Assembly: GCA_913058495.1 (NCBI GenBank)
Contig: CAJXQC010000005.1
Coordinates: forward strand, 1-64,000
Length of the DNA: 64,000 nt
Direction: 5' to 3'
Source: an uncultured Balneola sp.
Lineage (GTDB): Bacteria; Bacteroidota; Rhodothermia; Balneolales; Balneolaceae
This document shows positions 1 to 64,000 of this stretch, piece after piece. The first letter of the stretch is position 1. Each line of letters opens with the position of its first letter. The position numbers were made by a program, and so were the translations under genes. Under the pieces are notes generated by a model. It was not told where the DNA came from, made no database searches, and was given only the letters and a program-made list of their open reading frames with translations.

Positions 1-54
1 CAGACTGTAAATCTGCTGACTACGTCTTCGCAGGTTCGAATCCTGCTCTCCCCA
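1..54 (+). tRNA. tRNA-Tyr (GUA), 5' part missing
   Basis: The 3' part of a tRNA opens the window. An anticodon stem-loop with GTA (positions 7-9) is followed by a long class II variable arm, a T-arm built around TTCGAAT (35-41) and the acceptor 3' strand ending in A54. GTA plus a long variable arm identifies tRNA-Tyr. CCA is not encoded. The acceptor 5' strand and D-arm lie outside the window. Confidence 0.9.
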
Positions 55-94
55 CAACTTGTGTTAAATTATTTTTTTCCTAGAGAAAAAGTTG

Positions 95-102
95 TAGTTT
101 TG
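95..102 (+). promoter_or_regulatory. candidate -7 box (TAGTTTTG) for the tRNA-Gly/Thr/tuf unit
   Basis: TAGTTTTG fits the Bacteroidota -7 consensus TAnnTTTG and lies about 45 nt before tRNA-Gly. The region about 19 nt upstream is T-rich but has no clear TTTG box, so this is a tentative promoter for the tRNA-tuf transcript. Confidence 0.35.
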
Positions 103-146
103 CATGCGCTTTTTAATAAGCTTTTAAACTTAATAAGAATTCTATT

Positions 147-219
147 GCGGGAGTAGCTCAGTTGGTAGAGCGTCAGCCTTCCAAGCTGAATGTCGCCGGT
201 TCGAACCCGGTCTCCCGCT
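147..219 (+). tRNA. tRNA-Gly (UCC)
   Basis: A complete cloverleaf can be folded. Acceptor strands GCGGGAG and CTCCCGC pair over 7 bp, the D-arm contains AGCTCAGTTGGTAGAGC, and the anticodon loop CTTCCAA gives anticodon TCC. The T-arm has TTCGAAC. The discriminator base is T, as is usual for glycine tRNAs. CCA is not encoded. Confidence 0.96.
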
Positions 220-349
220 CAAAATTCACTTCACGTAAGTGAATAGGAGCAGCGGTTAAGAAATTAACACGCAGGCACTTTGGTCTAGGCCAGGGTGTCT
301 TTTAGGCTTTGAGTATGATGGAAATAAAACTACTTAGGTAGTTTTTAAA

Positions 350-421
350 GCCGGTGTAGCTCAGGGGTAGAGCGTTTCCTTGGTAAGGAAGAGGTCACGA
401 GTTCAATTCTCGTCATTGGCT
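350..421 (+). tRNA. tRNA-Thr (GGU)
   Basis: The acceptor strands GCCGGTG and CATTGGC pair with two G-T wobbles. The anticodon loop TTGGTAA gives anticodon GGT, which reads threonine codons, and the T-loop is TTCAATT. CCA is not encoded. It lies 56 nt before tuf, as in many bacteria where tRNA-Thr or tRNA-Gly precede tuf. The 130 nt between this tRNA and tRNA-Gly hold no recognisable feature. Confidence 0.95.
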
Positions 422-477
422 CAATAACAGCGAATAAATTGTACACTAATATAAACTAAGATTAAAATTCATTAAAC

Positions 478-1665
478 ATGGCAAAGGAAACTTTTGATCG
501 TTCCAAACCGCACTTGAATATTGGTACCATTGGACACGTAGATCACGGTAAAACTACATTAACTGCTGCTATTACAACTGTATTGGCAAACGCAGGACTT
601 TCAGAAATGAGAAGTTTCGATTCAATCGACAACGCTCCTGAAGAAAAAGAGAGAGGTATTACAATTAACACTTCACACGTAGAGTATTCTACAGCTAACC
701 GTCACTACGCTCACGTTGACTGTCCTGGTCACGCGGATTACGTCAAGAACATGGTTACTGGTGCTGCTCAAATGGACGGTGCTATTTTGGTTGTTGCTGC
801 TACTGATGGCCCTATGCCACAGACTAGAGAGCACATCCTTTTAGGACGTCAGGTGGGTATTCCAAGAATGGTTGTATTCATGAACAAAGTGGATATGGTA
901 GACGACGAAGAGCTTTTAGAGCTAGTTGAAATGGAAATCAGAGAATTACTTTCTTTCTACGAGTATGACGGAGATAATGGACCTGTAATTGCTGGTTCTG
1001 CATTAGGTGCATTGAACGGAGAGCAAAAATGGGTAGACACAGTAATGTCTCTTATGGAAGCTGTAGATAGCTGGATTGAATTACCTGCACGTGATGTAGA
1101 TAAGCCTTTCTTAATGCCAGTTGAAGATGTATTTACGATCACTGGTCGTGGTACTGTAGCAACAGGACGTATTGAAACAGGTGTTGCCAATACTGGAGAC
1201 GCTGTTGATATTATTGGTATGGGTGCTGAAAAATTATCTTCTACTGTTACTGGAGTTGAGATGTTCCGTAAAATCTTAGATAGAGGAGAAGCTGGAGATA
1301 ACGTTGGTATTCTTTTAAGAGGTATTGAGAAATCTGATATCAAAAGAGGAATGGTTATTGTTAAGCCAGGATCTGTTACACCACACGCGAAATTTAAAGC
1401 AGAGGTATACGTATTGAAAAAAGAAGAAGGTGGTCGTCACACACCATTCCATAACAACTACCGTCCACAGTTTTACGTACGTACAACTGACGTAACAGGT
1501 ACAATCAATTTACCTGATGGAGTTGAGATGGTTATGCCTGGAGATAACTTGACTATTACTGTAGATTTACTTTCTCCAATTGCATTGAGCGTTGGTTTGC
1601 GTTTTGCGATCCGTGAGGGTGGTAGAACAGTAGGTGCAGGTCAGGTAACTGAGATCTTAGACTAA
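478..1665 (+). CDS. tuf: elongation factor Tu
   Basis: This GTPase delivers aminoacyl-tRNA to the ribosomal A site. The 395-residue length is normal for the family. The G1 P-loop GHVDHGKT is at residues 19-26, G3 DCPGH at 81-85 and G4 NKVD at 136-139. The C-terminal beta-barrel domains are complete, ending with the conserved [13 protein letters not shown] stretch. It sits between tRNA-Thr and tRNA-Trp and is followed by secE and nusG, the standard bacterial order. There is no strong Shine-Dalgarno sequence before the ATG, which is common in this group. Confidence 0.99.
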
Positions 1666-1687
1666 TCTTTATTGAATAAATTACTGT

Positions 1688-1717
1688 AAGGTGTCTGCCC
1701 TCAAAGGCAGATACCTT
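1688..1717 (+). terminator. hairpin after tuf
   Basis: GGTGTCTGCC (1690-1699) pairs with GGCAGATACC (1706-1715) with one G-T wobble, extended by two A-T pairs, around a 6 nt loop. Only three T follow, so it may be a weak terminator or a processing signal between the tuf mRNA and tRNA-Trp. Confidence 0.5.
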
Positions 1718-1755
1718 TACATGTAAAATATAAGGACGTATTTTATGTCCTTTAT

Positions 1756-1828
1756 ACGGGTGTAGCTCAGTTGGTAGAGCACTGGTCTCCAAAACCAGGT
1801 GTCGGGAGTTCGAGTCTCTCCGCCCGTG
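1756..1828 (+). tRNA. tRNA-Trp (CCA)
   Basis: Acceptor strands ACGGGTG and CGCCCGT pair. The anticodon loop CTCCAAA gives anticodon CCA for tryptophan, and the T-loop is TTCGAGT. Discriminator G is typical for tRNA-Trp. The 3' CCA is not encoded. The tuf, tRNA-Trp, secE, nusG order is widely conserved. Confidence 0.96.
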
Positions 1829-1853
1829 CAATTAAATAAAACGAATAAGCATA

Positions 1854-2036
1854 ATGGCTAAATTATCAGGAATTTTTGACGGTGTTGTAGGTGAGTTTAA
1901 GAAAGTAGCATGGCCTACACAGAAAGAACTTATTGACAGTACTGTAATCGTTGTAGTTTTCTCGATAATTCTATCTGTATTTATATTTGGTGTTGATCAG
2001 GTATACAGTACTGCTTTAGAATACATTTACAATTAA
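1854..2036 (+). CDS. secE: preprotein translocase subunit SecE
   Basis: SecE is a small inner-membrane subunit that clamps SecY in the protein-export channel. The 60-residue protein has the short single-span form. An amphipathic N-terminal part carries the family motif EFKKVAWPTQKEL at about residues 14-26, followed by one hydrophobic segment at about 29-50. It starts 25 nt after tRNA-Trp and ends 4 nt before nusG, so the two are surely cotranscribed. Confidence 0.96.
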   Translation: MAKLSGIFDGVVGEFKKVAWPTQKELIDSTVIVVVFSIILSVFIFGVDQVYSTALEYIYN

Positions 2037-2040
2037 GAAC

Positions 2041-2598
2041 ATGAGTGTTGAACTAGTACATGATTGGTATGTAGTACGTTGTTTCTCCAGTCATGAAAAT
2101 AAAGTAAGAGATTTTCTTGAGCGTGAAATAGAAGAGCAAGGTTTAGAGGACAAAGTGAAGGAAGTGCTTGTTCCAACTGAAACCATTGTTGAGATCCGTG
2201 GTGGAAAAAAGAAGACAAGAGAAAAGAATTTTTTCCCTGGATATATACTGCTCAACACTCATTATGATGAAGAAGTAAACAATTTAGTACAAAGCGCTCC
2301 GTCCTGCTTAGGATTTTTGAAAGTAGGAAAGACGCAAACTGTACCGCATCCGCTGAAAAAGCATGAAGTCCAAAGAATTATAGGGCGTGTTAGAGAAGGT
2401 GGAGAAGAGAATGCAAATATTGAGATACCATTTAGTGAAGGTGATCTCGTAAAAGTTATTTCCGGACCATTCAAAGATTTTGATGGCACCGTGCAGGAGG
2501 TTAACACCGATAAGTTAAAACTGAGAGTGATGGTTTCTATTTTTGGACGCCGAACCCCTGTAGAAGTAGATGTGAACCAAGTGGAATCCACTACTTAA
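2041..2598 (+). CDS. nusG: transcription termination/antitermination factor NusG
   Basis: NusG binds RNA polymerase, increases processivity and couples transcription to translation or to Rho. The 185-residue protein has an N-terminal NGN domain beginning DWYVVRCFSSHENKV at about residue 8. A C-terminal KOW domain has EGDLVKVISGPFKDF at about residues 133-147. No extra inserted domain is present. It lies 4 nt after secE and 75 nt before rplK. Confidence 0.98.
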   Translation: MSVELVHDWYVVRCFSSHENKVRDFLEREIEEQGLEDKVKEVLVPTETIVEIRGGKKKTREKNFFPGYILLNTHYDEEVNNLVQSAPSCLGFLKVGKTQTVPHPLKKHEVQRIIGRVREGGEENANIEIPFSEGDLVKVISGPFKDFDGTVQEVNTDKLKLRVMVSIFGRRTPVEVDVNQVESTT

Positions 2599-2673
2599 AT
2601 TAAAGAAACTAGTTGATGCTAGCTATTACGCAACCAAACAGAAGTTACTAATCATTTAGGATCCTGATAATCC

Positions 2674-3105
2674 ATGGCTAAAAAAGTTGAAAGAATCCTG
2701 AAGCTCCAAATCGTTGGTGGACAGGCAAACCCTGCGCCCCCAGTTGGACCGGCTCTCGGTCAGGCTGGAATTAACATTATGGAGTTTTGTAAAGCCTTTA
2801 ATGCTAAGACTCAGGAAAAAGCCGGAACTGTAATTCCAGTTGAGATTACTGTATACGCTGACAAGTCTTTTTCATTCAAAACAAAGACACCGCCAGCGCC
2901 AGTACTACTCAAGAAAGCTGCGAAAATAAAGTCCGGATCGGGTGAACCTAACCTTAAAAAGGTTGGAACAGTTACCTGGAGCCAATGCAAAGATATAGCA
3001 CAAGAAAAAATGGAAGACTTAAATGCGTTTGACATTGAAGCTGGTGCCGAAATGATTGCAGGAACGGCTCGGAGTATGGGTCTAAGAGTAAATCGCGATA
3101 AATAA
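2674..3105 (+). CDS. rplK: 50S ribosomal protein L11
   Basis: L11 forms the GTPase-associated centre with 23S rRNA and is the thiostrepton-binding region. The 143-residue length is normal. The conserved N-terminal motif with [18 protein letters not shown] is at about residues 15-32, and the C-terminal RNA-binding domain ends with [10 protein letters not shown]. It is the first gene of the rplKAJL cluster and lies 12 nt before rplA. Confidence 0.98.
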
Positions 3106-3117
3106 GGAGTTGTGATT

Positions 3118-3816
3118 ATGGCAAAAAAAGGAAAGAAATACGAACAAGCCGTGGCATTAGTTAATCCGGAGATTGAATATTCTCTGGAGGAAGCATGTGA
3201 TCTGGTTAAAAAAACTTCAAACCGAAATTTCGACGCTTCGGTGGATATTGATATCCGCTTAGGTGTTGATCCGCGACATGCCGATCAAATGGTACGTGGA
3301 ACTGTGAGCTTGCCTCATGGTACAGGTAAAGAAGTTCGAGTTTTAGCTTTGGTAAACGAAGCAAAACAAGATGAAGCCAGAGAAGCAGGTGCCGACCATG
3401 TTGGTATGGACGAATACATCAAAAAAATTGAAGAAGGTTGGGCGGATATCGATGTGATAATCGCTACACCTGATGCAATGGGAAAACTCGGTAAACTGGG
3501 AAGATTCCTGGGACCGCGTGGGCTTATGCCAAACCCAAAAAGTGGAACAGTTACTATGGATGTAGCTGACGCTGTTAAAACGGTGAAAGCCGGACAGATA
3601 GATTTTCGTGTTGATAAATTCGGAATTCTACATACATCCGTAGGTAAAATAAGTTTTGACGCAACTGCAATTAAAGAAAATGCTGAAGCATTTCTTTCAA
3701 CTGTAATGCGCTTAAGACCTGCATCCGCTAAAGGACTATACGTGAAATCAGTTTTCATGAGTAGTACTATGGGGCCAAGCATACCTATAAGTAGAACCGC
3801 AGTTACATCCCTATAA
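3118..3816 (+). CDS. rplA: 50S ribosomal protein L1
   Basis: L1 is a primary rRNA-binding protein of the L1 stalk and, in many bacteria, the translational repressor of its own operon. An in-frame GTG at 3112 would add two residues. The Shine-Dalgarno AGGAG at 3105-3109 has an 8 nt spacing to the ATG at 3118 but only 2 nt to the GTG, so 3118 is preferred. The 232-residue protein contains the signature [14 protein letters not shown] and ends normally. Confidence 0.97.
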
Positions 3817-3834
3817 TAGGAGGAATTAAGAATT

Positions 3835-4356
3835 ATGCCTACTGCAGAAAAAAAAGCAGTCTTAGACGAAATCACAGAAAAACTTAATAGTGCTAATGGT
3901 ATTTATATCACTAAGTACACCGGTATGTCTGTGGCAGATGCTAACGAACTGCGTGGAGAATTCCGTAAGGGAAATATCTTCTTCAAAGTTTACAAGAATA
4001 AGCTAATGAAACTTGCTATGCAGGAAGTTGGAGGGTACGATAAAGTACTTCCTTCTTTAGTAGAGCAAAATGCATTTGCATTCGTTGAAGATGAATTGTC
4101 CGCACCGGCTAAAGTATTAAAAGAGTTTACTAAGGATAAGAAGAAACCAGAATTTAAAGCCGCTTTTATAGATGGCGAATTCTATTCTGCTGATAAATTA
4201 GAAGCTCTCGCCGCAATGAAGTCTAAAAACGAAGTTATTGGCGATATACTTGGTCTGTTGATGTCACCTGCACAAACCGTAGTAAGTGCGCTTACTGCAC
4301 AAGGTTCGAACCTTGTTGGTGCTGTGAAAACTATTGCCGAAAAAGGCGAAGAATAA
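3835..4356 (+). CDS. rplJ: 50S ribosomal protein L10
   Basis: L10 anchors L7/L12 dimers to the ribosomal stalk base. The 173-residue protein has the N-terminal RNA-binding domain, including SANGIYITKYTGMSVADANE, and a C-terminal helix for L12 binding. A good Shine-Dalgarno sequence (TAGGAGGA, 3817-3824) sits directly after the rplA stop. In many bacteria L10-L12 represses this part of the operon, but no leader structure could be shown here because only 18 nt separate it from rplA. Confidence 0.97.
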   Translation: MPTAEKKAVLDEITEKLNSANGIYITKYTGMSVADANELRGEFRKGNIFFKVYKNKLMKLAMQEVGGYDKVLPSLVEQNAFAFVEDELSAPAKVLKEFTKDKKKPEFKAAFIDGEFYSADKLEALAAMKSKNEVIGDILGLLMSPAQTVVSALTAQGSNLVGAVKTIAEKGEE

Positions 4357-4368
4357 TATTTATACAAC

Positions 4369-4382
4369 ATGTCGCAAGACAT
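4369..4382 (+). promoter_or_regulatory. small GNRA-loop hairpin between rplJ and rplL
   Basis: ATGTC-GCAA-GACAT forms a perfect 5 bp stem closed by a GCAA tetraloop in the 62 nt rplJ-rplL spacer. It could influence rplL translation, which needs higher output than rplJ, or mRNA stability. This is structural inference only. Confidence 0.4.
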
Positions 4383-4418
4383 TAAAAATTTTACTTTAAA
4401 AAACAACTGGAGATAAAA

Positions 4419-4796
4419 ATGGCTGACGTTAATAAACTAGCTGAAGAGCTTGTCAACCTAACTATCAAAGAAGCAAACGAACTAGCAAAAGTTCTTGAAG
4501 AAGAATACGATATCAAACCTGCAGCTGCAGCTGTTGCTGTTGCTGGACCAGCCGGAGGCGGAGACGCTGCTGGTGCTGAAGAGCAAACTGAGTTTGATGT
4601 TGTTCTTGAAGCTGCTGGTGGAAAGAAAATCGCTGTGATCAAAGAAGTTCGCGGAATCACTGGTCTTGGGCTTAAAGAAGCTAAAGAACTTGTTGATGGC
4701 GCGCCTAACACTATCAAAGAAGGTATTGCTAAGGCAGAAGCTGAAGAGATCAAAGCTAAGCTTGAAGAAGCTGGAGCTACAGTAGAGCTTAAATAA
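4419..4796 (+). CDS. rplL: 50S ribosomal protein L7/L12
   Basis: L7/L12 is the multicopy stalk protein that recruits translation factors. The 125-residue protein has an N-terminal dimerisation domain, an Ala/Gly-rich hinge at about residues 34-50, and a conserved C-terminal domain with [20 protein letters not shown]. The Shine-Dalgarno sequence TGGAGA is present 6-8 nt before the ATG. Confidence 0.98.
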
Positions 4797-4818
4797 GCTT
4801 TTTTACAATATTCGCACG

Positions 4819-4848
4819 TAGCCGATATCGTGAAAACGGTATTGGCTA
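4819..4848 (+). promoter_or_regulatory. long hairpin in the rplL-rpoB spacer
   Basis: TAGCCGATATCG (4819-4830) pairs with CGGTATTGGCTA (4837-4848) over 12 bp with G-T wobbles, around a 6 nt loop. It sits between the ribosomal and polymerase parts of the operon. In E. coli this spacer carries an RNase III site and an attenuator, so a similar role is inferred by position. Confidence 0.5.
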
Positions 4849-4866
4849 TTGGCGTCTATATTACTT

Positions 4867-4890
4867 AACCCTGTTATTTATAGGGTTTTT
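4867..4890 (+). terminator. attenuator-like terminator before rpoB
   Basis: AACCCT (4867-4872) pairs with AGGGTT (4882-4887), followed by a short T run to 4890. The weak 6 bp stem placed 40 nt before rpoB suggests partial termination, which would lower rpoBC expression relative to rplL. Inference from position and structure. Confidence 0.5.
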
Positions 4891-4929
4891 ACCGTTTAAT
4901 TTACCTTCAACAAAAAGGAGAGGTTCCTT

Positions 4930-7900
4930 TTGAGCAAGAAGATGCAAACTATTCCAAATACGGATCGCCAATCTTTTGGGCGAACAAAAGAAGTTTTAGA
5001 ATATCCTGATTTTCTGGATATCCAATTAGAATCATTCGAGAAATTCGTTCAACTTGATATTGCACCAAATGAGCGTGTAAATCAAGGACTGCAACGAATA
5101 TTTCTGGAAAATTTTCCAATTCAGGATACCCGGGAAACTCATATACTCGAATTTTTATACTACAATGTTGATGTTCCGAGATATACTATCAAAGAATGTC
5201 AGGATCGTGGATTAACCTATTCAGTTCCATTGAAAGCAAAGCTACGCCTTTCATCTGTTGATGATAGCGACGAAGCCAGCGAAACAATAGAGCAGGAAGT
5301 ATTTTTAGGTGATCTGCCATGGATGACAAACCGTGGTACTTTTATCATAAATGGCGCAGAGCGTGTGATTGTTTCTCAGTTACACAGATCTCCGGGCGTA
5401 TTTTTTGGTCAATCAGTTCACCCTAATGGTACTCAACTCTATTCCGCTCGTGTAATCCCTTTTAAAGGATCATGGATTGAATTTACTACTGATATCAGAG
5501 ACGTACTATGGGCGTACATCGATCGTAAGAAAAAGATCCCTGCAACAACATTATTGCGTGCACTTGGATATTCTACCGATCTTGATTTATTAAGCCTTTT
5601 CGAGCTTTCTGAAGAAGTTAAAGTTGGAACTAAAGCAAACTTCAAAAAGAACCTTGTTGGTAAGCGACTTGCTCAGAACATCATCGTAGAAGAGATGGAA
5701 GAAGTTGTTGATGATGAGACAGGAGAAGTTACTGAGGCATTAAACCGTAAGATCATTTTCGAACGTGATCATGAGTTGACTGAAGACGATTACGGAATGT
5801 TCGGTGAAGTTGATCAGAAAATGGTATTGGTTCAGAAGATCTCTTCGGAAGAGTCTGAGCGTTCTGTTATGATGAACACGCTTCGAAAAGATCCAACCTG
5901 GGACGAAACTTCTGCACTAGGGGAAGTTTATCAGCAAATCAGATCAGGTGAAATGCCGGATCCTGAAACAGCTCGTTCTATTCTGGAAAGATTGTTCTTC
6001 AGTGATAAGAAGTATGATCTTGGTGAAGTAGGTCGTTACAGATTGAACAAACGACTACGTTTAGAAGGAAATGAAGAAATTCAATATCTGTTGAAAGAAG
6101 ATATTGTTGCTATCATCCGAGAAGTTATTCGTCTTAAGAATATGAAATCTCAGGTTGATGATATTGATCATTTGAGTAACAGACGTGTAAGAACTGTAGG
6201 TGAGCAATTAGGACAGCAATTTGCGATCGGTCTTGCAAGAATGGCAAGAACAATCAAAGAGAGAATGAACTCTCGTGATGCTGAGCAATTGACTCCACAG
6301 GATCTTGTGAACGCGCGTACCATTTCAAGTGTAATTAACACATTCTTTGGTACAAATCAGCTTTCACAGTTTATGGATCAAACTAATCCTTTGGCAGAAT
6401 TGACGCACAAGCGTCGTATGTCTGCTCTTGGACCAGGTGGTCTAACTCGTGAGCGTGCCGGTTTTGAGGTTCGTGATGTTCACTACACTCACTACGGTCG
6501 TCTTTGTCCAATTGAAACTCCTGAAGGTCCGAACATTGGTCTGATTTCATCTCTTTGTATTCATGCAAAAGTGAATGATTTCGGATTCATTGAAACACCT
6601 TACAGAAAAGTTAAGGACAAAAAAGTTTCTAAAAGTGTTGAGTATTTAGCTGCAGAGCAGGAAGATGAGACAGTAATTGCTCAGGCAAACGCTGAATTAG
6701 ATGATAACAATACTTTTGCTAATGATGCAGTATTCTCGAGAATGCGTGAGGGTAACTACTTAGTTGCCAAAGCAGAAGAAATCGAATATATGGATGTGGC
6801 TACAAACCAGATCACATCTCTTGCAGCTGCATTGATTCCATTTATTGAGCATGATGATGCAAACCGTGCCTTGATGGGCTCGAACATGCAACGTCAAGCA
6901 GTTCCATTATTAAGACCAGAAGCACCTGTAGTTGGTACAGGATTGGAGCACAGAGCTGCTCGTGATTCTCGTGCTATTATTACTGCAGATGCAAAGGGTG
7001 AAGTGGTATATGTTAGTTCAACTGAAATTCGTATCAAGTACGAAAGAGATGAACTGGATCAGCATTGTTATTTCGATGGTGGTATTAAAACATATGATCT
7101 GGAAAAGTTCACCAGAACAAACCAGGATACTTGTACTAACCAACGTGCTATTGTAAAAGTAGGCGATAAGGTTAAAAAAGGACAAGCTATTGCTGATGGT
7201 TGTTCAACTGACGGTGGAGAACTTGCTCTTGGACGTAACTTACTTGTGGCTTTCATGCCTTGGAGAGGTTACAACTTTGAGGATGCTATCGTGGTTAGTG
7301 AGCGCATTGTTCAGGACGACATTTACACTTCTATCCACATTACAGAATTCGAACAACAAGTTCGTGACACTAAGCGTGGTGAAGAAGAACTTACTCGGGA
7401 GATTCCAAACGTAAGTGAAGAAGCAACTCGTAACCTTAATGAAAAAGGTATTATCCGAGTTGGAGCGAAGATCAATCCGGGCGACATCTTGGTTGGTAAG
7501 ATCACTCCAAAAGGTGAAACAGACCCAACTCCGGAAGAAAAACTTCTTCGTGCAATCTTTGGTGATAAGGCCGGTGATGTAAAAGATGCTTCTCTGAAAA
7601 CTCCTCCGGGCGTTTCAGGAACAGTTATCAATACAAAGCTTTTCAGCCGTAAGCGTGATGAGTTAATCTCAAGAAAGGAAGAGAAGAAAAGAGTAGAGCA
7701 AGAGCAGGAAAGACATTCTGAAAAACTTGCAGAACTAAATCAGCAATGGGCTGATAAAATGTACTCTCTTCTAAGAGATAAAACTTCTCCTGGAGTACTC
7801 AACTACAGTAATTATGAGTTGATTCCAAAAGGTGAGAAGTATAAAAAATCAGTATTTGAAGAATTAGATCCGGTAAATATCAATGAGAATATTGACTGGG

Positions 7901-8757
7901 CTACAGATCAGGATTTGGTAGAAAAAGTAAGACTACTGTTTGCTAACTATCGTGACCTTCGTCGTAAGATCGACAGTGAGGCTAAGCGTCGTACGTTTGC
8001 AATTCAAGTAGGAGACGAACTACCTCCTGGAATCATCCAAAAAGCTAAGATCTACGTTGCTAAGAAGCGTAAGCTTCAGGTAGGTGATAAGATGGCGGGA
8101 CGTCACGGTAACAAAGGTGTTGTTGCTAAGATCGTACCACAGGAAGACATGCCGTTTATGGCTGATGGTACTCCTGTTGACATCTGTCTGAACCCACTTG
8201 GTGTACCTTCTCGTATGAACCTTGGTCAGATCTATGAAACGATCCTTGGCTGGGCAGCTAAAAAGCTTGGCGTAACATTCGCTTCTCCGATTTTTGATGG
8301 AGCTAGCATGGATGACGTAAAAGGAAAATTAAGAGAAGCAGGATTACCTGAAGATGGCCGCGTAAATCTATACGACGGTCGTACCGGTGAAGCTTTTTCT
8401 CAGAAAACAACGGTTGGTTACATCTACATGATCAAATTGAATCACTTGGTTCAGGATAAGATGCACTCCCGTTCAATCGGACCATACTCATTAATTACGC
8501 AACAGCCATTGGGCGGTAAAGCTCAGTTTGGTGGTCAGCGACTTGGTGAGATGGAGGTTTGGGCACTGTATGCATATGGTGCTTCAAGTATCCTGAAAGA
8601 AATGCTCACTGTAAAAAGTGATGATGTGAAAGGGCGTTCAAAAGTTTATGAAGCTATCGTAAAAGGTGAGAACCTTCCTGATGGTGATGTGCCTGAATCA
8701 TTCAAAGTATTGCTTCGAGAGCTTATGGGTCTCGGACTTGAAATACATATTCAATAA
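4930..8757 (+). CDS. rpoB: DNA-directed RNA polymerase subunit beta
   Basis: This is a catalytic-core subunit of RNA polymerase, 1275 residues. The start is TTG at 4930, supported by AAGGAGAGG at 4916-4924. The next ATG (4942) would lose four residues and lacks this spacing. The rifampicin region at about residues 476-505 has SQFMDQTNPLAEL and HKRRMSALGPGG, so the Asp, His and Ser positions whose mutation usually gives resistance are wild type. The motif GDKMAGRHGNKG is at about residue 1052. rpoC follows after 31 nt. Confidence 0.99.
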   Translation: MSKKMQTIPNTDRQSFGRTKEVLEYPDFLDIQLESFEKFVQLDIAPNERVNQGLQRIFLENFPIQDTRETHILEFLYYNVDVPRYTIKECQDRGLTYSVPLKAKLRLSSVDDSDEASETIEQEVFLGDLPWMTNRGTFIINGAERVIVSQLHRSPGVFFGQSVHPNGTQLYSARVIPFKGSWIEFTTDIRDVLWAYIDRKKKIPATTLLRALGYSTDLDLLSLFELSEEVKVGTKANFKKNLVGKRLAQNIIVEEMEEVVDDETGEVTEALNRKIIFERDHELTEDDYGMFGEVDQKMVLVQKISSEESERSVMMNTLRKDPTWDETSALGEVYQQIRSGEMPDPETARSILERLFFSDKKYDLGEVGRYRLNKRLRLEGNEEIQYLLKEDIVAIIREVIRLKNMKSQVDDIDHLSNRRVRTVGEQLGQQFAIGLARMARTIKERMNSRDAEQLTPQDLVNARTISSVINTFFGTNQLSQFMDQTNPLAELTHKRRMSALGPGGLTRERAGFEVRDVHYTHYGRLCPIETPEGPNIGLISSLCIHAKVNDFGFIETPYRKVKDKKVSKSVEYLAAEQEDETVIAQANAELDDNNTFANDAVFSRMREGNYLVAKAEEIEYMDVATNQITSLAAALIPFIEHDDANRALMGSNMQRQAVPLLRPEAPVVGTGLEHRAARDSRAIITADAKGEVVYVSSTEIRIKYERDELDQHCYFDGGIKTYDLEKFTRTNQDTCTNQRAIVKVGDKVKKGQAIADGCSTDGGELALGRNLLVAFMPWRGYNFEDAIVVSERIVQDDIYTSIHITEFEQQVRDTKRGEEELTREIPNVSEEATRNLNEKGIIRVGAKINPGDILVGKITPKGETDPTPEEKLLRAIFGDKAGDVKDASLKTPPGVSGTVINTKLFSRKRDELISRKEEKKRVEQEQERHSEKLAELNQQWADKMYSLLRDKTSPGVLNYSNYELIPKGEKYKKSVFEELDPVNINENIDWATDQDLVEKVRLLFANYRDLRRKIDSEAKRRTFAIQVGDELPPGIIQKAKIYVAKKRKLQVGDKMAGRHGNKGVVAKIVPQEDMPFMADGTPVDICLNPLGVPSRMNLGQIYETILGWAAKKLGVTFASPIFDGASMDDVKGKLREAGLPEDGRVNLYDGRTGEAFSQKTTVGYIYMIKLNHLVQDKMHSRSIGPYSLITQQPLGGKAQFGGQRLGEMEVWALYAYGASSILKEMLTVKSDDVKGRSKVYEAIVKGENLPDGDVPESFKVLLRELMGLGLEIHIQ

Positions 8758-8788
8758 TCACTGTTAATTATTTAATGGAGGAACACCC

Positions 8789-11700
8789 TTGCCAATAACA
8801 AAAACATTAACAGTTACCAACGACTTTAACAGTATCGGAGTATCACTTGCTTCGGCTGAGACAATTTTGTCACGTTCACACGGTGAAGTCTTAACGCCAG
8901 AAACGATAAACTACAGAACCTTTAAGCCGGAGATGGACGGTCTTTTCTGTGAAAAGATCTTTGGACCGGTTAAAGATTATGAGTGCCATTGCGGTAAATA
9001 CAAGCGTATTCGCTACAAAGGTATTATATGTGATCGTTGCGGTGTTGAAGTAACAAGAAAAGCTGTTCGTCGTGAGCGAATGGGTCATATTACCCTAACC
9101 GTTCCTGTTGTACACATTTGGTATTTCAAATCGTTGCCAAATAAGATTGCATACTTATTAGGTATGTCTTCTAAGAATTTGGACCGTATTGTTTATTACG
9201 AAACTTTCGTGATCATCAATCCTGGTGTTGCCCGTGATTTGGGTTATGCTAAAGGTGATATGATCTCTGAAGAAGAGAAATACGATATTCTTGATCAGCT
9301 TCCGGAAGATAATTATGAACTTGATAACGATAATGAAGACAAGTTCATAGTTAAGGAAGGAGCCGATGCACTAGCTGCAATGCTTGCCGATCTTGATCTT
9401 GATGAACTTGCTTACCAATTGCGCTATGAAGTGAAGCATGAGACTTCGCAGATGCGTAAGAAAAAGAAACTAAAACGCCTTCAGGTTATTGAGTCTTTCC
9501 GTGCTGCTGCAGAGCACACAGAAAACAAGCCTGAGTGGATGTGCCAGAGTGTGATTCCGGTAATTCCACCAGAATTAAGACCTCTTGTACCTCTTGAAGG
9601 TGGTAGATTTGCTACTTCTGATCTTAACGATCTATACAGAAGAGTGATCATCAGAAACAACCGTTTGAAGAGATTGATGGACATTAAAGCTCCTGATGTA
9701 ATCCTTCGTAACGAGAAGCGTATGCTTCAGGAAGCGGTTGATTCATTATATGACAACTCTAGAAAGTCAAACGCAGTAAGAAACAACAATCGTCCGCTAA
9801 AATCTCTTAGCGACATGTTGAAAGGTAAGAGCGGTCGTTTCCGTCAAAACCTTCTTGGTAAGCGTGTTGATTATTCAGGTCGTTCTGTAATTGTGGTAGG
9901 TCCGGAACTCAAAATGCATGAGTGTGGCCTTCCAAAAGAAATGGCAGTAGAGCTTTACAAACCATTTATTATTCGTCGTTTGATCGAACGCGGTTATGTA
10001 AAAACCGTTAAGAGTGCGAAGAAAGTAGTTGACCGCAGAGATGCGGTGGTTTGGGAAGTTCTTGAAAATGTAATTGATGGACATCCGGTAATGCTTAACC
10101 GTGCTCCAACGCTTCACCGTTTAGGTATTCAAGCGTTTCAGCCGGTGCTTATCGAGGAAAAAGCGATTCGTCTTCACCCACTAGCGTGTACGGCATTCAA
10201 CGCCGATTTCGATGGTGACCAGATGGCAGTTCACTTACCTCTTAGCCACGATGCAGTGCTTGAAGCTTCTGTATTGATGCTTGGTTCTCATAACATTATG
10301 AGTCCTGCAAGTGGTGGACCTATTGCAGTTCCTTCTCAGGATATGATCCTGGGTCTTTACTTCCTTACTAAGCCTGCAAATGGTAAGAAAGGTGAAGGAA
10401 AGACTTTCTCAGATATGGATGAAGTTCTTGTCGCTTTTGATCAGGGACAGATCAATCTGCATGCAAAAATTAATGTTCGTGTTGATGTAGTCAACGAAGA
10501 AGGCGAAACTGTAAAAGAAGTTGTTAAAACCTCTACAGGACGTGTGATCTTCAATCAGATTGTACCTGAAGAAATCGGGTTCATGAACAAAACTCTTGGT
10601 AAAAAAGAGCTTAGAGTTCTGATTGGTGATATCCATTCTATTGTTGGAACTTCACGTTGCGCTGCATTCCTTGATGAAATGAAAAAACTAGGTTATGAAA
10701 ATGCCACTCTTGGTGGACTTTCATTCAGCCTTGATGATATCATCATCCCGGATGCTAAAGCAAAATTAATTGATGGAGCCAAAGATGAAGTAACTGACAT
10801 TCAAGGTCGTTACGAAATGGGTTTCATTACAGATAATGAACGCTACAATCAGGTAATTGATAAGTGGACAAGTACTACAAACCGAGTTTCTGAAACTCTA
10901 TTCACGGCTCTTCAAGAAGATCGTGAAGGTTTCAACCCGGTATATATGATGGCTGACTCCGGAGCCCGTGGTTCTAAAGAACAGATCCGTCAGTTAGGTG
11001 GTATGCGTGGTTTGATGGCTAAGCCTCAAAAGAGTTCAATGCAGCAGGGTAACGAAGTAATTGAGAATCCGATTCTTTCTTCTTTCAAAGAGGGACTTTC
11101 GGTACTTGAGTACTTTATCTCTACTCACGGTGCTCGTAAAGGTCTTGCCGATACCGCACTTAAAACTGCTGATGCAGGTTACTTGACTCGACGTCTTGTT
11201 GACGTTTCTCAGGATGTGATCATTACTGAAGATGACTGTGGTACACTTCGTGGTATCAAGATGTCAGCTCTTAAGGATAATGAAGATATCATCGAAAGAT
11301 TGGAAGATCGTATTATCGGTCGTTTCTCTCTGCATGATATTCATGATCCGATCACAGATGATCTTATCTGCGAAGCAAACCAGATGATCGATGAAGGAGT
11401 AGCTAAGAAAATTGCTGAAACTTCTATTGAAGAAGTAGATATCCGTTCGGTACTTACTTGTGAAACCGGTCGTGGTGTTTGTGCAAAATGTTATGGTCGT
11501 GACTTAGCTCGCGGAACAGTTGTTGAGAAAGGTGAGGCCGTTGGTGTTATCGCTGCTCAGTCAATTGGTGAGCCTGGTACACAGCTTACACTTCGTACGT
11601 TCCACGTTGGTGGTACAGCTTCTCGTCTTGAGGCAGATTCACAACACAAAACTAAATTCGACGGTAAAGTTGAATTCGAAAATGTTCGTGTTGTAGAATA

Positions 11701-13090
11701 CAATGATGGCGAAGAAGAGCACAACATTGTGTTGAGCCGTGCAGGTGAATTGAAAATTGTAAATGATGAAGGTCAGGTCCTTATCAGCTATAACGTGCCT
11801 TATGGTAGCGAGATGATGGTTGAAGAAGGCGACATGGTTCCAAAAGGAGCTCAGCTCTGTAAATGGGATCCATACAACGCACTGATCTTCTCTGAAATTG
11901 ATGGTACCGTTGAGTACAAAGATATTATTGATGGGGTTACTTCTACTGATGATACTGATGCTCAAACAGGTCACCGTGAAAAAGTTATTACTGATTCCAA
12001 GGACAGATCTCTTGTACCAACACTAGTTGTTAAAGGTGCAAAAGATGTGATTCGCGAAAGTACTCTTCCTGTTGATACTCACGTAGCTATAGACAACGGA
12101 GAGAAAGTTTCTGCAGGTCAGGTAATCGCTAAGATTCCTAGAGCAGCATCTAAATCTAAAGATATTACAGCGGGTCTTCCTCGTGTAACTGAGCTTTTTG
12201 AAGCTCGTTCGCCAAGTGAGCCGGCAGTAGTTTCTGAGATTGATGGTATTGTTGAAATGGGAGGCCGTAAGCGTGGTTCTCAGGAAGTATTTGTTAAATC
12301 AAAAGACGGTACTGATGAGAAGAAGTACTTGATCTCTTTGAGCAAGCATATTCTTGTACAAACCAACGACTTTGTGAAAGCAGGTCAGCCATTATCTGAT
12401 GGAACTATTCCCGCACAGGACATTCTAAACATTCTTGGACCATACGCTGTACAATCGTACTTAGTGAATGAGATTCAGGAAGTTTACCGTCTACAGGGTG
12501 TGAAGATCAATGATAAGCACATCGAGGTTATTGTAAGCACGATGATGCAGAAAGTTGAGATCACTGATCCGGGCGATACAATGTTCTTGGAAGGCGATAA
12601 AGTTGATCGTTTTGAAGTTAATACCAGAAATGATGAATTGATCGGTAAGTTTGTTGTAACCGAAGAAGGTGGCAGTGAGCTTAAAAAAGGAAAGATCCTT
12701 GATCGTCGTCAGGTAAGAGACATCAACAACGAATTGATCAAAGAAGGCAAAGAAGAGATCCAAACTCGTGAAGCTGAACCTGCAATTTCTCGTCCAATTC
12801 TATTGGGTATTACGAGAGCTGCACTTTCTACTGAAAGTTGGTTATCAGCTGCTTCTTTCCAGGAAACGACGAAGGTTCTTACTCAGGCTTCTATTGAAGC
12901 TAAGAAAGATTTCTTACGTGGACTGAAAGAAAACGTAGTTGTTGGACACAAAGTACCAGCCGGTACCGGTCTTCGTGAGTACAATGATCTTATCGTTGGA
13001 CCTACTGAGGAAGTTGATGAAAGTGATGCAGAAGTTGCAGAGATATTTGAAACTCTGGGCGGAAGCGATGAGGAGAAAACAGAAGCTTAG
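8789..13090 (+). CDS. rpoC: DNA-directed RNA polymerase subunit beta'
   Basis: This is the largest polymerase subunit, with 1433 residues. TTG at 8789 is the start, with GGAGG at 8777-8781 at 7 nt spacing. The N-terminal zinc site CHCG...CDRCG is at about residues 66-85. The catalytic magnesium loop [10 protein letters not shown] begins at residue 471. The second zinc cluster includes [11 protein letters not shown] at about 891-901. The bridge and trigger region MADSGARGS is present. The acidic C-terminal tail ends before a strong terminator. Confidence 0.99.
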
Positions 13091-13126
13091 GCTTTCTCCG
13101 ATTAACTTTTATCTAAGATAAATTGA

Positions 13127-13157
13127 AAAGCCCCTTCAGAAATGGAGGGGCTTTTTT
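13127..13157 (+). terminator. rpoC intrinsic terminator
   Basis: CCCCTTC (13131-13137) pairs with GGAGGGG (13144-13150), extended by AAAG/CTTT pairs, and is followed by a T6 run. This ends the rplK-rpoC operon. Because the stem is flanked by A and T runs it could also act on the convergent minus-strand gene. Confidence 0.88.
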
Positions 13158-13227
13158 GGTTTCACTTTCTAAACCCTCTTTCTTTAATAATTTCATTTTC
13201 CTTAATAACACTTGGTTATTTTTAAAA

Positions 13228-14259
13228 TTACCAGTTCAACTTAGCAATTTTATTAGGTCCTGCAAGCCAGGCAGATTTTCCATCAGGGGTAAAACGAATT
13301 GTATAAAAAGATTCTTCGCTGATTTTTTTCCAATTCAACCCTCCGTCTTTTGAATAAGAAATACCAGGCGTTCCAACAGCGATTAGTTCTTTACCATTAC
13401 TTCCGGGGATATATCTTACTGAAGACCGATAAGATGGGCCTTCTCCATTGGCAATAAGTGTCCAGGTTTTACCCCCATCTTTGGTAATAGCTTTGTTCTC
13501 CTTGTTCTTATTTTTCTGATTCCAGTCTCCACCAACTATTATTCCATTTTGTGAATCATAAAAATGGCTTGAGAAAATCCCGGTCATTTGACCTCCCTGA
13601 ACGATTGGAGTATTATATACTCGCCATGTTTCTCCTTTATTTTCACTATGAAAAACCCGTGCTCTTGTTCCTCCTGAAACCAGCCAAACGTTATCTCCGA
13701 CAATATTAACATTAGAATTACTTGCTGCAAATCCTGCTTCTCCGTTTACTACGATGGGAAGAGAGTCACAGGAAATTTTCCTCCAGTTATAACCACTATT
13801 TTCGGTAATTAGTACAGAAAGGCAATCCCCAATTGGATCTCCCACGGCTACTCCAAATCCGTTTTTTGAAATAGTCATAGCATTGTAGAAAGCTGTAGGA
13901 TTATCTTCCTTATAAACCAATTTCCAATTTTTTTCATTTTCAGTACTTTTATATAACAAGGCGGGCGAGGCTATACTCAGGACGAAAACTGCACTATCTG
14001 TTACAGCGATGGATCGAAACTCAGGTCTTAAGGTATCATAGCTAATCGTGTCAATCTCAAAAGATAAACCTTCGGTTTTGGTGAACCCAACCTGACCATT
14101 TGACCCAGCAAACCACATTGTTTTTTTATCAATAGCTTCGATGGCTCGAATGCTAATGTCGGGTATTTCAAAATTAGTAATTTGGAAATCTAACTCTTTA
14201 TCCCGGGAACAATATGAGGTTGCCACTAAGATCAAAGTGAGAAAGAAAAAAGCTTTCAT
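13228..14259 (-). CDS. exported BNR/YCF48-like beta-propeller protein
   Basis: The ATG at 14259 is chosen because it opens a typical export signal, MKAFFFLTLILVATSYC, while the longer reading from 14286 puts charged residues in front. A Cys after the hydrophobic stretch suggests a lipoprotein, but the Y before it is unusual for a lipobox. The mature 320-residue part has repeated propeller signatures such as SENKGETWRVY, TKDGGKTWTLI and SKDGGLNWKKI, the Asp-box (BNR) pattern shared with sialidases and the YCF48 photosystem assembly factor. The substrate is unknown. No catalytic sialidase residues can be claimed. Confidence 0.75.
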   Translation of the reverse strand: MKAFFFLTLILVATSYCSRDKELDFQITNFEIPDISIRAIEAIDKKTMWFAGSNGQVGFTKTEGLSFEIDTISYDTLRPEFRSIAVTDSAVFVLSIASPALLYKSTENEKNWKLVYKEDNPTAFYNAMTISKNGFGVAVGDPIGDCLSVLITENSGYNWRKISCDSLPIVVNGEAGFAASNSNVNIVGDNVWLVSGGTRARVFHSENKGETWRVYNTPIVQGGQMTGIFSSHFYDSQNGIIVGGDWNQKNKNKENKAITKDGGKTWTLIANGEGPSYRSSVRYIPGSNGKELIAVGTPGISYSKDGGLNWKKISEESFYTIRFTPDGKSAWLAGPNKIAKLNW

Positions 14260-14348
14260 TGGTAGATGGTTATTATCGAATAACAATATCAGTGTGCATA
14301 TTGTTAGTTAAAGATAAGGTAAAGCAATTTCCCTTAGCTCAAAAAAAC

Positions 14349-16460
14349 TTAGTGAAATTTCTTCCCATCTTTAGCTTTATCCATCAAAATTGATGCTGGT
14401 TTGAATCTTGGGCCAAATTCTTCAGCAAAGCCATTTAGTTTTTTGACAATTGTATCGGATCCTAAATGATCAATGTACCTGAAAGGACCACCAAGGAAAG
14501 GAGGGAATCCTAAGCCTAAAATCGCTCCAAGATCTCCATCAGTTGCCGATTTAAGAATCCCTTCTTCCAGACAATATGCAGCTTCATTTATCATGGTTAA
14601 TGCCATTCGGAGCTGTGCGGTTTCCATATCAGGATTTGTTCTGTTAGTACCATCGAAGTATTTATAGATTCCCGTATTCACCTCTTTTTTCTTTCCTTCA
14701 GAATATGAATACATCCCTTTTTTGTTCTTTCGACCTAGATAGCCGGCGTCAACCAGTTCCTGAGCTTTTTCAGAAGATCTTGCTCCTCTTTTATCAAACA
14801 TCGGCTTCATTGTTTCTCCAACATGAGCGCCAACATCAAATCCAACTTCATCTAAAAGAGCCATTGGGCCAACGGGGTATCCAAACTGTTTCATGGCTTT
14901 GTCCAGAAATTCAATGGATGCACCTTCTTCAAGTAAAAGCAAAGCTTCATTCATAAATGGAGCTAAGATTCTGGTGGTATAAAATCCTGGTCCATCATTT
15001 ACAACGATGACGGTCTTTCCCTGCTTTACACCTACTTCATAAGCAGTGGCGGTAACCCAATCTGCAGTTTGTTCAGTAGTAATGATCTCCAGAAGTGGCA
15101 TTTTCTGCACCGGAGAGAAATAGTGCATGCCGATAACGTTTTCCGGATGTGATGATGCTTTTGCGATTTCAGAAATCGGAAGCGATGAAGTATTAGAAGC
15201 AAAAATTGTATCATCAGAAGTTGCTTCTTCCACTTCTTTTATGATTTTATGTTTCAGATTCAGATCTTCAAACACAGCTTCTATAACAAGGCCCACTCCA
15301 TCAAAACCTGCATATGAATCTACACCGGTAACCCGGCTGGCAATTTCATCTCTTTCAAACTTAGTGATGATCCTTTTTTTCGATTTTTTATTCAGATCTT
15401 CCCAGATACCCTGTTCGCCTTTTGATGCGGATTCTAGATCACGATCTTTCAGCAGGACCGAGTACTTGCCCTTGTTAATACTTACATCAGCAATTCCCGA
15501 CCCCATTAAACCTGCTCCAAGAACACCGATCTTGTCAACAGGTTTTATCAGATCCTTGTAAGGATTTTTCTTGGCGTTGTTCATAGCAAAAAACAGATTC
15601 ACCAAAGCTCTGGATTCATGAGTTGCTCCCAGTTCACCAAAGAGTTTAGCTTCATTCAGTAAGCCTTTTTCTTTGCCGTGCTTGTAGCCATATTCAACAG
15701 CATCTAAGATCTTTTCAGGAGCAGGATAATTTCCCTTTGTTTGGGCGAGTGTTTGTTTAAGAGCCTGTGAAAAAACGATCTTACGTCCGAGGCCATTACC
15801 CTCGATCATTTTTTCCATAGAAGTTCTTTTATCTGTTCGTTCAAACTTACCTGATGAAACTTTGTAAACAGCTTTTATGGCAGCTTCTTCCAGAGCATCT
15901 TTATGAACAAGCTCATCCACTAATCCCATTTTATAAGCTTGACGGGCATAAATATTTTTTCCTGTTAACATATAATTCAGTGACTTCTGAATACCGATCA
16001 ATCTTGGGAGACGTTGAGTTCCTCCTGTTCCGGGAAGAATGCCCAGTTTCACTTCAGGCAGGGCCATTATGGTTTTGGAATGTCCGGAGGCAATTCGATA
16101 ATGACAAGCCAAAGAAAGCTCCAGACCGCCTCCCATACAACTTCCATGTATTGCCACCGCTATTGGTTTTGAAGAGCTCTCAACTCTGTTTAAGATCGTA
16201 TGCCCATCTAGACTTAATTGCTCTATCTCTTCAGCTGTTTCCCGGGCTTTGAACATTTCGATATCAGCACCGGCAATAAAGTTATTTTCTTTACCGCTGA
16301 TAAGAACAGCCCCTTTAAGTGATGCATCGGATTCAAGATCATCAAGAAAACTTGCAAACTGATCCATCATAGCTTCGTTAAGCGTATTTACTTTTTCTCC
16401 AGGCTGATTTAAAGTAATGACAGCAACATTTTCTTTTTTTGTGATGTTTAAGTAGCTCAT
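14349..16460 (-). CDS. fadJ: 3-hydroxyacyl-CoA dehydrogenase / enoyl-CoA hydratase (FadJ-like alpha subunit)
   Basis: This bifunctional enzyme performs the hydration and dehydrogenation steps of fatty acid beta-oxidation. The 703-residue protein has an N-terminal crotonase domain (about 1-190) with the oxyanion motif IAGADIEMF and the Glu-bearing GGGLELSLACHYR and EVKLGILPGTGGTQR segments. The NAD-binding motif GVLGAGLMGSGIA starts near residue 310, and the dehydrogenase motif IGMHYFSPV carries the catalytic His. The two C-terminal dehydrogenase lobes are complete. The thiolase partner is encoded 104 nt upstream on the same strand. The symbol is by family; fadB/fadJ assignment is not certain. 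Confidence 0.93.
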   Translation of the reverse strand: MSYLNITKKENVAVITLNQPGEKVNTLNEAMMDQFASFLDDLESDASLKGAVLISGKENNFIAGADIEMFKARETAEEIEQLSLDGHTILNRVESSSKPIAVAIHGSCMGGGLELSLACHYRIASGHSKTIMALPEVKLGILPGTGGTQRLPRLIGIQKSLNYMLTGKNIYARQAYKMGLVDELVHKDALEEAAIKAVYKVSSGKFERTDKRTSMEKMIEGNGLGRKIVFSQALKQTLAQTKGNYPAPEKILDAVEYGYKHGKEKGLLNEAKLFGELGATHESRALVNLFFAMNNAKKNPYKDLIKPVDKIGVLGAGLMGSGIADVSINKGKYSVLLKDRDLESASKGEQGIWEDLNKKSKKRIITKFERDEIASRVTGVDSYAGFDGVGLVIEAVFEDLNLKHKIIKEVEEATSDDTIFASNTSSLPISEIAKASSHPENVIGMHYFSPVQKMPLLEIITTEQTADWVTATAYEVGVKQGKTVIVVNDGPGFYTTRILAPFMNEALLLLEEGASIEFLDKAMKQFGYPVGPMALLDEVGFDVGAHVGETMKPMFDKRGARSSEKAQELVDAGYLGRKNKKGMYSYSEGKKKEVNTGIYKYFDGTNRTNPDMETAQLRMALTMINEAAYCLEEGILKSATDGDLGAILGLGFPPFLGGPFRYIDHLGSDTIVKKLNGFAEEFGPRFKPASILMDKAKDGKKFH

Positions 16461-16564
16461 AACTAAATATTAGAATGTAAATAAAACCTATTGCTCAATT
16501 CCTTCTATGTAAAGAGAAGCTCAGGAATTAATTTCTTGTGATTTGAAAAATTGATCATTGTCAT

Positions 16565-17911
16565 TTATCCTTGATATTTCTCAAGGATCATTGCATGTCC
16601 TTGTCCACCTGCGGCACAAGCGGTAACCAAAGCATATTTTCCCCCTTCATGATGAAGACGATTAGCAGCGGTTGTGACAAGCCTGACTCCGGTAGCACCA
16701 AAAGGATGTCCTAATGAAAGAGAACCGCCCATAGTGTTAATTTTATCCATTGGAATCAGTCCAACTTTGGAGTCTCTGTTTAAAGACTCTTTAGCAAAAT
16801 TCTCAGAATCCAATGCTGCCAATACGGCCAAAACCTGACCGGCAAAGGCTTCATGAATTTCAAAAACGTCAATATCTTCAAGTTTAAGATTCATTTGATC
16901 CAACACTTTTGGCGTTGCATAAGCCGGACCGAGTAGCAATTCATCTTTAGGATCCTGAGATACAAAATTATATTCTCTCAAATACGCTTTTGGTTTTAGG
17001 CCAAGCGCTAACGCAGTTTGTTCCTCCATTATAAAAGAAGCAGATGCGCCATCCGTTAAAAAAGAAGCATTTCCGGCTGTAATAGTTCCGTGAGGTTTTA
17101 TAAAAGCAGGTTTTAACTTTGCCAGTTTTTCAATCGAAGTGTCTGAACGAAATCCATTGTCATTATTAACAACGGAGAATTTAGGTGGAACCTTTACAGG
17201 AAAGATTTCATCATCGAGCAAACCCTCTTGCGTGGCTTTTGCAGCTAAATGGTGTGAGCGCATTGCAAATTCATCCTGATCTTTACGTGAGACTCCAAAT
17301 CTTGCTGCCATTCGGTCTGCACTTTTGCCCATTGTTTCTCCGGTAGAAAACTCAGCAATAGCAGGTAGTTCAGGGAGCAGGTCTTTGGGACGAAGTCCTT
17401 TTAAGAATTTCAGAAAATCTAAAGGGGACTTGTACTTTCGGGCTTCCAGTACTTTTTGCCGAAATTTTTTCTTAAACCGAACCGGAATGTCTGACATCGT
17501 TTCCGTTCCTCCGGCTAAAATGATCTTGGCTTGTCCCGATCTTATTAGGTCAACTCCACTGGCCACAGCTTGATTGGAAGAAATACAAGCCAATGCTATT
17601 GTAAACGCGGGGACTGTGTTGGGTATGCCTGCTCCCAAAGCACTTTCTCTGGCCACATTACTAGTGCGAACTTCTTGGATTACATTCCCCATAATGACCC
17701 GGTCGATGCTCGAAGGATCTACACTGTTACGTGCTAATAGACCCTGAATGGCATAACGACCGAGGTCATAAGCAATAAGATCGTTGTAATCTGTACCTGA
17801 TTTTAAAAAGGGAGTTCTGATTCCGTCAACCAGCACCGCAGTAAAAGGATAATCTTTCAAAATAGTTGGATTTATTTCAGCTTTCAGCCATAAGTTAACA
17901 GTGTTAACCAA
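16565..17911 (-). CDS. fadI: acetyl-CoA C-acyltransferase (FadI-like thiolase)
   Basis: This thiolase performs the last step of beta-oxidation, cleaving 3-ketoacyl-CoA to acetyl-CoA. The 448-residue reading has the nucleophilic Cys109 in ALACISSNQ, EIHEAFAGQ with the active His, NTMGGSLSLGHPFGATG, and the second catalytic Cys near 432 in TACAAGGQGH. The start is uncertain. TTG at 17911 gives the longest form; TTG at 17860 would begin MKDYPFTAVLVDGIRTPF, closer to the usual thiolase N-terminus. It forms a trifunctional-type complex gene pair with the downstream FadJ-like gene. Confidence 0.92.
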   Translation of the reverse strand: MVNTVNLWLKAEINPTILKDYPFTAVLVDGIRTPFLKSGTDYNDLIAYDLGRYAIQGLLARNSVDPSSIDRVIMGNVIQEVRTSNVARESALGAGIPNTVPAFTIALACISSNQAVASGVDLIRSGQAKIILAGGTETMSDIPVRFKKKFRQKVLEARKYKSPLDFLKFLKGLRPKDLLPELPAIAEFSTGETMGKSADRMAARFGVSRKDQDEFAMRSHHLAAKATQEGLLDDEIFPVKVPPKFSVVNNDNGFRSDTSIEKLAKLKPAFIKPHGTITAGNASFLTDGASASFIMEEQTALALGLKPKAYLREYNFVSQDPKDELLLGPAYATPKVLDQMNLKLEDIDVFEIHEAFAGQVLAVLAALDSENFAKESLNRDSKVGLIPMDKINTMGGSLSLGHPFGATGVRLVTTAANRLHHEGGKYALVTACAAGGQGHAMILEKYQG

Positions 17912-17937
17912 ATAATCAATATTTGTTGAAATATTTC

Positions 17938-17968
17938 TTTGTCTGCATTGTAAATGTTCATATATTTG
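17938..17968 (+). promoter_or_regulatory. Bacteroidota-type promoter of tRNA-Val
   Basis: TTTG (17938-17941), a 19 nt spacer and TATATTTG (17961-17968) match the -33/-7 consensus TTTG-N19-TAnnTTTG known for the primary sigma factor of Bacteroidota. Transcription would begin near 17975, a few nt before tRNA-Val at 17981. Confidence 0.75.
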
Positions 17969-17980
17969 TCGCCCTTGTTA

Positions 17981-18058
17981 GGGCGATTAGCTCAGTTGGT
18001 TTAGAGCACCTCGTTTACACCGAGGGGGTCGGGGGTTCGAGTCCCTCATCGCCCACCA
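17981..18058 (+). tRNA. tRNA-Val (UAC), with encoded CCA
   Basis: The acceptor strands GGGCGAT and ATCGCCC pair, with discriminator A at 18055. The anticodon loop TTTACAC gives TAC, reading valine. Positions 18056-18058 are CCA, so this tRNA encodes its own 3' end, unlike the other four tRNAs in the window. Confidence 0.96.
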
Positions 18059-18086
18059 TTTGTTTAAATGACAAATATCAAATTCC

Positions 18087-18125
18087 AAAAGCCACATTGA
18101 TTTCGAAACAATGTGGCTTTTTTTG
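18087..18125 (+). terminator. tRNA-Val terminator
   Basis: AAAAGCCACATTG (18087-18099) pairs perfectly with CAATGTGGCTTTT (18109-18121), a 13 bp stem with a 9 nt loop and a T run. It is a strong intrinsic terminator of the single-gene tRNA unit. Confidence 0.92.
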
Positions 18126-18264
18126 TTTTATAGCAATGTTTAGTAGCAGCCCCTCTTTCGTTAAAGAAAACAAACATGTTTAAAGAAACATTAATGGTTG
18201 ATATGGTAATTATGACTAAATTGATGTAATGTAGTATAACTATTAATCCTGCTCAGAAATCAGT

Positions 18265-20256
18265 TTGAGATCTAATAACAGTTCAATAGGGGTTGGGGAA
18301 ACAGAGAAGCGGCTTCAGCTTCTGTATCAGATCACGTCTCAGTCCAAAAAAGACTTAAACGAGCAACTGGATAATGCACTTGAATTAACTACGAAGCTGC
18401 TGGAGATGGAAATAGGTATTATCAGTTCCATTTCTAAAGAGTCTGATACATATACGATCAGAAATTTCTTTCCGGAAGATTCAGGGCTCTCTGTGGGCCA
18501 AACTTTCGATCTCGGAAATACCTATTGCAGTATAACGCTGGAAAGTGAAAACGTCGTTGCGATCAATCACATGAAGGAATCAGCATATGAGCGACACCCT
18601 TGTTACAATGCTTTTTCTCTGGAAGCTTATATCGGCATTCCAATAATCATTGAAGGAGAATTATACGGGACTATTAATTTTTCGAGCCCGGAACCGAAAG
18701 AGGGAGGGTTTGTTCCGTCAGATTATACTTTGATGAAGCTCTTAAGTGAGTGGGTTGCAGCCACAATAAAGAGAGTCAGAATAGTTAAAGCCTTAAAGGA
18801 AAAAAATGAACGGCTTGAACTGATTTCGAGAAATAGTGCTGATCTGATCTGTCTTCATGATCTGGATGGAGTTTATAAATTTATATCGCCTTCAGTTGAA
18901 AATATTTTAGGCTTTTCTTATGAGGAGCTACTGGGAAAAAATCATGCTGATCTGGTTCATGAAGAAGATCTGGAAATGCTAATGGTGGCTCCCCAAAAAG
19001 AATTAGAAGAGAATGGGTTTATAACTAATGTCAGATATAGGATTCGAAATAAAAAAGGAGAGTATATCTGGTTCGAAAGTTCTGTTTCAACCGTTAAGGA
19101 TAGTGATGATAAACCAATAGGTCTGCAATCGATTTCAAGAGACGTAACAGCCAGAAAGAAACTGGAGTTGATGTTCGAGAATGCTCAGGAAATGGCGCAT
19201 GTTGGAGGATGGGAATTCGATTTGATAACAGGAAAGATATCCTGGACAGATGAAGTGTATCGAATTCACGACAAGGAAATCGGATCAGAACTTGTACTGG
19301 AAGAGGGAATGGATCATTTCCCGGGAGAAGGCAGAGATAAACTTGCGATGGCTATTAACAAAGCCACTATGAATCATGAAAAATATGATATTGTACTTCC
19401 GTTTATATCAGAAAAAAAAGTTTTCAAATGGGTGCGTGCAATTGGTGAACCACATATAGTTGACGGGAATGTAGTAAGGCTGAGTGGCACATTTCAGGAC
19501 ATCAGTAAGCAGGTTAATTATGAGAAGAGAATAATTGCTCAAAATGAAGAGATGCTCAAGCTTACAGAAACAAGAGATAAACTTTATTCTATTATTGCGC
19601 ATGATCTTAAGAGCGCTTTTTTTGGAATTAATGGCATGATCGATCTTTCGATTGAAGAACTGGAAGAAGACAAAAGTGAAAGAGGGATTGAAAGAAGTTT
19701 AAAGAATTTATCTCTGGTACATGTTTCTTCTCAGAACGCATATGAACTGCTCGAAAATTTACTGGAATGGATCAGGATTCAGAATGGTGAAATTAGTGTT
19801 GACAAAGAAAAAGTAAATATTGCTCAGCTATTGTCTGATAGCATTTCGATCTTTGAAACATCTGCAGCGAAAAAAAGAGTAACAATAAGTGTGCATACAT
19901 CCGATATAAATATTATGGGAGATGTCAATATGCTGTCCACTGTTTTCCGAAACTTAATATCCAATGCAATTAAGTATTCTGAAAAAGATGGTGAGATAAA
20001 TGTGAGTATAGAAGAGAGCGGGCATTCTGTAGATGTTAGCATTAAGGATTCCGGAATTGGAATGACTTCAGAAATTAAAGATCAGCTTTTTGATAAAGAA
20101 AACAGGCCGCAAAGAAGAGGGACTCTATCTGAGAAAGGAACCGGATTGGGATTGTTGTTATGTAAAGATCTTGTAGAGGCACATAACGGAACAATAACCG
20201 TTATTTCAGAAGAAGATAACGGGTCAGAATTTATCGTAAACTTGCCCAAACTCTGA
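18265..20256 (+). CDS. GAF-PAS-PAS sensor histidine kinase
   Basis: This 663-residue cytosolic kinase has no membrane segment. A GAF domain occupies about residues 25-170 (NTYCSITLESENVVAI, YIGIPIIIEGELYGTINF). A PAS domain follows at about 185-300 and a second PAS/PAC at about 300-420. The HisKA box SIIAHDLKSAF has the phospho-accepting His446. The ATPase domain has N-box NLISNAIKYSE, DSGIGM and GTGLGLLL. The only plausible start is TTG at 18265, because a stop lies just upstream and the next in-frame ATG would cut into the GAF domain. No response regulator is adjacent, so its partner is unknown. It may sense a small molecule through GAF/PAS. Confidence 0.9.
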   Translation: MRSNNSSIGVGETEKRLQLLYQITSQSKKDLNEQLDNALELTTKLLEMEIGIISSISKESDTYTIRNFFPEDSGLSVGQTFDLGNTYCSITLESENVVAINHMKESAYERHPCYNAFSLEAYIGIPIIIEGELYGTINFSSPEPKEGGFVPSDYTLMKLLSEWVAATIKRVRIVKALKEKNERLELISRNSADLICLHDLDGVYKFISPSVENILGFSYEELLGKNHADLVHEEDLEMLMVAPQKELEENGFITNVRYRIRNKKGEYIWFESSVSTVKDSDDKPIGLQSISRDVTARKKLELMFENAQEMAHVGGWEFDLITGKISWTDEVYRIHDKEIGSELVLEEGMDHFPGEGRDKLAMAINKATMNHEKYDIVLPFISEKKVFKWVRAIGEPHIVDGNVVRLSGTFQDISKQVNYEKRIIAQNEEMLKLTETRDKLYSIIAHDLKSAFFGINGMIDLSIEELEEDKSERGIERSLKNLSLVHVSSQNAYELLENLLEWIRIQNGEISVDKEKVNIAQLLSDSISIFETSAAKKRVTISVHTSDINIMGDVNMLSTVFRNLISNAIKYSEKDGEINVSIEESGHSVDVSIKDSGIGMTSEIKDQLFDKENRPQRRGTLSEKGTGLGLLLCKDLVEAHNGTITVISEEDNGSEFIVNLPKL

Positions 20257-20332
20257 CAGAACCCATTAAAAGGATTTTTTATAAAAAAAAACTATATTAA
20301 ACAATGCACTCTCTATCTAATAGTGTATTATT

Positions 20333-20584
20333 ATGGAAATTAAATTTGTAAAACGTTCGTCAATAAATTCTTCTAAGAAAAGAAATTCGAAGTTTAAACC
20401 TCTTCTTGAAGCTATTGATAAACTGAAACCGGGCGGTCAGGCACTCGAGGTATCTTATACAAGTGATAAGAATGTAAACTCAATGCGGACGGCAGTTTAC
20501 CAACACAGCAGAGTTAAAAATATTAAGATCAAGAGTAAAAAAGATCCATCCATAAAAAAAATTCATTTTTACAGAGAAGAATAA
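20333..20584 (+). CDS. small basic protein of unknown function
   Basis: This 83-residue protein is rich in Lys and Arg and has no membrane segment or signal peptide. The N-terminal 20 residues look disordered (SSINSSKKRNSKF). The remainder, with LLEAIDKLKPGGQALEVSY and MRTAVYQHSRVKNIKIK, could form a small folded nucleic-acid-binding domain, but I recognise no family. It lies 76 nt after the kinase and 67 nt before egtB, so it could share a transcript with either. Reading-frame quality and clean spacing make it likely real. Confidence 0.65.
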   Translation: MEIKFVKRSSINSSKKRNSKFKPLLEAIDKLKPGGQALEVSYTSDKNVNSMRTAVYQHSRVKNIKIKSKKDPSIKKIHFYREE

Positions 20585-20651
20585 GGAATGAGTTTTTTGG
20601 CTTTGGTGTTGATTTCCTACATTATGAGAAGACACCAAACAGCCCTGAAGT

Positions 20652-21938
20652 ATGAGCGAAATTACTACTAAAGCAGAGACAAAGGACGCCAGGTTTTCGA
20701 GAGAAAATGTGGAGCTCCAATACCTTAAAGCCAGAAGCTTTACACATAAAATAGTTGAGCCTTTAGAGACGGAAGACTTTGTAATCCAAGCTATGGAAAA
20801 TACAAGCCCGGCTAAATGGCATTTGGCGCATACCAGTTGGTTTTTTGAGACTTTTGTATTAGAAAAATATCAATCTGACTTTGAAAGCTTACATCCCCAA
20901 TACGCGTATTTTTTTAACTCATACTACTTGCAAACAGGAGTTCCGTTTTCAAGGGCAAATCGAGGGCTATTGTCGCGACCTACAGTAAAAGAGGTGTTCG
21001 AATATCGCGAGTATGTAAATGAAAAGGTTGTAGATTTTATACAGAACTGCGATGACAAAATTTGGGGAGAAGCATCAAAAGTAGTTGAGATCGGGATAAA
21101 CCATGAGCAACAACATCAGGAGTTGATCCTTACTGATGTAAAGTATTTACTTGCGCAAAATCCGTTGCTTCCAATTTACAAAGAAAGAGAAACACCGGAC
21201 TCAGAGACTCCGGAGGAATTGAAATGGATCACTTTTGAAGAATGTATTGTAGAGATCGGAAATAAAGGTGATGAGTTTACCTATGATAATGAGCATCCGG
21301 TTCACCGAACTTTTATACAGAACTTTGAACTCGCAGACCGACTGATCACAAATCAGGAGTTTCTTGAGTTCATAAATGATGGCGGATATGAGCGGTCAGA
21401 GCTTTGGCTGGATGAGGGATGGAGTAAAGTGAAGTCAGAAGAATGGAAGTCACCACTTTATTGGTTTATAAGAGATGACTCATGGTTCAATTTTACACTT
21501 TCAGGAGCCAGAAAAGTAGCGCTTAATGAACCTGTAACTCATATAAGCTATTATGAAGCAGATGCCTTTGCTAGATGGAAAGAATGTCGTCTGCCAACTG
21601 AACAGGAATGGGAATATGCATGTGGTGATCTCGAAGTAGACGGAAATTTTGTAGATCGAAATACTTTTCATCCTTTAGCTTTGAAAAATTACGAAAGTGG
21701 ATTAAAACAAATGTACGGTGATGTATGGGAATGGACTCAAAGCAGTTATTCTCCATATCCAGGTTATAAACCTTTACCGGGGGCGTTAGGTGAATACAAC
21801 GGAAAGTTTATGGCGAATCAGTACGTGCTGCGTGGTGGTTCTTGTGCAACTTCAAACTCTCATATCAGAAAAACGTACCGCAATTTTTTCCACGCTGATG
21901 CAAGGTGGCAATTCTCAGGAATAAGATTGGCAAAATAA
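20652..21938 (+). CDS. egtB: ergothioneine sulfoxide synthase EgtB
   Basis: EgtB is a mononuclear iron oxygenase that joins trimethylhistidine (hercynine) to a cysteine-containing thiol to form a sulfoxide. The 428-residue protein has an N-terminal DinB-like four-helix domain with KWHLAHTSWFFE (His60) and INHEQQHQEL (His151, His155), matching the three-His iron site of the family. A C-terminal formylglycine-enzyme-like fold runs from about residue 185 to the end, finishing with the typical RWQFSGIRLAK. egtD starts 5 nt after its stop. The egtA and egtC genes needed for the gamma-glutamylcysteine route are absent from the window. Confidence 0.93.
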   Translation: MSEITTKAETKDARFSRENVELQYLKARSFTHKIVEPLETEDFVIQAMENTSPAKWHLAHTSWFFETFVLEKYQSDFESLHPQYAYFFNSYYLQTGVPFSRANRGLLSRPTVKEVFEYREYVNEKVVDFIQNCDDKIWGEASKVVEIGINHEQQHQELILTDVKYLLAQNPLLPIYKERETPDSETPEELKWITFEECIVEIGNKGDEFTYDNEHPVHRTFIQNFELADRLITNQEFLEFINDGGYERSELWLDEGWSKVKSEEWKSPLYWFIRDDSWFNFTLSGARKVALNEPVTHISYYEADAFARWKECRLPTEQEWEYACGDLEVDGNFVDRNTFHPLALKNYESGLKQMYGDVWEWTQSSYSPYPGYKPLPGALGEYNGKFMANQYVLRGGSCATSNSHIRKTYRNFFHADARWQFSGIRLAK

Positions 21939-21943
21939 AATCA

Positions 21944-22888
21944 ATGACTGAAACAGAACTACTGTCCAAAAAAACTTCAATGCTTGAGGAAGTGATCTCA
22001 GGCTTATCTCAGAATCAAAAAACACTACCGAGCAAGTTCTTCTATGACGAAAAAGGCTCGAAGCTTTTTGATGACATTACTGAATTGGAAGAATATTACC
22101 CAACTCGTACAGAGAGAAAAATTCTGGAAGAGAATGTGAATGAGATAGCAGAATACTTAGGAGAGAAGGTTTTACTGATAGAGCCCGGCAGCGGAAGTAG
22201 CTCAAAAACGAAGATCTTGCTAGGGAATATGGAAAACATCTGTTGCTACATACCAATGGATATTTCAGGGGATTACCTGTATAAAGTTGCTGAACAATTA
22301 CGACTGGAATTCCCCAATATTCAGATTTTACCTCTTTCAGCAGATTATACTAAGCCATTCGAACTTCCTGAAAGTAGTCCTGATGCCAGAAAAGTAGTTT
22401 TTTATCCCGGCTCGACTATCGGAAATTTTAAAATGGAAAAGGTTCAGCAATTCTTAAAAGTTATACATGATATTATCGGAAATGATGGAGCTTTTCTGAT
22501 TGGGGCAGATCTTAAAAAAGAGATCAGTGTTTTGGAGGCCGCTTATAATGATTCAGAAGGAGTAACTGCTGAATTCAATAAAAATATTCTTACTCACTTG
22601 AACAGAGAATTGGGTGTTTCATTCAATACGGACTTATTCGATCATAAGTCGATCTGGAATGAAGAAAAAGGGCGTATTGAAATGCACCTTTTTGTGAAAG
22701 AAGATCATGCTGTTGAATTGGGAGAAGAGGTTATAAACTTTCAAAAAGGGGAATCTATTCATACTGAAAACTCACATAAATATACTTTAGATGGATTTGC
22801 AGAGATGGTATCTGAATGGTTTGAGGTGAAAAAAGTATGGACAGATGAGAGGGATTATTTTAGTTTACAATATTTAGAGCCGAGGTAA
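21944..22888 (+). CDS. egtD: L-histidine N-alpha-methyltransferase EgtD
   Basis: EgtD trimethylates histidine with S-adenosylmethionine to make hercynine, the substrate of EgtB. The ATG at 21944 is chosen because an upstream in-frame start at 21905 would overlap egtB and add an atypical basic leader. The 314-residue product is of normal length (DUF2260 family). Visible motifs are YYPTRTER at 51-58, the SAM loop EPGSGSSSKT at 80-89 and PMDISGDYL near 104. Translation is probably coupled to egtB. Confidence 0.94.
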   Translation: MTETELLSKKTSMLEEVISGLSQNQKTLPSKFFYDEKGSKLFDDITELEEYYPTRTERKILEENVNEIAEYLGEKVLLIEPGSGSSSKTKILLGNMENICCYIPMDISGDYLYKVAEQLRLEFPNIQILPLSADYTKPFELPESSPDARKVVFYPGSTIGNFKMEKVQQFLKVIHDIIGNDGAFLIGADLKKEISVLEAAYNDSEGVTAEFNKNILTHLNRELGVSFNTDLFDHKSIWNEEKGRIEMHLFVKEDHAVELGEEVINFQKGESIHTENSHKYTLDGFAEMVSEWFEVKKVWTDERDYFSLQYLEPR

Positions 22889-23030
22889 CAATAGATTATT
22901 ATGTTCTTGGCTCGCCAATAATTATAAAGGTCGGTGTAGTTGGAAGTTTTTCCTGAAATCGTCAGGATTATAAACAGGACAAGTTTTGTAAGTGAACTAT
23001 CTAACATCTACAAGAATGACCTCGATCGCA

Positions 23031-23768
23031 CTAAACCCCGGCCCAATCCAAATACATGTTTCTCACTTCTTCAATGTGCTCTTCAATGGTTTCTACTTTC
23101 CATGCTGAGGTATCAATCTGAGGATGAATGGTAGCCGTGATCTCACCTTGCTTTGCCATCAAAGATCCACCCATACTTAGTCTGTCATTTCCATCAAAAT
23201 AAATCGGGACAATGGGATAGCCCAAGTCGATAGCCATTCTGAACGCTCCCTTTTTGAAAGGTCCTATTTTGCCTTCGTGCTTCCGTGAACCTTCGGGAGC
23301 TAAAATCAGATTTAGATTGTTCTTTCTGAGCCTGTCATACGTTTTTTGTAGAGTGGCGATCGCGTGTTCTTTATCAGAGCGTTTGATGAAAACCTGTCCA
23401 GTTAATCTCCCGATAATAAAAAAGAAAGGGATATACTGGAGTTCCCATTTTATTACGATTCTGAAGCGCTCAAGTGCTAACATCAAAACAGCGGGTATGT
23501 CAAGGGTTGAGCAGTGGTTAAAAATAAAAATTACAGGTTTGGAGGTGTCTTTTCTCAGATCGTTAAGATGGTAATCTATTCCAAGTAAAAAGAAGATCGG
23601 CTTCCCCATATATCTCGGAAAAGTTTTAACGATCCAGTTGGTAGCCTTTCCGAAGGTCAGAAGTACTAAAATAGTTACCAGTACAGAAACCAGTAGCAGA
23701 ATTAACATGAATACGATCATCGTGATGATGCTTCGCACATATTCAAAAGAGGTCAGGGTTGTTTGCAT
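23031..23768 (-). CDS. plsC: 1-acylglycerol-3-phosphate O-acyltransferase (PlsC family)
   Basis: The protein transfers an acyl chain to lysophosphatidic acid in membrane phospholipid synthesis. The 245-residue product has an N-terminal membrane segment (about 14-38) and the acyltransferase box HCSTLD, with His85 and Asp90 in the HX4D pattern. The second box is APEGSRKHEG and a third region is YPIVPIYFDG. It is the last gene of a minus-strand run starting at 26277. It converges with egtD, and the 142 nt between them show no clear terminator. Related lipid or ornithine-lipid acyltransferases cannot be excluded. Confidence 0.88.
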   Translation of the reverse strand: MQTTLTSFEYVRSIITMIVFMLILLLVSVLVTILVLLTFGKATNWIVKTFPRYMGKPIFFLLGIDYHLNDLRKDTSKPVIFIFNHCSTLDIPAVLMLALERFRIVIKWELQYIPFFFIIGRLTGQVFIKRSDKEHAIATLQKTYDRLRKNNLNLILAPEGSRKHEGKIGPFKKGAFRMAIDLGYPIVPIYFDGNDRLSMGGSLMAKQGEITATIHPQIDTSAWKVETIEEHIEEVRNMYLDWAGV

Positions 23769-23802
23769 ATTAGAAAGTCAGTATTCAAAGCTACATTTCC
23801 AA

Positions 23803-24168
23803 CTATCGAAATGCATCCTGAATGTGATTAAATTCGGGGGCTTCATTTTTTTTCTGTAGAATGCCGATTACATCAAAGCGCATGGGAGAGCCGTCCATTT
23901 TTCGTTCATACATCCAGGCTTCTGCAGCTTTAAAAACATGTTCCACTTTTACTTCAGAGACATATTCTTCAGGTCTGCCATATTTATCGGAAGATCGTAG
24001 CTTTACCTCGATAAATACAATAGCAGTGTTATCATAAGCGATTATATCAACCTCCGATTTTTCGAAAAAATAATTTCTTTCCAGAATCCTCCAGCCTTTA
24101 CTTTCCAGATAAGCACAAGCGAGTTCCTCGCCTTCATTTCCAATTTCACGGGTAGTTCTTTTAGTCAT
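23803..24168 (-). CDS. YraN family (UPF0102) endonuclease-fold protein
   Basis: The family has a restriction-endonuclease-like fold related to Holliday junction resolvases; its cellular role is poorly defined. The 121-residue product starts MTKRTTREIGNEGEE at 24168, overlapping the upstream regulator gene by 8 nt. An alternative ATG at 24183 adds five residues. The nuclease-type core is visible as EVDIIAYDNTAIVFIEVKLR split around Asp and the ExK motif, followed by the family's RFDVIGI. No insertion or loss of the core is seen. Confidence 0.88.
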   Translation of the reverse strand: MTKRTTREIGNEGEELACAYLESKGWRILERNYFFEKSEVDIIAYDNTAIVFIEVKLRSSDKYGRPEEYVSEVKVEHVFKAAEAWMYERKMDGSPMRFDVIGILQKKNEAPEFNHIQDAFR

Positions 24169-24730
24169 CAGACTTTTTTCCAATCAATGATTCTTTTACT
24201 TCTACTAATTTTATGAGCTGTTTCAAAAAGCCTAGATTCTTTTTGTTGATGTAAGGGAGAAGAGCTCCGGTAAATCGTTCGAACATTTCCAGAAACTCGT
24301 TGTAGTTTTCGATACGCTGTTTAAAAGCTTTACTTTCATCATCACTTAGTCCGCCTGATTCAAGTGTTGCGATACATTCTTTAAGCTCAGTACGAATAGG
24401 TTCGATTTCTCTTTGCTGACGTTCTCTGATGATTGTTGATACTATTTTCCAGACATCGGTTTCTGCAGTATAAAAATCTTTGCGTGTTCCGGATTTTTGA
24501 ACTTTATGGATCAATTCCCACTCCAATAATCTGTGGAGATTCATATTTGCATTGCCACGACTGATATCAAGCTTATCCATGATAGTATCGGTATCCAGAG
24601 GATGTGATTCAGCATACAGCAGTGCATGAATCTGCGACATCGTTTTATTGATGCCCCAAGCGGAAGCCATATCTCCCCAAAGCTGAACAAATTGATCTAA
24701 GGCATCGGTATAAGCTTGTGTTCTTTTCAT
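24161..24730 (-). CDS. GbsR/MarR-type winged-helix transcriptional regulator
   Basis: The 189-residue protein has an N-terminal winged-helix domain with MSQIHALLYAESHPLDTDT, MDKLDISRGNANMNLHRL (recognition helix) and a basic wing KSGTRKDFY. A helical C-terminal half, EREIEPIRTELKEC to FLKQLIKLVEV, would form the dimer interface. This layout is that of the GbsR group (COG1510), whose best-known member controls glycine betaine synthesis. Its target here is unknown; the operon it belongs to (DUF1304 to PlsC) is a possible one. Confidence 0.82.
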   Translation of the reverse strand: MKRTQAYTDALDQFVQLWGDMASAWGINKTMSQIHALLYAESHPLDTDTIMDKLDISRGNANMNLHRLLEWELIHKVQKSGTRKDFYTAETDVWKIVSTIIRERQQREIEPIRTELKECIATLESGGLSDDESKAFKQRIENYNEFLEMFERFTGALLPYINKKNLGFLKQLIKLVEVKESLIGKKSDD

Positions 24731-24771
24731 GTGGAGAAAATAATCAGAATTAAACTGAAAGAAAGATTTCT

Positions 24772-25521
24772 TTATCTACTATTTCTCAGGGTATCAAACA
24801 ACCGTTTTACCTGAAGATCTCCAAAGCCATAAATGCTTTCTCTTTTATGAAATTCCCGGAAAACAGGAGCAAATTCACCAGAACCTGTTTCTTTCATGAT
24901 GTCCAGAAGTGTTTGTTCCGGTCTTCCTGGTGAGCCATCATTCGGAAACCGCTCGAGGTTTGCTTTTGCTGCATCTTCTAAGAAGGGAAATTCTTTAGAG
25001 TGTTTTACAGCCATACTTAAAACCTCAGCATGGTTTTGATTCTGATATAACTGCCAAAGAGAAGAAAACAGTGTCACTTCGATTTCAGATAACGGAACTT
25101 TCGATTCATAAGCGCTTACTAAACCATCAGAGTTTAAACCACCGAAACCATACCGAATATCCGTATATGGACGAATTAGAAATACTTGCGAAGGAGTTAC
25201 GAAATTGTGAATTAAATAAGACACAAACCATAAGTTCACCTGACAAAAAAGATCGTCTTCAAACCAAAGATTGATAACTGTATTATCAGGTAAAGAAATA
25301 ATTTTGTTGAATTCGGGGATTACTTCTTGATGGTAGAATTCTATATCTGAAGGGTAAGTGATACTTAAATATTCAGCTCTCAGCTCAAATAGCTGATCCA
25401 ACGAATCCGCTGATACATCACCATCCACTAAACATTCTCTGGCTACGATTAGCTCGCCATTTAAAGAATCAGGAAATTGCTCTTTTAACGCATCGCCATT
25501 GAGAATGTGGAATTCTTTCAT
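24772..25521 (-). CDS. DUF1835 domain protein
   Basis: The N-terminal third, beginning with FHILNGDALKEQFP and ELIVARECLVDGDV, matches the DUF1835 pattern as I recall it, a family of unknown function often found in Bacteroidota and Firmicutes. Of 249 residues, the C-terminal part (ESIYGFGDLQVKRLF) resembles the DUF3658-type tail that usually accompanies it. There is no signal peptide or membrane segment, so a cytosolic location is inferred. It starts 6 nt after the VOC gene and ends 41 nt before the regulator gene. Confidence 0.72.
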   Translation of the reverse strand: MKEFHILNGDALKEQFPDSLNGELIVARECLVDGDVSADSLDQLFELRAEYLSITYPSDIEFYHQEVIPEFNKIISLPDNTVINLWFEDDLFCQVNLWFVSYLIHNFVTPSQVFLIRPYTDIRYGFGGLNSDGLVSAYESKVPLSEIEVTLFSSLWQLYQNQNHAEVLSMAVKHSKEFPFLEDAAKANLERFPNDGSPGRPEQTLLDIMKETGSGEFAPVFREFHKRESIYGFGDLQVKRLFDTLRNSR

Positions 25522-25527
25522 GTCTGT

Positions 25528-25911
25528 TTAGAGGTCTTCAAGAAAGGTGATGCGATTCTTGCTCAGGTCAAAAAAACTAACTTCAGAGGTGTTCCAGGGA
25601 GTTTGTCTGCGTATTTGTTCTTCTTTTATAACTCCCGAGTCGATCAATTCCTGATATAAGAGTTCGATATTTTCTACTTCAAACTTCACATCAGTAGAGA
25701 TCATGTCTTCAGGAAATTGAAACTGAAGATGCATGAATAAATTATCCCTCCCGATTACAGCATAATCAATTTCCCCATCCTGATATGCGGAGCTGTCATA
25801 CACATTTTTAAATCCCAGTTTTTCCTCATACCACCTAACATCATTGGCTACATCAGCAGAAGCCAAAACAGGGCTTATAAATTTCAGTTTTGATTTTGAG
25901 GATTTGCTCAT
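25528..25911 (-). CDS. VOC superfamily (glyoxalase/bleomycin-resistance fold) protein
   Basis: The 127-residue protein has the single-module VOC arrangement. It opens with FISPVLASADVANDVRWYEEKLGF, read as two blocks around residues 10-33, followed by IDYAVIGRDNLFMHLQF with a possible metal-ligand His and the closing SFFDLSKNRITFLEDL. It resembles bleomycin-resistance-like and glyoxalase-like members, but the substrate cannot be read from the sequence. It lies between the DUF1304 and DUF1835 genes with gaps of 3 and 6 nt. Confidence 0.82.
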   Translation of the reverse strand: MSKSSKSKLKFISPVLASADVANDVRWYEEKLGFKNVYDSSAYQDGEIDYAVIGRDNLFMHLQFQFPEDMISTDVKFEVENIELLYQELIDSGVIKEEQIRRQTPWNTSEVSFFDLSKNRITFLEDL

Positions 25912-25914
25912 ATC

Positions 25915-26277
25915 TCAGATAAATAGTAATAGAAGAATCCCGATAAGTGCGGGCAAGCCTTGCACAAAAAAGATCTTTTTGCTGACTGTTGCAGCTCCAA
26001 AGATTCCTGCGACTGCTACACAGCTTAGAAAGAATAAGGCCACATTGACCCACCAAAAAGGGTTTTCTATAAAAAAGGACCAAATGAGTCCGGCTGCAAG
26101 AAATCCATTATAAAGCCCTTGATTGGCAGCCATATTTTTAGTCTTGTCAAAGAAATCAGGTGGAAACCCTGTGAATACTTTTTTAGCACGGGTTGTCCAT
26201 GCAAACATTTCCAGCCATAAAAAATAAAGGTGTAGAAATGCTACAAATCCGATGAGTACCCTAGCTGCTAGTTCCAT
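25915..26277 (-). CDS. DUF1304 family small membrane protein
   Basis: This 120-residue inner-membrane protein has four hydrophobic segments (about 5-25, 51-70, 75-95 and 98-118). The family-specific stretch LEMFAWTTRAKKVFTGF and the NQGLYNGFLAAGL motif support the DUF1304 call. The function of the family is not known. It is the first gene of the six-gene minus-strand run to plsC. Confidence 0.83.
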   Translation of the reverse strand: MELAARVLIGFVAFLHLYFLWLEMFAWTTRAKKVFTGFPPDFFDKTKNMAANQGLYNGFLAAGLIWSFFIENPFWWVNVALFFLSCVAVAGIFGAATVSKKIFFVQGLPALIGILLLLFI

Positions 26278-26319
26278 GAGTTTTTAGTTAATATAGTTCA
26301 AGACAACCTATTTCAGATT

Positions 26320-26616
26320 TTATAAAGCTTTTATGGTGTCAATATGAATTTTTAAAATGGTACTAAGTTGGTCTCTAGTTGTATTACCAAATCTCAACCA
26401 TATTATTTTCGGAGGGAATCCATTAAGTGTTTGTAGTTCATAAAAATCACCATCAAATGTGACAATAGTAAAGTCATTTCTTTTTGCAAATTCCCATATT
26501 TCAAGGTCTGGCTTATTTTGCAATCTTACTTCATTAACGTGAACAAATTGTAGGTCCGGAAGCTCAAAGTTTTTTGCTACTCTGTAGGAAATATTCTGAT
26601 CCAAGAGTAGCTTCAT
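26320..26616 (-). CDS. DUF5615 PIN-like protein (putative toxin)
   Basis: The 98-residue protein starts MKLLLDQNIS, with the acidic residue near the N-terminus that begins PIN-like folds, and has VTFDGDFYEL with further acidic residues at about 55-60. This matches the Mut7-C/DUF5615 PIN-like group, usually paired with DUF433 proteins. The pairing here is exact: the start ATG overlaps the stop of the upstream DUF433 gene by one base (TAATG). RNase activity and toxicity are inferred from the family arrangement, not shown. Confidence 0.83.
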   Translation of the reverse strand: MKLLLDQNISYRVAKNFELPDLQFVHVNEVRLQNKPDLEIWEFAKRNDFTIVTFDGDFYELQTLNGFPPKIIWLRFGNTTRDQLSTILKIHIDTIKAL

Positions 26617-26837
26617 TAAGCAACTCGGATGTTATGTTCCCGATCGGCAGCAAAAGAAAGGCATGCCTTGATATCCTCTTCTGTAAGTTCCGGAAAGTCC
26701 TCTATAATTTGTTCTTTCGACATGTCCTTGGCTAACCAAGCTAAAACATCGTAAACTGAAATTCGTGTATCACGGATACAAGGTTTCCCAAATCTCTTAG
26801 AAGAATCGATTTTGATTATTTTTTTATAAGAGTCCAT
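26616..26837 (-). CDS. DUF433 protein (putative antitoxin)
   Basis: This 73-residue winged-helix-like protein carries the DUF433 hallmarks FGKPCIRDTRISVYDVLAWL and IIEDFPELTEEDIKACLSFA at about residues 17-68. DUF433 proteins are typically encoded directly before DUF5615 PIN-like proteins and are regarded as their antitoxins. Translational coupling through TAATG fits such a pair. Confidence 0.86.
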   Translation of the reverse strand: MDSYKKIIKIDSSKRFGKPCIRDTRISVYDVLAWLAKDMSKEQIIEDFPELTEEDIKACLSFAADREHNIRVA

Positions 26838-26879
26838 AACTACAATATCAATAATCGTAATATTACTTACAAAAATTGA

Positions 26880-27656
26880 TCAGAAATTATTTATCAAGCT
26901 TAAAGCCCACTTATCATTCTTTTTCCGAAGATTTCTGAGTGCGTGTTTAATGATCCATACTCTTTCTTTGGTTGGATTCTCGCTCCACTTTTTGATCACA
27001 TTCTTAGCAATTTCAGGATTGTCTTTCAAAATATCATTAAGACAGTTGGCTACTGATTTCTGAACATATTTTGAAGGATCATCTTTAAGGTTTTCCAGAA
27101 TAGGAAATAATGGAGTCGGATCATCTATAAACATCTGAAGCTTGGTGGCCCAAGGCAACCTCGGTCGACCGCCTTCACTTGATAACCTTCGGATGTGTTT
27201 ATTGGAACCCATCGACCAAGTTTCCATCCTTGCCATTGTTTGTTCCGGATATTTTTCAATAAAGGGACGAATAGCATATTCTCCGGTATTTCTCTTGGTG
27301 ATCTCTTCAATGGCTCTCATGGAAACATCAAAATGGTCTAACCCATATTTTTCTACAAATTTTGCAATGGGCATGATCCAGTAATATTCTTTGAACATTC
27401 CGGTTTCTTCATCGTTTTCCGGACCAAGTATTTGAGTCAAAACTTCAATTTGTTCCGGGTAATCGCCTTCCAAATGGTTTTTTAACTCATCGGCTATTAA
27501 CTCCACTCTGTCTTTGAGTTCTAACCCATCAACTCCTGTATCTACTTTTTTGATGAAAGCAGTTGAGTTAAAATCAGATCTAACAGAAAGTAGTTTTTCC
27601 GAAAGCTGTTCTGCTAGTTCTTTATCGAACCAAAGTTTGAGAGGTTTGTAGGGCAT
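26880..27656 (-). CDS. AlkD-like DNA alkylation repair protein
   Basis: The 258-residue protein consists of HEAT-like helical repeats and carries the family block SSEGGRPRLPWATKL at about residues 159-173, followed by repeats with YVQKSVANCLNDI and WIIKHALRNL. AlkD-type glycosylases excise bulky alkylated purines without base flipping. I place it in this family by the RPRLPW motif and the arrangement of repeats. The neighbouring accessory genes suggest it may have arrived with them, although the base composition does not look strikingly different. Confidence 0.82.
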   Translation of the reverse strand: MPYKPLKLWFDKELAEQLSEKLLSVRSDFNSTAFIKKVDTGVDGLELKDRVELIADELKNHLEGDYPEQIEVLTQILGPENDEETGMFKEYYWIMPIAKFVEKYGLDHFDVSMRAIEEITKRNTGEYAIRPFIEKYPEQTMARMETWSMGSNKHIRRLSSEGGRPRLPWATKLQMFIDDPTPLFPILENLKDDPSKYVQKSVANCLNDILKDNPEIAKNVIKKWSENPTKERVWIIKHALRNLRKKNDKWALSLINNF

Positions 27657-27668
27657 ATAAAGGCGGGT

Positions 27669-27696
27669 GAAACAGAATTATCTGAATTAAAGGATT
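27669..27696 (+). repeat. 28 nt repeat, copy A, downstream of the GxxExxY gene
   Basis: This copy is identical at 23 of 28 positions, by eye, to the segment at 28101-28128. Its core is CAGAATT...GAATTAAAG. The two copies bracket the GxxExxY gene in direct orientation. Confidence 0.7.
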
Positions 27697-27711
27697 GTCA
27701 GAATGCTTGAA

Positions 27712-28092
27712 TTATTTTGGATGATATTTGGGATTGAACAACAATTTATATTCCATGCTTTTACCTCCAAAATTAATTAATAATCCCAACGGAAAATCAT
27801 AAGCAACGGTATAATTTTTTGCTTGTGCAAGATGAACATCTTCAAGCTTTGTAACGGCTTTTATTTCAATAATTACTTTTTCTTCTACTACAAAATCTGC
27901 TCTTCTTGTTCCTACCTGTACATCTTTATAAAATATAGCTTGTTTCTTCTCTCTTTCGAAATTCAATCCGGTTTCTTCCAGCTCCATTTTAAGACAACGC
28001 TGGTATATAACTTCCTGAAAGCCCGGACCAATAGTATTGTGAACATTCATTGCACAACCTATAATCTTATAAGTGAGCTCATTTTTAATCAT
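27712..28092 (-). CDS. GxxExxY family protein
   Basis: The 126-residue protein carries the defining motif GFQEVIY at about residues 24-30, within CAMNVHNTIGPGFQEVIYQ. The segment ADFVVEEKVIIEIKAV has the Asp...ExK arrangement of the PD-(D/E)xK nuclease fold. The biological role of this family is not established. The gene stands alone between repeats related to each other in sequence, a common setting for dispersed, possibly mobile genes. The flanking genes are on the same strand. Confidence 0.88.
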   Translation of the reverse strand: MIKNELTYKIIGCAMNVHNTIGPGFQEVIYQRCLKMELEETGLNFEREKKQAIFYKDVQVGTRRADFVVEEKVIIEIKAVTKLEDVHLAQAKNYTVAYDFPLGLLINFGGKSMEYKLLFNPKYHPK

Positions 28093-28100
28093 AGCAATCT

Positions 28101-28128
28101 GAAGCAGAATTTACAGAATTAAAGAATT
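28101..28128 (+). repeat. 28 nt repeat, copy B, upstream of the GxxExxY gene
   Basis: Direct repeat of 27669-27696 (23 of 28 identical). It occupies the region just upstream of the start codon of the minus-strand GxxExxY gene and so may overlap its promoter. Confidence 0.7.
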
Positions 28129-28147
28129 AGTATAATTAAGGGAACTA

Positions 28148-28186
28148 AATTCTGTAAATCCAGAAATCTTGATAATTCTGTTTCAG
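28148..28186 (-). repeat. repeat copy C, inverted
   Basis: Read on the minus strand this segment begins CTGAAACAGAATTATC, sharing 14 nt exactly with copy A, and ends TTTACAGAATT, shared with copy B. It is therefore an inverted, internally expanded relative of the same repeat family. Confidence 0.65.
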
Positions 28187-28205
28187 ATTTTATTGGATTA
28201 TCGTA

Positions 28206-29399
28206 CTACCCCAAACTCGCCAACCCTTTTCTAAACCTCTCTATAGCATCTTCAAGGTCATTCATCGATGCTGCGTAACTCATTCTCAATCCGTTCGGTT
28301 CGCCAAAAGCGTCACCAGGAACGAGAGCTAAGCCGAATTCTTCCAGCAAGTACAAACATAATTCAGTTGAGGATGCAATCTTGCTTCCGTCCGGTTTTGA
28401 TGAATTCAGATAATGAGATATATCAGGAAACACATAAAATGCTCCACCGGGTGAGAAGCAGCTTACTCCTTCAATAGCATTCAATGAATTAACCATGAAA
28501 TCACGACGTTTTTTAAACTGATCACGCATGGCTTTTACTTCATCCAATGAACCATTATATGCCGCTTCTGCTGCTTTTTGAGATATGGAAGAAGGTGCAG
28601 AAGTTTCCTGACTTTGAATTTTGGACACAGCACTTACAACTTCATTGCTGGCTGCAAGGTAGCCTAATCTCCAGCCGGTCATTGCAAACCCTTTGGAAAA
28701 TCCGTTAACCAATAACACCCTATCTTTAAGATCAGGAGCTACATTTAAAATACTGACATGATCGCTGTCAAAAACGATATACTCGTAGATTTCGTCCGAA
28801 ACAATATAAATTTCAGGATGATTACGCAGCACATTTGCTAAACCTTCCAGTTCTTCTTTGGAATAACACGCTCCGGTAGGATTTGAAGGTGAGCAAAGAA
28901 TGATTGCTTTAGTTTTGTCTGTTATAGAATCTTCAAGCTGCTGTGGCGTAAGTTTAAAATCATTTTCAAAAGACGTTCTTACTAAGACAGATTCTCCTTC
29001 AGCCAAACGAACCATTTCAGGATAAGAAACCCAGAACGGAGCAGGAATAATTACTTCATCGCCTTTATTTACGATAGCCAATAAACCAAAACCAACAGAT
29101 TGTTTCGCACCATTAGAGCAGATGATCTGTGATGCATCGTAATCCAAACCATTATCTCTTTTCAGTTTTGCAACGATGGCTTCGCGTAGTTCCGGAGTTC
29201 CGGTATTCATCGTATACCCATGAAAACCATCATTAATTGCTTTTATAGCAGCATCGCAAATATGTCGCGGAGTTTTAAAATCAGGTTCTCCGGCGCTGAG
29301 AGAAACTACAGACTTGCCTTGTCTTTTTAGTTCTTTAGCTTTTCCGGTGATCTTTAAAGTTTCTGACGGCTGAAGGTTTTGTGCCCTGTTGGATATCAT
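28206..29399 (-). CDS. pyridoxal-phosphate aminotransferase (aspartate aminotransferase type)
   Basis: This class I/II aminotransferase (397 residues) probably converts aspartate and 2-oxoglutarate to oxaloacetate and glutamate. PLP-binding features are visible: SPSNPTG with Asn173, SDEIYEYI with Asp202 and Tyr205, and the Schiff-base Lys236 in NGFSKGFAMTGWRLG. The LRMSYA motif near the end carries the substrate-carboxylate Arg. It belongs to the subgroup of Thermus-type AspC (I-gamma), where some members also use prephenate. Exact substrate preference is not readable. Confidence 0.9.
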   Translation of the reverse strand: MISNRAQNLQPSETLKITGKAKELKRQGKSVVSLSAGEPDFKTPRHICDAAIKAINDGFHGYTMNTGTPELREAIVAKLKRDNGLDYDASQIICSNGAKQSVGFGLLAIVNKGDEVIIPAPFWVSYPEMVRLAEGESVLVRTSFENDFKLTPQQLEDSITDKTKAIILCSPSNPTGACYSKEELEGLANVLRNHPEIYIVSDEIYEYIVFDSDHVSILNVAPDLKDRVLLVNGFSKGFAMTGWRLGYLAASNEVVSAVSKIQSQETSAPSSISQKAAEAAYNGSLDEVKAMRDQFKKRRDFMVNSLNAIEGVSCFSPGGAFYVFPDISHYLNSSKPDGSKIASSTELCLYLLEEFGLALVPGDAFGEPNGLRMSYAASMNDLEDAIERFRKGLASLG

Positions 29400-29567
29400 G
29401 CGCGGGATGATTGGATTGGAGTGTAATTATTGTGCAGGCGGAAAATCCCAAATAGTTAGGTAAAAGGGAAACGTTATTTCAAGAACAAAAAACAAAGTTC
29501 AAAAACCAAATAACAACCTGAGAGGATTAAGCAAGCAGATCCTTCAGATTCTGCTGAACAGGGCTCG

Positions 29568-30059
29568 CTATTTATTCAGCTTTTCCAGTAGAGCTTTTGC
29601 AACTCTCTCGGGGACAAATGATGAAAGATCTCCATTCCAGTGAGCTACTTCTTTTACCAGCGATGCGGAAATGAAAGTGAAATGTTCATCGGGCATTAAA
29701 AAGACAGTGTCGACTTCAGGAGCTAATCTTTTATTGGTAAGCGCCATGCGGAATTCGTACTCAAAATCAGAAATTTGTCGTACACCTCTGATCAATGTAT
29801 TAGCTTTTACTTTCTTGGCATGATTTACAAGCAATCCTGTAAACTGATCGACTTCAACATTTTTTGCCCACTCTTTACCTTTCAGGCACTCTTTGATGAG
29901 TTCCACTCTTTCATCACCTGAAAAAACAGCATTCTTTCGGTGATTTACAGCAACAGTCACCAAAACCTTATCAAAAAGATTGGTGGCACGTTCTAAAATA
30001 TCTAGATGACCAAACGTAATGGGATCAAAAGAACCGGGGTATAAGGCAATGTGTTTCAT
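29568..30059 (-). CDS. coaD: phosphopantetheine adenylyltransferase
   Basis: CoaD makes dephospho-CoA from phosphopantetheine and ATP. The 163-residue length is normal. The nucleotidyltransferase motif GSFDPITFGH is at residues 9-18, NTLIRGVRQISDFEYE in the middle, and the ISASLVKEVAHWNGD motif near the C-terminus. It starts 9 nt after the stop of rsmD, an arrangement conserved in many bacteria. Confidence 0.97.
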   Translation of the reverse strand: MKHIALYPGSFDPITFGHLDILERATNLFDKVLVTVAVNHRKNAVFSGDERVELIKECLKGKEWAKNVEVDQFTGLLVNHAKKVKANTLIRGVRQISDFEYEFRMALTNKRLAPEVDTVFLMPDEHFTFISASLVKEVAHWNGDLSSFVPERVAKALLEKLNK

Positions 30060-30068
30060 AAGAGGAGT

Positions 30069-30623
30069 TTATTTAGAATCTACCGGATGCTTTTCAAAAA
30101 TACTAACGGTTGTTCTGCCGTAAGCTTTGCTAAAAAAGTGATGAGGATGCTCTTCGTAATTGTGATATTTATCATGTTCCAGAATAAACCAACCATCTTC
30201 ATTCAGCCAATCATTATCTATAATTTCTGCGATCATCTGATCCATCCACTCATACCAGTATGGTGGGTCACAGAAAATAAAATCGTAGCTCATAGTTCTA
30301 TTTTCTAGAAACTGCTGAACATCCGAAACCACGGTTCTGATATTTTTTTCGATCTCGAAATCAGCTGCTACTTTTTCGATCAGTTTAATATTATTCGGTT
30401 TAATATCTACGAAAGTAACTTGCTTGGCTCCGCGTGAAATTGCTTCAAAACCCAAATTTCCTGACCCACCAAAAAGATCCAGAATTACAGAGTTCTCCAG
30501 ATATTTGTATGCCACGATCTTATTAAAGATGCTTTCTTTGGTTCGATCAGTCGTAGGGCGTACATCTAATCCTTTTGGGATTGAAAATCGTCGTCCTTTA
30601 AGCTTTCCGGTAATTATTCGCAT
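30069..30623 (-). CDS. rsmD: 16S rRNA (guanine966-N2)-methyltransferase RsmD
   Basis: RsmD methylates G966 of 16S rRNA using SAM. ATG at 30623 is preferred because it gives MRIITGKLKGRRF, the usual family N-terminus, whereas the open frame starting at 30668 would add an unusual hydrophobic leader. The 184-residue product has RPTTDRTKESIFN, the SAM-binding VILDLFGGSGNLGFEAISRG, and the catalytic FCDPPYW. It lies directly before coaD. Confidence 0.95.
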   Translation of the reverse strand: MRIITGKLKGRRFSIPKGLDVRPTTDRTKESIFNKIVAYKYLENSVILDLFGGSGNLGFEAISRGAKQVTFVDIKPNNIKLIEKVAADFEIEKNIRTVVSDVQQFLENRTMSYDFIFCDPPYWYEWMDQMIAEIIDNDWLNEDGWFILEHDKYHNYEEHPHHFFSKAYGRTTVSIFEKHPVDSK

Positions 30624-30670
30624 GTAGGGTACTATTTTTGATATAATATAAGGAAACAACTGCAACACCG

Positions 30671-30713
30671 TAACACCATCACACTAATTAAGTGTTATAG
30701 TGTGATGGTGTTA
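30671..30713. repeat. long perfect palindromic stem between rsmD and the DUF3822-like gene
   Basis: TAACACCATCACACT (30671-30685) is followed 13 nt later by its exact reverse complement (30699-30713), a 15 bp stem. An internal alternative stem ACACT/AGTGT also exists, and GTGTTATAG is repeated directly at 30692-30700 and 30708-30716. There is no T run, so it is not a standard terminator. It could be a REP-like element or an mRNA-stabilising structure. Confidence 0.75.
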
Positions 30714-30732
30714 TAGTTTGGTTGTTGTAAGG

Positions 30733-31593
30733 TTAAAAATCCAAGCTCAACAGAATTGCCGGAAAACCTGCTGCAAGATCAAATCCGTAGGTTTCTTCTT
30801 CTGCTTCAACGCCGATAGATTCTAAAGAATTCAAATGTGTTATTTCAGAAGATGGATCCCAAAAACTTTGAAGCGTTTGTTCTGTTTCATGTGTATGGTG
30901 ACCAAACAGAAAAATGTTTTCATGTAAACCATTCATCCAGGAAGAATTTGTGGCTTGTTGTAACCAGTGGTAGGGAGTATCAGAAATTTGATCGAACTGG
31001 AAGTAAGTGGCCGCTCTGAATTTGCCCAACATAAAAGAAGTCATTGTAAGCACATTTTTATGACAACCGATCATCATAAATGAACCTCCGGGTTTTTGAA
31101 AAGAAGACCATTTTTTTGCAATCTCAAAATCGCTGGCAAAATCAGTAACCGCAATTTTTTCTGTAAGGTCATTGAAACCCTGCATAACTGCCCTTCTTCT
31201 CAAACAAAGAAATTTAAATGAAGACTTACTCAAACTGTGCCATGTAGGCTCTACGTCACCACGGTCAATTCCCTTCATTAAAATTGAAAGATGATCCTCA
31301 CGTTCGTCGGCATTATCATAAACAACTTTTGGAAGAGCTGTCCAGCATTCTTCTCCGGGATGAGTGAGAGCGCGAACAGATTGAATACTGTTCTCTTTAA
31401 AAATACGCTCAAATGTTGTCTGAAGTATAGGAAAGTATTCCTCATTTCGGGTAGTGATGGCTCGATTTACATCAAAATTAAAGTCAAACGAGCCTATACG
31501 AAAAAGGTGCTTGCTGTTTTGAGGATCGTTGAGAGCATAAAAAAGTCGATCAGCAAAAAAACAAACACCCAGGTTTGAGGTGGATTCGCTCAT
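30733..31593 (-). CDS. DUF3822-like protein
   Basis: The 286-residue protein lacks a signal peptide or membrane segments. Its opening LGVCFFADRLFYALND and the later hydrophobic-strand pattern, together with its location immediately upstream of rsmD and coaD, fit DUF3822, a Bacteroidota family thought to have an actin/ASKHA-like ATPase fold. I have not aligned it and the ATPase residues are not obvious. Its ATG overlaps the stop of the preceding gene by one base (TAATG), so the two are translationally coupled. Confidence 0.62.
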   Translation of the reverse strand: MSESTSNLGVCFFADRLFYALNDPQNSKHLFRIGSFDFNFDVNRAITTRNEEYFPILQTTFERIFKENSIQSVRALTHPGEECWTALPKVVYDNADEREDHLSILMKGIDRGDVEPTWHSLSKSSFKFLCLRRRAVMQGFNDLTEKIAVTDFASDFEIAKKWSSFQKPGGSFMMIGCHKNVLTMTSFMLGKFRAATYFQFDQISDTPYHWLQQATNSSWMNGLHENIFLFGHHTHETEQTLQSFWDPSSEITHLNSLESIGVEAEEETYGFDLAAGFPAILLSLDF

Positions 31594-32069
31594 TAATTCC
31601 AGCTAGGAGCATTTCGCATTGTAGTTCTTGATAAACTACCGATTGCGTCATCATAATCTTCACTTGGATCCTCTAGCAAATACAGCGGAGGACGAATAGT
31701 ATCGTTTACAGAATAGATGAATCGTTGTTGATCTCTTGGTGAGTAGATCAACTGGCCTGGAGTAAAAGCCTCGCCCTGATACGAAAGCAAGCTGTCAGAG
31801 ATTGAAAGCAAAGCAGAATCGCTTTGTACAAATTGAACCACGGAATCCAAACCGCCTTCAGCTGGAGGATACTTTCCATAACGTACATCATACTGAATAA
31901 GAACATCTTTAACGGTGTTCATATGATAGCGAACACGTTCAGTCATAGCCTCACGCTCAAGTACTTTTTGATATGGTGTTACGATTGAATCATATAGAAA
32001 CCAAGAAAGAGCTAAAATTAGGATCCCTAAAACGATGCTTAAAACTTTATTACGCGTATCAATATTCAT
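31593..32069 (-). CDS. membrane-anchored protein resembling a major pseudopilin
   Basis: The 158-residue protein has one N-terminal hydrophobic helix (about 10-27) followed by an extended helix and a periplasmic domain. The region MNTVKDVLIQYDVRYGKYPP and the following EGGLDSVVQFV resemble GspG-type pseudopilins, in which the helix is followed by the YP..EGL motif. The prepilin peptidase site (Gly before Phe-Thr-Leu) is absent, so it is probably not processed as a pilin. It may be a membrane-fixed relative. Function unknown. Confidence 0.6.
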   Translation of the reverse strand: MNIDTRNKVLSIVLGILILALSWFLYDSIVTPYQKVLEREAMTERVRYHMNTVKDVLIQYDVRYGKYPPAEGGLDSVVQFVQSDSALLSISDSLLSYQGEAFTPGQLIYSPRDQQRFIYSVNDTIRPPLYLLEDPSEDYDDAIGSLSRTTMRNAPSWN

Positions 32070-32240
32070 TTGAAATAAAAGTCAGTTAATTGTAAAGAAT
32101 TTTGGAACTTTGAGAGGGTAAAAATACATTCGCACCCATATATATGCAACCATTGTAACTGATGTAAATGTAAATCTGTAATTAAGTAATGCCTGCTATG
32201 CATAAAAGGTGTTTTTATTACATAAAAAAACAAGTTTAGC

Positions 32241-33551
32241 TTGAATAAAAGAGTACTTCAATTAGCCATACCTAATATTATCAGCAATATTTCCGTACCC
32301 TTGCTGGGGGCAGTGGATACAGCAGTAATAGGACATTTAGAGCATGTTTATTATTTGGGAGCCATAGCGGTTGGGAGTATTATCTTTGATTTTATTTTTT
32401 GGGGATTCGGTTTTCTGAGAATGGGAACAACAGGTTTGGTCGCTCAAGCATACGGCGCAGAAAACATTCACAGAACAAAAGTAATTCTCATAAGAGTGCT
32501 TTTGGTGGCTCTGGCAGGGTCAGTAGCTATACTGTTACTGCAGTATCCCTTAATCGAATTTTCTTTGTGGGTTATAGACGCTTCTCCGGAAGTTGAAGAA
32601 TACACTCGTATTTACTATAAGATCAGGGTGTTTTCGGCACCGGCTACCTTAAGTCTGTTTGCTATAAACGGTTGGTTTCTTGGAATGCAAAATGCACGAT
32701 ACCCGATGATCATAACCATATTCCTGAATATCCTGAATATTGCACTGAACCTGACCTTCGTATTCTATTTTGGAATGAATGTTGATGGCGTTGCATGGGG
32801 TAGTTTGCTTTCCAGCTATTTAGCAGTTGTGCTGGCGGTAATTCTATATCTGAGCACCTATAATAAAGTAAAACTTAAAGTTTCATGGAGTGACCTGATC
32901 GAGCTTGAGGAACTGAAAAAATTCTTCAGCGTGAATCGGGATATTTTTATCAGAACCTTGTGTCTTATTTTTTCATATGGCTTTTTTACGGCTTCATCAG
33001 CAGAAATGGGAGATGTTTGGCTGGCTGCGAATACGATATTACTTCAGCTCTGGTATATAAGCGCTTATGCAGTTGACGGTTTTGCATACGCTGCAGAAAG
33101 CTTGGTAGGAAAATATGTGGGAGCTATGGATTTCAAAAAAATGAGGAAAGCTATTTGGACATGTATGGCATGGGGATTGGGATTCGGTGTTGTGGGGACA
33201 TTATTTTATGCAGTATTTGATCGCGAGTTGTTATCCATTTTTACTGACAAACCATTGGTCATTGAAACTGCCATGATAGTAGCCATCTGGCTAATTATTG
33301 CTCCATTGATCAATAGCATATGTTTTATTTGGGATGGTGTGTATATCGGAGCAACTTCAACGGGAGCAATGCGAAATTCAATGTTAATCGCTACGATCAT
33401 ATTTTTTGTTCCTGTATATTATTTAGTGAAACCTTTTGCGGGGAATCATGCGTTGTGGATCGCAATGACTTCTTTTATGGTTATAAGAGGGGTTACTTTA
33501 ACATTATTTGCGAAAAAGGAGTTGTTCTTAAAATTTCAACATAAACAATGA
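32241..33551 (+). CDS. MATE family (DinF-like) efflux transporter
   Basis: This 436-residue polytopic membrane protein has about 12 hydrophobic segments. The N-terminal LAIPNIISNISVPLLGAVDTA (residues about 8-28, here read in two parts) and the GFLRMGTTGLVAQAYGA segment are typical of DinF-type MATE antiporters that export organic cations using Na+ or H+. The start is TTG at 32241; no ATG lies upstream in frame. It is divergent from the pseudopilin-like operon, sharing a 171 nt promoter region, and is 4 nt from sixA. The substrate is unknown. Confidence 0.9.
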   Translation: MNKRVLQLAIPNIISNISVPLLGAVDTAVIGHLEHVYYLGAIAVGSIIFDFIFWGFGFLRMGTTGLVAQAYGAENIHRTKVILIRVLLVALAGSVAILLLQYPLIEFSLWVIDASPEVEEYTRIYYKIRVFSAPATLSLFAINGWFLGMQNARYPMIITIFLNILNIALNLTFVFYFGMNVDGVAWGSLLSSYLAVVLAVILYLSTYNKVKLKVSWSDLIELEELKKFFSVNRDIFIRTLCLIFSYGFFTASSAEMGDVWLAANTILLQLWYISAYAVDGFAYAAESLVGKYVGAMDFKKMRKAIWTCMAWGLGFGVVGTLFYAVFDRELLSIFTDKPLVIETAMIVAIWLIIAPLINSICFIWDGVYIGATSTGAMRNSMLIATIIFFVPVYYLVKPFAGNHALWIAMTSFMVIRGVTLTLFAKKELFLKFQHKQ

Positions 33552-33555
33552 GTTC

Positions 33556-34065
33556 ATGAAACAGATACTATTACTTAGACATGCAAAATCGAGTTGGGAT
33601 CACCCCGGGTTGGATGACTTTGACAGACCGCTAGCCAAAAGAGGGTTAAAGGACGCTCCGAGAATGGGGAAATTTCTAAGAAAGACAGGAAGAATTCCGG
33701 ACCTTATCATTGCATCCACTGCACAAAGAGCCAAAGAAACTTCACAGCTTGCTGTAGAAGGAATGAAAGAAGATGAAAATATCATCAGTTGGAACAGTGA
33801 TTTGTATTACGGAAGTATGAGAGATTATTTGAAAGCAATTCAATCAGCCGATGAAGACGTTGAACGAGTAATGATTGTCGGACACAACCCTAAAATGGAA
33901 GATACAGCCGGAGCCTTGATTGGTTCTGAACGCCCTTCCGATGTTCGTATGCCTACTGCTGCTTTAGTGTGTGTGAATACATATGCAGCTAGTTGGGATC
34001 AAGTACAATGGGGAGGTTGCGAACTGGAGTGGATGATGATTCCCAAGGTGTTGAAAGAAATCTGA
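33556..34065 (+). CDS. sixA: SixA-type histidine phosphatase
   Basis: The 169-residue protein has the histidine phosphatase RHG-like motif LLRHAKSSW at residues 6-14 with the nucleophile His8, the SixA block DDFDRPLAKRG, SSTAQRAKET, and the second catalytic His in VGHNPKMED. SixA in E. coli removes phosphate from histidine phosphotransfer domains. The true target here is unknown. Four nt separate it from the MATE gene. Confidence 0.88.
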   Translation: MKQILLLRHAKSSWDHPGLDDFDRPLAKRGLKDAPRMGKFLRKTGRIPDLIIASTAQRAKETSQLAVEGMKEDENIISWNSDLYYGSMRDYLKAIQSADEDVERVMIVGHNPKMEDTAGALIGSERPSDVRMPTAALVCVNTYAASWDQVQWGGCELEWMMIPKVLKEI

Positions 34066-34152
34066 TATCGGCACGAACTTGCTAAACATTTATATGCACT
34101 TTGTTTATATTCAAAAACGAAAACCAATCTACAATTCAAGAATTAATTAAGA

Positions 34153-34500
34153 ATGAATTTTCAGCAAAACTATTTTTTTCTATGTAAAACTCCACTAAGC
34201 GCAGAAGGTGCTGAAGATGTTGAGGTGATAACCAGAGCTGAAGACAGTACAGATTTTTCTCGAGTGTTTAAGGAATATGAAGAGAAAAGATCACATGCCT
34301 TTAACAGTGACAACATCTATAGTGTGGTTCGCGCTGATGATATCTATGATCTGATCCGGATGCCTAATGAAAAGGATGCGAAAGAAGAAGCATACGAAAG
34401 AGCTACTCCTGAGATCATAACAAACCTTCAACATCGTGCAATGCAAGGTAAAGACGCCAATGCGAAAGCTATTTTGAAAGAAGTTTACGATCTGGAGTAA
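34153..34500 (+). CDS. hypothetical protein, 115 residues
   Basis: I recognise no family. The protein is acidic and mostly helical in appearance, with no signal peptide or membrane segment. The N-terminal 15 residues are hydrophobic-aromatic (NYFFLCKTPL) and the remainder is charged (FKEYEEKRSHAF, RMPNEKDAKEEAYERAT). It lies 87 nt after sixA and 85 nt before csbD on the same strand. Possibly a stress-related small protein in view of its neighbours, which is inference only. Confidence 0.6.
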   Translation: MNFQQNYFFLCKTPLSAEGAEDVEVITRAEDSTDFSRVFKEYEEKRSHAFNSDNIYSVVRADDIYDLIRMPNEKDAKEEAYERATPEIITNLQHRAMQGKDANAKAILKEVYDLE

Positions 34501-34585
34501 AAAGGCTTTTCCGTACTAAATGGGAACATTTTCCTTCTTTTGGGAGTTATAATAGTAGCAGAAATGATAAACAAAGCTAATTATT

Positions 34586-34771
34586 ATGAACGACTTAACA
34601 ATTGAAGGAAATTGGAATCAGGTTAAAGGTAAATTAAAGCAAAAATACTCTGACCTTACAGACGACGATCTAAAGTTTCAGGAAGGAAAAGAAGACGAGC
34701 TTTATGGTAGACTACAAGAGAAGCTTGGGAAAACAAAAGATGAGATTAAAGAATTAGTAGCTTCTTTATGA
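34586..34771 (+). CDS. CsbD-family stress protein
   Basis: The 61-residue protein has the CsbD signature [15 protein letters not shown] followed by [20 protein letters not shown] and the terminal amphipathic helix. CsbD-like proteins are abundant under general stress in many bacteria, although the mechanism is unknown. A terminator follows it, so it ends a transcription unit. A putative promoter-like segment with TATAAT occurs at about 34549-34554. Confidence 0.9.
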
Positions 34772-34800
34772 GATTGAAAGAAGCTGATTCACAAAATTAA

Positions 34801-34826
34801 GGAAGTCGAAATGGCTTCCTTTTTTT
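34801..34826 (+). terminator. csbD terminator
   Basis: GGAAGTC (34801-34807) pairs with GGCTTCC (34813-34819), including one G-T pair, with a 5 nt loop and a T7 run to 34826. Intrinsic terminator. Confidence 0.85.
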
Positions 34827-34907
34827 ATGTCTGATGGTTGCAGTTCGGAATCATCAGAGATATTTTAATGTACTATTAATAATCAAAGAAATTAACGACT
34901 GGAGAAT

Positions 34908-35726
34908 ATGGAAAATTTTGAATTTGATTCTGAAATGCTGTTGGATTTTGTCCTTACCTATGCGCCTAATGTTTTGAAAGCAATTGCAGTTCTTGTATTA
35001 GGGCTTTGGATAGTTAAACTAATCGGCGGAGGAATTAAAAGGGTATTCAATAAAAGTAATGTCGATCCTTCCTTACAAGGATTTCTAAGAGGGCTGATAT
35101 CAATGATACTCAAAGTGATGGTTTATATTACTTCACTTGGGATGTTGGGTATAGAAATGACCTCATTTATTGCAATTCTGGGTGCTGCAGGTTTGGCAGT
35201 TGGATTAGCTTTGCAAGGAAGTTTATCCAATTTTGCGGGAGGAGTTTTGATACTCTTTTTCAAGCCTTTCAAGGTTGGAGATTTTATCGAAAGAGGCTCA
35301 GAATCAGGAACTGTTGAAAAAATTGATATTCTTCATACCATTTTGAACACACCTCAAAATCAGACAATTGTTGTTCCAAACGGACAGCTCGCAAATTCTC
35401 CTGTTACAAACTATTCAAATAAAGAAACAAGACAAGCACGGTTTTCGGTTGGTATCAGTTATGGAGCGGATATTAAAAAAGCACGTGAAGTAATATTAAG
35501 TGTGTTGAACTCAGATGAAAGATTGTTAAAAGAACCGGCTCCTGTTGTGGTGCTAACAGAGCTGGCCGATAGTTCGCTTAATCTTTCTGCACGTGCCTGG
35601 ACTAAAAACTCTGATTACTGGCCTTTTTTCTGGGAAAATCTTGAAAAAATCAAAGAGGAACTGGATAAAGAAGGTATTGAAATTCCGTTCCCACAAAGAG
35701 ACATTCATGTACATAATGTTGACTAA
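34908..35726 (+). CDS. mscS: small-conductance mechanosensitive channel (MscS family)
   Basis: The 272-residue membrane protein opens under osmotic downshock to release solutes. Three hydrophobic segments occupy about residues 12-35, 57-78 and 82-113. The third contains the Gly/Ala-rich pore helix GAAGLAVGLALQGSLSN, characteristic of MscS. The beta domain VVPNGQLANSPVTNYS follows. The compact size matches E. coli MscS, with no extra modules. Terminators on both sides suggest a monocistronic gene. Confidence 0.93.
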   Translation: MENFEFDSEMLLDFVLTYAPNVLKAIAVLVLGLWIVKLIGGGIKRVFNKSNVDPSLQGFLRGLISMILKVMVYITSLGMLGIEMTSFIAILGAAGLAVGLALQGSLSNFAGGVLILFFKPFKVGDFIERGSESGTVEKIDILHTILNTPQNQTIVVPNGQLANSPVTNYSNKETRQARFSVGISYGADIKKAREVILSVLNSDERLLKEPAPVVVLTELADSSLNLSARAWTKNSDYWPFFWENLEKIKEELDKEGIEIPFPQRDIHVHNVD

Positions 35727-35746
35727 ATAATTTTATCAGCTTAGCT

Positions 35747-35775
35747 AAAGCCGTCTCTTTGAGCCGGCTTTTTTT
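35747..35775 (+). terminator. mscS terminator
   Basis: AAAGCCG (35747-35753) pairs with CGGCTTT (35765-35771), followed by more T residues to 35775. Intrinsic terminator. Confidence 0.83.
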
Positions 35776-35885
35776 ATATCAGAAAACTGATTATAAAAAA
35801 AAGTTTATAAATACTATCTTATTCAACTTATATAATGCAGGCATGAGCCGAATCAATGAACCAAGTGGAAAGGAAGGTTGCTATT

Positions 35886-37850
35886 ATGAACCTGGAGCAA
35901 GATAAAAATACAGACAAAGACACCAACGATTCACCAGAGAATCCGGAAGTAACAAACGAAGAGAGCTCAGCTGAGGAGAAAACAGAAGCTCCTGTAGCAA
36001 AAGAGGAAGAAAAGGTTGAGGAACCGGTTTCTTCAGAACAAGAAGAGGAATCCGCAAAGGAGGCAGAACCTTCATCAGAAGAAAAGGATGAAGAAGAAGT
36101 CGTTGAAAGTGAAAATGAGGCAGCTTCCGATAATGAGGAAGAAACCGAAACATCGGATTCTGAAGAAGAAAATAACTCTCAGGAATATTACACAAAGATC
36201 TTAAGCAAGATCAAAGAGGTTTTGGAAACTAAAGATTGGGGATTGATATCAAATGAATTTTCAAACCTCTCTTTGCATATTGGGGAAGGACCGGAACCTG
36301 ATGAAGAGTCAAAAGCCCTGCTGAAAGAATTTGAAGAGTTAAGATCTGATTTCGAAGAGCGGAAAAAAGCTCACTATGAAGAGTTGAACAGGAAAAGAGA
36401 AGAAAACCTGAAGAAAAAGAAAGAGCTTCTGAAGCAGTTTGCTGACATTGTAAATGAAGAAAAGTGGACAGCAACAAAAGAGGTTTCTCAGATAAAAAAT
36501 AGTTGGGACAGAATTACTCAAATCCCAAGAGATGAAATTGATGCATTGAATGAACGATTCGATTCATTCATGGAAGAATTTGACAGCCACAAAGTAGATC
36601 GTCTTGTAAAAAAGCTTGAGAAAGAAGAAGATAATCTGACATTGAAGCTTCTTTTATTAGATAAAATGGAAGCTTTGAATGAACGCAGTGATGATTCAAA
36701 AGCCGATTTTAAGGCTTTGACAAAAGAATTTGACGATCTTCACAGTCAGTGGAGAAAAATTGGAAGAGTCCCCAATGAAAAGAATCAGATGGTCTGGGAC
36801 CGATTCAATACTGCTGAAGATGCCTTCAACCAACTTCGGTTTAAGAATGATAAAGCCTACCGCGAAAAGATTGAGAAGTCTTTAAAAAAGAAGAAAAAAC
36901 TTATTGCCGAAGCTGAGGCTTTAGTTGATAACGAAAATATTGCAAAAGCGGCGCGCAAGGTTAACAAACTTCATAATGCGTGGAAAAAAGCCGGTAATCT
37001 TCCCCAAAAGGATGAAAATGAATTGTGGGATAAATTTAAAGCTGCAACAGACGCTTTCAATGAAAAGAAATCTGAGAATATTGATGTTCTCAGAGAACAG
37101 GAAGAAAAAAACTACGACAAAAAGCTCCAGTTAATAGAGCAAGCTGAAGCCATACAGGATACAGAAGACTTTGATAAGGGGCATCAAACAATGCAAAACC
37201 TGATGGACCAATGGAAAAAGATAGGGCCGGTTCAGCGCAAAAAGTCTTCTAAGATCTGGAAGAAGTTCAAGGCTGCGATGGATGTATTCTATGAGCGCCG
37301 TAGAGATCATTTTAAAGATCGTAGAGGAGAAGAGAAGGAGAATCTCGAAAAGAAGAAAGAAATTCTAAACAAGCTTAAGGAACTAGGTTCTCATGAAGAT
37401 CCTGTGAAAGCGGTTGAAGAAGCAAAGAAATTACAGGATGATTTTAAAAATGCCGGCTATGTCCCGATTAAGTCAAAGAATAAGATCTGGAAGCAATACA
37501 GGGAAGCTTGTGATGTAATTTATGAACGATTCAGAGCTAGTGGTTCTGATTTGGGAATGGAGAGAGAGTTGGCTTCAGAGGGAGTGGAACCTGCAGACAG
37601 GAAGCAGGTAATAAAGCTACGCAAAGAGAAAAACGCTATTCAGAAAGACGTTTCTAAACTGGAATCAGAAAGCATACAATACGAAGAGGCAAAAACGTAT
37701 TTTAAACCAACAAATAAAGGCAACAAGCTCAGAGATGAGTTGCAGGAAAAGATCGATAAAGTTGGTGAAAAACTGGATAGTAAAAAGCAAAGAATTTCAG
37801 AAATAAATCGTGCACTTCGGGATTTAATGACTTCAGATGAAGAAGAATAA
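35886..37850 (+). CDS. DUF349 repeat coiled-coil protein
   Basis: ATG at 35886 is chosen over 35856 because AAGGAAGG at 35870-35877 is well placed before it. The 654-residue protein begins with about 100 residues of Glu/Ser-rich, probably disordered sequence. At least five DUF349 repeats follow, each with a QWRKIGRVP-, AWKKAGNLP-, QWKKIGPVQ- or DFKNAGYVP-like turn between helices. The C-terminus is coiled coil. It is cytosolic and strongly charged. The role is unknown, though DUF349 proteins occur widely in Bacteroidota and some relatives are RNA-binding. Confidence 0.85.
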   Translation: MNLEQDKNTDKDTNDSPENPEVTNEESSAEEKTEAPVAKEEEKVEEPVSSEQEEESAKEAEPSSEEKDEEEVVESENEAASDNEEETETSDSEEENNSQEYYTKILSKIKEVLETKDWGLISNEFSNLSLHIGEGPEPDEESKALLKEFEELRSDFEERKKAHYEELNRKREENLKKKKELLKQFADIVNEEKWTATKEVSQIKNSWDRITQIPRDEIDALNERFDSFMEEFDSHKVDRLVKKLEKEEDNLTLKLLLLDKMEALNERSDDSKADFKALTKEFDDLHSQWRKIGRVPNEKNQMVWDRFNTAEDAFNQLRFKNDKAYREKIEKSLKKKKKLIAEAEALVDNENIAKAARKVNKLHNAWKKAGNLPQKDENELWDKFKAATDAFNEKKSENIDVLREQEEKNYDKKLQLIEQAEAIQDTEDFDKGHQTMQNLMDQWKKIGPVQRKKSSKIWKKFKAAMDVFYERRRDHFKDRRGEEKENLEKKKEILNKLKELGSHEDPVKAVEEAKKLQDDFKNAGYVPIKSKNKIWKQYREACDVIYERFRASGSDLGMERELASEGVEPADRKQVIKLRKEKNAIQKDVSKLESESIQYEEAKTYFKPTNKGNKLRDELQEKIDKVGEKLDSKKQRISEINRALRDLMTSDEEE

Positions 37851-37920
37851 CGGAAGAATTAGATTATTTGAAAGCGATAGTTATATTTACCTATTATTAC
37901 ATCTAACAATACGTTGATAT

Positions 37921-38784
37921 TTGGAAAGCAACATCAAAATAAAACTTTGGGGAGTAAGAGGTTCAACGCCATGTGCCAACCCTGAAAATATGCGGTACGG
38001 AGGTAACACTTCTTGTATCCAGATATCCATTCCGGGAATGAAAGAGTTGCTTATAGCTGATTGTGGAACAGGTTTCAGAAATCTTGGCAACGAACTGGAC
38101 TCTAATGGCAAAAGCTTAATGGGGAAGATTTTTATCACTCACCCCCATTGGGATCACTTGCAAGGATTTCCCTTTTTTAAGCCTTTCTATGATCCAAGAA
38201 ATCGTTTTGAAGTGTATATGCCTCCTCAGGACGGAATTGGGTGTAAGGAAATTCTTCAGGGTCATTTGTCGAATACTTTTTTCCCGGTTTCGATTGATAT
38301 GCTTGAGTCAGAACTTGATTGCATTACTTTTGAAAAGGGTAAACTGAACTTCAACAAGTATACTGTTGAGTTCATGTGGGCAAACCATACAGTGCCAACC
38401 GCAATATTCAAATTTAACATTGAAGGGACAATAATTGTTTTTGCTCCTGATAATGAGCTTCCTGTTAATATAGATTCTGATAACAAGGCATTTGTAGATG
38501 AGTTCCAGGCTTTTGTAAAAGGAGCTAATGTGCTAATTCATGATTCACAATTTACCAAAGAACAACATTTGGATAGATTGGGTTGGGGGCATTCGAACTG
38601 GGAAACAGTTATTGAATTGACGAAAGATCTTGGAATAAAAAGATTATGTTTATCTCACCATGATCCGGATCATAGTGATGATACTCTGGACAAGATAAAT
38701 TCTAAAATTGCGAGTATCAAAGGCACATCATATGATGAGGCCAAGGTGATACAAGAAGGGCAGGAAATATACCTGCCCAACTAA
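37921..38784 (+). CDS. MBL-fold metallo-hydrolase
   Basis: The 287-residue protein has the metallo-beta-lactamase motif THPHWDHLQG, giving HxHxDH at residues 74-79, and the start IKIKLWGVRGSTPC with a glycine-rich strand common to phosphodiesterase-like and RNase Z-like members. A second ligand set lies at HDSQFT and SHHDPDHSDD. The start is TTG at 37921. It may be a cyclic nucleotide phosphodiesterase or similar, but the substrate cannot be deduced. It converges with the small barrel gene, with 18 nt between them. Confidence 0.88.
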   Translation: MESNIKIKLWGVRGSTPCANPENMRYGGNTSCIQISIPGMKELLIADCGTGFRNLGNELDSNGKSLMGKIFITHPHWDHLQGFPFFKPFYDPRNRFEVYMPPQDGIGCKEILQGHLSNTFFPVSIDMLESELDCITFEKGKLNFNKYTVEFMWANHTVPTAIFKFNIEGTIIVFAPDNELPVNIDSDNKAFVDEFQAFVKGANVLIHDSQFTKEQHLDRLGWGHSNWETVIELTKDLGIKRLCLSHHDPDHSDDTLDKINSKIASIKGTSYDEAKVIQEGQEIYLPN

Positions 38785-38802
38785 ATATCATTAAAAATTG
38801 GT

Positions 38803-39273
38803 TTAGAAGTAGTATCTGACACCAATTCCACCGTCAGCATCACCATCAGTATCGGGAATCAAATTGATTACAGGTGCAACTTCGAGATAAAATTCCAAAG
38901 GAGCTTCGGGCGCTAAATATGATAGTCCGAGAGGGATACGCGCTCCGAAGAAAGTATCATTTGCAAAAATTGCACGTGCACCTAAACCATAAAAGAAAGC
39001 CAAATTACCTTTTTCAACTTCCAAAGGCTTATGCCATTGATGATCAGCGTGTATATAAATGGCGTCATTTCCTGATAATGACCAAGCCAGACCAACATCA
39101 AATGCAGTGTTTTGACTTGTCCAGGATTTAAGCGTAATACCGGTTGGTTCACCGATCATTACACCAAGTCCGGTTTTTCCTGCATTGGTATCCTGAGCAG
39201 TAGAATTGACTGTCAAAAGACCTGTAAAGACTAAGGTGAAAATTAAAAGAAACGATTTTTTGATTGTTTTCAT
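38803..39273 (-). CDS. small outer-membrane beta-barrel protein
   Basis: The 156-residue protein begins with a Sec signal peptide (MKTIKKSFLLIFTLVFTG, cleavage after STAQ at about residue 27). The rest alternates polar and hydrophobic residues with aromatic girdles and ends in YYF, a typical barrel C-terminus. The opening GLGVMIGEPTGITLKSW is shared with small porin-like proteins of Bacteroidota and Spirochaetes. Function unknown. It is divergent from the glycosyltransferase pair. Confidence 0.8.
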   Translation of the reverse strand: MKTIKKSFLLIFTLVFTGLLTVNSTAQDTNAGKTGLGVMIGEPTGITLKSWTSQNTAFDVGLAWSLSGNDAIYIHADHQWHKPLEVEKGNLAFFYGLGARAIFANDTFFGARIPLGLSYLAPEAPLEFYLEVAPVINLIPDTDGDADGGIGVRYYF

Positions 39274-39356
39274 TTTTTGGTTAGTTAGTTCGTATTCAAA
39301 GAGTTAAAGGATATATTTAAGATTTTAGTTCCAATTATTAACAACAACTAATACTA

Positions 39357-39956
39357 GTGAATAACAATAAAATTATCGTTTTCGTAAAAAATGCAGTGCC
39401 GGGAAAAGTAAAAACACGTTTGGCCAAAACAATTGGGGACAAAGAAGCACTGGAAGTGTATTTAAGATTACTGGGAATTACTAAAAAAGAAGTTTTAAAA
39501 GTAGATGCAAAAAAAGAGGTTTGGTACGCATGGGAGATTGGTAAAGATGATATTTGGGAAGAGAATAATTTTGCAAAAAAAACTCAGACCGAAGGAGATC
39601 TTGGAGAGAAAATGAAACATGCATTTAACCAATCTTTTAAAAGCGGTAGTGATAAAATTGTACTGATCGGAAGTGATTGCCCAACTTTGACAAGTAAAAT
39701 TATGGGAGAAGCTTTTGCTAAGTTGGATGATAATGATGTTGTTTTTGGTCCGTCAGAAGATGGGGGTTATTATTTAATTGGAATGAGTTCGTTCAAGCCT
39801 GAAGTTTTGGAAGGTATTGATTGGAGCACGGAAAAAGTGATGGAACAAACAGAGCAACAAGCCCGGGAAAATAACATCTCTCTTGCGAAGCTCGAGCCAT
39901 TGAATGACATTGATAACGAAGAGGACTGGCAAACGTATTTGGCAAGTTTAAATTAG
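39357..39956 (+). CDS. TIGR04282-type glycosyltransferase (DUF2064)
   Basis: The 199-residue protein starts with GTG and opens MNNNKIIVFVKNAVPGKVKTRLA, a nucleotide-sugar transferase-like N-terminus. It has GSDCPTLTSKIM and GPSEDGGYYLIG, the hallmark of the TIGR04282 group, named after arsenosugar biosynthesis. Catalysis and substrate are inferred from the family. Its stop is 1 nt before the next gene, so both are coupled. Confidence 0.88.
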   Translation: MNNNKIIVFVKNAVPGKVKTRLAKTIGDKEALEVYLRLLGITKKEVLKVDAKKEVWYAWEIGKDDIWEENNFAKKTQTEGDLGEKMKHAFNQSFKSGSDKIVLIGSDCPTLTSKIMGEAFAKLDDNDVVFGPSEDGGYYLIGMSSFKPEVLEGIDWSTEKVMEQTEQQARENNISLAKLEPLNDIDNEEDWQTYLASLN

Positions 39957-39957
39957 A

Positions 39958-40641
39958 ATGGTAAGTATAATTATACCGGTTTTTAATGAAGAGTCTACTT
40001 TAAATGACTTAATCCCATATTTGCAAAATGCTATAAAAGATAAAAATGCTGAGCTGCTATTAATTGATGGAGGTAGTAGTGATAATACAATTCAGATATG
40101 TAAAGAGCTTGGTGCAACCATATATACCTCGCCACTTAAGGGAAGGGCTTCTCAAATGAATTACGGAGCAGAGAAATGTTCGGGTGATATATTATATTTT
40201 TTGCATGCAGATTCTCTGCCGCCGCAAAATTTTATTGACGACATTTTGGAAAACATAAATGAAGATTATATAGCCGGATGCTATCGTCTGGCTTTTAAGC
40301 CGGAACTCCCATTGCTAAAGTTATACGCCTGGTTTACTAAGTTTGATAATGATCTATTCAGGTTCGGAGACCAAAGTCTTTTTGTTACAAGAAAAGCATT
40401 TGAAAAGATTGGAGGCTTTGATCACAAATTAAAAGTTATGGAAGACCAACAGATTGTGGTTGATCTAAAAAAAGAAGGAAAGTTTAAAATTGTGAATAAT
40501 TCAATTATTACTTCTTCGCGCAAGTATATGAAAGTAGGGGTTTTGAAGCTTCAGCTGGTATTTACAATTATTGTAATTTTTTACTATCTGGGTGTAAGTC
40601 AAAAGGTTATGGCGGATTTTTACGCCAAGCAAGTTCAATAA
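39958..40641 (+). CDS. TIGR04283-type family 2 glycosyltransferase
   Basis: The 227-residue protein has the GT-A motifs PVFNEESTL, LLIDGGSSDNT and FLHADS (the DxD-equivalent region). The last 20-25 residues form a hydrophobic, probably membrane-associated helix. TIGR04282 and TIGR04283 proteins are typically adjacent and have been linked to arsenosugar or related modified-sugar pathways. No arsM or ars gene is nearby, so the true product here is uncertain. Confidence 0.88.
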   Translation: MVSIIIPVFNEESTLNDLIPYLQNAIKDKNAELLLIDGGSSDNTIQICKELGATIYTSPLKGRASQMNYGAEKCSGDILYFLHADSLPPQNFIDDILENINEDYIAGCYRLAFKPELPLLKLYAWFTKFDNDLFRFGDQSLFVTRKAFEKIGGFDHKLKVMEDQQIVVDLKKEGKFKIVNNSIITSSRKYMKVGVLKLQLVFTIIVIFYYLGVSQKVMADFYAKQVQ

Positions 40642-40666
40642 GGTGTTACCAAACTGTAAAACCTTG

Positions 40667-40696
40667 AATTCTAACTACGATTGAGTTAGAATTTTC
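40667..40696 (+). terminator. terminator after the glycosyltransferase pair
   Basis: AATTCTAACT (40667-40676) pairs perfectly with AGTTAGAATT (40684-40693) around a 7 nt loop, followed by TTTC. It separates the glycosyltransferases from the envelope locus. Confidence 0.7.
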
Positions 40697-40738
40697 TTAT
40701 AATTGTGTTCATTATAATCGTTAGCAATTTATCGTTAT

Positions 40739-42841
40739 TTGAAGAAGTTAATCCTACTCCTGATCGTTTTAGTAATTCCATTTTGTGTGAACGCACAAGT
40801 TCCATTTGAAAGAGCTGAAACGGATGCCGGTATTATCGGCTTATCAATTACAAATTTTGGAACATTAGGTAAGCCTGATGTGAGAAATAATCCTGAAAGC
40901 GGCTCAAGTATGCGTTTTCCGAAATCTACGGGAACCGAACACTTGTTTGAAGCCGGAATTTGGATAGGTGCGGATGTGGGAGGTCAGATCAGACTTTCTT
41001 CGTCTTCTGTAACCAATCCAGCCGGTTATTCCAGAGGAGCTCAAGGGTTTGAATTTACTTCTGAATCTGTAATTACTCGTAGAAGTTCTGATCCCAATAA
41101 TGAATTCTTTTCTGTCTCAGCAGTTAGTGAGCGTGATATTTTAGCATCTTTTACAGATCGTCGCAGAAGTGTGAACGGCACAGAGATTACCGGGCATGAT
41201 AACCCGCTGTTTACAGATGTAAAATTAGAGAGCTACAATTGGGGGTTTCCTTTCACAGAGAACTTTACCATTCTGAAATATGATATTACAAACAACAGCG
41301 ATATTCACGCTTTGCCCGAGACATGGGACAGCGTGTATGTAGGAATGTATGCAGATCTGGTAGTACGAAATGTAAATAGTACTACCGAAACCGGTGGAGC
41401 CTTTTTCAATAAAAACGGTATTGGATTTATGGATTCACTAAATACCATGTATGCATTTGATGCCGGTTCGCCGGATGATCCAAGTATAAACACCTATGGT
41501 GCGGTTTCAATAGTTGGTGCGGAGTACAGAGATTCTTTTTTCCACCCTGATAATCCTGATACATTAGATGGTAAGTTTACTCAAACGGGCTTTAATGTTC
41601 CTGATCTGGGGCCGAGTTATTGGTTGTTCAGTGCCGGAGCAGGTGATTTTACCGCTCCTTCAAATGATGGCGATCGATATGATAGAATGGCTCAGCGGTT
41701 TCCTTATGAAGATAATGAGCAAAATCTTAGAGAAGACGGTCAAAGTGGTAATGGAAATTATATTTCATTTATTTCTATGGGGCCTTTCCCACAGGTGGAG
41801 CCGGGTGAAACTATTACTGTTTATTTTGTATTTAGTGCCTCACTAAAGCCGGATCAGTTTCAAGGGCAAGCGGGTAAGTCTGTTGACACCGAAGGGTCCA
41901 GAGTTAATATGGTAAGTACTATCAATTCAGCCAATAGTGTATTCAGAGGTGAGGATAAAAACAAGAATGGTGTTCTTGATCCCGGAGAAGATACCGATGG
42001 AAATGGCGAGTTAACACGATATTTATTTCCAACACCGCCTGATAACCCAAAGACAAAAATTGTATTAGAAGCCGGAAAGGTGTCTATTTATTGGGATAGA
42101 ACTGCCGAAGAGTCTGTAGACAGAGTGTCCGGTGAGATGGATTTTGAGGGGTATCGTGTGTACAGTTCAGATCTTGGGCAGGACATAAATCCAAACTCTA
42201 GATTGATCAGGGAATTTGATAAGCCAAACAACAATATCGGATTTGATGTGGGTTTCAATGAGGTAGAACTTGATGAGCCGGTTACTTTTGAAGGAGATAC
42301 TGTTGAATATTACTACCGCTACGACTTAACTAACTTATTAAGTGGTTGGCAATATCAGGTTTCAGTAACTGCTTTTGACCGTGGTGATTCAGAATTTGGA
42401 GTTGAAAGCCTTGAAACCAGTACCAATTCAAACGCTGTGCGTGTTTTCCCGGGAACTCCGGTAAATAATAATTTCGGAGATGATGGGTTTGAGGTAGGAG
42501 TATATCCGAATCCATACAAAGTGAATGCAGCTTGGGATGGACCTAGTGAAGGAGATCGCAAGCTCTACTTTTATAATTTACCATCAAAAGCAGAAATCAG
42601 AATTTATACCATTGCTGGAGATATTGTAGCAGAATTTGAACATGATTCTGAAACTTATTCCGGAGACATCTCATGGTTCGATGATTTTAGTAACGATCCA
42701 CGAGTGCTTCCCGGTGGAGAACATGCCTGGGATTTACAAAGTGAAGCGAATCAGATCTTAACAACGGGTTTATATCTATTTACCGTTAAAGATGTAACTA
42801 CAGGAAAAATAGAAAAAGGAAAACTTACAATAATCAAATAA
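40739..42841 (+). CDS. large secreted protein with a C-terminal sorting-like domain
   Basis: The 700-residue protein has a Sec signal (MKKLILLLIVLVIPFCVNAQ) and a start at TTG 40739. The middle is rich in Asn, Asp and Ser, with a calcium-binding-like DKNKNGVLDPGEDTDGNG near residue 409 and an Fn3-like segment IYWDRTAEESVDR. The C-terminus begins VYPNPYKVNAAW and ends with LTTGLYLFTVKDV and KLTIIK, the pattern of a T9SS sorting domain, although the first motif is a variant. It is probably exposed on the surface. Function unknown. It is the first gene of the envelope locus, 11 nt before the next. Confidence 0.78.
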   Translation: MKKLILLLIVLVIPFCVNAQVPFERAETDAGIIGLSITNFGTLGKPDVRNNPESGSSMRFPKSTGTEHLFEAGIWIGADVGGQIRLSSSSVTNPAGYSRGAQGFEFTSESVITRRSSDPNNEFFSVSAVSERDILASFTDRRRSVNGTEITGHDNPLFTDVKLESYNWGFPFTENFTILKYDITNNSDIHALPETWDSVYVGMYADLVVRNVNSTTETGGAFFNKNGIGFMDSLNTMYAFDAGSPDDPSINTYGAVSIVGAEYRDSFFHPDNPDTLDGKFTQTGFNVPDLGPSYWLFSAGAGDFTAPSNDGDRYDRMAQRFPYEDNEQNLREDGQSGNGNYISFISMGPFPQVEPGETITVYFVFSASLKPDQFQGQAGKSVDTEGSRVNMVSTINSANSVFRGEDKNKNGVLDPGEDTDGNGELTRYLFPTPPDNPKTKIVLEAGKVSIYWDRTAEESVDRVSGEMDFEGYRVYSSDLGQDINPNSRLIREFDKPNNNIGFDVGFNEVELDEPVTFEGDTVEYYYRYDLTNLLSGWQYQVSVTAFDRGDSEFGVESLETSTNSNAVRVFPGTPVNNNFGDDGFEVGVYPNPYKVNAAWDGPSEGDRKLYFYNLPSKAEIRIYTIAGDIVAEFEHDSETYSGDISWFDDFSNDPRVLPGGEHAWDLQSEANQILTTGLYLFTVKDVTTGKIEKGKLTIIK

Positions 42842-42852
42842 TACTTATTACT

Positions 42853-45540
42853 ATGAAAAAACTGATACAATTTTTTGCAGTAACTATGTTAGTTGCTTTG
42901 CCGATGTTTGTGCAAGCTCAGGACACGGTTTCTGTGAAAGAATTAAATACGTACGAGGGACTTACTGAGTATTCACAGAATGCTCTACAAGCACACCCAT
43001 TAAATGGTGTTACTGTAACCTACACAGGTGTAATCGTTTCCAATCCTAAAACTTCCGGGAATGCAACACCTAATGATACTAACAGTGATGGCGTAATTGA
43101 TGACATCGGAAGGATACATGTTTTCATTACAGATACAGCTGCTGTAACACAAGGTAGAGCAGGAATGTCTATACAAATTGTGGAAAGTGATTACGAGTTA
43201 CTTGAAGGTTTCCAAAGAGGAGATGTGGTTACTTTTGTAGGTCGAATGACATTCTTCAATTCAACTGTACAAATGACTGCAGATGAAGCGTCACTCCAGG
43301 GAACAACATCTATCAACTTTCCGCAGTATGCAGAATTACTTGATCCGTGGGAAGTAACTGTAGATGAACTTGTTACTGCAAATGGTGATGGTACTTTCCA
43401 AATGGATATTGAAAGCTATCAAAAGTACAACAACGCTTATGCCAAAATAACCGGCGCAACTGTAAGCAATATTTCTGTTGGAAGCAGAGTTGATTGGGCA
43501 TTAAATGAAAATGGCTCAAGAATTTACATGTATGATATTTCTCTTCGTTTCAGAAATGACAGAGGTTTGGGATATCTTCCTGAATGGAACTACAGAAGAT
43601 TGCCAGGTCTGGAAGACGGTTCTGACGGTAATTTTGAGCCTCCTGTAGCAGGAGCGGTAGTAAATGTAAGTGGTTTCTTAAACCTGCAGGGCGATGATCC
43701 TGACGGTACCGTTCCTTCAAACCAGATTTCATGGAGCATGAGCCCGTTTGAAGATGGTGTACTTTGGACAACTGATGATAGCTCGGGAGAGCCTTTAAGA
43801 TGTGTTGATGGCGAGCTTTGCAATGGCGAGACTTTGAACTGGCCAAGTGATGTTGAAGTTGTAGGTCTTCCTCCAAGTTTCAGCAATGCGGCTCAATCTG
43901 ATTCCACTGTAACTTCTTCTGACGCTGTTACTGTAAGCGTTGATATTGTTGCTGATGGCTCTGCTACAGTTACAGGTGCTAACATTGTGTATTCTGATGG
44001 AGACACTACTGTAACTGCTGCAATGACAAATTCAGCGGGTAATACTTTTGAATTTACATTACCTACTTTTGATAACTTCAGTCCAGTATCATTCTATTTT
44101 GAAGCTACAGACAGTGAAGGATTAACAGGTAGAGATCCTATCTCAGGCAACTATGGCTTCTTTGTACAGGATGAGCCTATCAATTCTATTGCTGTGATCC
44201 AAACAACAGCTGATGGAAAAGCAGGAGCAAGTCCGTTGGATGGAGCTGGAGCACTTCCGGTTGATATTTCAGGAATTATTGTTTCTGACAACTCTGATGG
44301 AGTAATTATTCTTCAGGAAGCAGCAGCAGCGTGGAGTGGTATTTTCTTAGAAAGAACTTCAGCTACACAAGCTTTGGTAAAAGGAGATTCTATCACGGTT
44401 ACTTCTGCGGAGGTTTCTGAAGCAGCGGTAGCAAGTAACTCTTTGACCCTGACTCAACTGGTAAATCTTGAGTTTACTGTAAATTCTTCAGGAAACGATA
44501 CTGATCAGGTAATTCCTGTTATAAGTACTGATACTGTTCAGGCTTTACAAAACGGTGGCGAGCTTGAGAACTATGAAGGAATGGTTGTTAAATTTGAAGA
44601 TGTTGAACTTACAGCAAGGGGATCTTTCGGTGAGTATACACTACAAAACTCTGATGCTGATTCAGCAAATGGAGTTCAATTCAATGAAGATATACGTTCA
44701 ACTGTTGTTGGAAACACTCAAGCCAGAGGAGATTACAATGAAACAGTTAGAGCAGGTAAATCGCTCGATGCGTACGCTGTTGTAGCAGCTTCTTTCGGAG
44801 CTCCTAAATTCCACCCTAGAACAGCTGCAGATATTATAGCTGCTGATGGAAATGCTTTTACTCCGTTACTGGATTTCTCCTTAACAGGACCTTCAGACAG
44901 TGCAAGTATTGTTGTTGATAAAGCATCTTTCGAATTTACATGGAACTCATCTCAGGATTTTGATGGTGACGATGTGAGTTATGTATGGAAGCTATATAGT
45001 AGCGATACAACCACAGTACATGTTGATGTAGATTCTGATTCAGAAGGATCAGCAAATGTATCAACTGCTGATTATGATGATGTAGATACGTTCTTATCTG
45101 AGCAAGGTCTTCAGAACGGAGAATCGGAAACTTACTTATGGACAGTATTTGTAACTGATGGTTCGGATACACTACAAGTAAGAAGTTCATTCTTTGACGA
45201 TTATGCGCCTATTTTCAGAGTGTTAACTTTGGAAAAAGCACTACTTACTTCAAACGATTTCGAATCAGGTACTCCTGATGCTTTTGCACTTGAGCAAAAT
45301 TATCCGAACCCGTTTAACCCAACTACAAATATAAAATTCTCTCTACCTAAAACGGCAGATGTGAGTCTTACTATTTATAACATGTTGGGCCAAAAAGTAA
45401 GCACGTTAATAAATGAAAAAATGAACTCCGGATTCCATATCGTACCATTTGATGCAAGTAACTTATCAAGTGGAATGTATATTTACAGAATCAAAGCAGG
45501 TTCATTCACCAGCACTAAGAAAATGCTGTTGATTAAATAA
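42853..45540 (+). CDS. T9SS-secreted multidomain protein
   Basis: The 895-residue protein has a signal peptide (MKKLIQFFAVTMLVALPMFV) and a canonical T9SS type A sorting domain: YPNPFNPTTNIKFSL, then DVSLTIYNMLGQKV, then SSGMYIYRIKAG. Between these are at least two OB-fold-like modules (VTVTYTGVIVSNP, VVTFVGRMTF; VDISGIIVSDNSDGVIIL and KGDSITVT), resembling those beside extracellular nucleases, plus an Ig-like part (TVTGANIVYSDGDTT). No catalytic nuclease domain is visible. It is presumably anchored on the cell surface, possibly as a binding protein. A perfect terminator follows. Confidence 0.88.
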   Translation: MKKLIQFFAVTMLVALPMFVQAQDTVSVKELNTYEGLTEYSQNALQAHPLNGVTVTYTGVIVSNPKTSGNATPNDTNSDGVIDDIGRIHVFITDTAAVTQGRAGMSIQIVESDYELLEGFQRGDVVTFVGRMTFFNSTVQMTADEASLQGTTSINFPQYAELLDPWEVTVDELVTANGDGTFQMDIESYQKYNNAYAKITGATVSNISVGSRVDWALNENGSRIYMYDISLRFRNDRGLGYLPEWNYRRLPGLEDGSDGNFEPPVAGAVVNVSGFLNLQGDDPDGTVPSNQISWSMSPFEDGVLWTTDDSSGEPLRCVDGELCNGETLNWPSDVEVVGLPPSFSNAAQSDSTVTSSDAVTVSVDIVADGSATVTGANIVYSDGDTTVTAAMTNSAGNTFEFTLPTFDNFSPVSFYFEATDSEGLTGRDPISGNYGFFVQDEPINSIAVIQTTADGKAGASPLDGAGALPVDISGIIVSDNSDGVIILQEAAAAWSGIFLERTSATQALVKGDSITVTSAEVSEAAVASNSLTLTQLVNLEFTVNSSGNDTDQVIPVISTDTVQALQNGGELENYEGMVVKFEDVELTARGSFGEYTLQNSDADSANGVQFNEDIRSTVVGNTQARGDYNETVRAGKSLDAYAVVAASFGAPKFHPRTAADIIAADGNAFTPLLDFSLTGPSDSASIVVDKASFEFTWNSSQDFDGDDVSYVWKLYSSDTTTVHVDVDSDSEGSANVSTADYDDVDTFLSEQGLQNGESETYLWTVFVTDGSDTLQVRSSFFDDYAPIFRVLTLEKALLTSNDFESGTPDAFALEQNYPNPFNPTTNIKFSLPKTADVSLTIYNMLGQKVSTLINEKMNSGFHIVPFDASNLSSGMYIYRIKAGSFTSTKKMLLIK

Positions 45541-45552
45541 ACATTTTGAAAT

Positions 45553-45592
45553 GGAGCTACCTGTTTCGATCAGGTAGCTCCTTTCTTTTTTT
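45553..45592 (+). terminator. intrinsic terminator after the T9SS protein
   Basis: GGAGCTACCTG (45553-45563) and CAGGTAGCTCC (45571-45581) form a perfect 11 bp stem with a 7 nt loop, followed by TTTCTTTTTTT. This structure lies inside the longest open reading frame of the next gene, which shows that the frame's first TTG (45546) is not its start. Confidence 0.93.
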
Positions 45593-45605
45593 AATAATTT
45601 ATCTC

Positions 45606-47114
45606 TTGAAAACACACGCACTTTTACTTCTATTTTTATTTTCGACATTGATCTATTGGAATGGATGCAATGAGACTATAAATGGAGAACTTTCAGAAAA
45701 CCAACCACCATCAACAAATTTGACTGTAGAAAGGATAAATCGTGGAAATGATTTTCGTTTGTCCAGCCAAATTCAAATTTCGTGGTTTGGCAATGATCCC
45801 GATGGATTTGTAGCAGGTTTTGAGTATGCTATAAATGATACTTCTGAAGGGAATTTTACATTTACGACAAAAACAGATAGTGTTTTTATTCTGCCGATCA
45901 CGTCAGGGCAACAAACGGATGACGTACTTTTTAAAGTAAGGGCAGTTGATGATAAAGGATTGGCAGACCCTGTTGGGGCATCACTTGTATATCCAATAGT
46001 TAATTCAATCCCACAAGTTTCGATCAATTCCAATCAATCTCCACCGGATACATTATTTTCTGTATCCAGTTTTGGATGGAACTTTAGTGATCCCGATGGA
46101 TTGCTAAATCTTGCAAGCACAGAAATTGCTATAAATGATACTATAAATGGATGGGTTAACATTCCATTTACTGAAGATGATGACGGACAACTATTTATAT
46201 CTCTTGAAGTAGATAACTCTACAGCAGGAACGAATGATGCACAGGTTTTTCTTGGAAGAAGCTATTCAACGCTTCAAGTAAATGGAGAAAATTTAACAGT
46301 TCCGGTTAATGTTGGAGCACGAAACACATTTTATGTTAGAGCTGTGGACGCGGCTGGTTCAGCCAGTGAATTAGATTCTTTGTCATGGTATATAAAAGAG
46401 CAGAAATCAAACACGTTGTTCTTAAATGATTACTCAGGACCTAGTTCATCAAACAGACAACAGTTTCATTTGAACTTATTACAACAAAACGGAATCTCTC
46501 CAGATATCTGGATAATAAATGATGGAGATGTTTCACAGGATAAAGTAGCACTTTCCAATGCTTTTCCGGCAGTGATAGACCCGACGTTGATCAAAACGCT
46601 TTCCAAATGGGATCATATTTACTGGATATCAAATGATCTGGATAGAAACATTACATATGCTCAGGAAATTTTAGATGAATTCTTTGATAACGGCGGTACT
46701 TCTTTTATAAATATTCCGATGAAGAATATTGATGAAGAAGATCCTGTTTTTAATTTCTTACCTGTGGACTCAATTCAGACCGGACAATTTTTGATTCTGG
46801 AAGATTCTCTTGTCACACCAACCGATGCTGCTATTACAAATACGCTAAGAGTAGAATCCGGTTCTTTTGCTTTAAGTGGTGTATTTCCGGTAAAAGGGGT
46901 GAGCGGAAGCACAAGTTTATATCAGGCTAATTTTGTAAGAAGAACAGCAACTGGTGGGGTTCGGGCTTATAATGATTATCAATTTGTTACCATAGAGAAT
47001 ACTGAAGGGAATGTTATTTATTTCAGTCTTGATTTGTCGAACCTTAATGGGAATAACAATATTAGTGATATGATTCAAGAAGTTGTCATAGAACGTTTAG
47101 GCTTTAAACAATAG
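45606..47114 (+). CDS. surface lipoprotein with Ig-like domains, in the TonB receptor operon
   Basis: The start is set at TTG 45606. It follows the terminator, and the protein then opens MKTHALLLLFLFSTLIYWNGC, a lipoprotein signal with Cys21 as the lipid site. The 502-residue protein has Fn3/Ig-like segments (SWFGNDPDGFVAGFEYAIND, SFGWNFSDPDGLL) with repeated NDPDG/SDPDG motifs. A C-terminal alpha/beta domain (LFLNDYSGPSSSNRQ to DIWIINDGDV) resembles a gasdermin-unrelated ThuA-like fold in its strand order, but this is uncertain. It is 4 nt before the TonB receptor, suggesting a surface partner. Confidence 0.75.
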   Translation: MKTHALLLLFLFSTLIYWNGCNETINGELSENQPPSTNLTVERINRGNDFRLSSQIQISWFGNDPDGFVAGFEYAINDTSEGNFTFTTKTDSVFILPITSGQQTDDVLFKVRAVDDKGLADPVGASLVYPIVNSIPQVSINSNQSPPDTLFSVSSFGWNFSDPDGLLNLASTEIAINDTINGWVNIPFTEDDDGQLFISLEVDNSTAGTNDAQVFLGRSYSTLQVNGENLTVPVNVGARNTFYVRAVDAAGSASELDSLSWYIKEQKSNTLFLNDYSGPSSSNRQQFHLNLLQQNGISPDIWIINDGDVSQDKVALSNAFPAVIDPTLIKTLSKWDHIYWISNDLDRNITYAQEILDEFFDNGGTSFINIPMKNIDEEDPVFNFLPVDSIQTGQFLILEDSLVTPTDAAITNTLRVESGSFALSGVFPVKGVSGSTSLYQANFVRRTATGGVRAYNDYQFVTIENTEGNVIYFSLDLSNLNGNNNISDMIQEVVIERLGFKQ

Positions 47115-47118
47115 AATT

Positions 47119-50073
47119 ATGAAAAGATTAAAAAGTGTACTTATAGCCTTATTCTTTATCGGAACCGGTTCAACTGTTTTTGCACAAACAGGTGGAATTA
47201 AGGGCATTATAACTGATGCAGAAACCGGCGAAACATTGATCGGTGTTAATGTATTGATATCCGGAACCAGCTTTGGTGCAGCAACAGGTTTGGACGGAGA
47301 TTACGAAATTGATGATATCCGTGCCGGAGAATACACTGTAAGAATTACCTATATAGGATACGAAACAGTTCTTCTCACAGCAATCAAAGTTGAAGAAGGA
47401 GAATTTACCGAGCTTAATTATAAACTGAAGTCAAAGGTACTTACTTCGGGTGAAGAGATCGTTGTAATTGGTGAAAGACCGATTTTTGATGTTGAGAAAT
47501 CAACAACCTCTTCTACCATTTCAAGAAAAGATATCGAAGCTGCTCCTGTAAGGAAAGTTGAAGATGCAGTTTCTCTGCAATCTGGAGTAATTAAAGATCC
47601 AACAGGATTATATATAAAAGGTGGACGTGCTTACGAAACCGGTTACGTAGTTGATGGAGTTTCTGCTCAGGATCCTTTGGCGGGTACAGGTTTTGGTCTT
47701 GATCTTGGAGCAAATTCGTTCAGCAATATCGAAGTAATTACAGGTGGAGTTGGTGCTGAGTACGGAGACGTTACTTCAGGTGTTGTATCAGTAAAGACCA
47801 GAAATGGAGGCGATACTTATGAAGGAAGTTTTTCCCATAAAAGAGATAATTTTGGCTCTAATGTAGAAGATCACCAAGCCAACTATTTTCAGGATGTTTA
47901 TGAGATCAGCATTGGAGGCCCGGGTGTTATCGCTGAAAAATTATTACCCAAATTAGGTCTGGATATCCCTGGAAAAATTACTTTTTATGCCACCGCTCAG
48001 GTTGCTTTAGAAGATGGATATACAAAAATTGCAGCAGATCAAATCCAATCATCTACATCAGGCTCAGATTTTTGGTCGCCCAGACAAGGTAATCGTTGGA
48101 ATGGGATGTTGAAGCTTACTTATAATATTAAGCCGGGAATGAGGTTACAAGCGGCCTACCAGCGTTCGCTTACTATCAATCAGAATACAAGAATGCTTCA
48201 GATTACAGGAGCTGATACTCAGGTTCAGCCGGGCTTTCAGTTCGCATTTTCTAATGGGTTTTTAGACAATGCGAATACATACACGCATGATTCAAATCTA
48301 TCTTATTTAAAATGGACTCAGACTCTATCAACTTCATCTTTTTATGAGGTTCAGGTAAGCCGGTTATTTACACAATTGAGAGCTGATGCAAATGGAAGAG
48401 ATTGGCGTCCTGATGTAGTTGATGGAGAATTTGATCCGGAAAGTATCGTAACTTTCCCGGGAAATGAATTTGAAGGAACAGATGATTTTACTTACATCCT
48501 TGCAGGTCCCGGTTATTTTAATAATGGCGGGATTGCAACGCTTTGGCATGATCATTTTGCAGAAGAAATTACAGTAAAATCAAGCTACACAAAATTATTT
48601 GGTGGTCAACAAAATCAACTTGTAGTAGGTTTTGAATCAAAATTCAATGATTACCAATGGATTGATATTACCCGCCCCTGGATTGGAGCACCAATCAGAA
48701 TTGACGAAAACACAGTTTCTGAAACCTTCAGAGTTGGCGAAAATTTTGATGCCTGGAGAGTAAAACCTAATCGTGGTGCGTTGTTTATCACTGAAAAAAT
48801 TCGTTATAACGGATTGATAGCAAATATTGGTGGAAGGTTTGAATATTGGGCTCCCGGCCGATATGTGGATGAGCGTGTGGAAGAAGCACTGGATCCTAAT
48901 GTATTCTCAACCATCCCAACTTTTGTTGCTGAGCAGTATCAGGAGGATAGTAAAGAAATATTTGGCTTGAGATATAAATTTATTTTCCTGCCCAAAATAA
49001 ATGTGTCATTCCCTGTAAGAGAAAATCAGGTTCTTTTCTTTAATTATGGACATTCTGCCAGAATTCCTCATCCGAGTTTTGTATATGCAGGTTTAGATCC
49101 ATTTTTTCAGGATCAGTCTGACCTCCCAAGTTTAGGAAACCCGAATCTGAACAGAGAAGTAGATATTTCTTATGAAATAGGTCTTCGAAACCAAATTACT
49201 TCCAATGATGCTTTGAATATTTCTGCATTCTGGAGAGATAAATATGATTTTGTTACCTCACAAAGCATCAGGGTTAATGATGTTGACGGAAGACCTGTTA
49301 CCAAGGCGTTCAGAATAAATGGTGATTATGCAAGATCGAGAGGTGTTGAAGTTTCTTATCTGAAGAGATACAGAGATTTATTAAGAGGTCAGCTTTCTGT
49401 TACTTACAGTCGTGCGGAAGGTTTGAGTTCTACAAATGATGATAATTTAAGCGGAATTTCAGGAAGCCAGAATATTGGAAATAATATTGAGACACCATTG
49501 GCTTGGGATCGTCCATTCGATATAAAAGGTAACATTACATTTACACATGCAAGAGAAAATGGAATTTTGGATAGTCCTATACTAAATGACTTTCAACTAT
49601 TCGTTTCGGCTGTATGGAGAAGTGGAGCACGTTATACTCCATTCGAAAGAGTTGGAACGGAAAGAAATCCAATATCAGGAGAAGAAAACTGGAGGCCGAT
49701 ATACGAGCAAATAGATGACCCGGCAAAGAGATACAGTGAGGTTGGACCTGCCTGGTTCTATATGGACTTCAATCTTCAAAAATGGTTTACAATCGGGGAA
49801 ACCAGAGTATCTACTTTCTTAGAGATATCAAACTTCCTGAATAACAAAAGCGCAGTAGTTATTAATCCGGTAACCGGAGAAGGCTATAAGCAATATCCAA
49901 GCAGTCAGGCAGAGTTAATTGCCCTCAGAGATGACCGGTCATATGACGTTCCGAATAATGTTAGGGATCCAAGATATCTGGACCCTACTGACAACGGCTT
50001 ACCGAGCTACGAAAACCCAGCAAACTTTTTACAGCAAAGACACATTGTCTTTGGTCTTTCAATCAACTTTTGA
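47119..50073 (+). CDS. TonB-dependent receptor
   Basis: The 984-residue outer-membrane receptor has a signal peptide (about residues 1-23), a carboxypeptidase-regulatory-like domain (about 25-110, GGIKGIITDAETGETLIGV), and a plug domain (about 125-225, with VDGVSAQDPLAG and VEVITGGVGAEYGDVTSG-like text). The barrel ends with HIVFGLSINF, the aromatic end needed for BAM insertion. No SusD-like partner is present, so it is not a typical SusCD pair. The stop codon overlaps the next start (TGATG). The transported substrate is unknown. Confidence 0.92.
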   Translation: MKRLKSVLIALFFIGTGSTVFAQTGGIKGIITDAETGETLIGVNVLISGTSFGAATGLDGDYEIDDIRAGEYTVRITYIGYETVLLTAIKVEEGEFTELNYKLKSKVLTSGEEIVVIGERPIFDVEKSTTSSTISRKDIEAAPVRKVEDAVSLQSGVIKDPTGLYIKGGRAYETGYVVDGVSAQDPLAGTGFGLDLGANSFSNIEVITGGVGAEYGDVTSGVVSVKTRNGGDTYEGSFSHKRDNFGSNVEDHQANYFQDVYEISIGGPGVIAEKLLPKLGLDIPGKITFYATAQVALEDGYTKIAADQIQSSTSGSDFWSPRQGNRWNGMLKLTYNIKPGMRLQAAYQRSLTINQNTRMLQITGADTQVQPGFQFAFSNGFLDNANTYTHDSNLSYLKWTQTLSTSSFYEVQVSRLFTQLRADANGRDWRPDVVDGEFDPESIVTFPGNEFEGTDDFTYILAGPGYFNNGGIATLWHDHFAEEITVKSSYTKLFGGQQNQLVVGFESKFNDYQWIDITRPWIGAPIRIDENTVSETFRVGENFDAWRVKPNRGALFITEKIRYNGLIANIGGRFEYWAPGRYVDERVEEALDPNVFSTIPTFVAEQYQEDSKEIFGLRYKFIFLPKINVSFPVRENQVLFFNYGHSARIPHPSFVYAGLDPFFQDQSDLPSLGNPNLNREVDISYEIGLRNQITSNDALNISAFWRDKYDFVTSQSIRVNDVDGRPVTKAFRINGDYARSRGVEVSYLKRYRDLLRGQLSVTYSRAEGLSSTNDDNLSGISGSQNIGNNIETPLAWDRPFDIKGNITFTHARENGILDSPILNDFQLFVSAVWRSGARYTPFERVGTERNPISGEENWRPIYEQIDDPAKRYSEVGPAWFYMDFNLQKWFTIGETRVSTFLEISNFLNNKSAVVINPVTGEGYKQYPSSQAELIALRDDRSYDVPNNVRDPRYLDPTDNGLPSYENPANFLQQRHIVFGLSINF

Positions 50074-51071
50074 TGAAAAATTACTCTAACTTTATTTCAC
50101 TTTTTATTGCCGGATTGTTTTTGTTTTCCGGTACGCAAACATTTGGCCAAACATCTTATGGAGATGACCGTTCCGGAACGGAAGGCTTTCAATTCACTAA
50201 GATAACAGTGGATGCAAGAAGTGCGGGAATGGGGAATTCCAATATGGCTGATGCAACCGACGGTTCCAGCTTATACTGGAACCCGGCAATGGCATCGAAG
50301 ATAGGAAGTTCTTTTGCCACCCTTTCTCATACCGAGTATTTGGTTGAAACTAATCAACAGTATTTCGGATATATCCATAAATACAATGACTTTGCTATCG
50401 GAGGGTCGATCCAATATTTCACTTCGGGTGATCAAAAGGTAACTACGGAAACCCAGCCATTTGGAGATGGGCGTACATTCAGAACACACCATCTTTCTGC
50501 AGGTTTAACCGGCTCGCATAAGATTACTGATCTCTTTAGTTATGGTATTTCTTTGAGATATTATTATTTGAATTTCTTTGACATCACCTATCAGACAGGG
50601 GCTATTGATTTTGGTTTTTCATACGATGTTGGAGAAACAGGTCTGAGATTTGGAGTAAGTGTCAATAACTTTGGTTTTGAAGCTTCCCCGGATGGAGAAG
50701 TATCGAATTCTACTCCGGAAGGCGAAGAAACAAACGAGCCTGAAAGCGAACTTTCACTGCCAACACGTTTTATTATTGCTGCTGCTTATGATCTGTACGA
50801 ATCAGAGCAAAATAAAGTGGTAGTAACAGCTCAAATCAATAACCCAAGTGATAATTCAGAGGAACTGAATATTGGTGGTGAATATAGTTTTATGGATCAG
50901 TTCTTTTTCAGAGCCGGGTATGAGTTTGGCAATGAAGAAAGAATACTGCCAAGCTTTGGAGCAGGAGTTAAAATTCCTTTTTCCGGCAAAACATTAAAAG
51001 CTGATTACGGTTTTACTAATTTTGATCGTTTAGGAACAATACACAGAATTTCGTTAGGATTTAGTTTATGA
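50073..51071 (+). CDS. PorV/PorQ-family outer-membrane protein
   Basis: ATG at 50073 overlaps the receptor stop by 1 nt. A TTG one codon earlier is less likely. The 332-residue protein has a signal peptide, then the PorV/PorQ signature ARSAGMGNSNMADATDGSSLYWNPA, a FadL-like barrel. The last residues are HRISLGFSL. PorV shuttles T9SS cargo in Porphyromonas, and paralogues of this kind are common beside surface proteins. An operon with receptor and lipoproteins suggests a local role in delivery or assembly. Confidence 0.87.
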   Translation: MKNYSNFISLFIAGLFLFSGTQTFGQTSYGDDRSGTEGFQFTKITVDARSAGMGNSNMADATDGSSLYWNPAMASKIGSSFATLSHTEYLVETNQQYFGYIHKYNDFAIGGSIQYFTSGDQKVTTETQPFGDGRTFRTHHLSAGLTGSHKITDLFSYGISLRYYYLNFFDITYQTGAIDFGFSYDVGETGLRFGVSVNNFGFEASPDGEVSNSTPEGEETNEPESELSLPTRFIIAAAYDLYESEQNKVVVTAQINNPSDNSEELNIGGEYSFMDQFFFRAGYEFGNEERILPSFGAGVKIPFSGKTLKADYGFTNFDRLGTIHRISLGFSL

Positions 51072-52357
51072 GAGTAATGAAGAAATTAGGATTTTTATTA
51101 GTACTGCTTGTTGTTGCAGGAGCAGGATGTGACAATATCTTTGGTTCAAAGAATGACGAAACAAATGAAGATATTTTCGACGAAGGAAATATAGATCCAC
51201 GACTTGAGAATGTGGACGGTTATGCACCTGTACTTCCTTTCTGGGGAGAGTTTAATGCACCAAATGATGTGCACGTTGGCTTTGACACCTTTGTATATGT
51301 TACCGACAACGAAGGGGTTCATTTACTTGACAGAGCCGATCTTTCACCCAGAAGAACCATACAGTTACAAGGAGCCAATGCTGTAACTCAGGACCGGTTA
51401 TTAAACATTTATGTATCAGCTCGAATTGATACTACTATTGACAAAAACGGAATACCAACTACTTTCAATCTTCCGGCTGTGTTTAAGATCAAGAATATGA
51501 ATGGAGCAGGGGAGATTCAATTTGTTGATACACTCATTTTCCCTTTTGATGATGCCAGTTTAAGTACCTCAGCTGCACAAAATGCAAGGCTTAACAAAAG
51601 CTCATCAAATAATTACGAAAACGTAGAAATTACGGGCTTAACAATTTTAGCGGACAATTCTGTTTACGTATCCCGAAGAGGGCCTCAGAATAGTACCAAT
51701 CAAATTGCAGCACCGGATAATACAGTTCTTGAATTTGCCAGAATTGAAGAAAACGGCGTTCCCACAAATAAAATGACCAACGTTCGTCAGATCACTACGT
51801 TGAATCCTACTAATCCATCGCTTAGAAGTGCAGTTCGTTTAAGTTCAATAGCTTCTTTCGTAACTCCTCCTCAAAGAGACCGGTTAACAGATGACAGAAG
51901 CTTTTTAATTGCTCAGGCTTCTCAGGCTCAGGATATTGACTTTAGAGTGCTTTGGATAAATGCTGTGGAAACGACTGATGGTCTGATATTTGAACAAAAT
52001 TCGTCACTTCTTGCTCAGGATACATCTCAGGCAAATGGTTTTTTATATGAACCTGGAAAATTTCAAATGCCAACCGATATCGCATTTTCGGGCGATGATG
52101 ATGCATTTATTTTTGTTGTTGATTCTGAAACTGACTCGCTTTATCAATTTCAATCTAATGGACAGGAAGGGGTTAATCCTCCGGTAGGAGCGGATGCTGA
52201 CAGCAAGAAAATACTTGTTTCCTTTGGTGGCGAAGGTTCAGGTCCAAAGCAATTCATTAATCCAAGTGGTGTAGCTTATTACAGAACTATCGTATATGTG
52301 GCAGATACCGGAAATAATAGAATTGCCAGGTTTAAACTAACTACAGATTTCGAATAA
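51068..52357 (+). CDS. NHL/beta-propeller lipoprotein
   Basis: The ATG at 51068 overlaps the previous stop (ATGA); an ATG at 51077 is also possible. The 429-residue product has a lipoprotein signal with the lipobox VAGAGC at about residue 20. It contains propeller-like repeats: FNAPNDVHVGFDTFVYVTDN, then PTDIAFSGDDDAFIFVVDSETDSLYQF, and FINPSGVAYYRTIVYVADTGNNRIARF (all shown in part), typical of NHL or SMP-30-like beta-propellers. It is likely to face the outer surface or periplasm and to work with the receptor. Substrate unknown. Confidence 0.83.
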   Translation: MRVMKKLGFLLVLLVVAGAGCDNIFGSKNDETNEDIFDEGNIDPRLENVDGYAPVLPFWGEFNAPNDVHVGFDTFVYVTDNEGVHLLDRADLSPRRTIQLQGANAVTQDRLLNIYVSARIDTTIDKNGIPTTFNLPAVFKIKNMNGAGEIQFVDTLIFPFDDASLSTSAAQNARLNKSSSNNYENVEITGLTILADNSVYVSRRGPQNSTNQIAAPDNTVLEFARIEENGVPTNKMTNVRQITTLNPTNPSLRSAVRLSSIASFVTPPQRDRLTDDRSFLIAQASQAQDIDFRVLWINAVETTDGLIFEQNSSLLAQDTSQANGFLYEPGKFQMPTDIAFSGDDDAFIFVVDSETDSLYQFQSNGQEGVNPPVGADADSKKILVSFGGEGSGPKQFINPSGVAYYRTIVYVADTGNNRIARFKLTTDFE

Positions 52358-52394
52358 TCTGGAACCGGAGTTAAGGTTCTTTCATTCAAAAACA

Positions 52395-53594
52395 ATGAAA
52401 CATTTATTATTAACACTTTCGGTTTTAATTTTAATTGGTTGTTCACCTGAAAAAAAGCAACCTCAGTTGTTGCTGATATCTTTCGACGGATTTAGGGCAG
52501 ATTACTTATCGAAAACGGAAACCCCAAATTTTGATCGTCTGATCAAAAATGGCGCAACTGCAGAAGGATTAATCCCGATCTTCCCAACGAAAACATTTCC
52601 AAACCACTATGCCATAGCTACGGGTTTATATCCGGAGAATAATGGATTGATCGGTAACAACATGTACGATCCTGAAATGGACGCAAGATATTCCATGGGA
52701 AACAGGGATGCAGTTGAAAATCCGGATTGGTATTCAGGTGAACCGATCTGGAATACAGTAGAAAAAGCAGGTAAAAAGGCAGGAACTATGTTCTGGATAG
52801 GTTCCGAAGCTCCCATTCAGAATATGAGACCGAGTCACTGGAAAAGTTATGACGGAAGTATTCCTAACGAAGCCAGAATCGATACTGTGCTAAAATGGAT
52901 GACAAGAGAGAAAAACCCTGTAGATTTTGGAACACTCTACTTTAGTTTTGTTGACAGTCAGGGACATCGCTACGGCCCGGATTCAGAAGAAGTAATTGAA
53001 GCTATCCAACAAGCTGATGAATTGGTTGGATATTTGATGAAGGAAATGGAGAGTAACGAATCCATTAATTTGATGATCGTTTCAGATCACGGGATGATCG
53101 AAGTGTCTCCATCAAGAAAAGTTACTTTGGATGACTACATCGACGTGAATAAAATAGAGATTATATCGTACTCTCCTGCACTTATGTTTAATGTAGAAGG
53201 TGAAGGCGAGAAAGAGTTTTTTGAAAGCCTGAAAAAGAAAGAAGGAAATTTCAAAGTATATCTAAAAGAAAATATTCCGGACCGTTATCATTTAAAAAAT
53301 AACAGCAGAGTTCCGGAAGTTCTTATGGTAGCGGAAGAAGGATATACAATAAATACGAAGCAGTTTTTTGAATCAAGGGGTGGTGATTATCCAACCGGTG
53401 GCGCGCACGGTTTTGATAATGCCAATCCTAAAATGGATGCAATTTTTGTCGCTTATGGACCGGCATTCAAAAAAGGCGTAAAACTAAGCCGCTTCGAAAA
53501 CATTCATCTTTATGAAGTTATGGCGAAAATATTGAATATTGAACCGGCTCCGAATGATGGAGATATTGATGCTGTTATTGAGATACTTCAATAA
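52395..53594 (+). CDS. ectonucleotide pyrophosphatase/phosphodiesterase (NPP family)
   Basis: The 399-residue alkaline-phosphatase-superfamily enzyme is a lipoprotein (MKHLLLTLSVLILIGC, Cys16). The metal Asp31 lies in LLISFDGFRADYL. The nucleophile is Thr67 in PTKTFPNHY, with Asn88 21 residues later, as in known bacterial NPPs. SDHGMIEV gives further zinc ligands, and GGAHGFDN near the end another. It would cleave phosphodiester or pyrophosphate bonds in nucleotides outside the cytoplasm, probably in the periplasm. It lies 37 nt after the NHL lipoprotein and could share its operon. Confidence 0.9.
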   Translation: MKHLLLTLSVLILIGCSPEKKQPQLLLISFDGFRADYLSKTETPNFDRLIKNGATAEGLIPIFPTKTFPNHYAIATGLYPENNGLIGNNMYDPEMDARYSMGNRDAVENPDWYSGEPIWNTVEKAGKKAGTMFWIGSEAPIQNMRPSHWKSYDGSIPNEARIDTVLKWMTREKNPVDFGTLYFSFVDSQGHRYGPDSEEVIEAIQQADELVGYLMKEMESNESINLMIVSDHGMIEVSPSRKVTLDDYIDVNKIEIISYSPALMFNVEGEGEKEFFESLKKKEGNFKVYLKENIPDRYHLKNNSRVPEVLMVAEEGYTINTKQFFESRGGDYPTGGAHGFDNANPKMDAIFVAYGPAFKKGVKLSRFENIHLYEVMAKILNIEPAPNDGDIDAVIEILQ

Positions 53595-53663
53595 TTTGAA
53601 TTGCATCTAATGCTTCAGCCTGAGATATTCCGAATCATCTAATGAAAATACAAAAATAACATA

Positions 53664-53999
53664 ATGCCCTACATTGTAACTGAACCTTGTGTTCAATGTA
53701 AATATACTAACTGCGCTGCTGTTTGCCCTGTAGACGCTTTTCGGGAAGGACCTAATTTTCTGACTATCGATCCAAATGAATGCATTGATTGCGATGCATG
53801 TGTTTCAGAATGTCCGGTAGAAGCTATTTACCCTGATGACGAAGTACCTGAAAAGTGGGAACATTATATCGAATTGAATGAACGTCTTGCAGAACAGTGG
53901 GAAGACAGAGTAATCAATGAAACTCAGGACGCTCTCCCCGATGCAGATGAATGGGCAACCAAAGAAGATAAATTAGGCGAGCTTCAGGAAGAGTGGTAG
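53664..53999 (+). CDS. fdxA: 7Fe ferredoxin (FdxA type)
   Basis: The 111-residue ferredoxin carries eight cysteines: 9, 12, 17, 21 in CVQCKYTNCAAVCP and 40, 43, 46, 50 in CIDCDACVSECP. The spacing x2-x4-x3 in the first motif matches the 3Fe-4S site and the second the 4Fe-4S site of FdxA. The conserved EGPNFLTIDPNECIDC fits the family. The C-terminal tail ends with LQEEW. It transfers electrons in the cytosol; the partner is unknown. Confidence 0.94.
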   Translation: MPYIVTEPCVQCKYTNCAAVCPVDAFREGPNFLTIDPNECIDCDACVSECPVEAIYPDDEVPEKWEHYIELNERLAEQWEDRVINETQDALPDADEWATKEDKLGELQEEW

Positions 54000-54005
54000 T
54001 TTTAA

Positions 54006-54088
54006 GTCATTCCGAACTTGTTTCGGAATCTTATACTTTTCGAAGCCTTGATTAAACATTAAAGATCCTGAAACAAGTTCAGGATGAC
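54006..54088. repeat. imperfect REP-like palindrome (long inverted repeat)
   Basis: A 27 nt arm (54006-54032, starting GTCATTCCGAACTTGTTTCG) is complementary to 54062-54088 (starting AAGATCCTGAAACAAGTTCA) with only four mismatches, separated by 29 nt. Both arms belong to the CCTGAAACAAGTTCAGGATGAC repeat class that I recall as widespread in Bacteroidota and some other bacteria. It lies just after fdxA, before folP, and could act as a terminator or a remnant of a mobile repeat. Confidence 0.85.
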
Positions 54089-54142
54089 CTATTTTTATTT
54101 GACATCTCAAAACTTGATTTAAACTTTACTACTCCCCAAATA

Positions 54143-54925
54143 ATGGGGATCATAAATGCCACTCCTGACTCATTCAGCGATGGAGGTAAGTACATTCATG
54201 TAGAGCGCGCACTCGACGGGATCCATATTATGCGCAGAGATGGAGCTTCTATCATTGATATTGGTGGCGAGTCTACCCGTCCGGGATCGGATCCGGTTTC
54301 TGAACAGGAAGAAATAGATCGAGTTATTCCTGTTCTTGAAAAAGCTGTACAGACATTCCCAGATCTCGTTTATTCTATCGATACAACTAAGTTTAAAGTA
54401 GCTGAAGAAGCGTTGAAAATCGGAGCAGGGGTAATTAATGATATAAGCGGTTTACAGAAATCTCCAGCTATGGCAGAACTTGCAGCTGAACACGACGCAG
54501 CCTATGTGATTATGCATTCTCAGGGAGATCCGAAAACAATGCAGGATGCTCCGAAATATGATGATGTAATAGAAGATTTACTTCAGTTTTTTGAAAACAA
54601 GGTGGCTTTTGCTCAGTCAAAAGGAGTGCAGAAAATAATTATTGATCCGGGTATTGGCTTTGGCAAAACTCTGGAGCATAATTTAAAATTACTCGCCCAT
54701 CTTGATAAATTCACAAAAATTGGCGTTCCTGTGTTAATTGGAGCATCACGGAAATCGATGATCGGAAAAATTCTGGACGAGAGACCTGCTGATGATCGGT
54801 TGATCGGAACGGTTTCAGTTCATTATGATGCACTCATGAAAGGAGTAAAAATACTTCGTGTGCATGATGTTAAGGAAGCTTCCGATTCATTACGTATATT
54901 CCAAGCAATTCAATCACAACGCTAG
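54143..54925 (+). CDS. folP: dihydropteroate synthase
   Basis: DHPS joins p-aminobenzoate to dihydropterin pyrophosphate in folate synthesis and is the sulfonamide target. Motifs are NATPDSFSDGG at residues 5-15, GGESTRPG, DTTKFKVAEEAL, NDISG, IIDPGIGFGKT and GASRKSMIG. With ATG 54143 the 260-residue product begins MGIINATPDS, so it lacks the N-terminal 15-25 residues usually found before this motif. The frame is open upstream and there reads FDISKLDLNFTTPQI, which is homologous in style but has no ATG, GTG or TTG. cdaA follows after 12 nt. Confidence 0.93.
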   Translation: MGIINATPDSFSDGGKYIHVERALDGIHIMRRDGASIIDIGGESTRPGSDPVSEQEEIDRVIPVLEKAVQTFPDLVYSIDTTKFKVAEEALKIGAGVINDISGLQKSPAMAELAAEHDAAYVIMHSQGDPKTMQDAPKYDDVIEDLLQFFENKVAFAQSKGVQKIIIDPGIGFGKTLEHNLKLLAHLDKFTKIGVPVLIGASRKSMIGKILDERPADDRLIGTVSVHYDALMKGVKILRVHDVKEASDSLRIFQAIQSQR

Positions 54926-54937
54926 ACGGCCACTACA

Positions 54938-55753
54938 TTGTTTCCCATCGGATTTTTAGAATTCGGAATAAAGGATTTCATCGAAACCCTCATTATAGCA
55001 GGGGTTCTGGTATATCTGTATCGATGGATCAAAGGGACTTTTGCAATTCAGGCTACCATTGGGATCTTTTTTGTGATCCTGATCAATTTTATAATCCGTT
55101 TACTGGGTTTTGAAACCATCAATTTCATTCTCAAAAGTATTCTGGATGTAGGTATTCTGGCGGTGTTTATTCTTTTCCAACCGGAAATCAGAAAGCTTTT
55201 ATACAGAATTGGTAATAACACCAGTTTCGATCGCTTCTTTACCAGAACGGGATCAAATGAAATGATCGATGAGGTAATTGATGCCACTAAAAAAATGGCA
55301 AAAGACAGAACCGGAGCACTAATCGTATTTGCACGTTCTTCTTCGCTACAGGACTTGGTAGACGCCGGGGTAAAAATTGATTCAGCAGTTAAAGCCGAAT
55401 TACTTACAACTATCTTTCAAAAAGATACTCCACTTCATGATGGTGCAATCGTGATCAGGAGCAATAGAATTGTAGCTGCAAGTTGTTATTTGCCCATCTC
55501 ACAAAACCCGAATATTGCTCAGTCTTTTGGTACACGTCACCGTGCAGCGGTTGGTATTAGTGAAACCAATAATGTACTTGTGCTGATAGTGTCGGAAGAA
55601 ACAGGTCGTGTTTCTCTTGCCAGAAACGGAACCCTGAAAAGTGGATTAACAATTCAAAAACTCCGTGCTGAAATGGAAGAAACTTTCGGTAAAGGCGAAT
55701 TTGATTCAGATATGAGTTTTGGTGCTTCCCAGACAGAGATGAATTTGAAATGA
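54938..55753 (+). CDS. cdaA: diadenylate cyclase CdaA
   Basis: CdaA converts two ATP to cyclic di-AMP, a messenger controlling potassium and osmotic balance. The 271-residue protein starts at TTG 54938, giving MFPIGFLEFG. Three membrane segments (about 13-30, 37-56, 62-80) precede the cytosolic DAC domain with LHDGAIVIRSNRI and GTRHRAAVGISE, the catalytic and ATP-binding motifs. It has the same architecture as CdaA of Bacillus. folP lies 12 nt upstream, a linkage I recall in other Bacteroidota. Confidence 0.93.
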   Translation: MFPIGFLEFGIKDFIETLIIAGVLVYLYRWIKGTFAIQATIGIFFVILINFIIRLLGFETINFILKSILDVGILAVFILFQPEIRKLLYRIGNNTSFDRFFTRTGSNEMIDEVIDATKKMAKDRTGALIVFARSSSLQDLVDAGVKIDSAVKAELLTTIFQKDTPLHDGAIVIRSNRIVAASCYLPISQNPNIAQSFGTRHRAAVGISETNNVLVLIVSEETGRVSLARNGTLKSGLTIQKLRAEMEETFGKGEFDSDMSFGASQTEMNLK

Positions 55754-55947
55754 TTTTTGATCACTCACTTATTTTTATTTACGGATGTAGACGTCTTTCT
55801 TGTATAAACAGCTAAATTCTAGCTATAGAATTTGCGCCAGCAGTCCCTTCAGTATCTGTATAATTCGATTCTGTTTTTCATTCTTAAAAATCTTCTCTCA
55901 AAGTCGTACATTTAGGGAGATAGAAGTTTCCATAAAAAACTAACTCC

Positions 55948-58092
55948 ATGTCAGATAATAGTTCCGGTAAAGAAAATTGGAAGAAAGGTGTAGAAAAGCT
56001 TTTAAAAGGTGATAAAGCAGAATCTTTGAACCGACAAAGCCCTGAGGGTTTTGAAATTCAGGCATTGTACGATTCAGAAGATGTTTCGAACAGAAATGTC
56101 GATCCGGGATATCCGGGAGAGTTTCCTTTTACGCGCGGTCCGTATTCCAGTATGTATACTCAGCGACCATGGACGATTCGTCAATACGCAGGATTTTCAA
56201 CTGCAGAAGAGTCGAACAAATTTTATCGTCAGGCACTCGAAAAAGGACAAAAGGGACTTAGTGTGGCTTTTGACCTTGCAACGCACCGGGGCTATGATTC
56301 TGACCATCCACGGGTAGTTGGTGACGTTGGTAAAGCTGGAGTTGCCATCGATTCGGTAGAAGACATGAAGATATTATTTGATGGCATCCCGTTAGATAAA
56401 ATGTCCGTTTCCATGACAATGAACGGAGCGGTGATTCCCATCATGGCAGCGTACATAGTTGCAGCAGAAGAACAGGGAGTTTCAACAGAGAAATTAAGCG
56501 GAACTATTCAGAACGATATTCTGAAAGAGTTCATGGTTCGGAACACCTATATCTATCCTCCACAGGAATCTATGCGATTGGTTTCGGATATCATCGAATA
56601 CACAAGTGAAAAAATGCCTCGCTTTAATTCGATCTCGATTTCTGGATATCATATGCAGGAAGCGGGCGCTGATTCAGCGCTTGAATTGGCTTTCACTCTA
56701 GCTGATGGTTTGGAATATGTTAAAACGGCGGTGGAAAGTGGATTAGATGTAGATGCTTTTGCTCCGAGATTATCTTTCTTTTTTGCGATAGGAATGAATT
56801 TTCTAATGGAAGTGAGCAAGCTCAGAGCCGCAAGAACGCTTTGGGCAGAATTGATGAAAGAACACTTTGAACCAAAGAATCAAAAATCATTGATGTTGAG
56901 AACACATTGCCAGACATCAGGATGGTCATTAACTGCTCAGGATCCGTTAAACAATGTGGTAAGAACTACGATCGAAGCTATGGCTGCAGTGCTTGGCGGA
57001 ACTCAATCTTTGCATACCAACAGTTACGACGAAGCAATTTCTCTGCCGACAGAAACATCATCCCGAATTGCCAGAAATACCCAGACCATTATTCAGGAAG
57101 AAACGGATATCACACACACCGTTGACCCGCTCGGAGGGTCATATGCTATAGAATCCATGACTCATGATCTGAAAGAAAAGGCTAAGACCATCATTAATGA
57201 AGTGATGGAAATGGGCGGAATGGCAAAAGCTATAGAAGAAGGCTATCCGAAGCGAAAGATCGAAGAATCTGCGGCCATCAAACAAGCCGGAATTGATAAG
57301 GGCGATATCACCATAGTTGGTGTGAACAAATACGTAAATGAAAAAGAAGATCCGGTAGATATTTTAGATATCGATAATACCGGAGTTCGGGACGGGCAAG
57401 TTAATTTGATCGATGAGATCAAAGCTAAGCGTGATAAAGTAGCTACTAAAGAAGCATTGTTGGCAATTACTGAAGCGGCTAGATCAGGCGAAGGAAATAT
57501 TCTGGATCTTGCTGTTGAAGCAACGCGAAAAAGAGCCACTGTTGGAGAAATTTCTACAGCACTTGAGCAGGCCTGGGGAAGACATACCGCCACCAATCAA
57601 ACCATAAAAGGAGTGTACGAAAGCGTGTATAAATCGGATAAAGGATATCAAGAAATAAAGTCAAAGATCGATGCATTTTCCGAAGAAGAAGGTCGCCGAC
57701 CAAGAATTTTAGTAGTGAAAATGGGACAGGATGGTCACGATCGTGGAGCTAAAGTAGTTGCAACAGCATTCGCGGATATGGGTTTTGATGTGGATGTAGG
57801 TCCGTTATTCTCAACGCCGGAAGAAGCTGCTAAGCAAGCTATCGAAAATGATGTGCATGTGATCGGTGTTTCTACTTTGGCTGCAGGACACAAAACCTTA
57901 ATTCCTGATCTGGTAAAAATTCTCAAAAAAGAAGAAGCCGGAGATATTATCATTGTGGCGGGTGGAGTAATTCCTGTTCAGGATTATGATTTTCTTTATG
58001 AAGCAGGGGTTTCTGCAATTTTTGGTCCGGGCACAAACATTCCGAAAGCTGCTTCAAAAGTAATTGATGAAATCAGAGCTAAAAAAGCATGA
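55948..58092 (+). CDS. scpA: methylmalonyl-CoA mutase, single-chain type
   Basis: This B12 enzyme interconverts methylmalonyl-CoA and succinyl-CoA in propionate metabolism. The 714-residue chain has a TIM barrel with [18 protein letters not shown] and the catalytic region [20 protein letters not shown]-terminal cobalamin domain has [10 protein letters not shown] with axial His597, then GVSTLAAGH and VAGGVIP. No small mutA-type subunit is encoded next to it, so a homodimer of the E. coli ScpA kind is likely. The meaB gene overlaps its stop (ATGA). Confidence 0.94.
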
Positions 58093-59060
58093 CCATTGAC
58101 GAACTTGCAAAAGGGGTTCAGGAAGGAAAACGGAGGCATTTAGCCAAAGCCATCACTCTGGTTGAAAGTAACCGGGAGGCAGATCAACAAACTGCTCAGG
58201 AGCTGATCAGTAAAGTAAGATCGGCTAAAGAAACCATTCGTGTTGGTATTTCCGGAGTTCCCGGAGTGGGAAAAAGCACATTTATAGAAGCGCTTGGAAA
58301 TCTGTTGATCGAAGAGGGCCTGAAAGTGGCGGTGCTGGCTGTAGATCCAAGTAGCCCCGCAACGGGTGGAAGTATTCTTGGTGATAAAACCAGGATGGAA
58401 ACACTTTCATCCAAAGAAGAAGCCTTTATTCGTCCATCTCCAACTTCCGGTACATTGGGAGGAGTAGCAAAACGAACCCGGGAGTCCATGATGCTGTGTG
58501 AAGCCGCCGGATATGATGTGATTTTGGTAGAAACAGTGGGAGTAGGTCAAAGTGAATTTGAAGTAGCTTCAATGGTGGATTGTTTCTTGGTGTTGATGTT
58601 ACCGGGAGCCGGAGATTCACTGCAAGGAATCAAAAGAGGAATCATGGAGATCATTGATATACTTGTGATCAACAAAGCGGATGGTGATCAGGAGAAGATG
58701 GCGAAAAATGCAGTTACGGAATATCAAAACGCATTTCATTTACTGACTCCAAAGTATGATGGAATTGGAGTGGAATTTTTGACCGTCAGCTCCATCAAAA
58801 AGAAAAGAATTGATGAAGCCTGGGAGAAAATTCAGGGGTTTGTTTCTGCATTAAAAGAGAAAGGAATTTTTGAAGCACAAAGAAAAGAGCAGGAATTGAA
58901 CTGGTTTAAACGATTGGTAGAAGACGAAGTGTTAAGGAGACTCTGGGGATCAGAGACAAATAAGGAAAAAGCAGCAGAGCTTGTTGAACAAATTAAAAAA
59001 GGAGAGATAACTCCTGTAAAAGCTGCCTATGATTTTTTGAGCTCAGAAATTAGTAGATAA
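58089..59060 (+). CDS. meaB: methylmalonyl-CoA mutase-associated GTPase MeaB
   Basis: MeaB is a G3E-family GTPase chaperone that protects and reactivates methylmalonyl-CoA mutase and gates cofactor loading. The 323-residue protein has the P-loop [15 protein letters not shown], the family-specific [27 protein letters not shown] (switch II region), and the NKAD base-specificity motif. Its start ATG shares four bases with the mutase stop, so the two are translationally coupled. Confidence 0.96.
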
Positions 59061-59137
59061 ACACAAAAACAGTAGCAGAAAAGCGCTTACAATTCGTATA
59101 TTTAAAATCTTACAACCTTCAAAGCAGAATATTTTTA

Positions 59138-60301
59138 ATGGAAGCAACAGAACAACTGGTACCGCCCCTAACTACACTAACAGAAGACGAGCAATTATTA
59201 AAAGATGCCGCAGCTGATTTTGCCCAAGCCTCAATAAAGCCTTTGGTAGAGGAAATGGATGAAAACGCTAAACTTGATCCGGGTCTTATTAAAGAATTCT
59301 TCGAGATGGGTTTAATGGGAATTGATATTCCTGAAAAATATAATGGTGGCGGTGGTACTTTTATGATGTCTGTTGTTGCTATCGAACAGATATCAAAAGT
59401 GGACGGTTCTGTTGGTGTTTTTATGGATGTTCAAAATACATTGGTAAATAATGCCTTTGTAAACTATGCATCTGATTTTTTGAAAGAAAAGTATTTGCCA
59501 CAACTGGCCACAGAAAAAGTGGGAGCATATTGCTTATCTGAAGCTGGATCCGGAAGCGATGCTTTTGCGTTAAAGTGTAAAGCTAAAGAAGATGGTGATT
59601 CCTACATACTGAATGGTGCAAAACTTTGGATCACTAATGCGAATGAAGCAGATATTTTTATCGTACTTGCCAATGTTAATCCTGAAGCAGGATATAAAGG
59701 CATCACCGCATTTGTAGTAGAAAGAGGATTTGAAGGTTTTTCAGTTTCTAAGAAAGAGAATAAGTTGGGAATTCGCGCAAGTTCTACTTGTGAGATCTTA
59801 TTAGAAGATTGCAGAGTTCCTAAAGAGAATGTATTAGGTGAAGTTGGGAAGGGATATAAAGTTGCCATTGAAACCTTAAATGAAGGAAGAATTGGGATCG
59901 GAGCTCAAATGGTAGGAATTGCACAGGGAGCGTTTGACGCTGCTTTGGGATACATACAGGAACGTAAACAGTTTGGCAAAGCTATTGCTGAATTCCAGGG
60001 AGTTCAGTTTCAATTAGCACGCATGGCAACAGATATTGAAACAGCTCGCTTGCTGGTTTATAACGCCGCCAGAATGAAAATGGCCGGACAGCCTTTCCTT
60101 AAAGAAGCTGCAATGGCAAAATATTATTCCTCTGAAGTTGCTGAAAGAGTAGCATCGATGGCTGTGGATCTTTACGGTGGAAATGGATTTGTTAAAGAAT
60201 ATCCTGTTGAGAAATTTTACAGGGATGCTAAGATCGGAAAGATCTATGAAGGAACTACGAACATGCAACTTATGACAATTGCTAAGTTGCTGCTTCGATA
60301 A
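59138..60301 (+). CDS. acyl-CoA dehydrogenase
   Basis: The 387-residue flavoprotein oxidises acyl-CoA to enoyl-CoA. Motifs include CLSEAGSGSDAFALK (FAD/substrate loop), ILNGAKLWITNA, ERKQFGKAIAEFQGVQF, and the C-terminal IYEGTTNMQ in which Glu371 is the expected catalytic base of the short-chain and butyryl-type group. It lies 77 nt after meaB, linking it to branched or odd-chain acyl-CoA breakdown that feeds methylmalonyl-CoA mutase. Exact chain length is unknown. Confidence 0.93.
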   Translation: MEATEQLVPPLTTLTEDEQLLKDAAADFAQASIKPLVEEMDENAKLDPGLIKEFFEMGLMGIDIPEKYNGGGGTFMMSVVAIEQISKVDGSVGVFMDVQNTLVNNAFVNYASDFLKEKYLPQLATEKVGAYCLSEAGSGSDAFALKCKAKEDGDSYILNGAKLWITNANEADIFIVLANVNPEAGYKGITAFVVERGFEGFSVSKKENKLGIRASSTCEILLEDCRVPKENVLGEVGKGYKVAIETLNEGRIGIGAQMVGIAQGAFDAALGYIQERKQFGKAIAEFQGVQFQLARMATDIETARLLVYNAARMKMAGQPFLKEAAMAKYYSSEVAERVASMAVDLYGGNGFVKEYPVEKFYRDAKIGKIYEGTTNMQLMTIAKLLLR

Positions 60302-60314
60302 GTGAGTGAGTAAA

Positions 60315-60336
60315 GGGAGCTTCGGCTCCCTTTTTT
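60315..60336 (+). terminator. UUCG-type terminator after the acyl-CoA dehydrogenase
   Basis: GGGAGC-TTCG-GCTCCC followed by T6 forms a very stable 6 bp UUCG-tetraloop hairpin. It separates the dehydrogenase from the convergent lipoprotein gene. Confidence 0.92.
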
Positions 60337-60347
60337 ATTTCTATGAA

Positions 60348-61085
60348 TTAATCATCCGCGCACCTGAAACCAATATCTTCAGAGCGAACATCTCTTAAAG
60401 TTCCGGTTCTCCAGTAAGTTCGATTAGCAACCATACTTTCATAATAGCTTCCGCCACGAATTATACGAACAGCGTCTTCGTCCAGGCTGTGTTTTCTTTC
60501 CGGCATAGAATAGAACTGATAGTACTCGCCAATCCATTCAAATACATTGCCACTCATATCATAAATGCCCAGATCGTTGGGTTGTTTTGTTCCCACTTCA
60601 ATTGATTCACTCCGGTCTTCATCTTTTGTTAATGCTACTACATAAATTGAATCAAGAGTTGTTGCACCTGATACCACTTGATTTTTTCCACCTGACCTTG
60701 CTGCGTATTCCCATTCGGTTTCAGTAGGTAATCGATATCCAAAAAATTCACAAAAAGCTTTTGCTTCGTCCCAAGTAACATAAGCAACCGCTCGGTTTCC
60801 CCTTTTTTCCAGATCAGATTCAGGTTTTTCCAGGTTTGTTTTATCAGCGAAGTAGTCAAATTGTGTATAGGTGATTTCATATTTACTAATCTTAAATTCA
60901 TCAACCTTTACCTGATGAACAGGTATCGCATCGGTATTTTTTCCTTCATAAAAATCTCCATAGGAAAAAGAACCACCTTCTACCGGTACCAACTCCGGTT
61001 TGTAGTTTTTTTTCTCGTTCAGTTTGAAAAATGAACATCCTGAAAGAGCGATCAACAGAAAGTAAATAATTAGCTTTTGTAACAT
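60348..61085 (-). CDS. formylglycine-generating-enzyme-like (SUMF1) lipoprotein
   Basis: The 245-residue protein has a lipoprotein signal with lipobox LSGC (Cys17). The rest is an FGE-sulfatase/SUMF1 fold: VPVEGGSFSYGD, KISKYEITYTQFDYF, AVAYVTWDEAKAFCEFFGYRLPTETEWEYAA (given in part), NVFEWIGEYY and RIIRGGSYYE, ending DIGFRCADD. The active-site cysteine pair of true formylglycine-generating enzymes is not evident, so it is more likely a structural or gliding/secretion-type relative, as GldK/GldJ are. Function inferred only at fold level. Confidence 0.83.
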   Translation of the reverse strand: MLQKLIIYFLLIALSGCSFFKLNEKKNYKPELVPVEGGSFSYGDFYEGKNTDAIPVHQVKVDEFKISKYEITYTQFDYFADKTNLEKPESDLEKRGNRAVAYVTWDEAKAFCEFFGYRLPTETEWEYAARSGGKNQVVSGATTLDSIYVVALTKDEDRSESIEVGTKQPNDLGIYDMSGNVFEWIGEYYQFYSMPERKHSLDEDAVRIIRGGSYYESMVANRTYWRTGTLRDVRSEDIGFRCADD

Positions 61086-61097
61086 AGAATTTTAATA

Positions 61098-61113
61098 TAC
61101 TATCAAGATAGTA
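61098..61113. promoter_or_regulatory. palindrome in the divergent promoter region
   Basis: TACTATC-AA-GATAGTA is a perfect 7 bp inverted repeat in the 117 nt gap between the SUMF1 lipoprotein and the PAS protein genes. It could be an operator for a dimeric regulator. No supporting evidence beyond symmetry and location. Confidence 0.35.
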
Positions 61114-61202
61114 GAATGTAAAAAATTTCTGCTTCAGAATGGAATGGTTTAAAGTATTGAATAGTTATAAACCTAAATATACCCTCTATAAACACTATCG
61201 CA

Positions 61203-62462
61203 ATGAGTACAAGAGAATCTGAAATTCTTGAATTAATAAAATCGTGCAGTAAAGACAAAGCTTCCGAATCAAAATTGGAAAACTTGTTTTCTGAGATTCT
61301 GAAAAAATATGATAGAACAAAGTCTCATCTGTCGCTTTTGGAGAATGCAACAAAGCACGATTACGATTCCATCTTAATAACAGAATTGAACTTAGAAGAA
61401 CCCGGGCCGCGTATTGTTTATGTGAACGACGGATTCACTAAAATGACCGGTTATTCCAGAGAAGAAGTGATCGGGAAAACACCGAGAATTCTACAGGGAG
61501 AAAAAACAGACAGACATGTTTTAGATCGCTTGAAAAAAAGATTGATAGACGGGCAGGCATTTTTCGGCCATACTGTAAATTACAGAAAGGACGGATCGGA
61601 GTTTATTAATCAATGGGACATTCATCCTCTTACAAATTCAGAAGGTGAGATAACGCACTGGGTTTCTTATCAGAGAGATATTACCGAAAGGCAAGAAACC
61701 AGTAAGGTGCTTTTTGATGCTACAATAGATTTTGAAGAACTGGAAGAAAATTCTAAAAGAACATTTGCTGATCTTGATGTACAGGGTAACATCATCTCAA
61801 GCAATAAATCTTTCCGTGAAATTTTAAAACGAGATGTGGATGAACTTAAAGAGATCAAGATCTGGGATTTAGTAGCCGAAAAAGACAATGCAGAAGTTAA
61901 AGAGCTTTTTCAGGATTTTGATGCTGATGTAATTTCTGATGATAATTATACTTGGGAATTTATAAGTGAAAGCGATCAAAAATTGATGCTGGAAGCTGAT
62001 GTTAAATCATTTGTAAGTAGTGATCACACAGTTATCAGAATTCATTTTGATAACGTTTCTTTGAGAAACCGTGTTATAGAAACACTAAAGAAAAAAAGCG
62101 AGAACATTGAAGACTTACTCAAAAGTCATGATGAGTTCGTAATGAAGTTTAAGAAAGATGAAAATGGTGAGATCTACTGCAGCTATGTATCAGAGTCATA
62201 CCAGACTATTACAGGGCTCTCGCAGGAAACTTTGTTAGATCAGGGAATCGAATCTGTAGTTTCCAGAAAGACAGCAGACGTAATAAGAGCAAGCCTGACC
62301 AAAGCTTTTGGTGGAAAGCGTTGTTCCGAAAAATGCGAGTATGTAGGGAAAAATGATGGCACTATTGCTATGATACAATCATTCAAGCCTATCGTAAACG
62401 AAAAAGAAAATAAAGTGGAAGCAGTAAAATCTGTAGCTCTTTTAGAGTTAGGAATAGATTAA
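61203..62462 (+). CDS. multi-PAS sensory protein without output domain
   Basis: The 419-residue protein has a well-formed N-terminal PAS/PAC (about 45-163) with VYVNDGFTKMTGYSREEVIGKTPRILQG (in part). This is the LOV-like segment, but the photoactive Cys of GxNCRFLQ is replaced by Pro (GKTPRILQG, 91-99), so flavin-adduct light sensing is not expected. Two further PAS-like regions follow at about 170-290 and 300-415 (LLKSHDEFVMKF and SESYQTITGLSQETLL). No kinase, GGDEF or HTH domain is present. It may act by protein contact with a kinase such as the one encoded downstream. Confidence 0.83.
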   Translation: MSTRESEILELIKSCSKDKASESKLENLFSEILKKYDRTKSHLSLLENATKHDYDSILITELNLEEPGPRIVYVNDGFTKMTGYSREEVIGKTPRILQGEKTDRHVLDRLKKRLIDGQAFFGHTVNYRKDGSEFINQWDIHPLTNSEGEITHWVSYQRDITERQETSKVLFDATIDFEELEENSKRTFADLDVQGNIISSNKSFREILKRDVDELKEIKIWDLVAEKDNAEVKELFQDFDADVISDDNYTWEFISESDQKLMLEADVKSFVSSDHTVIRIHFDNVSLRNRVIETLKKKSENIEDLLKSHDEFVMKFKKDENGEIYCSYVSESYQTITGLSQETLLDQGIESVVSRKTADVIRASLTKAFGGKRCSEKCEYVGKNDGTIAMIQSFKPIVNEKENKVEAVKSVALLELGID

Positions 62463-62514
62463 GAAATAAAGCTCTGAGGGTTAATTTAATGCTCTCCTTT
62501 CATTACCTTTAGGT

Positions 62515-62943
62515 ATGGATATACAAGAAGTACAGGATAGAATAGTTAAAGAGTTTAGTTTATTTGAAGACTGGACCGAGCGTTATAAATATATCATCAA
62601 ACACGGCGAGAAGCTCGAAGAACTGCCTGATGAAGACCGGATTGAAGACAATTTAGTTAAGGGCTGTCAAAGTCAGGTTTGGCTTACTGTTGATCTGGAT
62701 GGTAATAAACTGATTTTTAAAGCAGATAGTGACGCTGCAATAACAAAAGGTTTGGTTTCTTTGGTGGTGAGATTATACTCTGATCAAACACCTGAAGAGA
62801 TATTGACTACAAACCCGGAGTTCATTTCTAAGATCGGTATGCAGCAGCACTTATCTCCAACCAGAGCTAACGGTTTGGCTTCCATGGTGAAACAAATGAA
62901 AATTTATGCCATGGCTTACAAATCAAAGTTGCAAACGTCTTGA
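62515..62943 (+). CDS. sufE: SufE-family cysteine desulfurase activator
   Basis: SufE accepts sulfur from the cysteine desulfurase SufS for iron-sulfur cluster assembly. The 142-residue protein is standard in length. The active cysteine is Cys51 in LVKGCQSQVWL, the same number as in E. coli SufE. The C-terminal stretch HLSPTRANGLASMVKQMK is typical. It stands apart from other suf genes, which are not in the window. Confidence 0.95.
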   Translation: MDIQEVQDRIVKEFSLFEDWTERYKYIIKHGEKLEELPDEDRIEDNLVKGCQSQVWLTVDLDGNKLIFKADSDAAITKGLVSLVVRLYSDQTPEEILTTNPEFISKIGMQQHLSPTRANGLASMVKQMKIYAMAYKSKLQTS

Positions 62944-62985
62944 CCAATAGAGAATAATTGCCGTACTTAATTCAATATTTCAAGT

Positions 62986-64000
62986 ATGGCAAATAACTTC
63001 TCACTTACAGGTATAACAGATACTCAATCTGTTAATTTACAAGACTATCAGAAAGACGATGGTAAGTTATTCAGATTACCGGTTCTTGATGTTGTTTCTT
63101 ATTCAATTGCTCTCATTTGTACTCTTTTCTTTTTGATCTTTGCTATTGATGAATCCATGTCAGTTTCATGGTTCTTTATATCAGAGATCATTGCACTGTG
63201 TTTAATTCCGGTTCTTTCGAAACAAGGATTTGAAACAATTGCTAAATTTCTGCTCATTCTTTATGTAGATATAGCGATAATTATACTCAGCTCTATTTTT
63301 GATGGTAAAGCAGAGATACAATATTTCCTGATTCCTGCTATGGGATTATCCATTCTTCTTTTTGAGTCCGGACACAACAGGATCAGAAATGTTTCCATAT
63401 TTATATCTGTAATTTCATACTTTATCATAGATTTTATAGCTATAGACAGAGTATCTCTCAGCCCGGAAACAATTGATTACGTAAGATGGGGAGTAATAGC
63501 TGCAGCCTTTGTAACTACATGGATTATATTCAATACGTTTTCAGAATCTAAAGAAAGAGCTGAACAAATTACCAGAGAGTTTTTAGAGAAAGAGAAAGAA
63601 TTGAATAGGCAGTTAAGCCTTAAACAGGATGAGCTTCAGGAATATATCGAAAAACTGGAATCAACCAGTGAGCAGCTAAAGAAGAGTTCTTCGGCAAAAT
63701 CTGATTTTCTTGCAACAATGAGTCATGAAATCAGAACGCCAATGAATGCTATTTTGGGGATGACAAATTTCCTTAAAGAGGATAATCCCAGAAAAGATCA
63801 GCTTGAATCAATTAACATTGTAGATTTTTCTGCCAAAACGCTTCTGAGTTTGATCGATGATATTCTTGATTTCTCAAAAATAGATGCCGGAAAAATTGAG
63901 TTTGAGCAAACTGATTTTGAACTAAAAGAACTGGTTAGTACGGTATCAGAATCATTTAAAACCACTGCTGTAAATAAGAAGGTTGAGTTAATAACAGAGA
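62986..64000 (+). CDS. membrane sensor histidine kinase, 3' end beyond the window
   Basis: I translated the frame from ATG 62986 by hand; it stays open to the window edge, giving at least 338 residues. About six hydrophobic segments occupy residues 40-180, a MASE-like sensor without a periplasmic domain. A coiled coil (EKEKELNRQLSLKQDELQEY) follows, and then the HisKA box FLATMSHEIRTPMNAILGM with His247. SLIDDILDFSKIDAGKIEF, the second helix of the dimerisation domain, is of the hybrid-kinase type. ATPase and possible receiver domains lie outside the window. Confidence 0.88.
   Translation, partial: MANNFSLTGITDTQSVNLQDYQKDDGKLFRLPVLDVVSYSIALICTLFFLIFAIDESMSVSWFFISEIIALCLIPVLSKQGFETIAKFLLILYVDIAIIILSSIFDGKAEIQYFLIPAMGLSILLFESGHNRIRNVSIFISVISYFIIDFIAIDRVSLSPETIDYVRWGVIAAAFVTTWIIFNTFSESKERAEQITREFLEKEKELNRQLSLKQDELQEYIEKLESTSEQLKKSSSAKSDFLATMSHEIRTPMNAILGMTNFLKEDNPRKDQLESINIVDFSAKTLLSLIDDILDFSKIDAGKIEFEQTDFELKELVSTVSESFKTTAVNKKVELITE

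Follow-up and report, generated by a model that had tools for sequence, protein, structure and literature searches.

The folP gene of an uncultured Balneola sp. raises the question of where translation of its dihydropteroate synthase (DHPS) begins, and whether a palindrome directly upstream has removed the original start. The gene lies in a 64,000-nucleotide stretch of contig CAJXQC010000005.1, analyzed as a whole and referred to here as the window, in a genome of Balneola type; among named records, the nearest is Balneola sp. EhC07, with a DHPS that is 96% identical.

The folP locus and its reading frame

The 5' neighbor of folP is an fdxA-type 4Fe-4S ferredoxin gene (53664 to 53999, forward strand; NCBIfam NF045490 FdxA, 8.7e-41; Pfam DUF3470 and Fer4), and its 3' neighbor is a cdaA-type diadenylate cyclase gene with a TTG start (54938 to 55753, forward strand; PF02457, 1.3e-43; PF19293). 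The folP core, read from its sole in-frame ATG, spans 54143 to 54925 on the forward strand and matches TIGR01496 (4.7e-98) and PF00809 (1.8e-86). Its identity as DHPS is clear from the profile search, in which TIGR01496 scores 332 bits against a curated cutoff of 162.6, and folP gives the only DHPS match in the genome. Resemblance to the EhC07-type genome (G007) ends just past cdaA, at about 55750, where the next gene is repositioned or inserted.

Upstream of the ATG, the folP frame is open from 54056, following a TAA at 54053 to 54055, and contains no ATG, GTG, or TTG before 54143, as the sequence-only reading had stated. That reading was also right that this segment encodes FDISKLDLNFTTPQI (54098 to 54142), which aligns with the normal DHPS N terminus; by homology alignment, 13 codons at 54104 to 54142 (forward strand) account for ISKLDLNFTTPQI. 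Since the residues before 54143 align in this way, what appears to be ordinary coding sequence is skipped, and folP has the pattern of a gene with a noncanonical start, with none of the three usual codons upstream of conserved sequence. Among the rare codons proposed earlier as starts, CTG is present in frame at 54068 and ATC occurs twice (54065 and 54104), whereas this genome has no in-frame ATT there. The missing start is not an assembly artifact, because the closest relative shows the same pattern. The region ahead of folP in Balneola sp. EhC07 (L061, G007) shares these features.

A five-genome clade without a canonical upstream start

Comparison of eight genomes of the genus places the window's genome (G000) in a group of five, with G007, G003, G006, and G001, in which the canonical upstream folP start is absent; the DHPSs of these four relatives are 93 to 96% identical to that of the window. 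The genus outgroups have canonical starts, a GTG at codon -11 in G004, an ATG at -19 in G002, and a TTG at -19 in G005 (codon 0 being the position of ATG 54143). The spacer between fdxA and folP contains a REP dimer in G000 and G007, a GGTTATT-type palindrome in G003 and G001, and an AATTATG-type palindrome in G006, and in none of these five Balneola genomes does the folP frame contain an ATG, GTG, or TTG before the conserved MGI core, regardless of the palindrome in the spacer.

A canonical upstream start is present in 74 of 80 distinct folP loci of the Balneolales family and order, and 79 of the 80 have ATG as codon 0. The six exceptions are the five-genome clade and one unrelated genome (G086). 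The upstream start is kept in 73 of the 80 loci despite an ATG at codon 0, and outside the six exceptions no locus depends on that codon. Orthologs that begin at the same ATG with no homology ahead of it, proposed as evidence against a lost start, were not found: the upstream sequence is homologous, and it is there that the 74 loci carry their canonical start. Six of 117 distinct loci identified with a first motif have no canonical folP start at codon -3 or farther upstream. A looser motif recovered 36 named loci that lack the first one and allowed all 80 named loci to be read, of which the four Balneola relatives alone are without a canonical upstream start; one fetched locus (L173) matched no motif. 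In G086 (locus L160), which lies outside the clade, the folP frame opens after the stop codon with GTC ATC AGC, with a GGAG six nucleotides before the ATC, and the ATG of its relative G088 stands at the same codon count as the GTC.

Candidate start codons

We lean slightly to AUC 54104 over ATG 54143, and tentatively regard this clade-shared, in-frame AUC (54104 to 54106, forward strand) as the most likely start of DHPS translation, based on comparative sequence. It is at codon -13 in G000 and G007 and at codon -11 in G003, G006, and G001, and it is the sole near-cognate codon above codon -1 that is common to all five clade genomes, codon -1 being ATA in each. Its position corresponds to that of the GTG start of the outgroup G004, and in G006 the folP frame starts just four codons above it. 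Translation from AUC 54104 would yield a 273-residue DHPS of normal length, and an AlphaFold model of this form has a mean pLDDT of 89, with strand 1 formed by residues 12 to 18 and residues 1 to 3 poorly ordered. Several features argue against the AUC. No Shine-Dalgarno-like sequence precedes ATC 54104, whereas the ATC of infC has a conserved AAGAGG; the outgroup G002 has an ATC at codon -13 as an ordinary internal codon, such that it may be an ancestral isoleucine codon and not a chosen start; and a single base change would restore ATG but is seen in none of the five clade genomes.

Initiation at AUC has a likely precedent in this genome, because infC has a conserved ATC without a canonical start before it. 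All eight genus genomes have ATC GCA at the 5' end of infC with AAGAGG upstream (L211 to L218), and in at least five of the eight the open frame has no in-frame ATG, GTG, or TTG before it. An ATG lies a few codons 3' of the ATC in G004 and G005 and could in principle be used, but there is none in the codons shown for G000 and its closest relatives. The AAGAGG of infC is present although just 4 of 40 genes in the window have a Shine-Dalgarno-like tetramer. Noncanonical infC starts are described elsewhere, ATT in Escherichia coli and ATC in Streptomyces (PMC5472188), and folP resembles the infC genes of that account and of this genus in that a conserved ATC stands at the expected start position and is preceded by none of the three canonical codons; it differs in having no counterpart of the strong Shine-Dalgarno-like AAGAGG that infC keeps. 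If started at AUC, folP would be translated at a low and possibly IF3-sensitive rate, from a start of the infC kind. A comparable case outside infC is Streptomyces sigR, with a GTC start reported to be repressed by IF3 (PMC5472188), which resembles folP as a gene whose rare start would hold its level low; the sigR start is described in the same source as tested by mutation and Western blotting, whereas that of folP is proposed from sequence. An open-access literature search returned no paper on folP or dihydropteroate synthase with a non-AUG or UUG start, nor on its start codon in the Bacteroidetes.

The strongest competitor, and a realistic possibility, is that the upstream start has been lost and that translation begins at ATG 54143, the preceding segment being an untranslated relic. 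This ATG is the sole canonical start in the open folP frame, substitutions upstream of it appear relaxed, and the resulting 260-residue form would retain the whole Pterin_bind domain. In the model of the AUC-started protein the ATG is residue 14 and strand 1 begins two residues earlier, at residue 12, so a start at 54143 is predicted to cost two strand residues and not the domain. Short DHPS N termini do occur, as the Sul1 profile has three positions before the equivalent of ATG 54143; Sul1-type DHPS resembles the shorter form in having few residues before the conserved core, although it is three residues longer, and with a start at ATG 54143 no other DHPS in the set examined would be as short as this one. 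Against this start, no locus beyond the six exceptions is without an upstream one, even though 79 of the 80 have an ATG at this position, and ATG 54143 sits within a predicted small CCCC/GGGG hairpin. A methionine that precedes glycine is usually removed by methionine aminopeptidase, and initiation at 54143 would thus expose the glycine and take away a nearly invariant methionine.

Several sequence comparisons leave ATC 54104 and ATG 54143 close to each other as candidates. With a start-context score built from 40 window starts, the ATC of the five genomes ranks at the 74th to 100th percentile of 1,099 internal ATGs and their ATG 54143, with its A-rich context, at the 75th to 92nd, and the score thus does not tell the two apart; the same ATG ranks at the 90th to 97th percentile in the three outgroups, where it is internal. 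Within the segment from ATC to ATG, three of eight variable columns are at third positions (control pairs, 19 of 30; p 0.13), and 8 of 33 aligned columns vary, compared with 39 of 107 among four-fold sites (p 0.10); neither comparison demonstrates coding constraint. Bases around the ATC are predicted to be less paired than those around ATG 54143 in all five genomes, though by a hair in G001 (0.63 versus 0.61).

Other routes to DHPS are unlikely. They include the use of differing near-cognate codons in each species (TTA, ATT, ATA, or CTG), a frameshift from an out-of-frame ATG at 54084, or a leaderless message, and in their favor are the 12-codon frame that ATG 54084 opens and the in-frame ATT codons also present in G003, G006, and G001. 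None of these alternatives is common to the five clade genomes, however, and ATG 54084 is within a REP unit missing from three of them. CTG 54068 was considered separately as a clade-wide start and rejected; it lies inside the REP dimer, and the G006 frame holds no CTG.

The palindrome is a dispersed REP dimer

The palindrome upstream of folP has arms of 30 nucleotides at 54003 to 54032 and 54062 to 54091, which are 83% complementary and spaced by 29 nucleotides, and it ranks first among the inverted repeats of the window. From tag to tag it spans 54006 to 54088; it is REP-like and close upstream of folP, as had been noted, although the distance to ATG 54143 is 54 nucleotides and not the 55 given earlier. 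The predicted RNA fold of 54000 to 54160 has an energy of -41.7 kcal/mol (z -6.24), which none of 200 shuffles equaled. Rfam matches at the palindrome score far under the gathering thresholds and are mostly to microRNA models that score the long hairpin, and an RNA family was rejected as its identity. A further long inverted repeat is present in the window at 30656 to 30728, with 31-nucleotide arms that are 81% complementary and spaced by 11 nucleotides.

By the genome-wide consensus, the palindrome consists of two 27-nucleotide REP units arranged head to head, unit 1 at 54006 to 54032 on the forward strand and unit 2, inverted with its tag outward, at 54062 to 54088 on the reverse strand. Each unit starts with a GTCA tag and folds alone into an 8-bp stem with a 5-nucleotide loop, and the two units also pair with each other. 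The stems are ATTCCGAA/TTCGGAAT on the left and ATCCTGAA/TTCAGGAT on the right, from which it can be seen that paired bases differ together. There are 44 units in the genome with at most one mismatch, compared to none for a reversed control, and 45 with a second search pattern. NGTCA is found ahead of the stem in 29 of 32 distinct units (by eye, N is G in 17, C in 6, A in 4, and T in 2). Most units have a CTT tail. About five close inward-facing pairs were seen by eye among the 44 units of this 47-contig draft; the folP copy is a head-to-head dimer.

Di Nocera et al. (2013, PMC3733652) describe a CGTC superfamily of REPs that occurs in five phyla, Bacteroidetes among them; its units usually form head-to-head dimers, and no transposase is dedicated to them. 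As characterized there, they have a CGTC tag (TGTC or CCTC in many), a stem of 8 to 9 bp beginning with AT, a loop of 4 to 5 nucleotides, and a CCA-type tail that fits most but not all (PMC3733652). The Balneola unit agrees with that description in its AT-initial 8-bp stem and 5-nucleotide loop (ATCCTGAA-CTTGT-TTCAGGAT), the outward GTC tag in the dimer, its tens of copies, and the absence of a transposase close by; it departs from it in the first tag base, which is C in just 6 of 32 units, and in its CTT rather than CCA tail (PMC3733652). The palindrome is thus a dispersed REP dimer, located in the fdxA-folP spacer here and in one close relative, that resembles the published CGTC type; with its CTT tail, it is not called a member. 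No REP unit was present in any of the 20 Y1_Tnp loci fetched from 41 genus matches, and a RAYT partner that would mobilize the unit as a REPIN was rejected. One unit lies about 320 nucleotides past the 3' end of a RAYT-like transposase gene on contig 31 of the window's genome (L278, 561 to 1148), an adjacency that could be due to chance.

The cause suggested in the sequence-only reading, loss of the folP start codon through insertion of the REP dimer at the 5' end of the gene, is very improbable: the dimer ends just 15 nucleotides before ATC 54104 with one arm in the open frame, but G003, G006, and G001 are equally without a canonical upstream start although their spacers contain no dimer of this kind, so the loss does not follow the repeat. 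Both branches of that earlier proposal, a rare start codon or loss of the start and secondary use of ATG 54143, stand once insertion is dropped as the cause. In a wider version, ancestral turnover of some palindrome may have eroded the folP start.

Across the Balneolaceae, the fdxA-folP spacers of different genera contain palindromes of four or more types that are unrelated in sequence, and 31 of 79 spacers beat their shuffles at p ≤ 0.05, with 40 mononucleotide shuffles each as a weak null. Several types have a 7-nucleotide period (GGTTATT and AATTATG) and are found elsewhere in the genus genomes too. A different family of the order has a conserved hairpin rich in G+C (AAGCGCTTTGTCC, a 4-nucleotide loop, and GGGCAAGGCGCTT, with variants) within the 5' coding part of folP itself (L021, L023, L024, L026, and L030). 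An unusual similarity of the G000 and G007 spacers was considered and rejected: 3 of 143 positions differ, compared to 22 of 113 four-fold sites in folP, and 13% of 143-nucleotide windows are as similar.

Weak starts of folP and cdaA and their implications

In 34 of the 74 family and order loci with a canonical folP start, the upstream start codons are TTG or GTG without any ATG, at places that are fixed within genera, such as the TTG at codon -16 in every locus listed for group g4. The cdaA gene, found in 42 of 48 loci (the window and L001 to L060) and not in the other six, has only a TTG or GTG start in 40 of those 42, a conserved weak start on a c-di-AMP synthase gene. The start of fdxA is ATG in all 80 family and order loci, with none weak. 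The genomes share ancestry, and the folP, cdaA, and fdxA counts are therefore not independent. Prokaryotic starts overall are reported as approximately 80% AUG, 12% GUG, and 8% UUG (PMC9845219). The weak folP and cdaA starts look like a family habit with the Balneola clade at its far end, and an AUC start on folP would be the extreme of this habit on folP and the cdaA that follows.

If the AUC start is correct, folP would be one of very few bacterial genes known to begin with a codon other than ATG, GTG, or TTG, and gene callers would be clipping the N terminus of an enzyme that is essential and a drug target in this clade's folate pathway; should ATG 54143 be the start, the clade would have the shortest DHPS N termini in the set examined. 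In either case, apparent damage to a gene start is not necessarily due to a mobile repeat beside it.

A bolder and doubtful reading is that folP in this clade joins infC as an AUC-initiated gene subject to discrimination by IF3. IF3 is reported to repress starts other than ATG, GTG, and TTG (PMC5472188), and one-carbon metabolism, which supplies the formyl group of the initiator tRNA, is described as interacting genetically with IF3 through FolD (PMC7949028); an AUC-started folP would link the two. Folate, and hence the formyl supply for initiator tRNA, would then rise when IF3 is scarce relative to ribosomes, and the start codon would couple translation initiation and one-carbon metabolism in a feedback loop. 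Under this IF3-feedback reading, the weak folP and cdaA starts of the Balneolaceae would represent the same down-tuning in a milder form.
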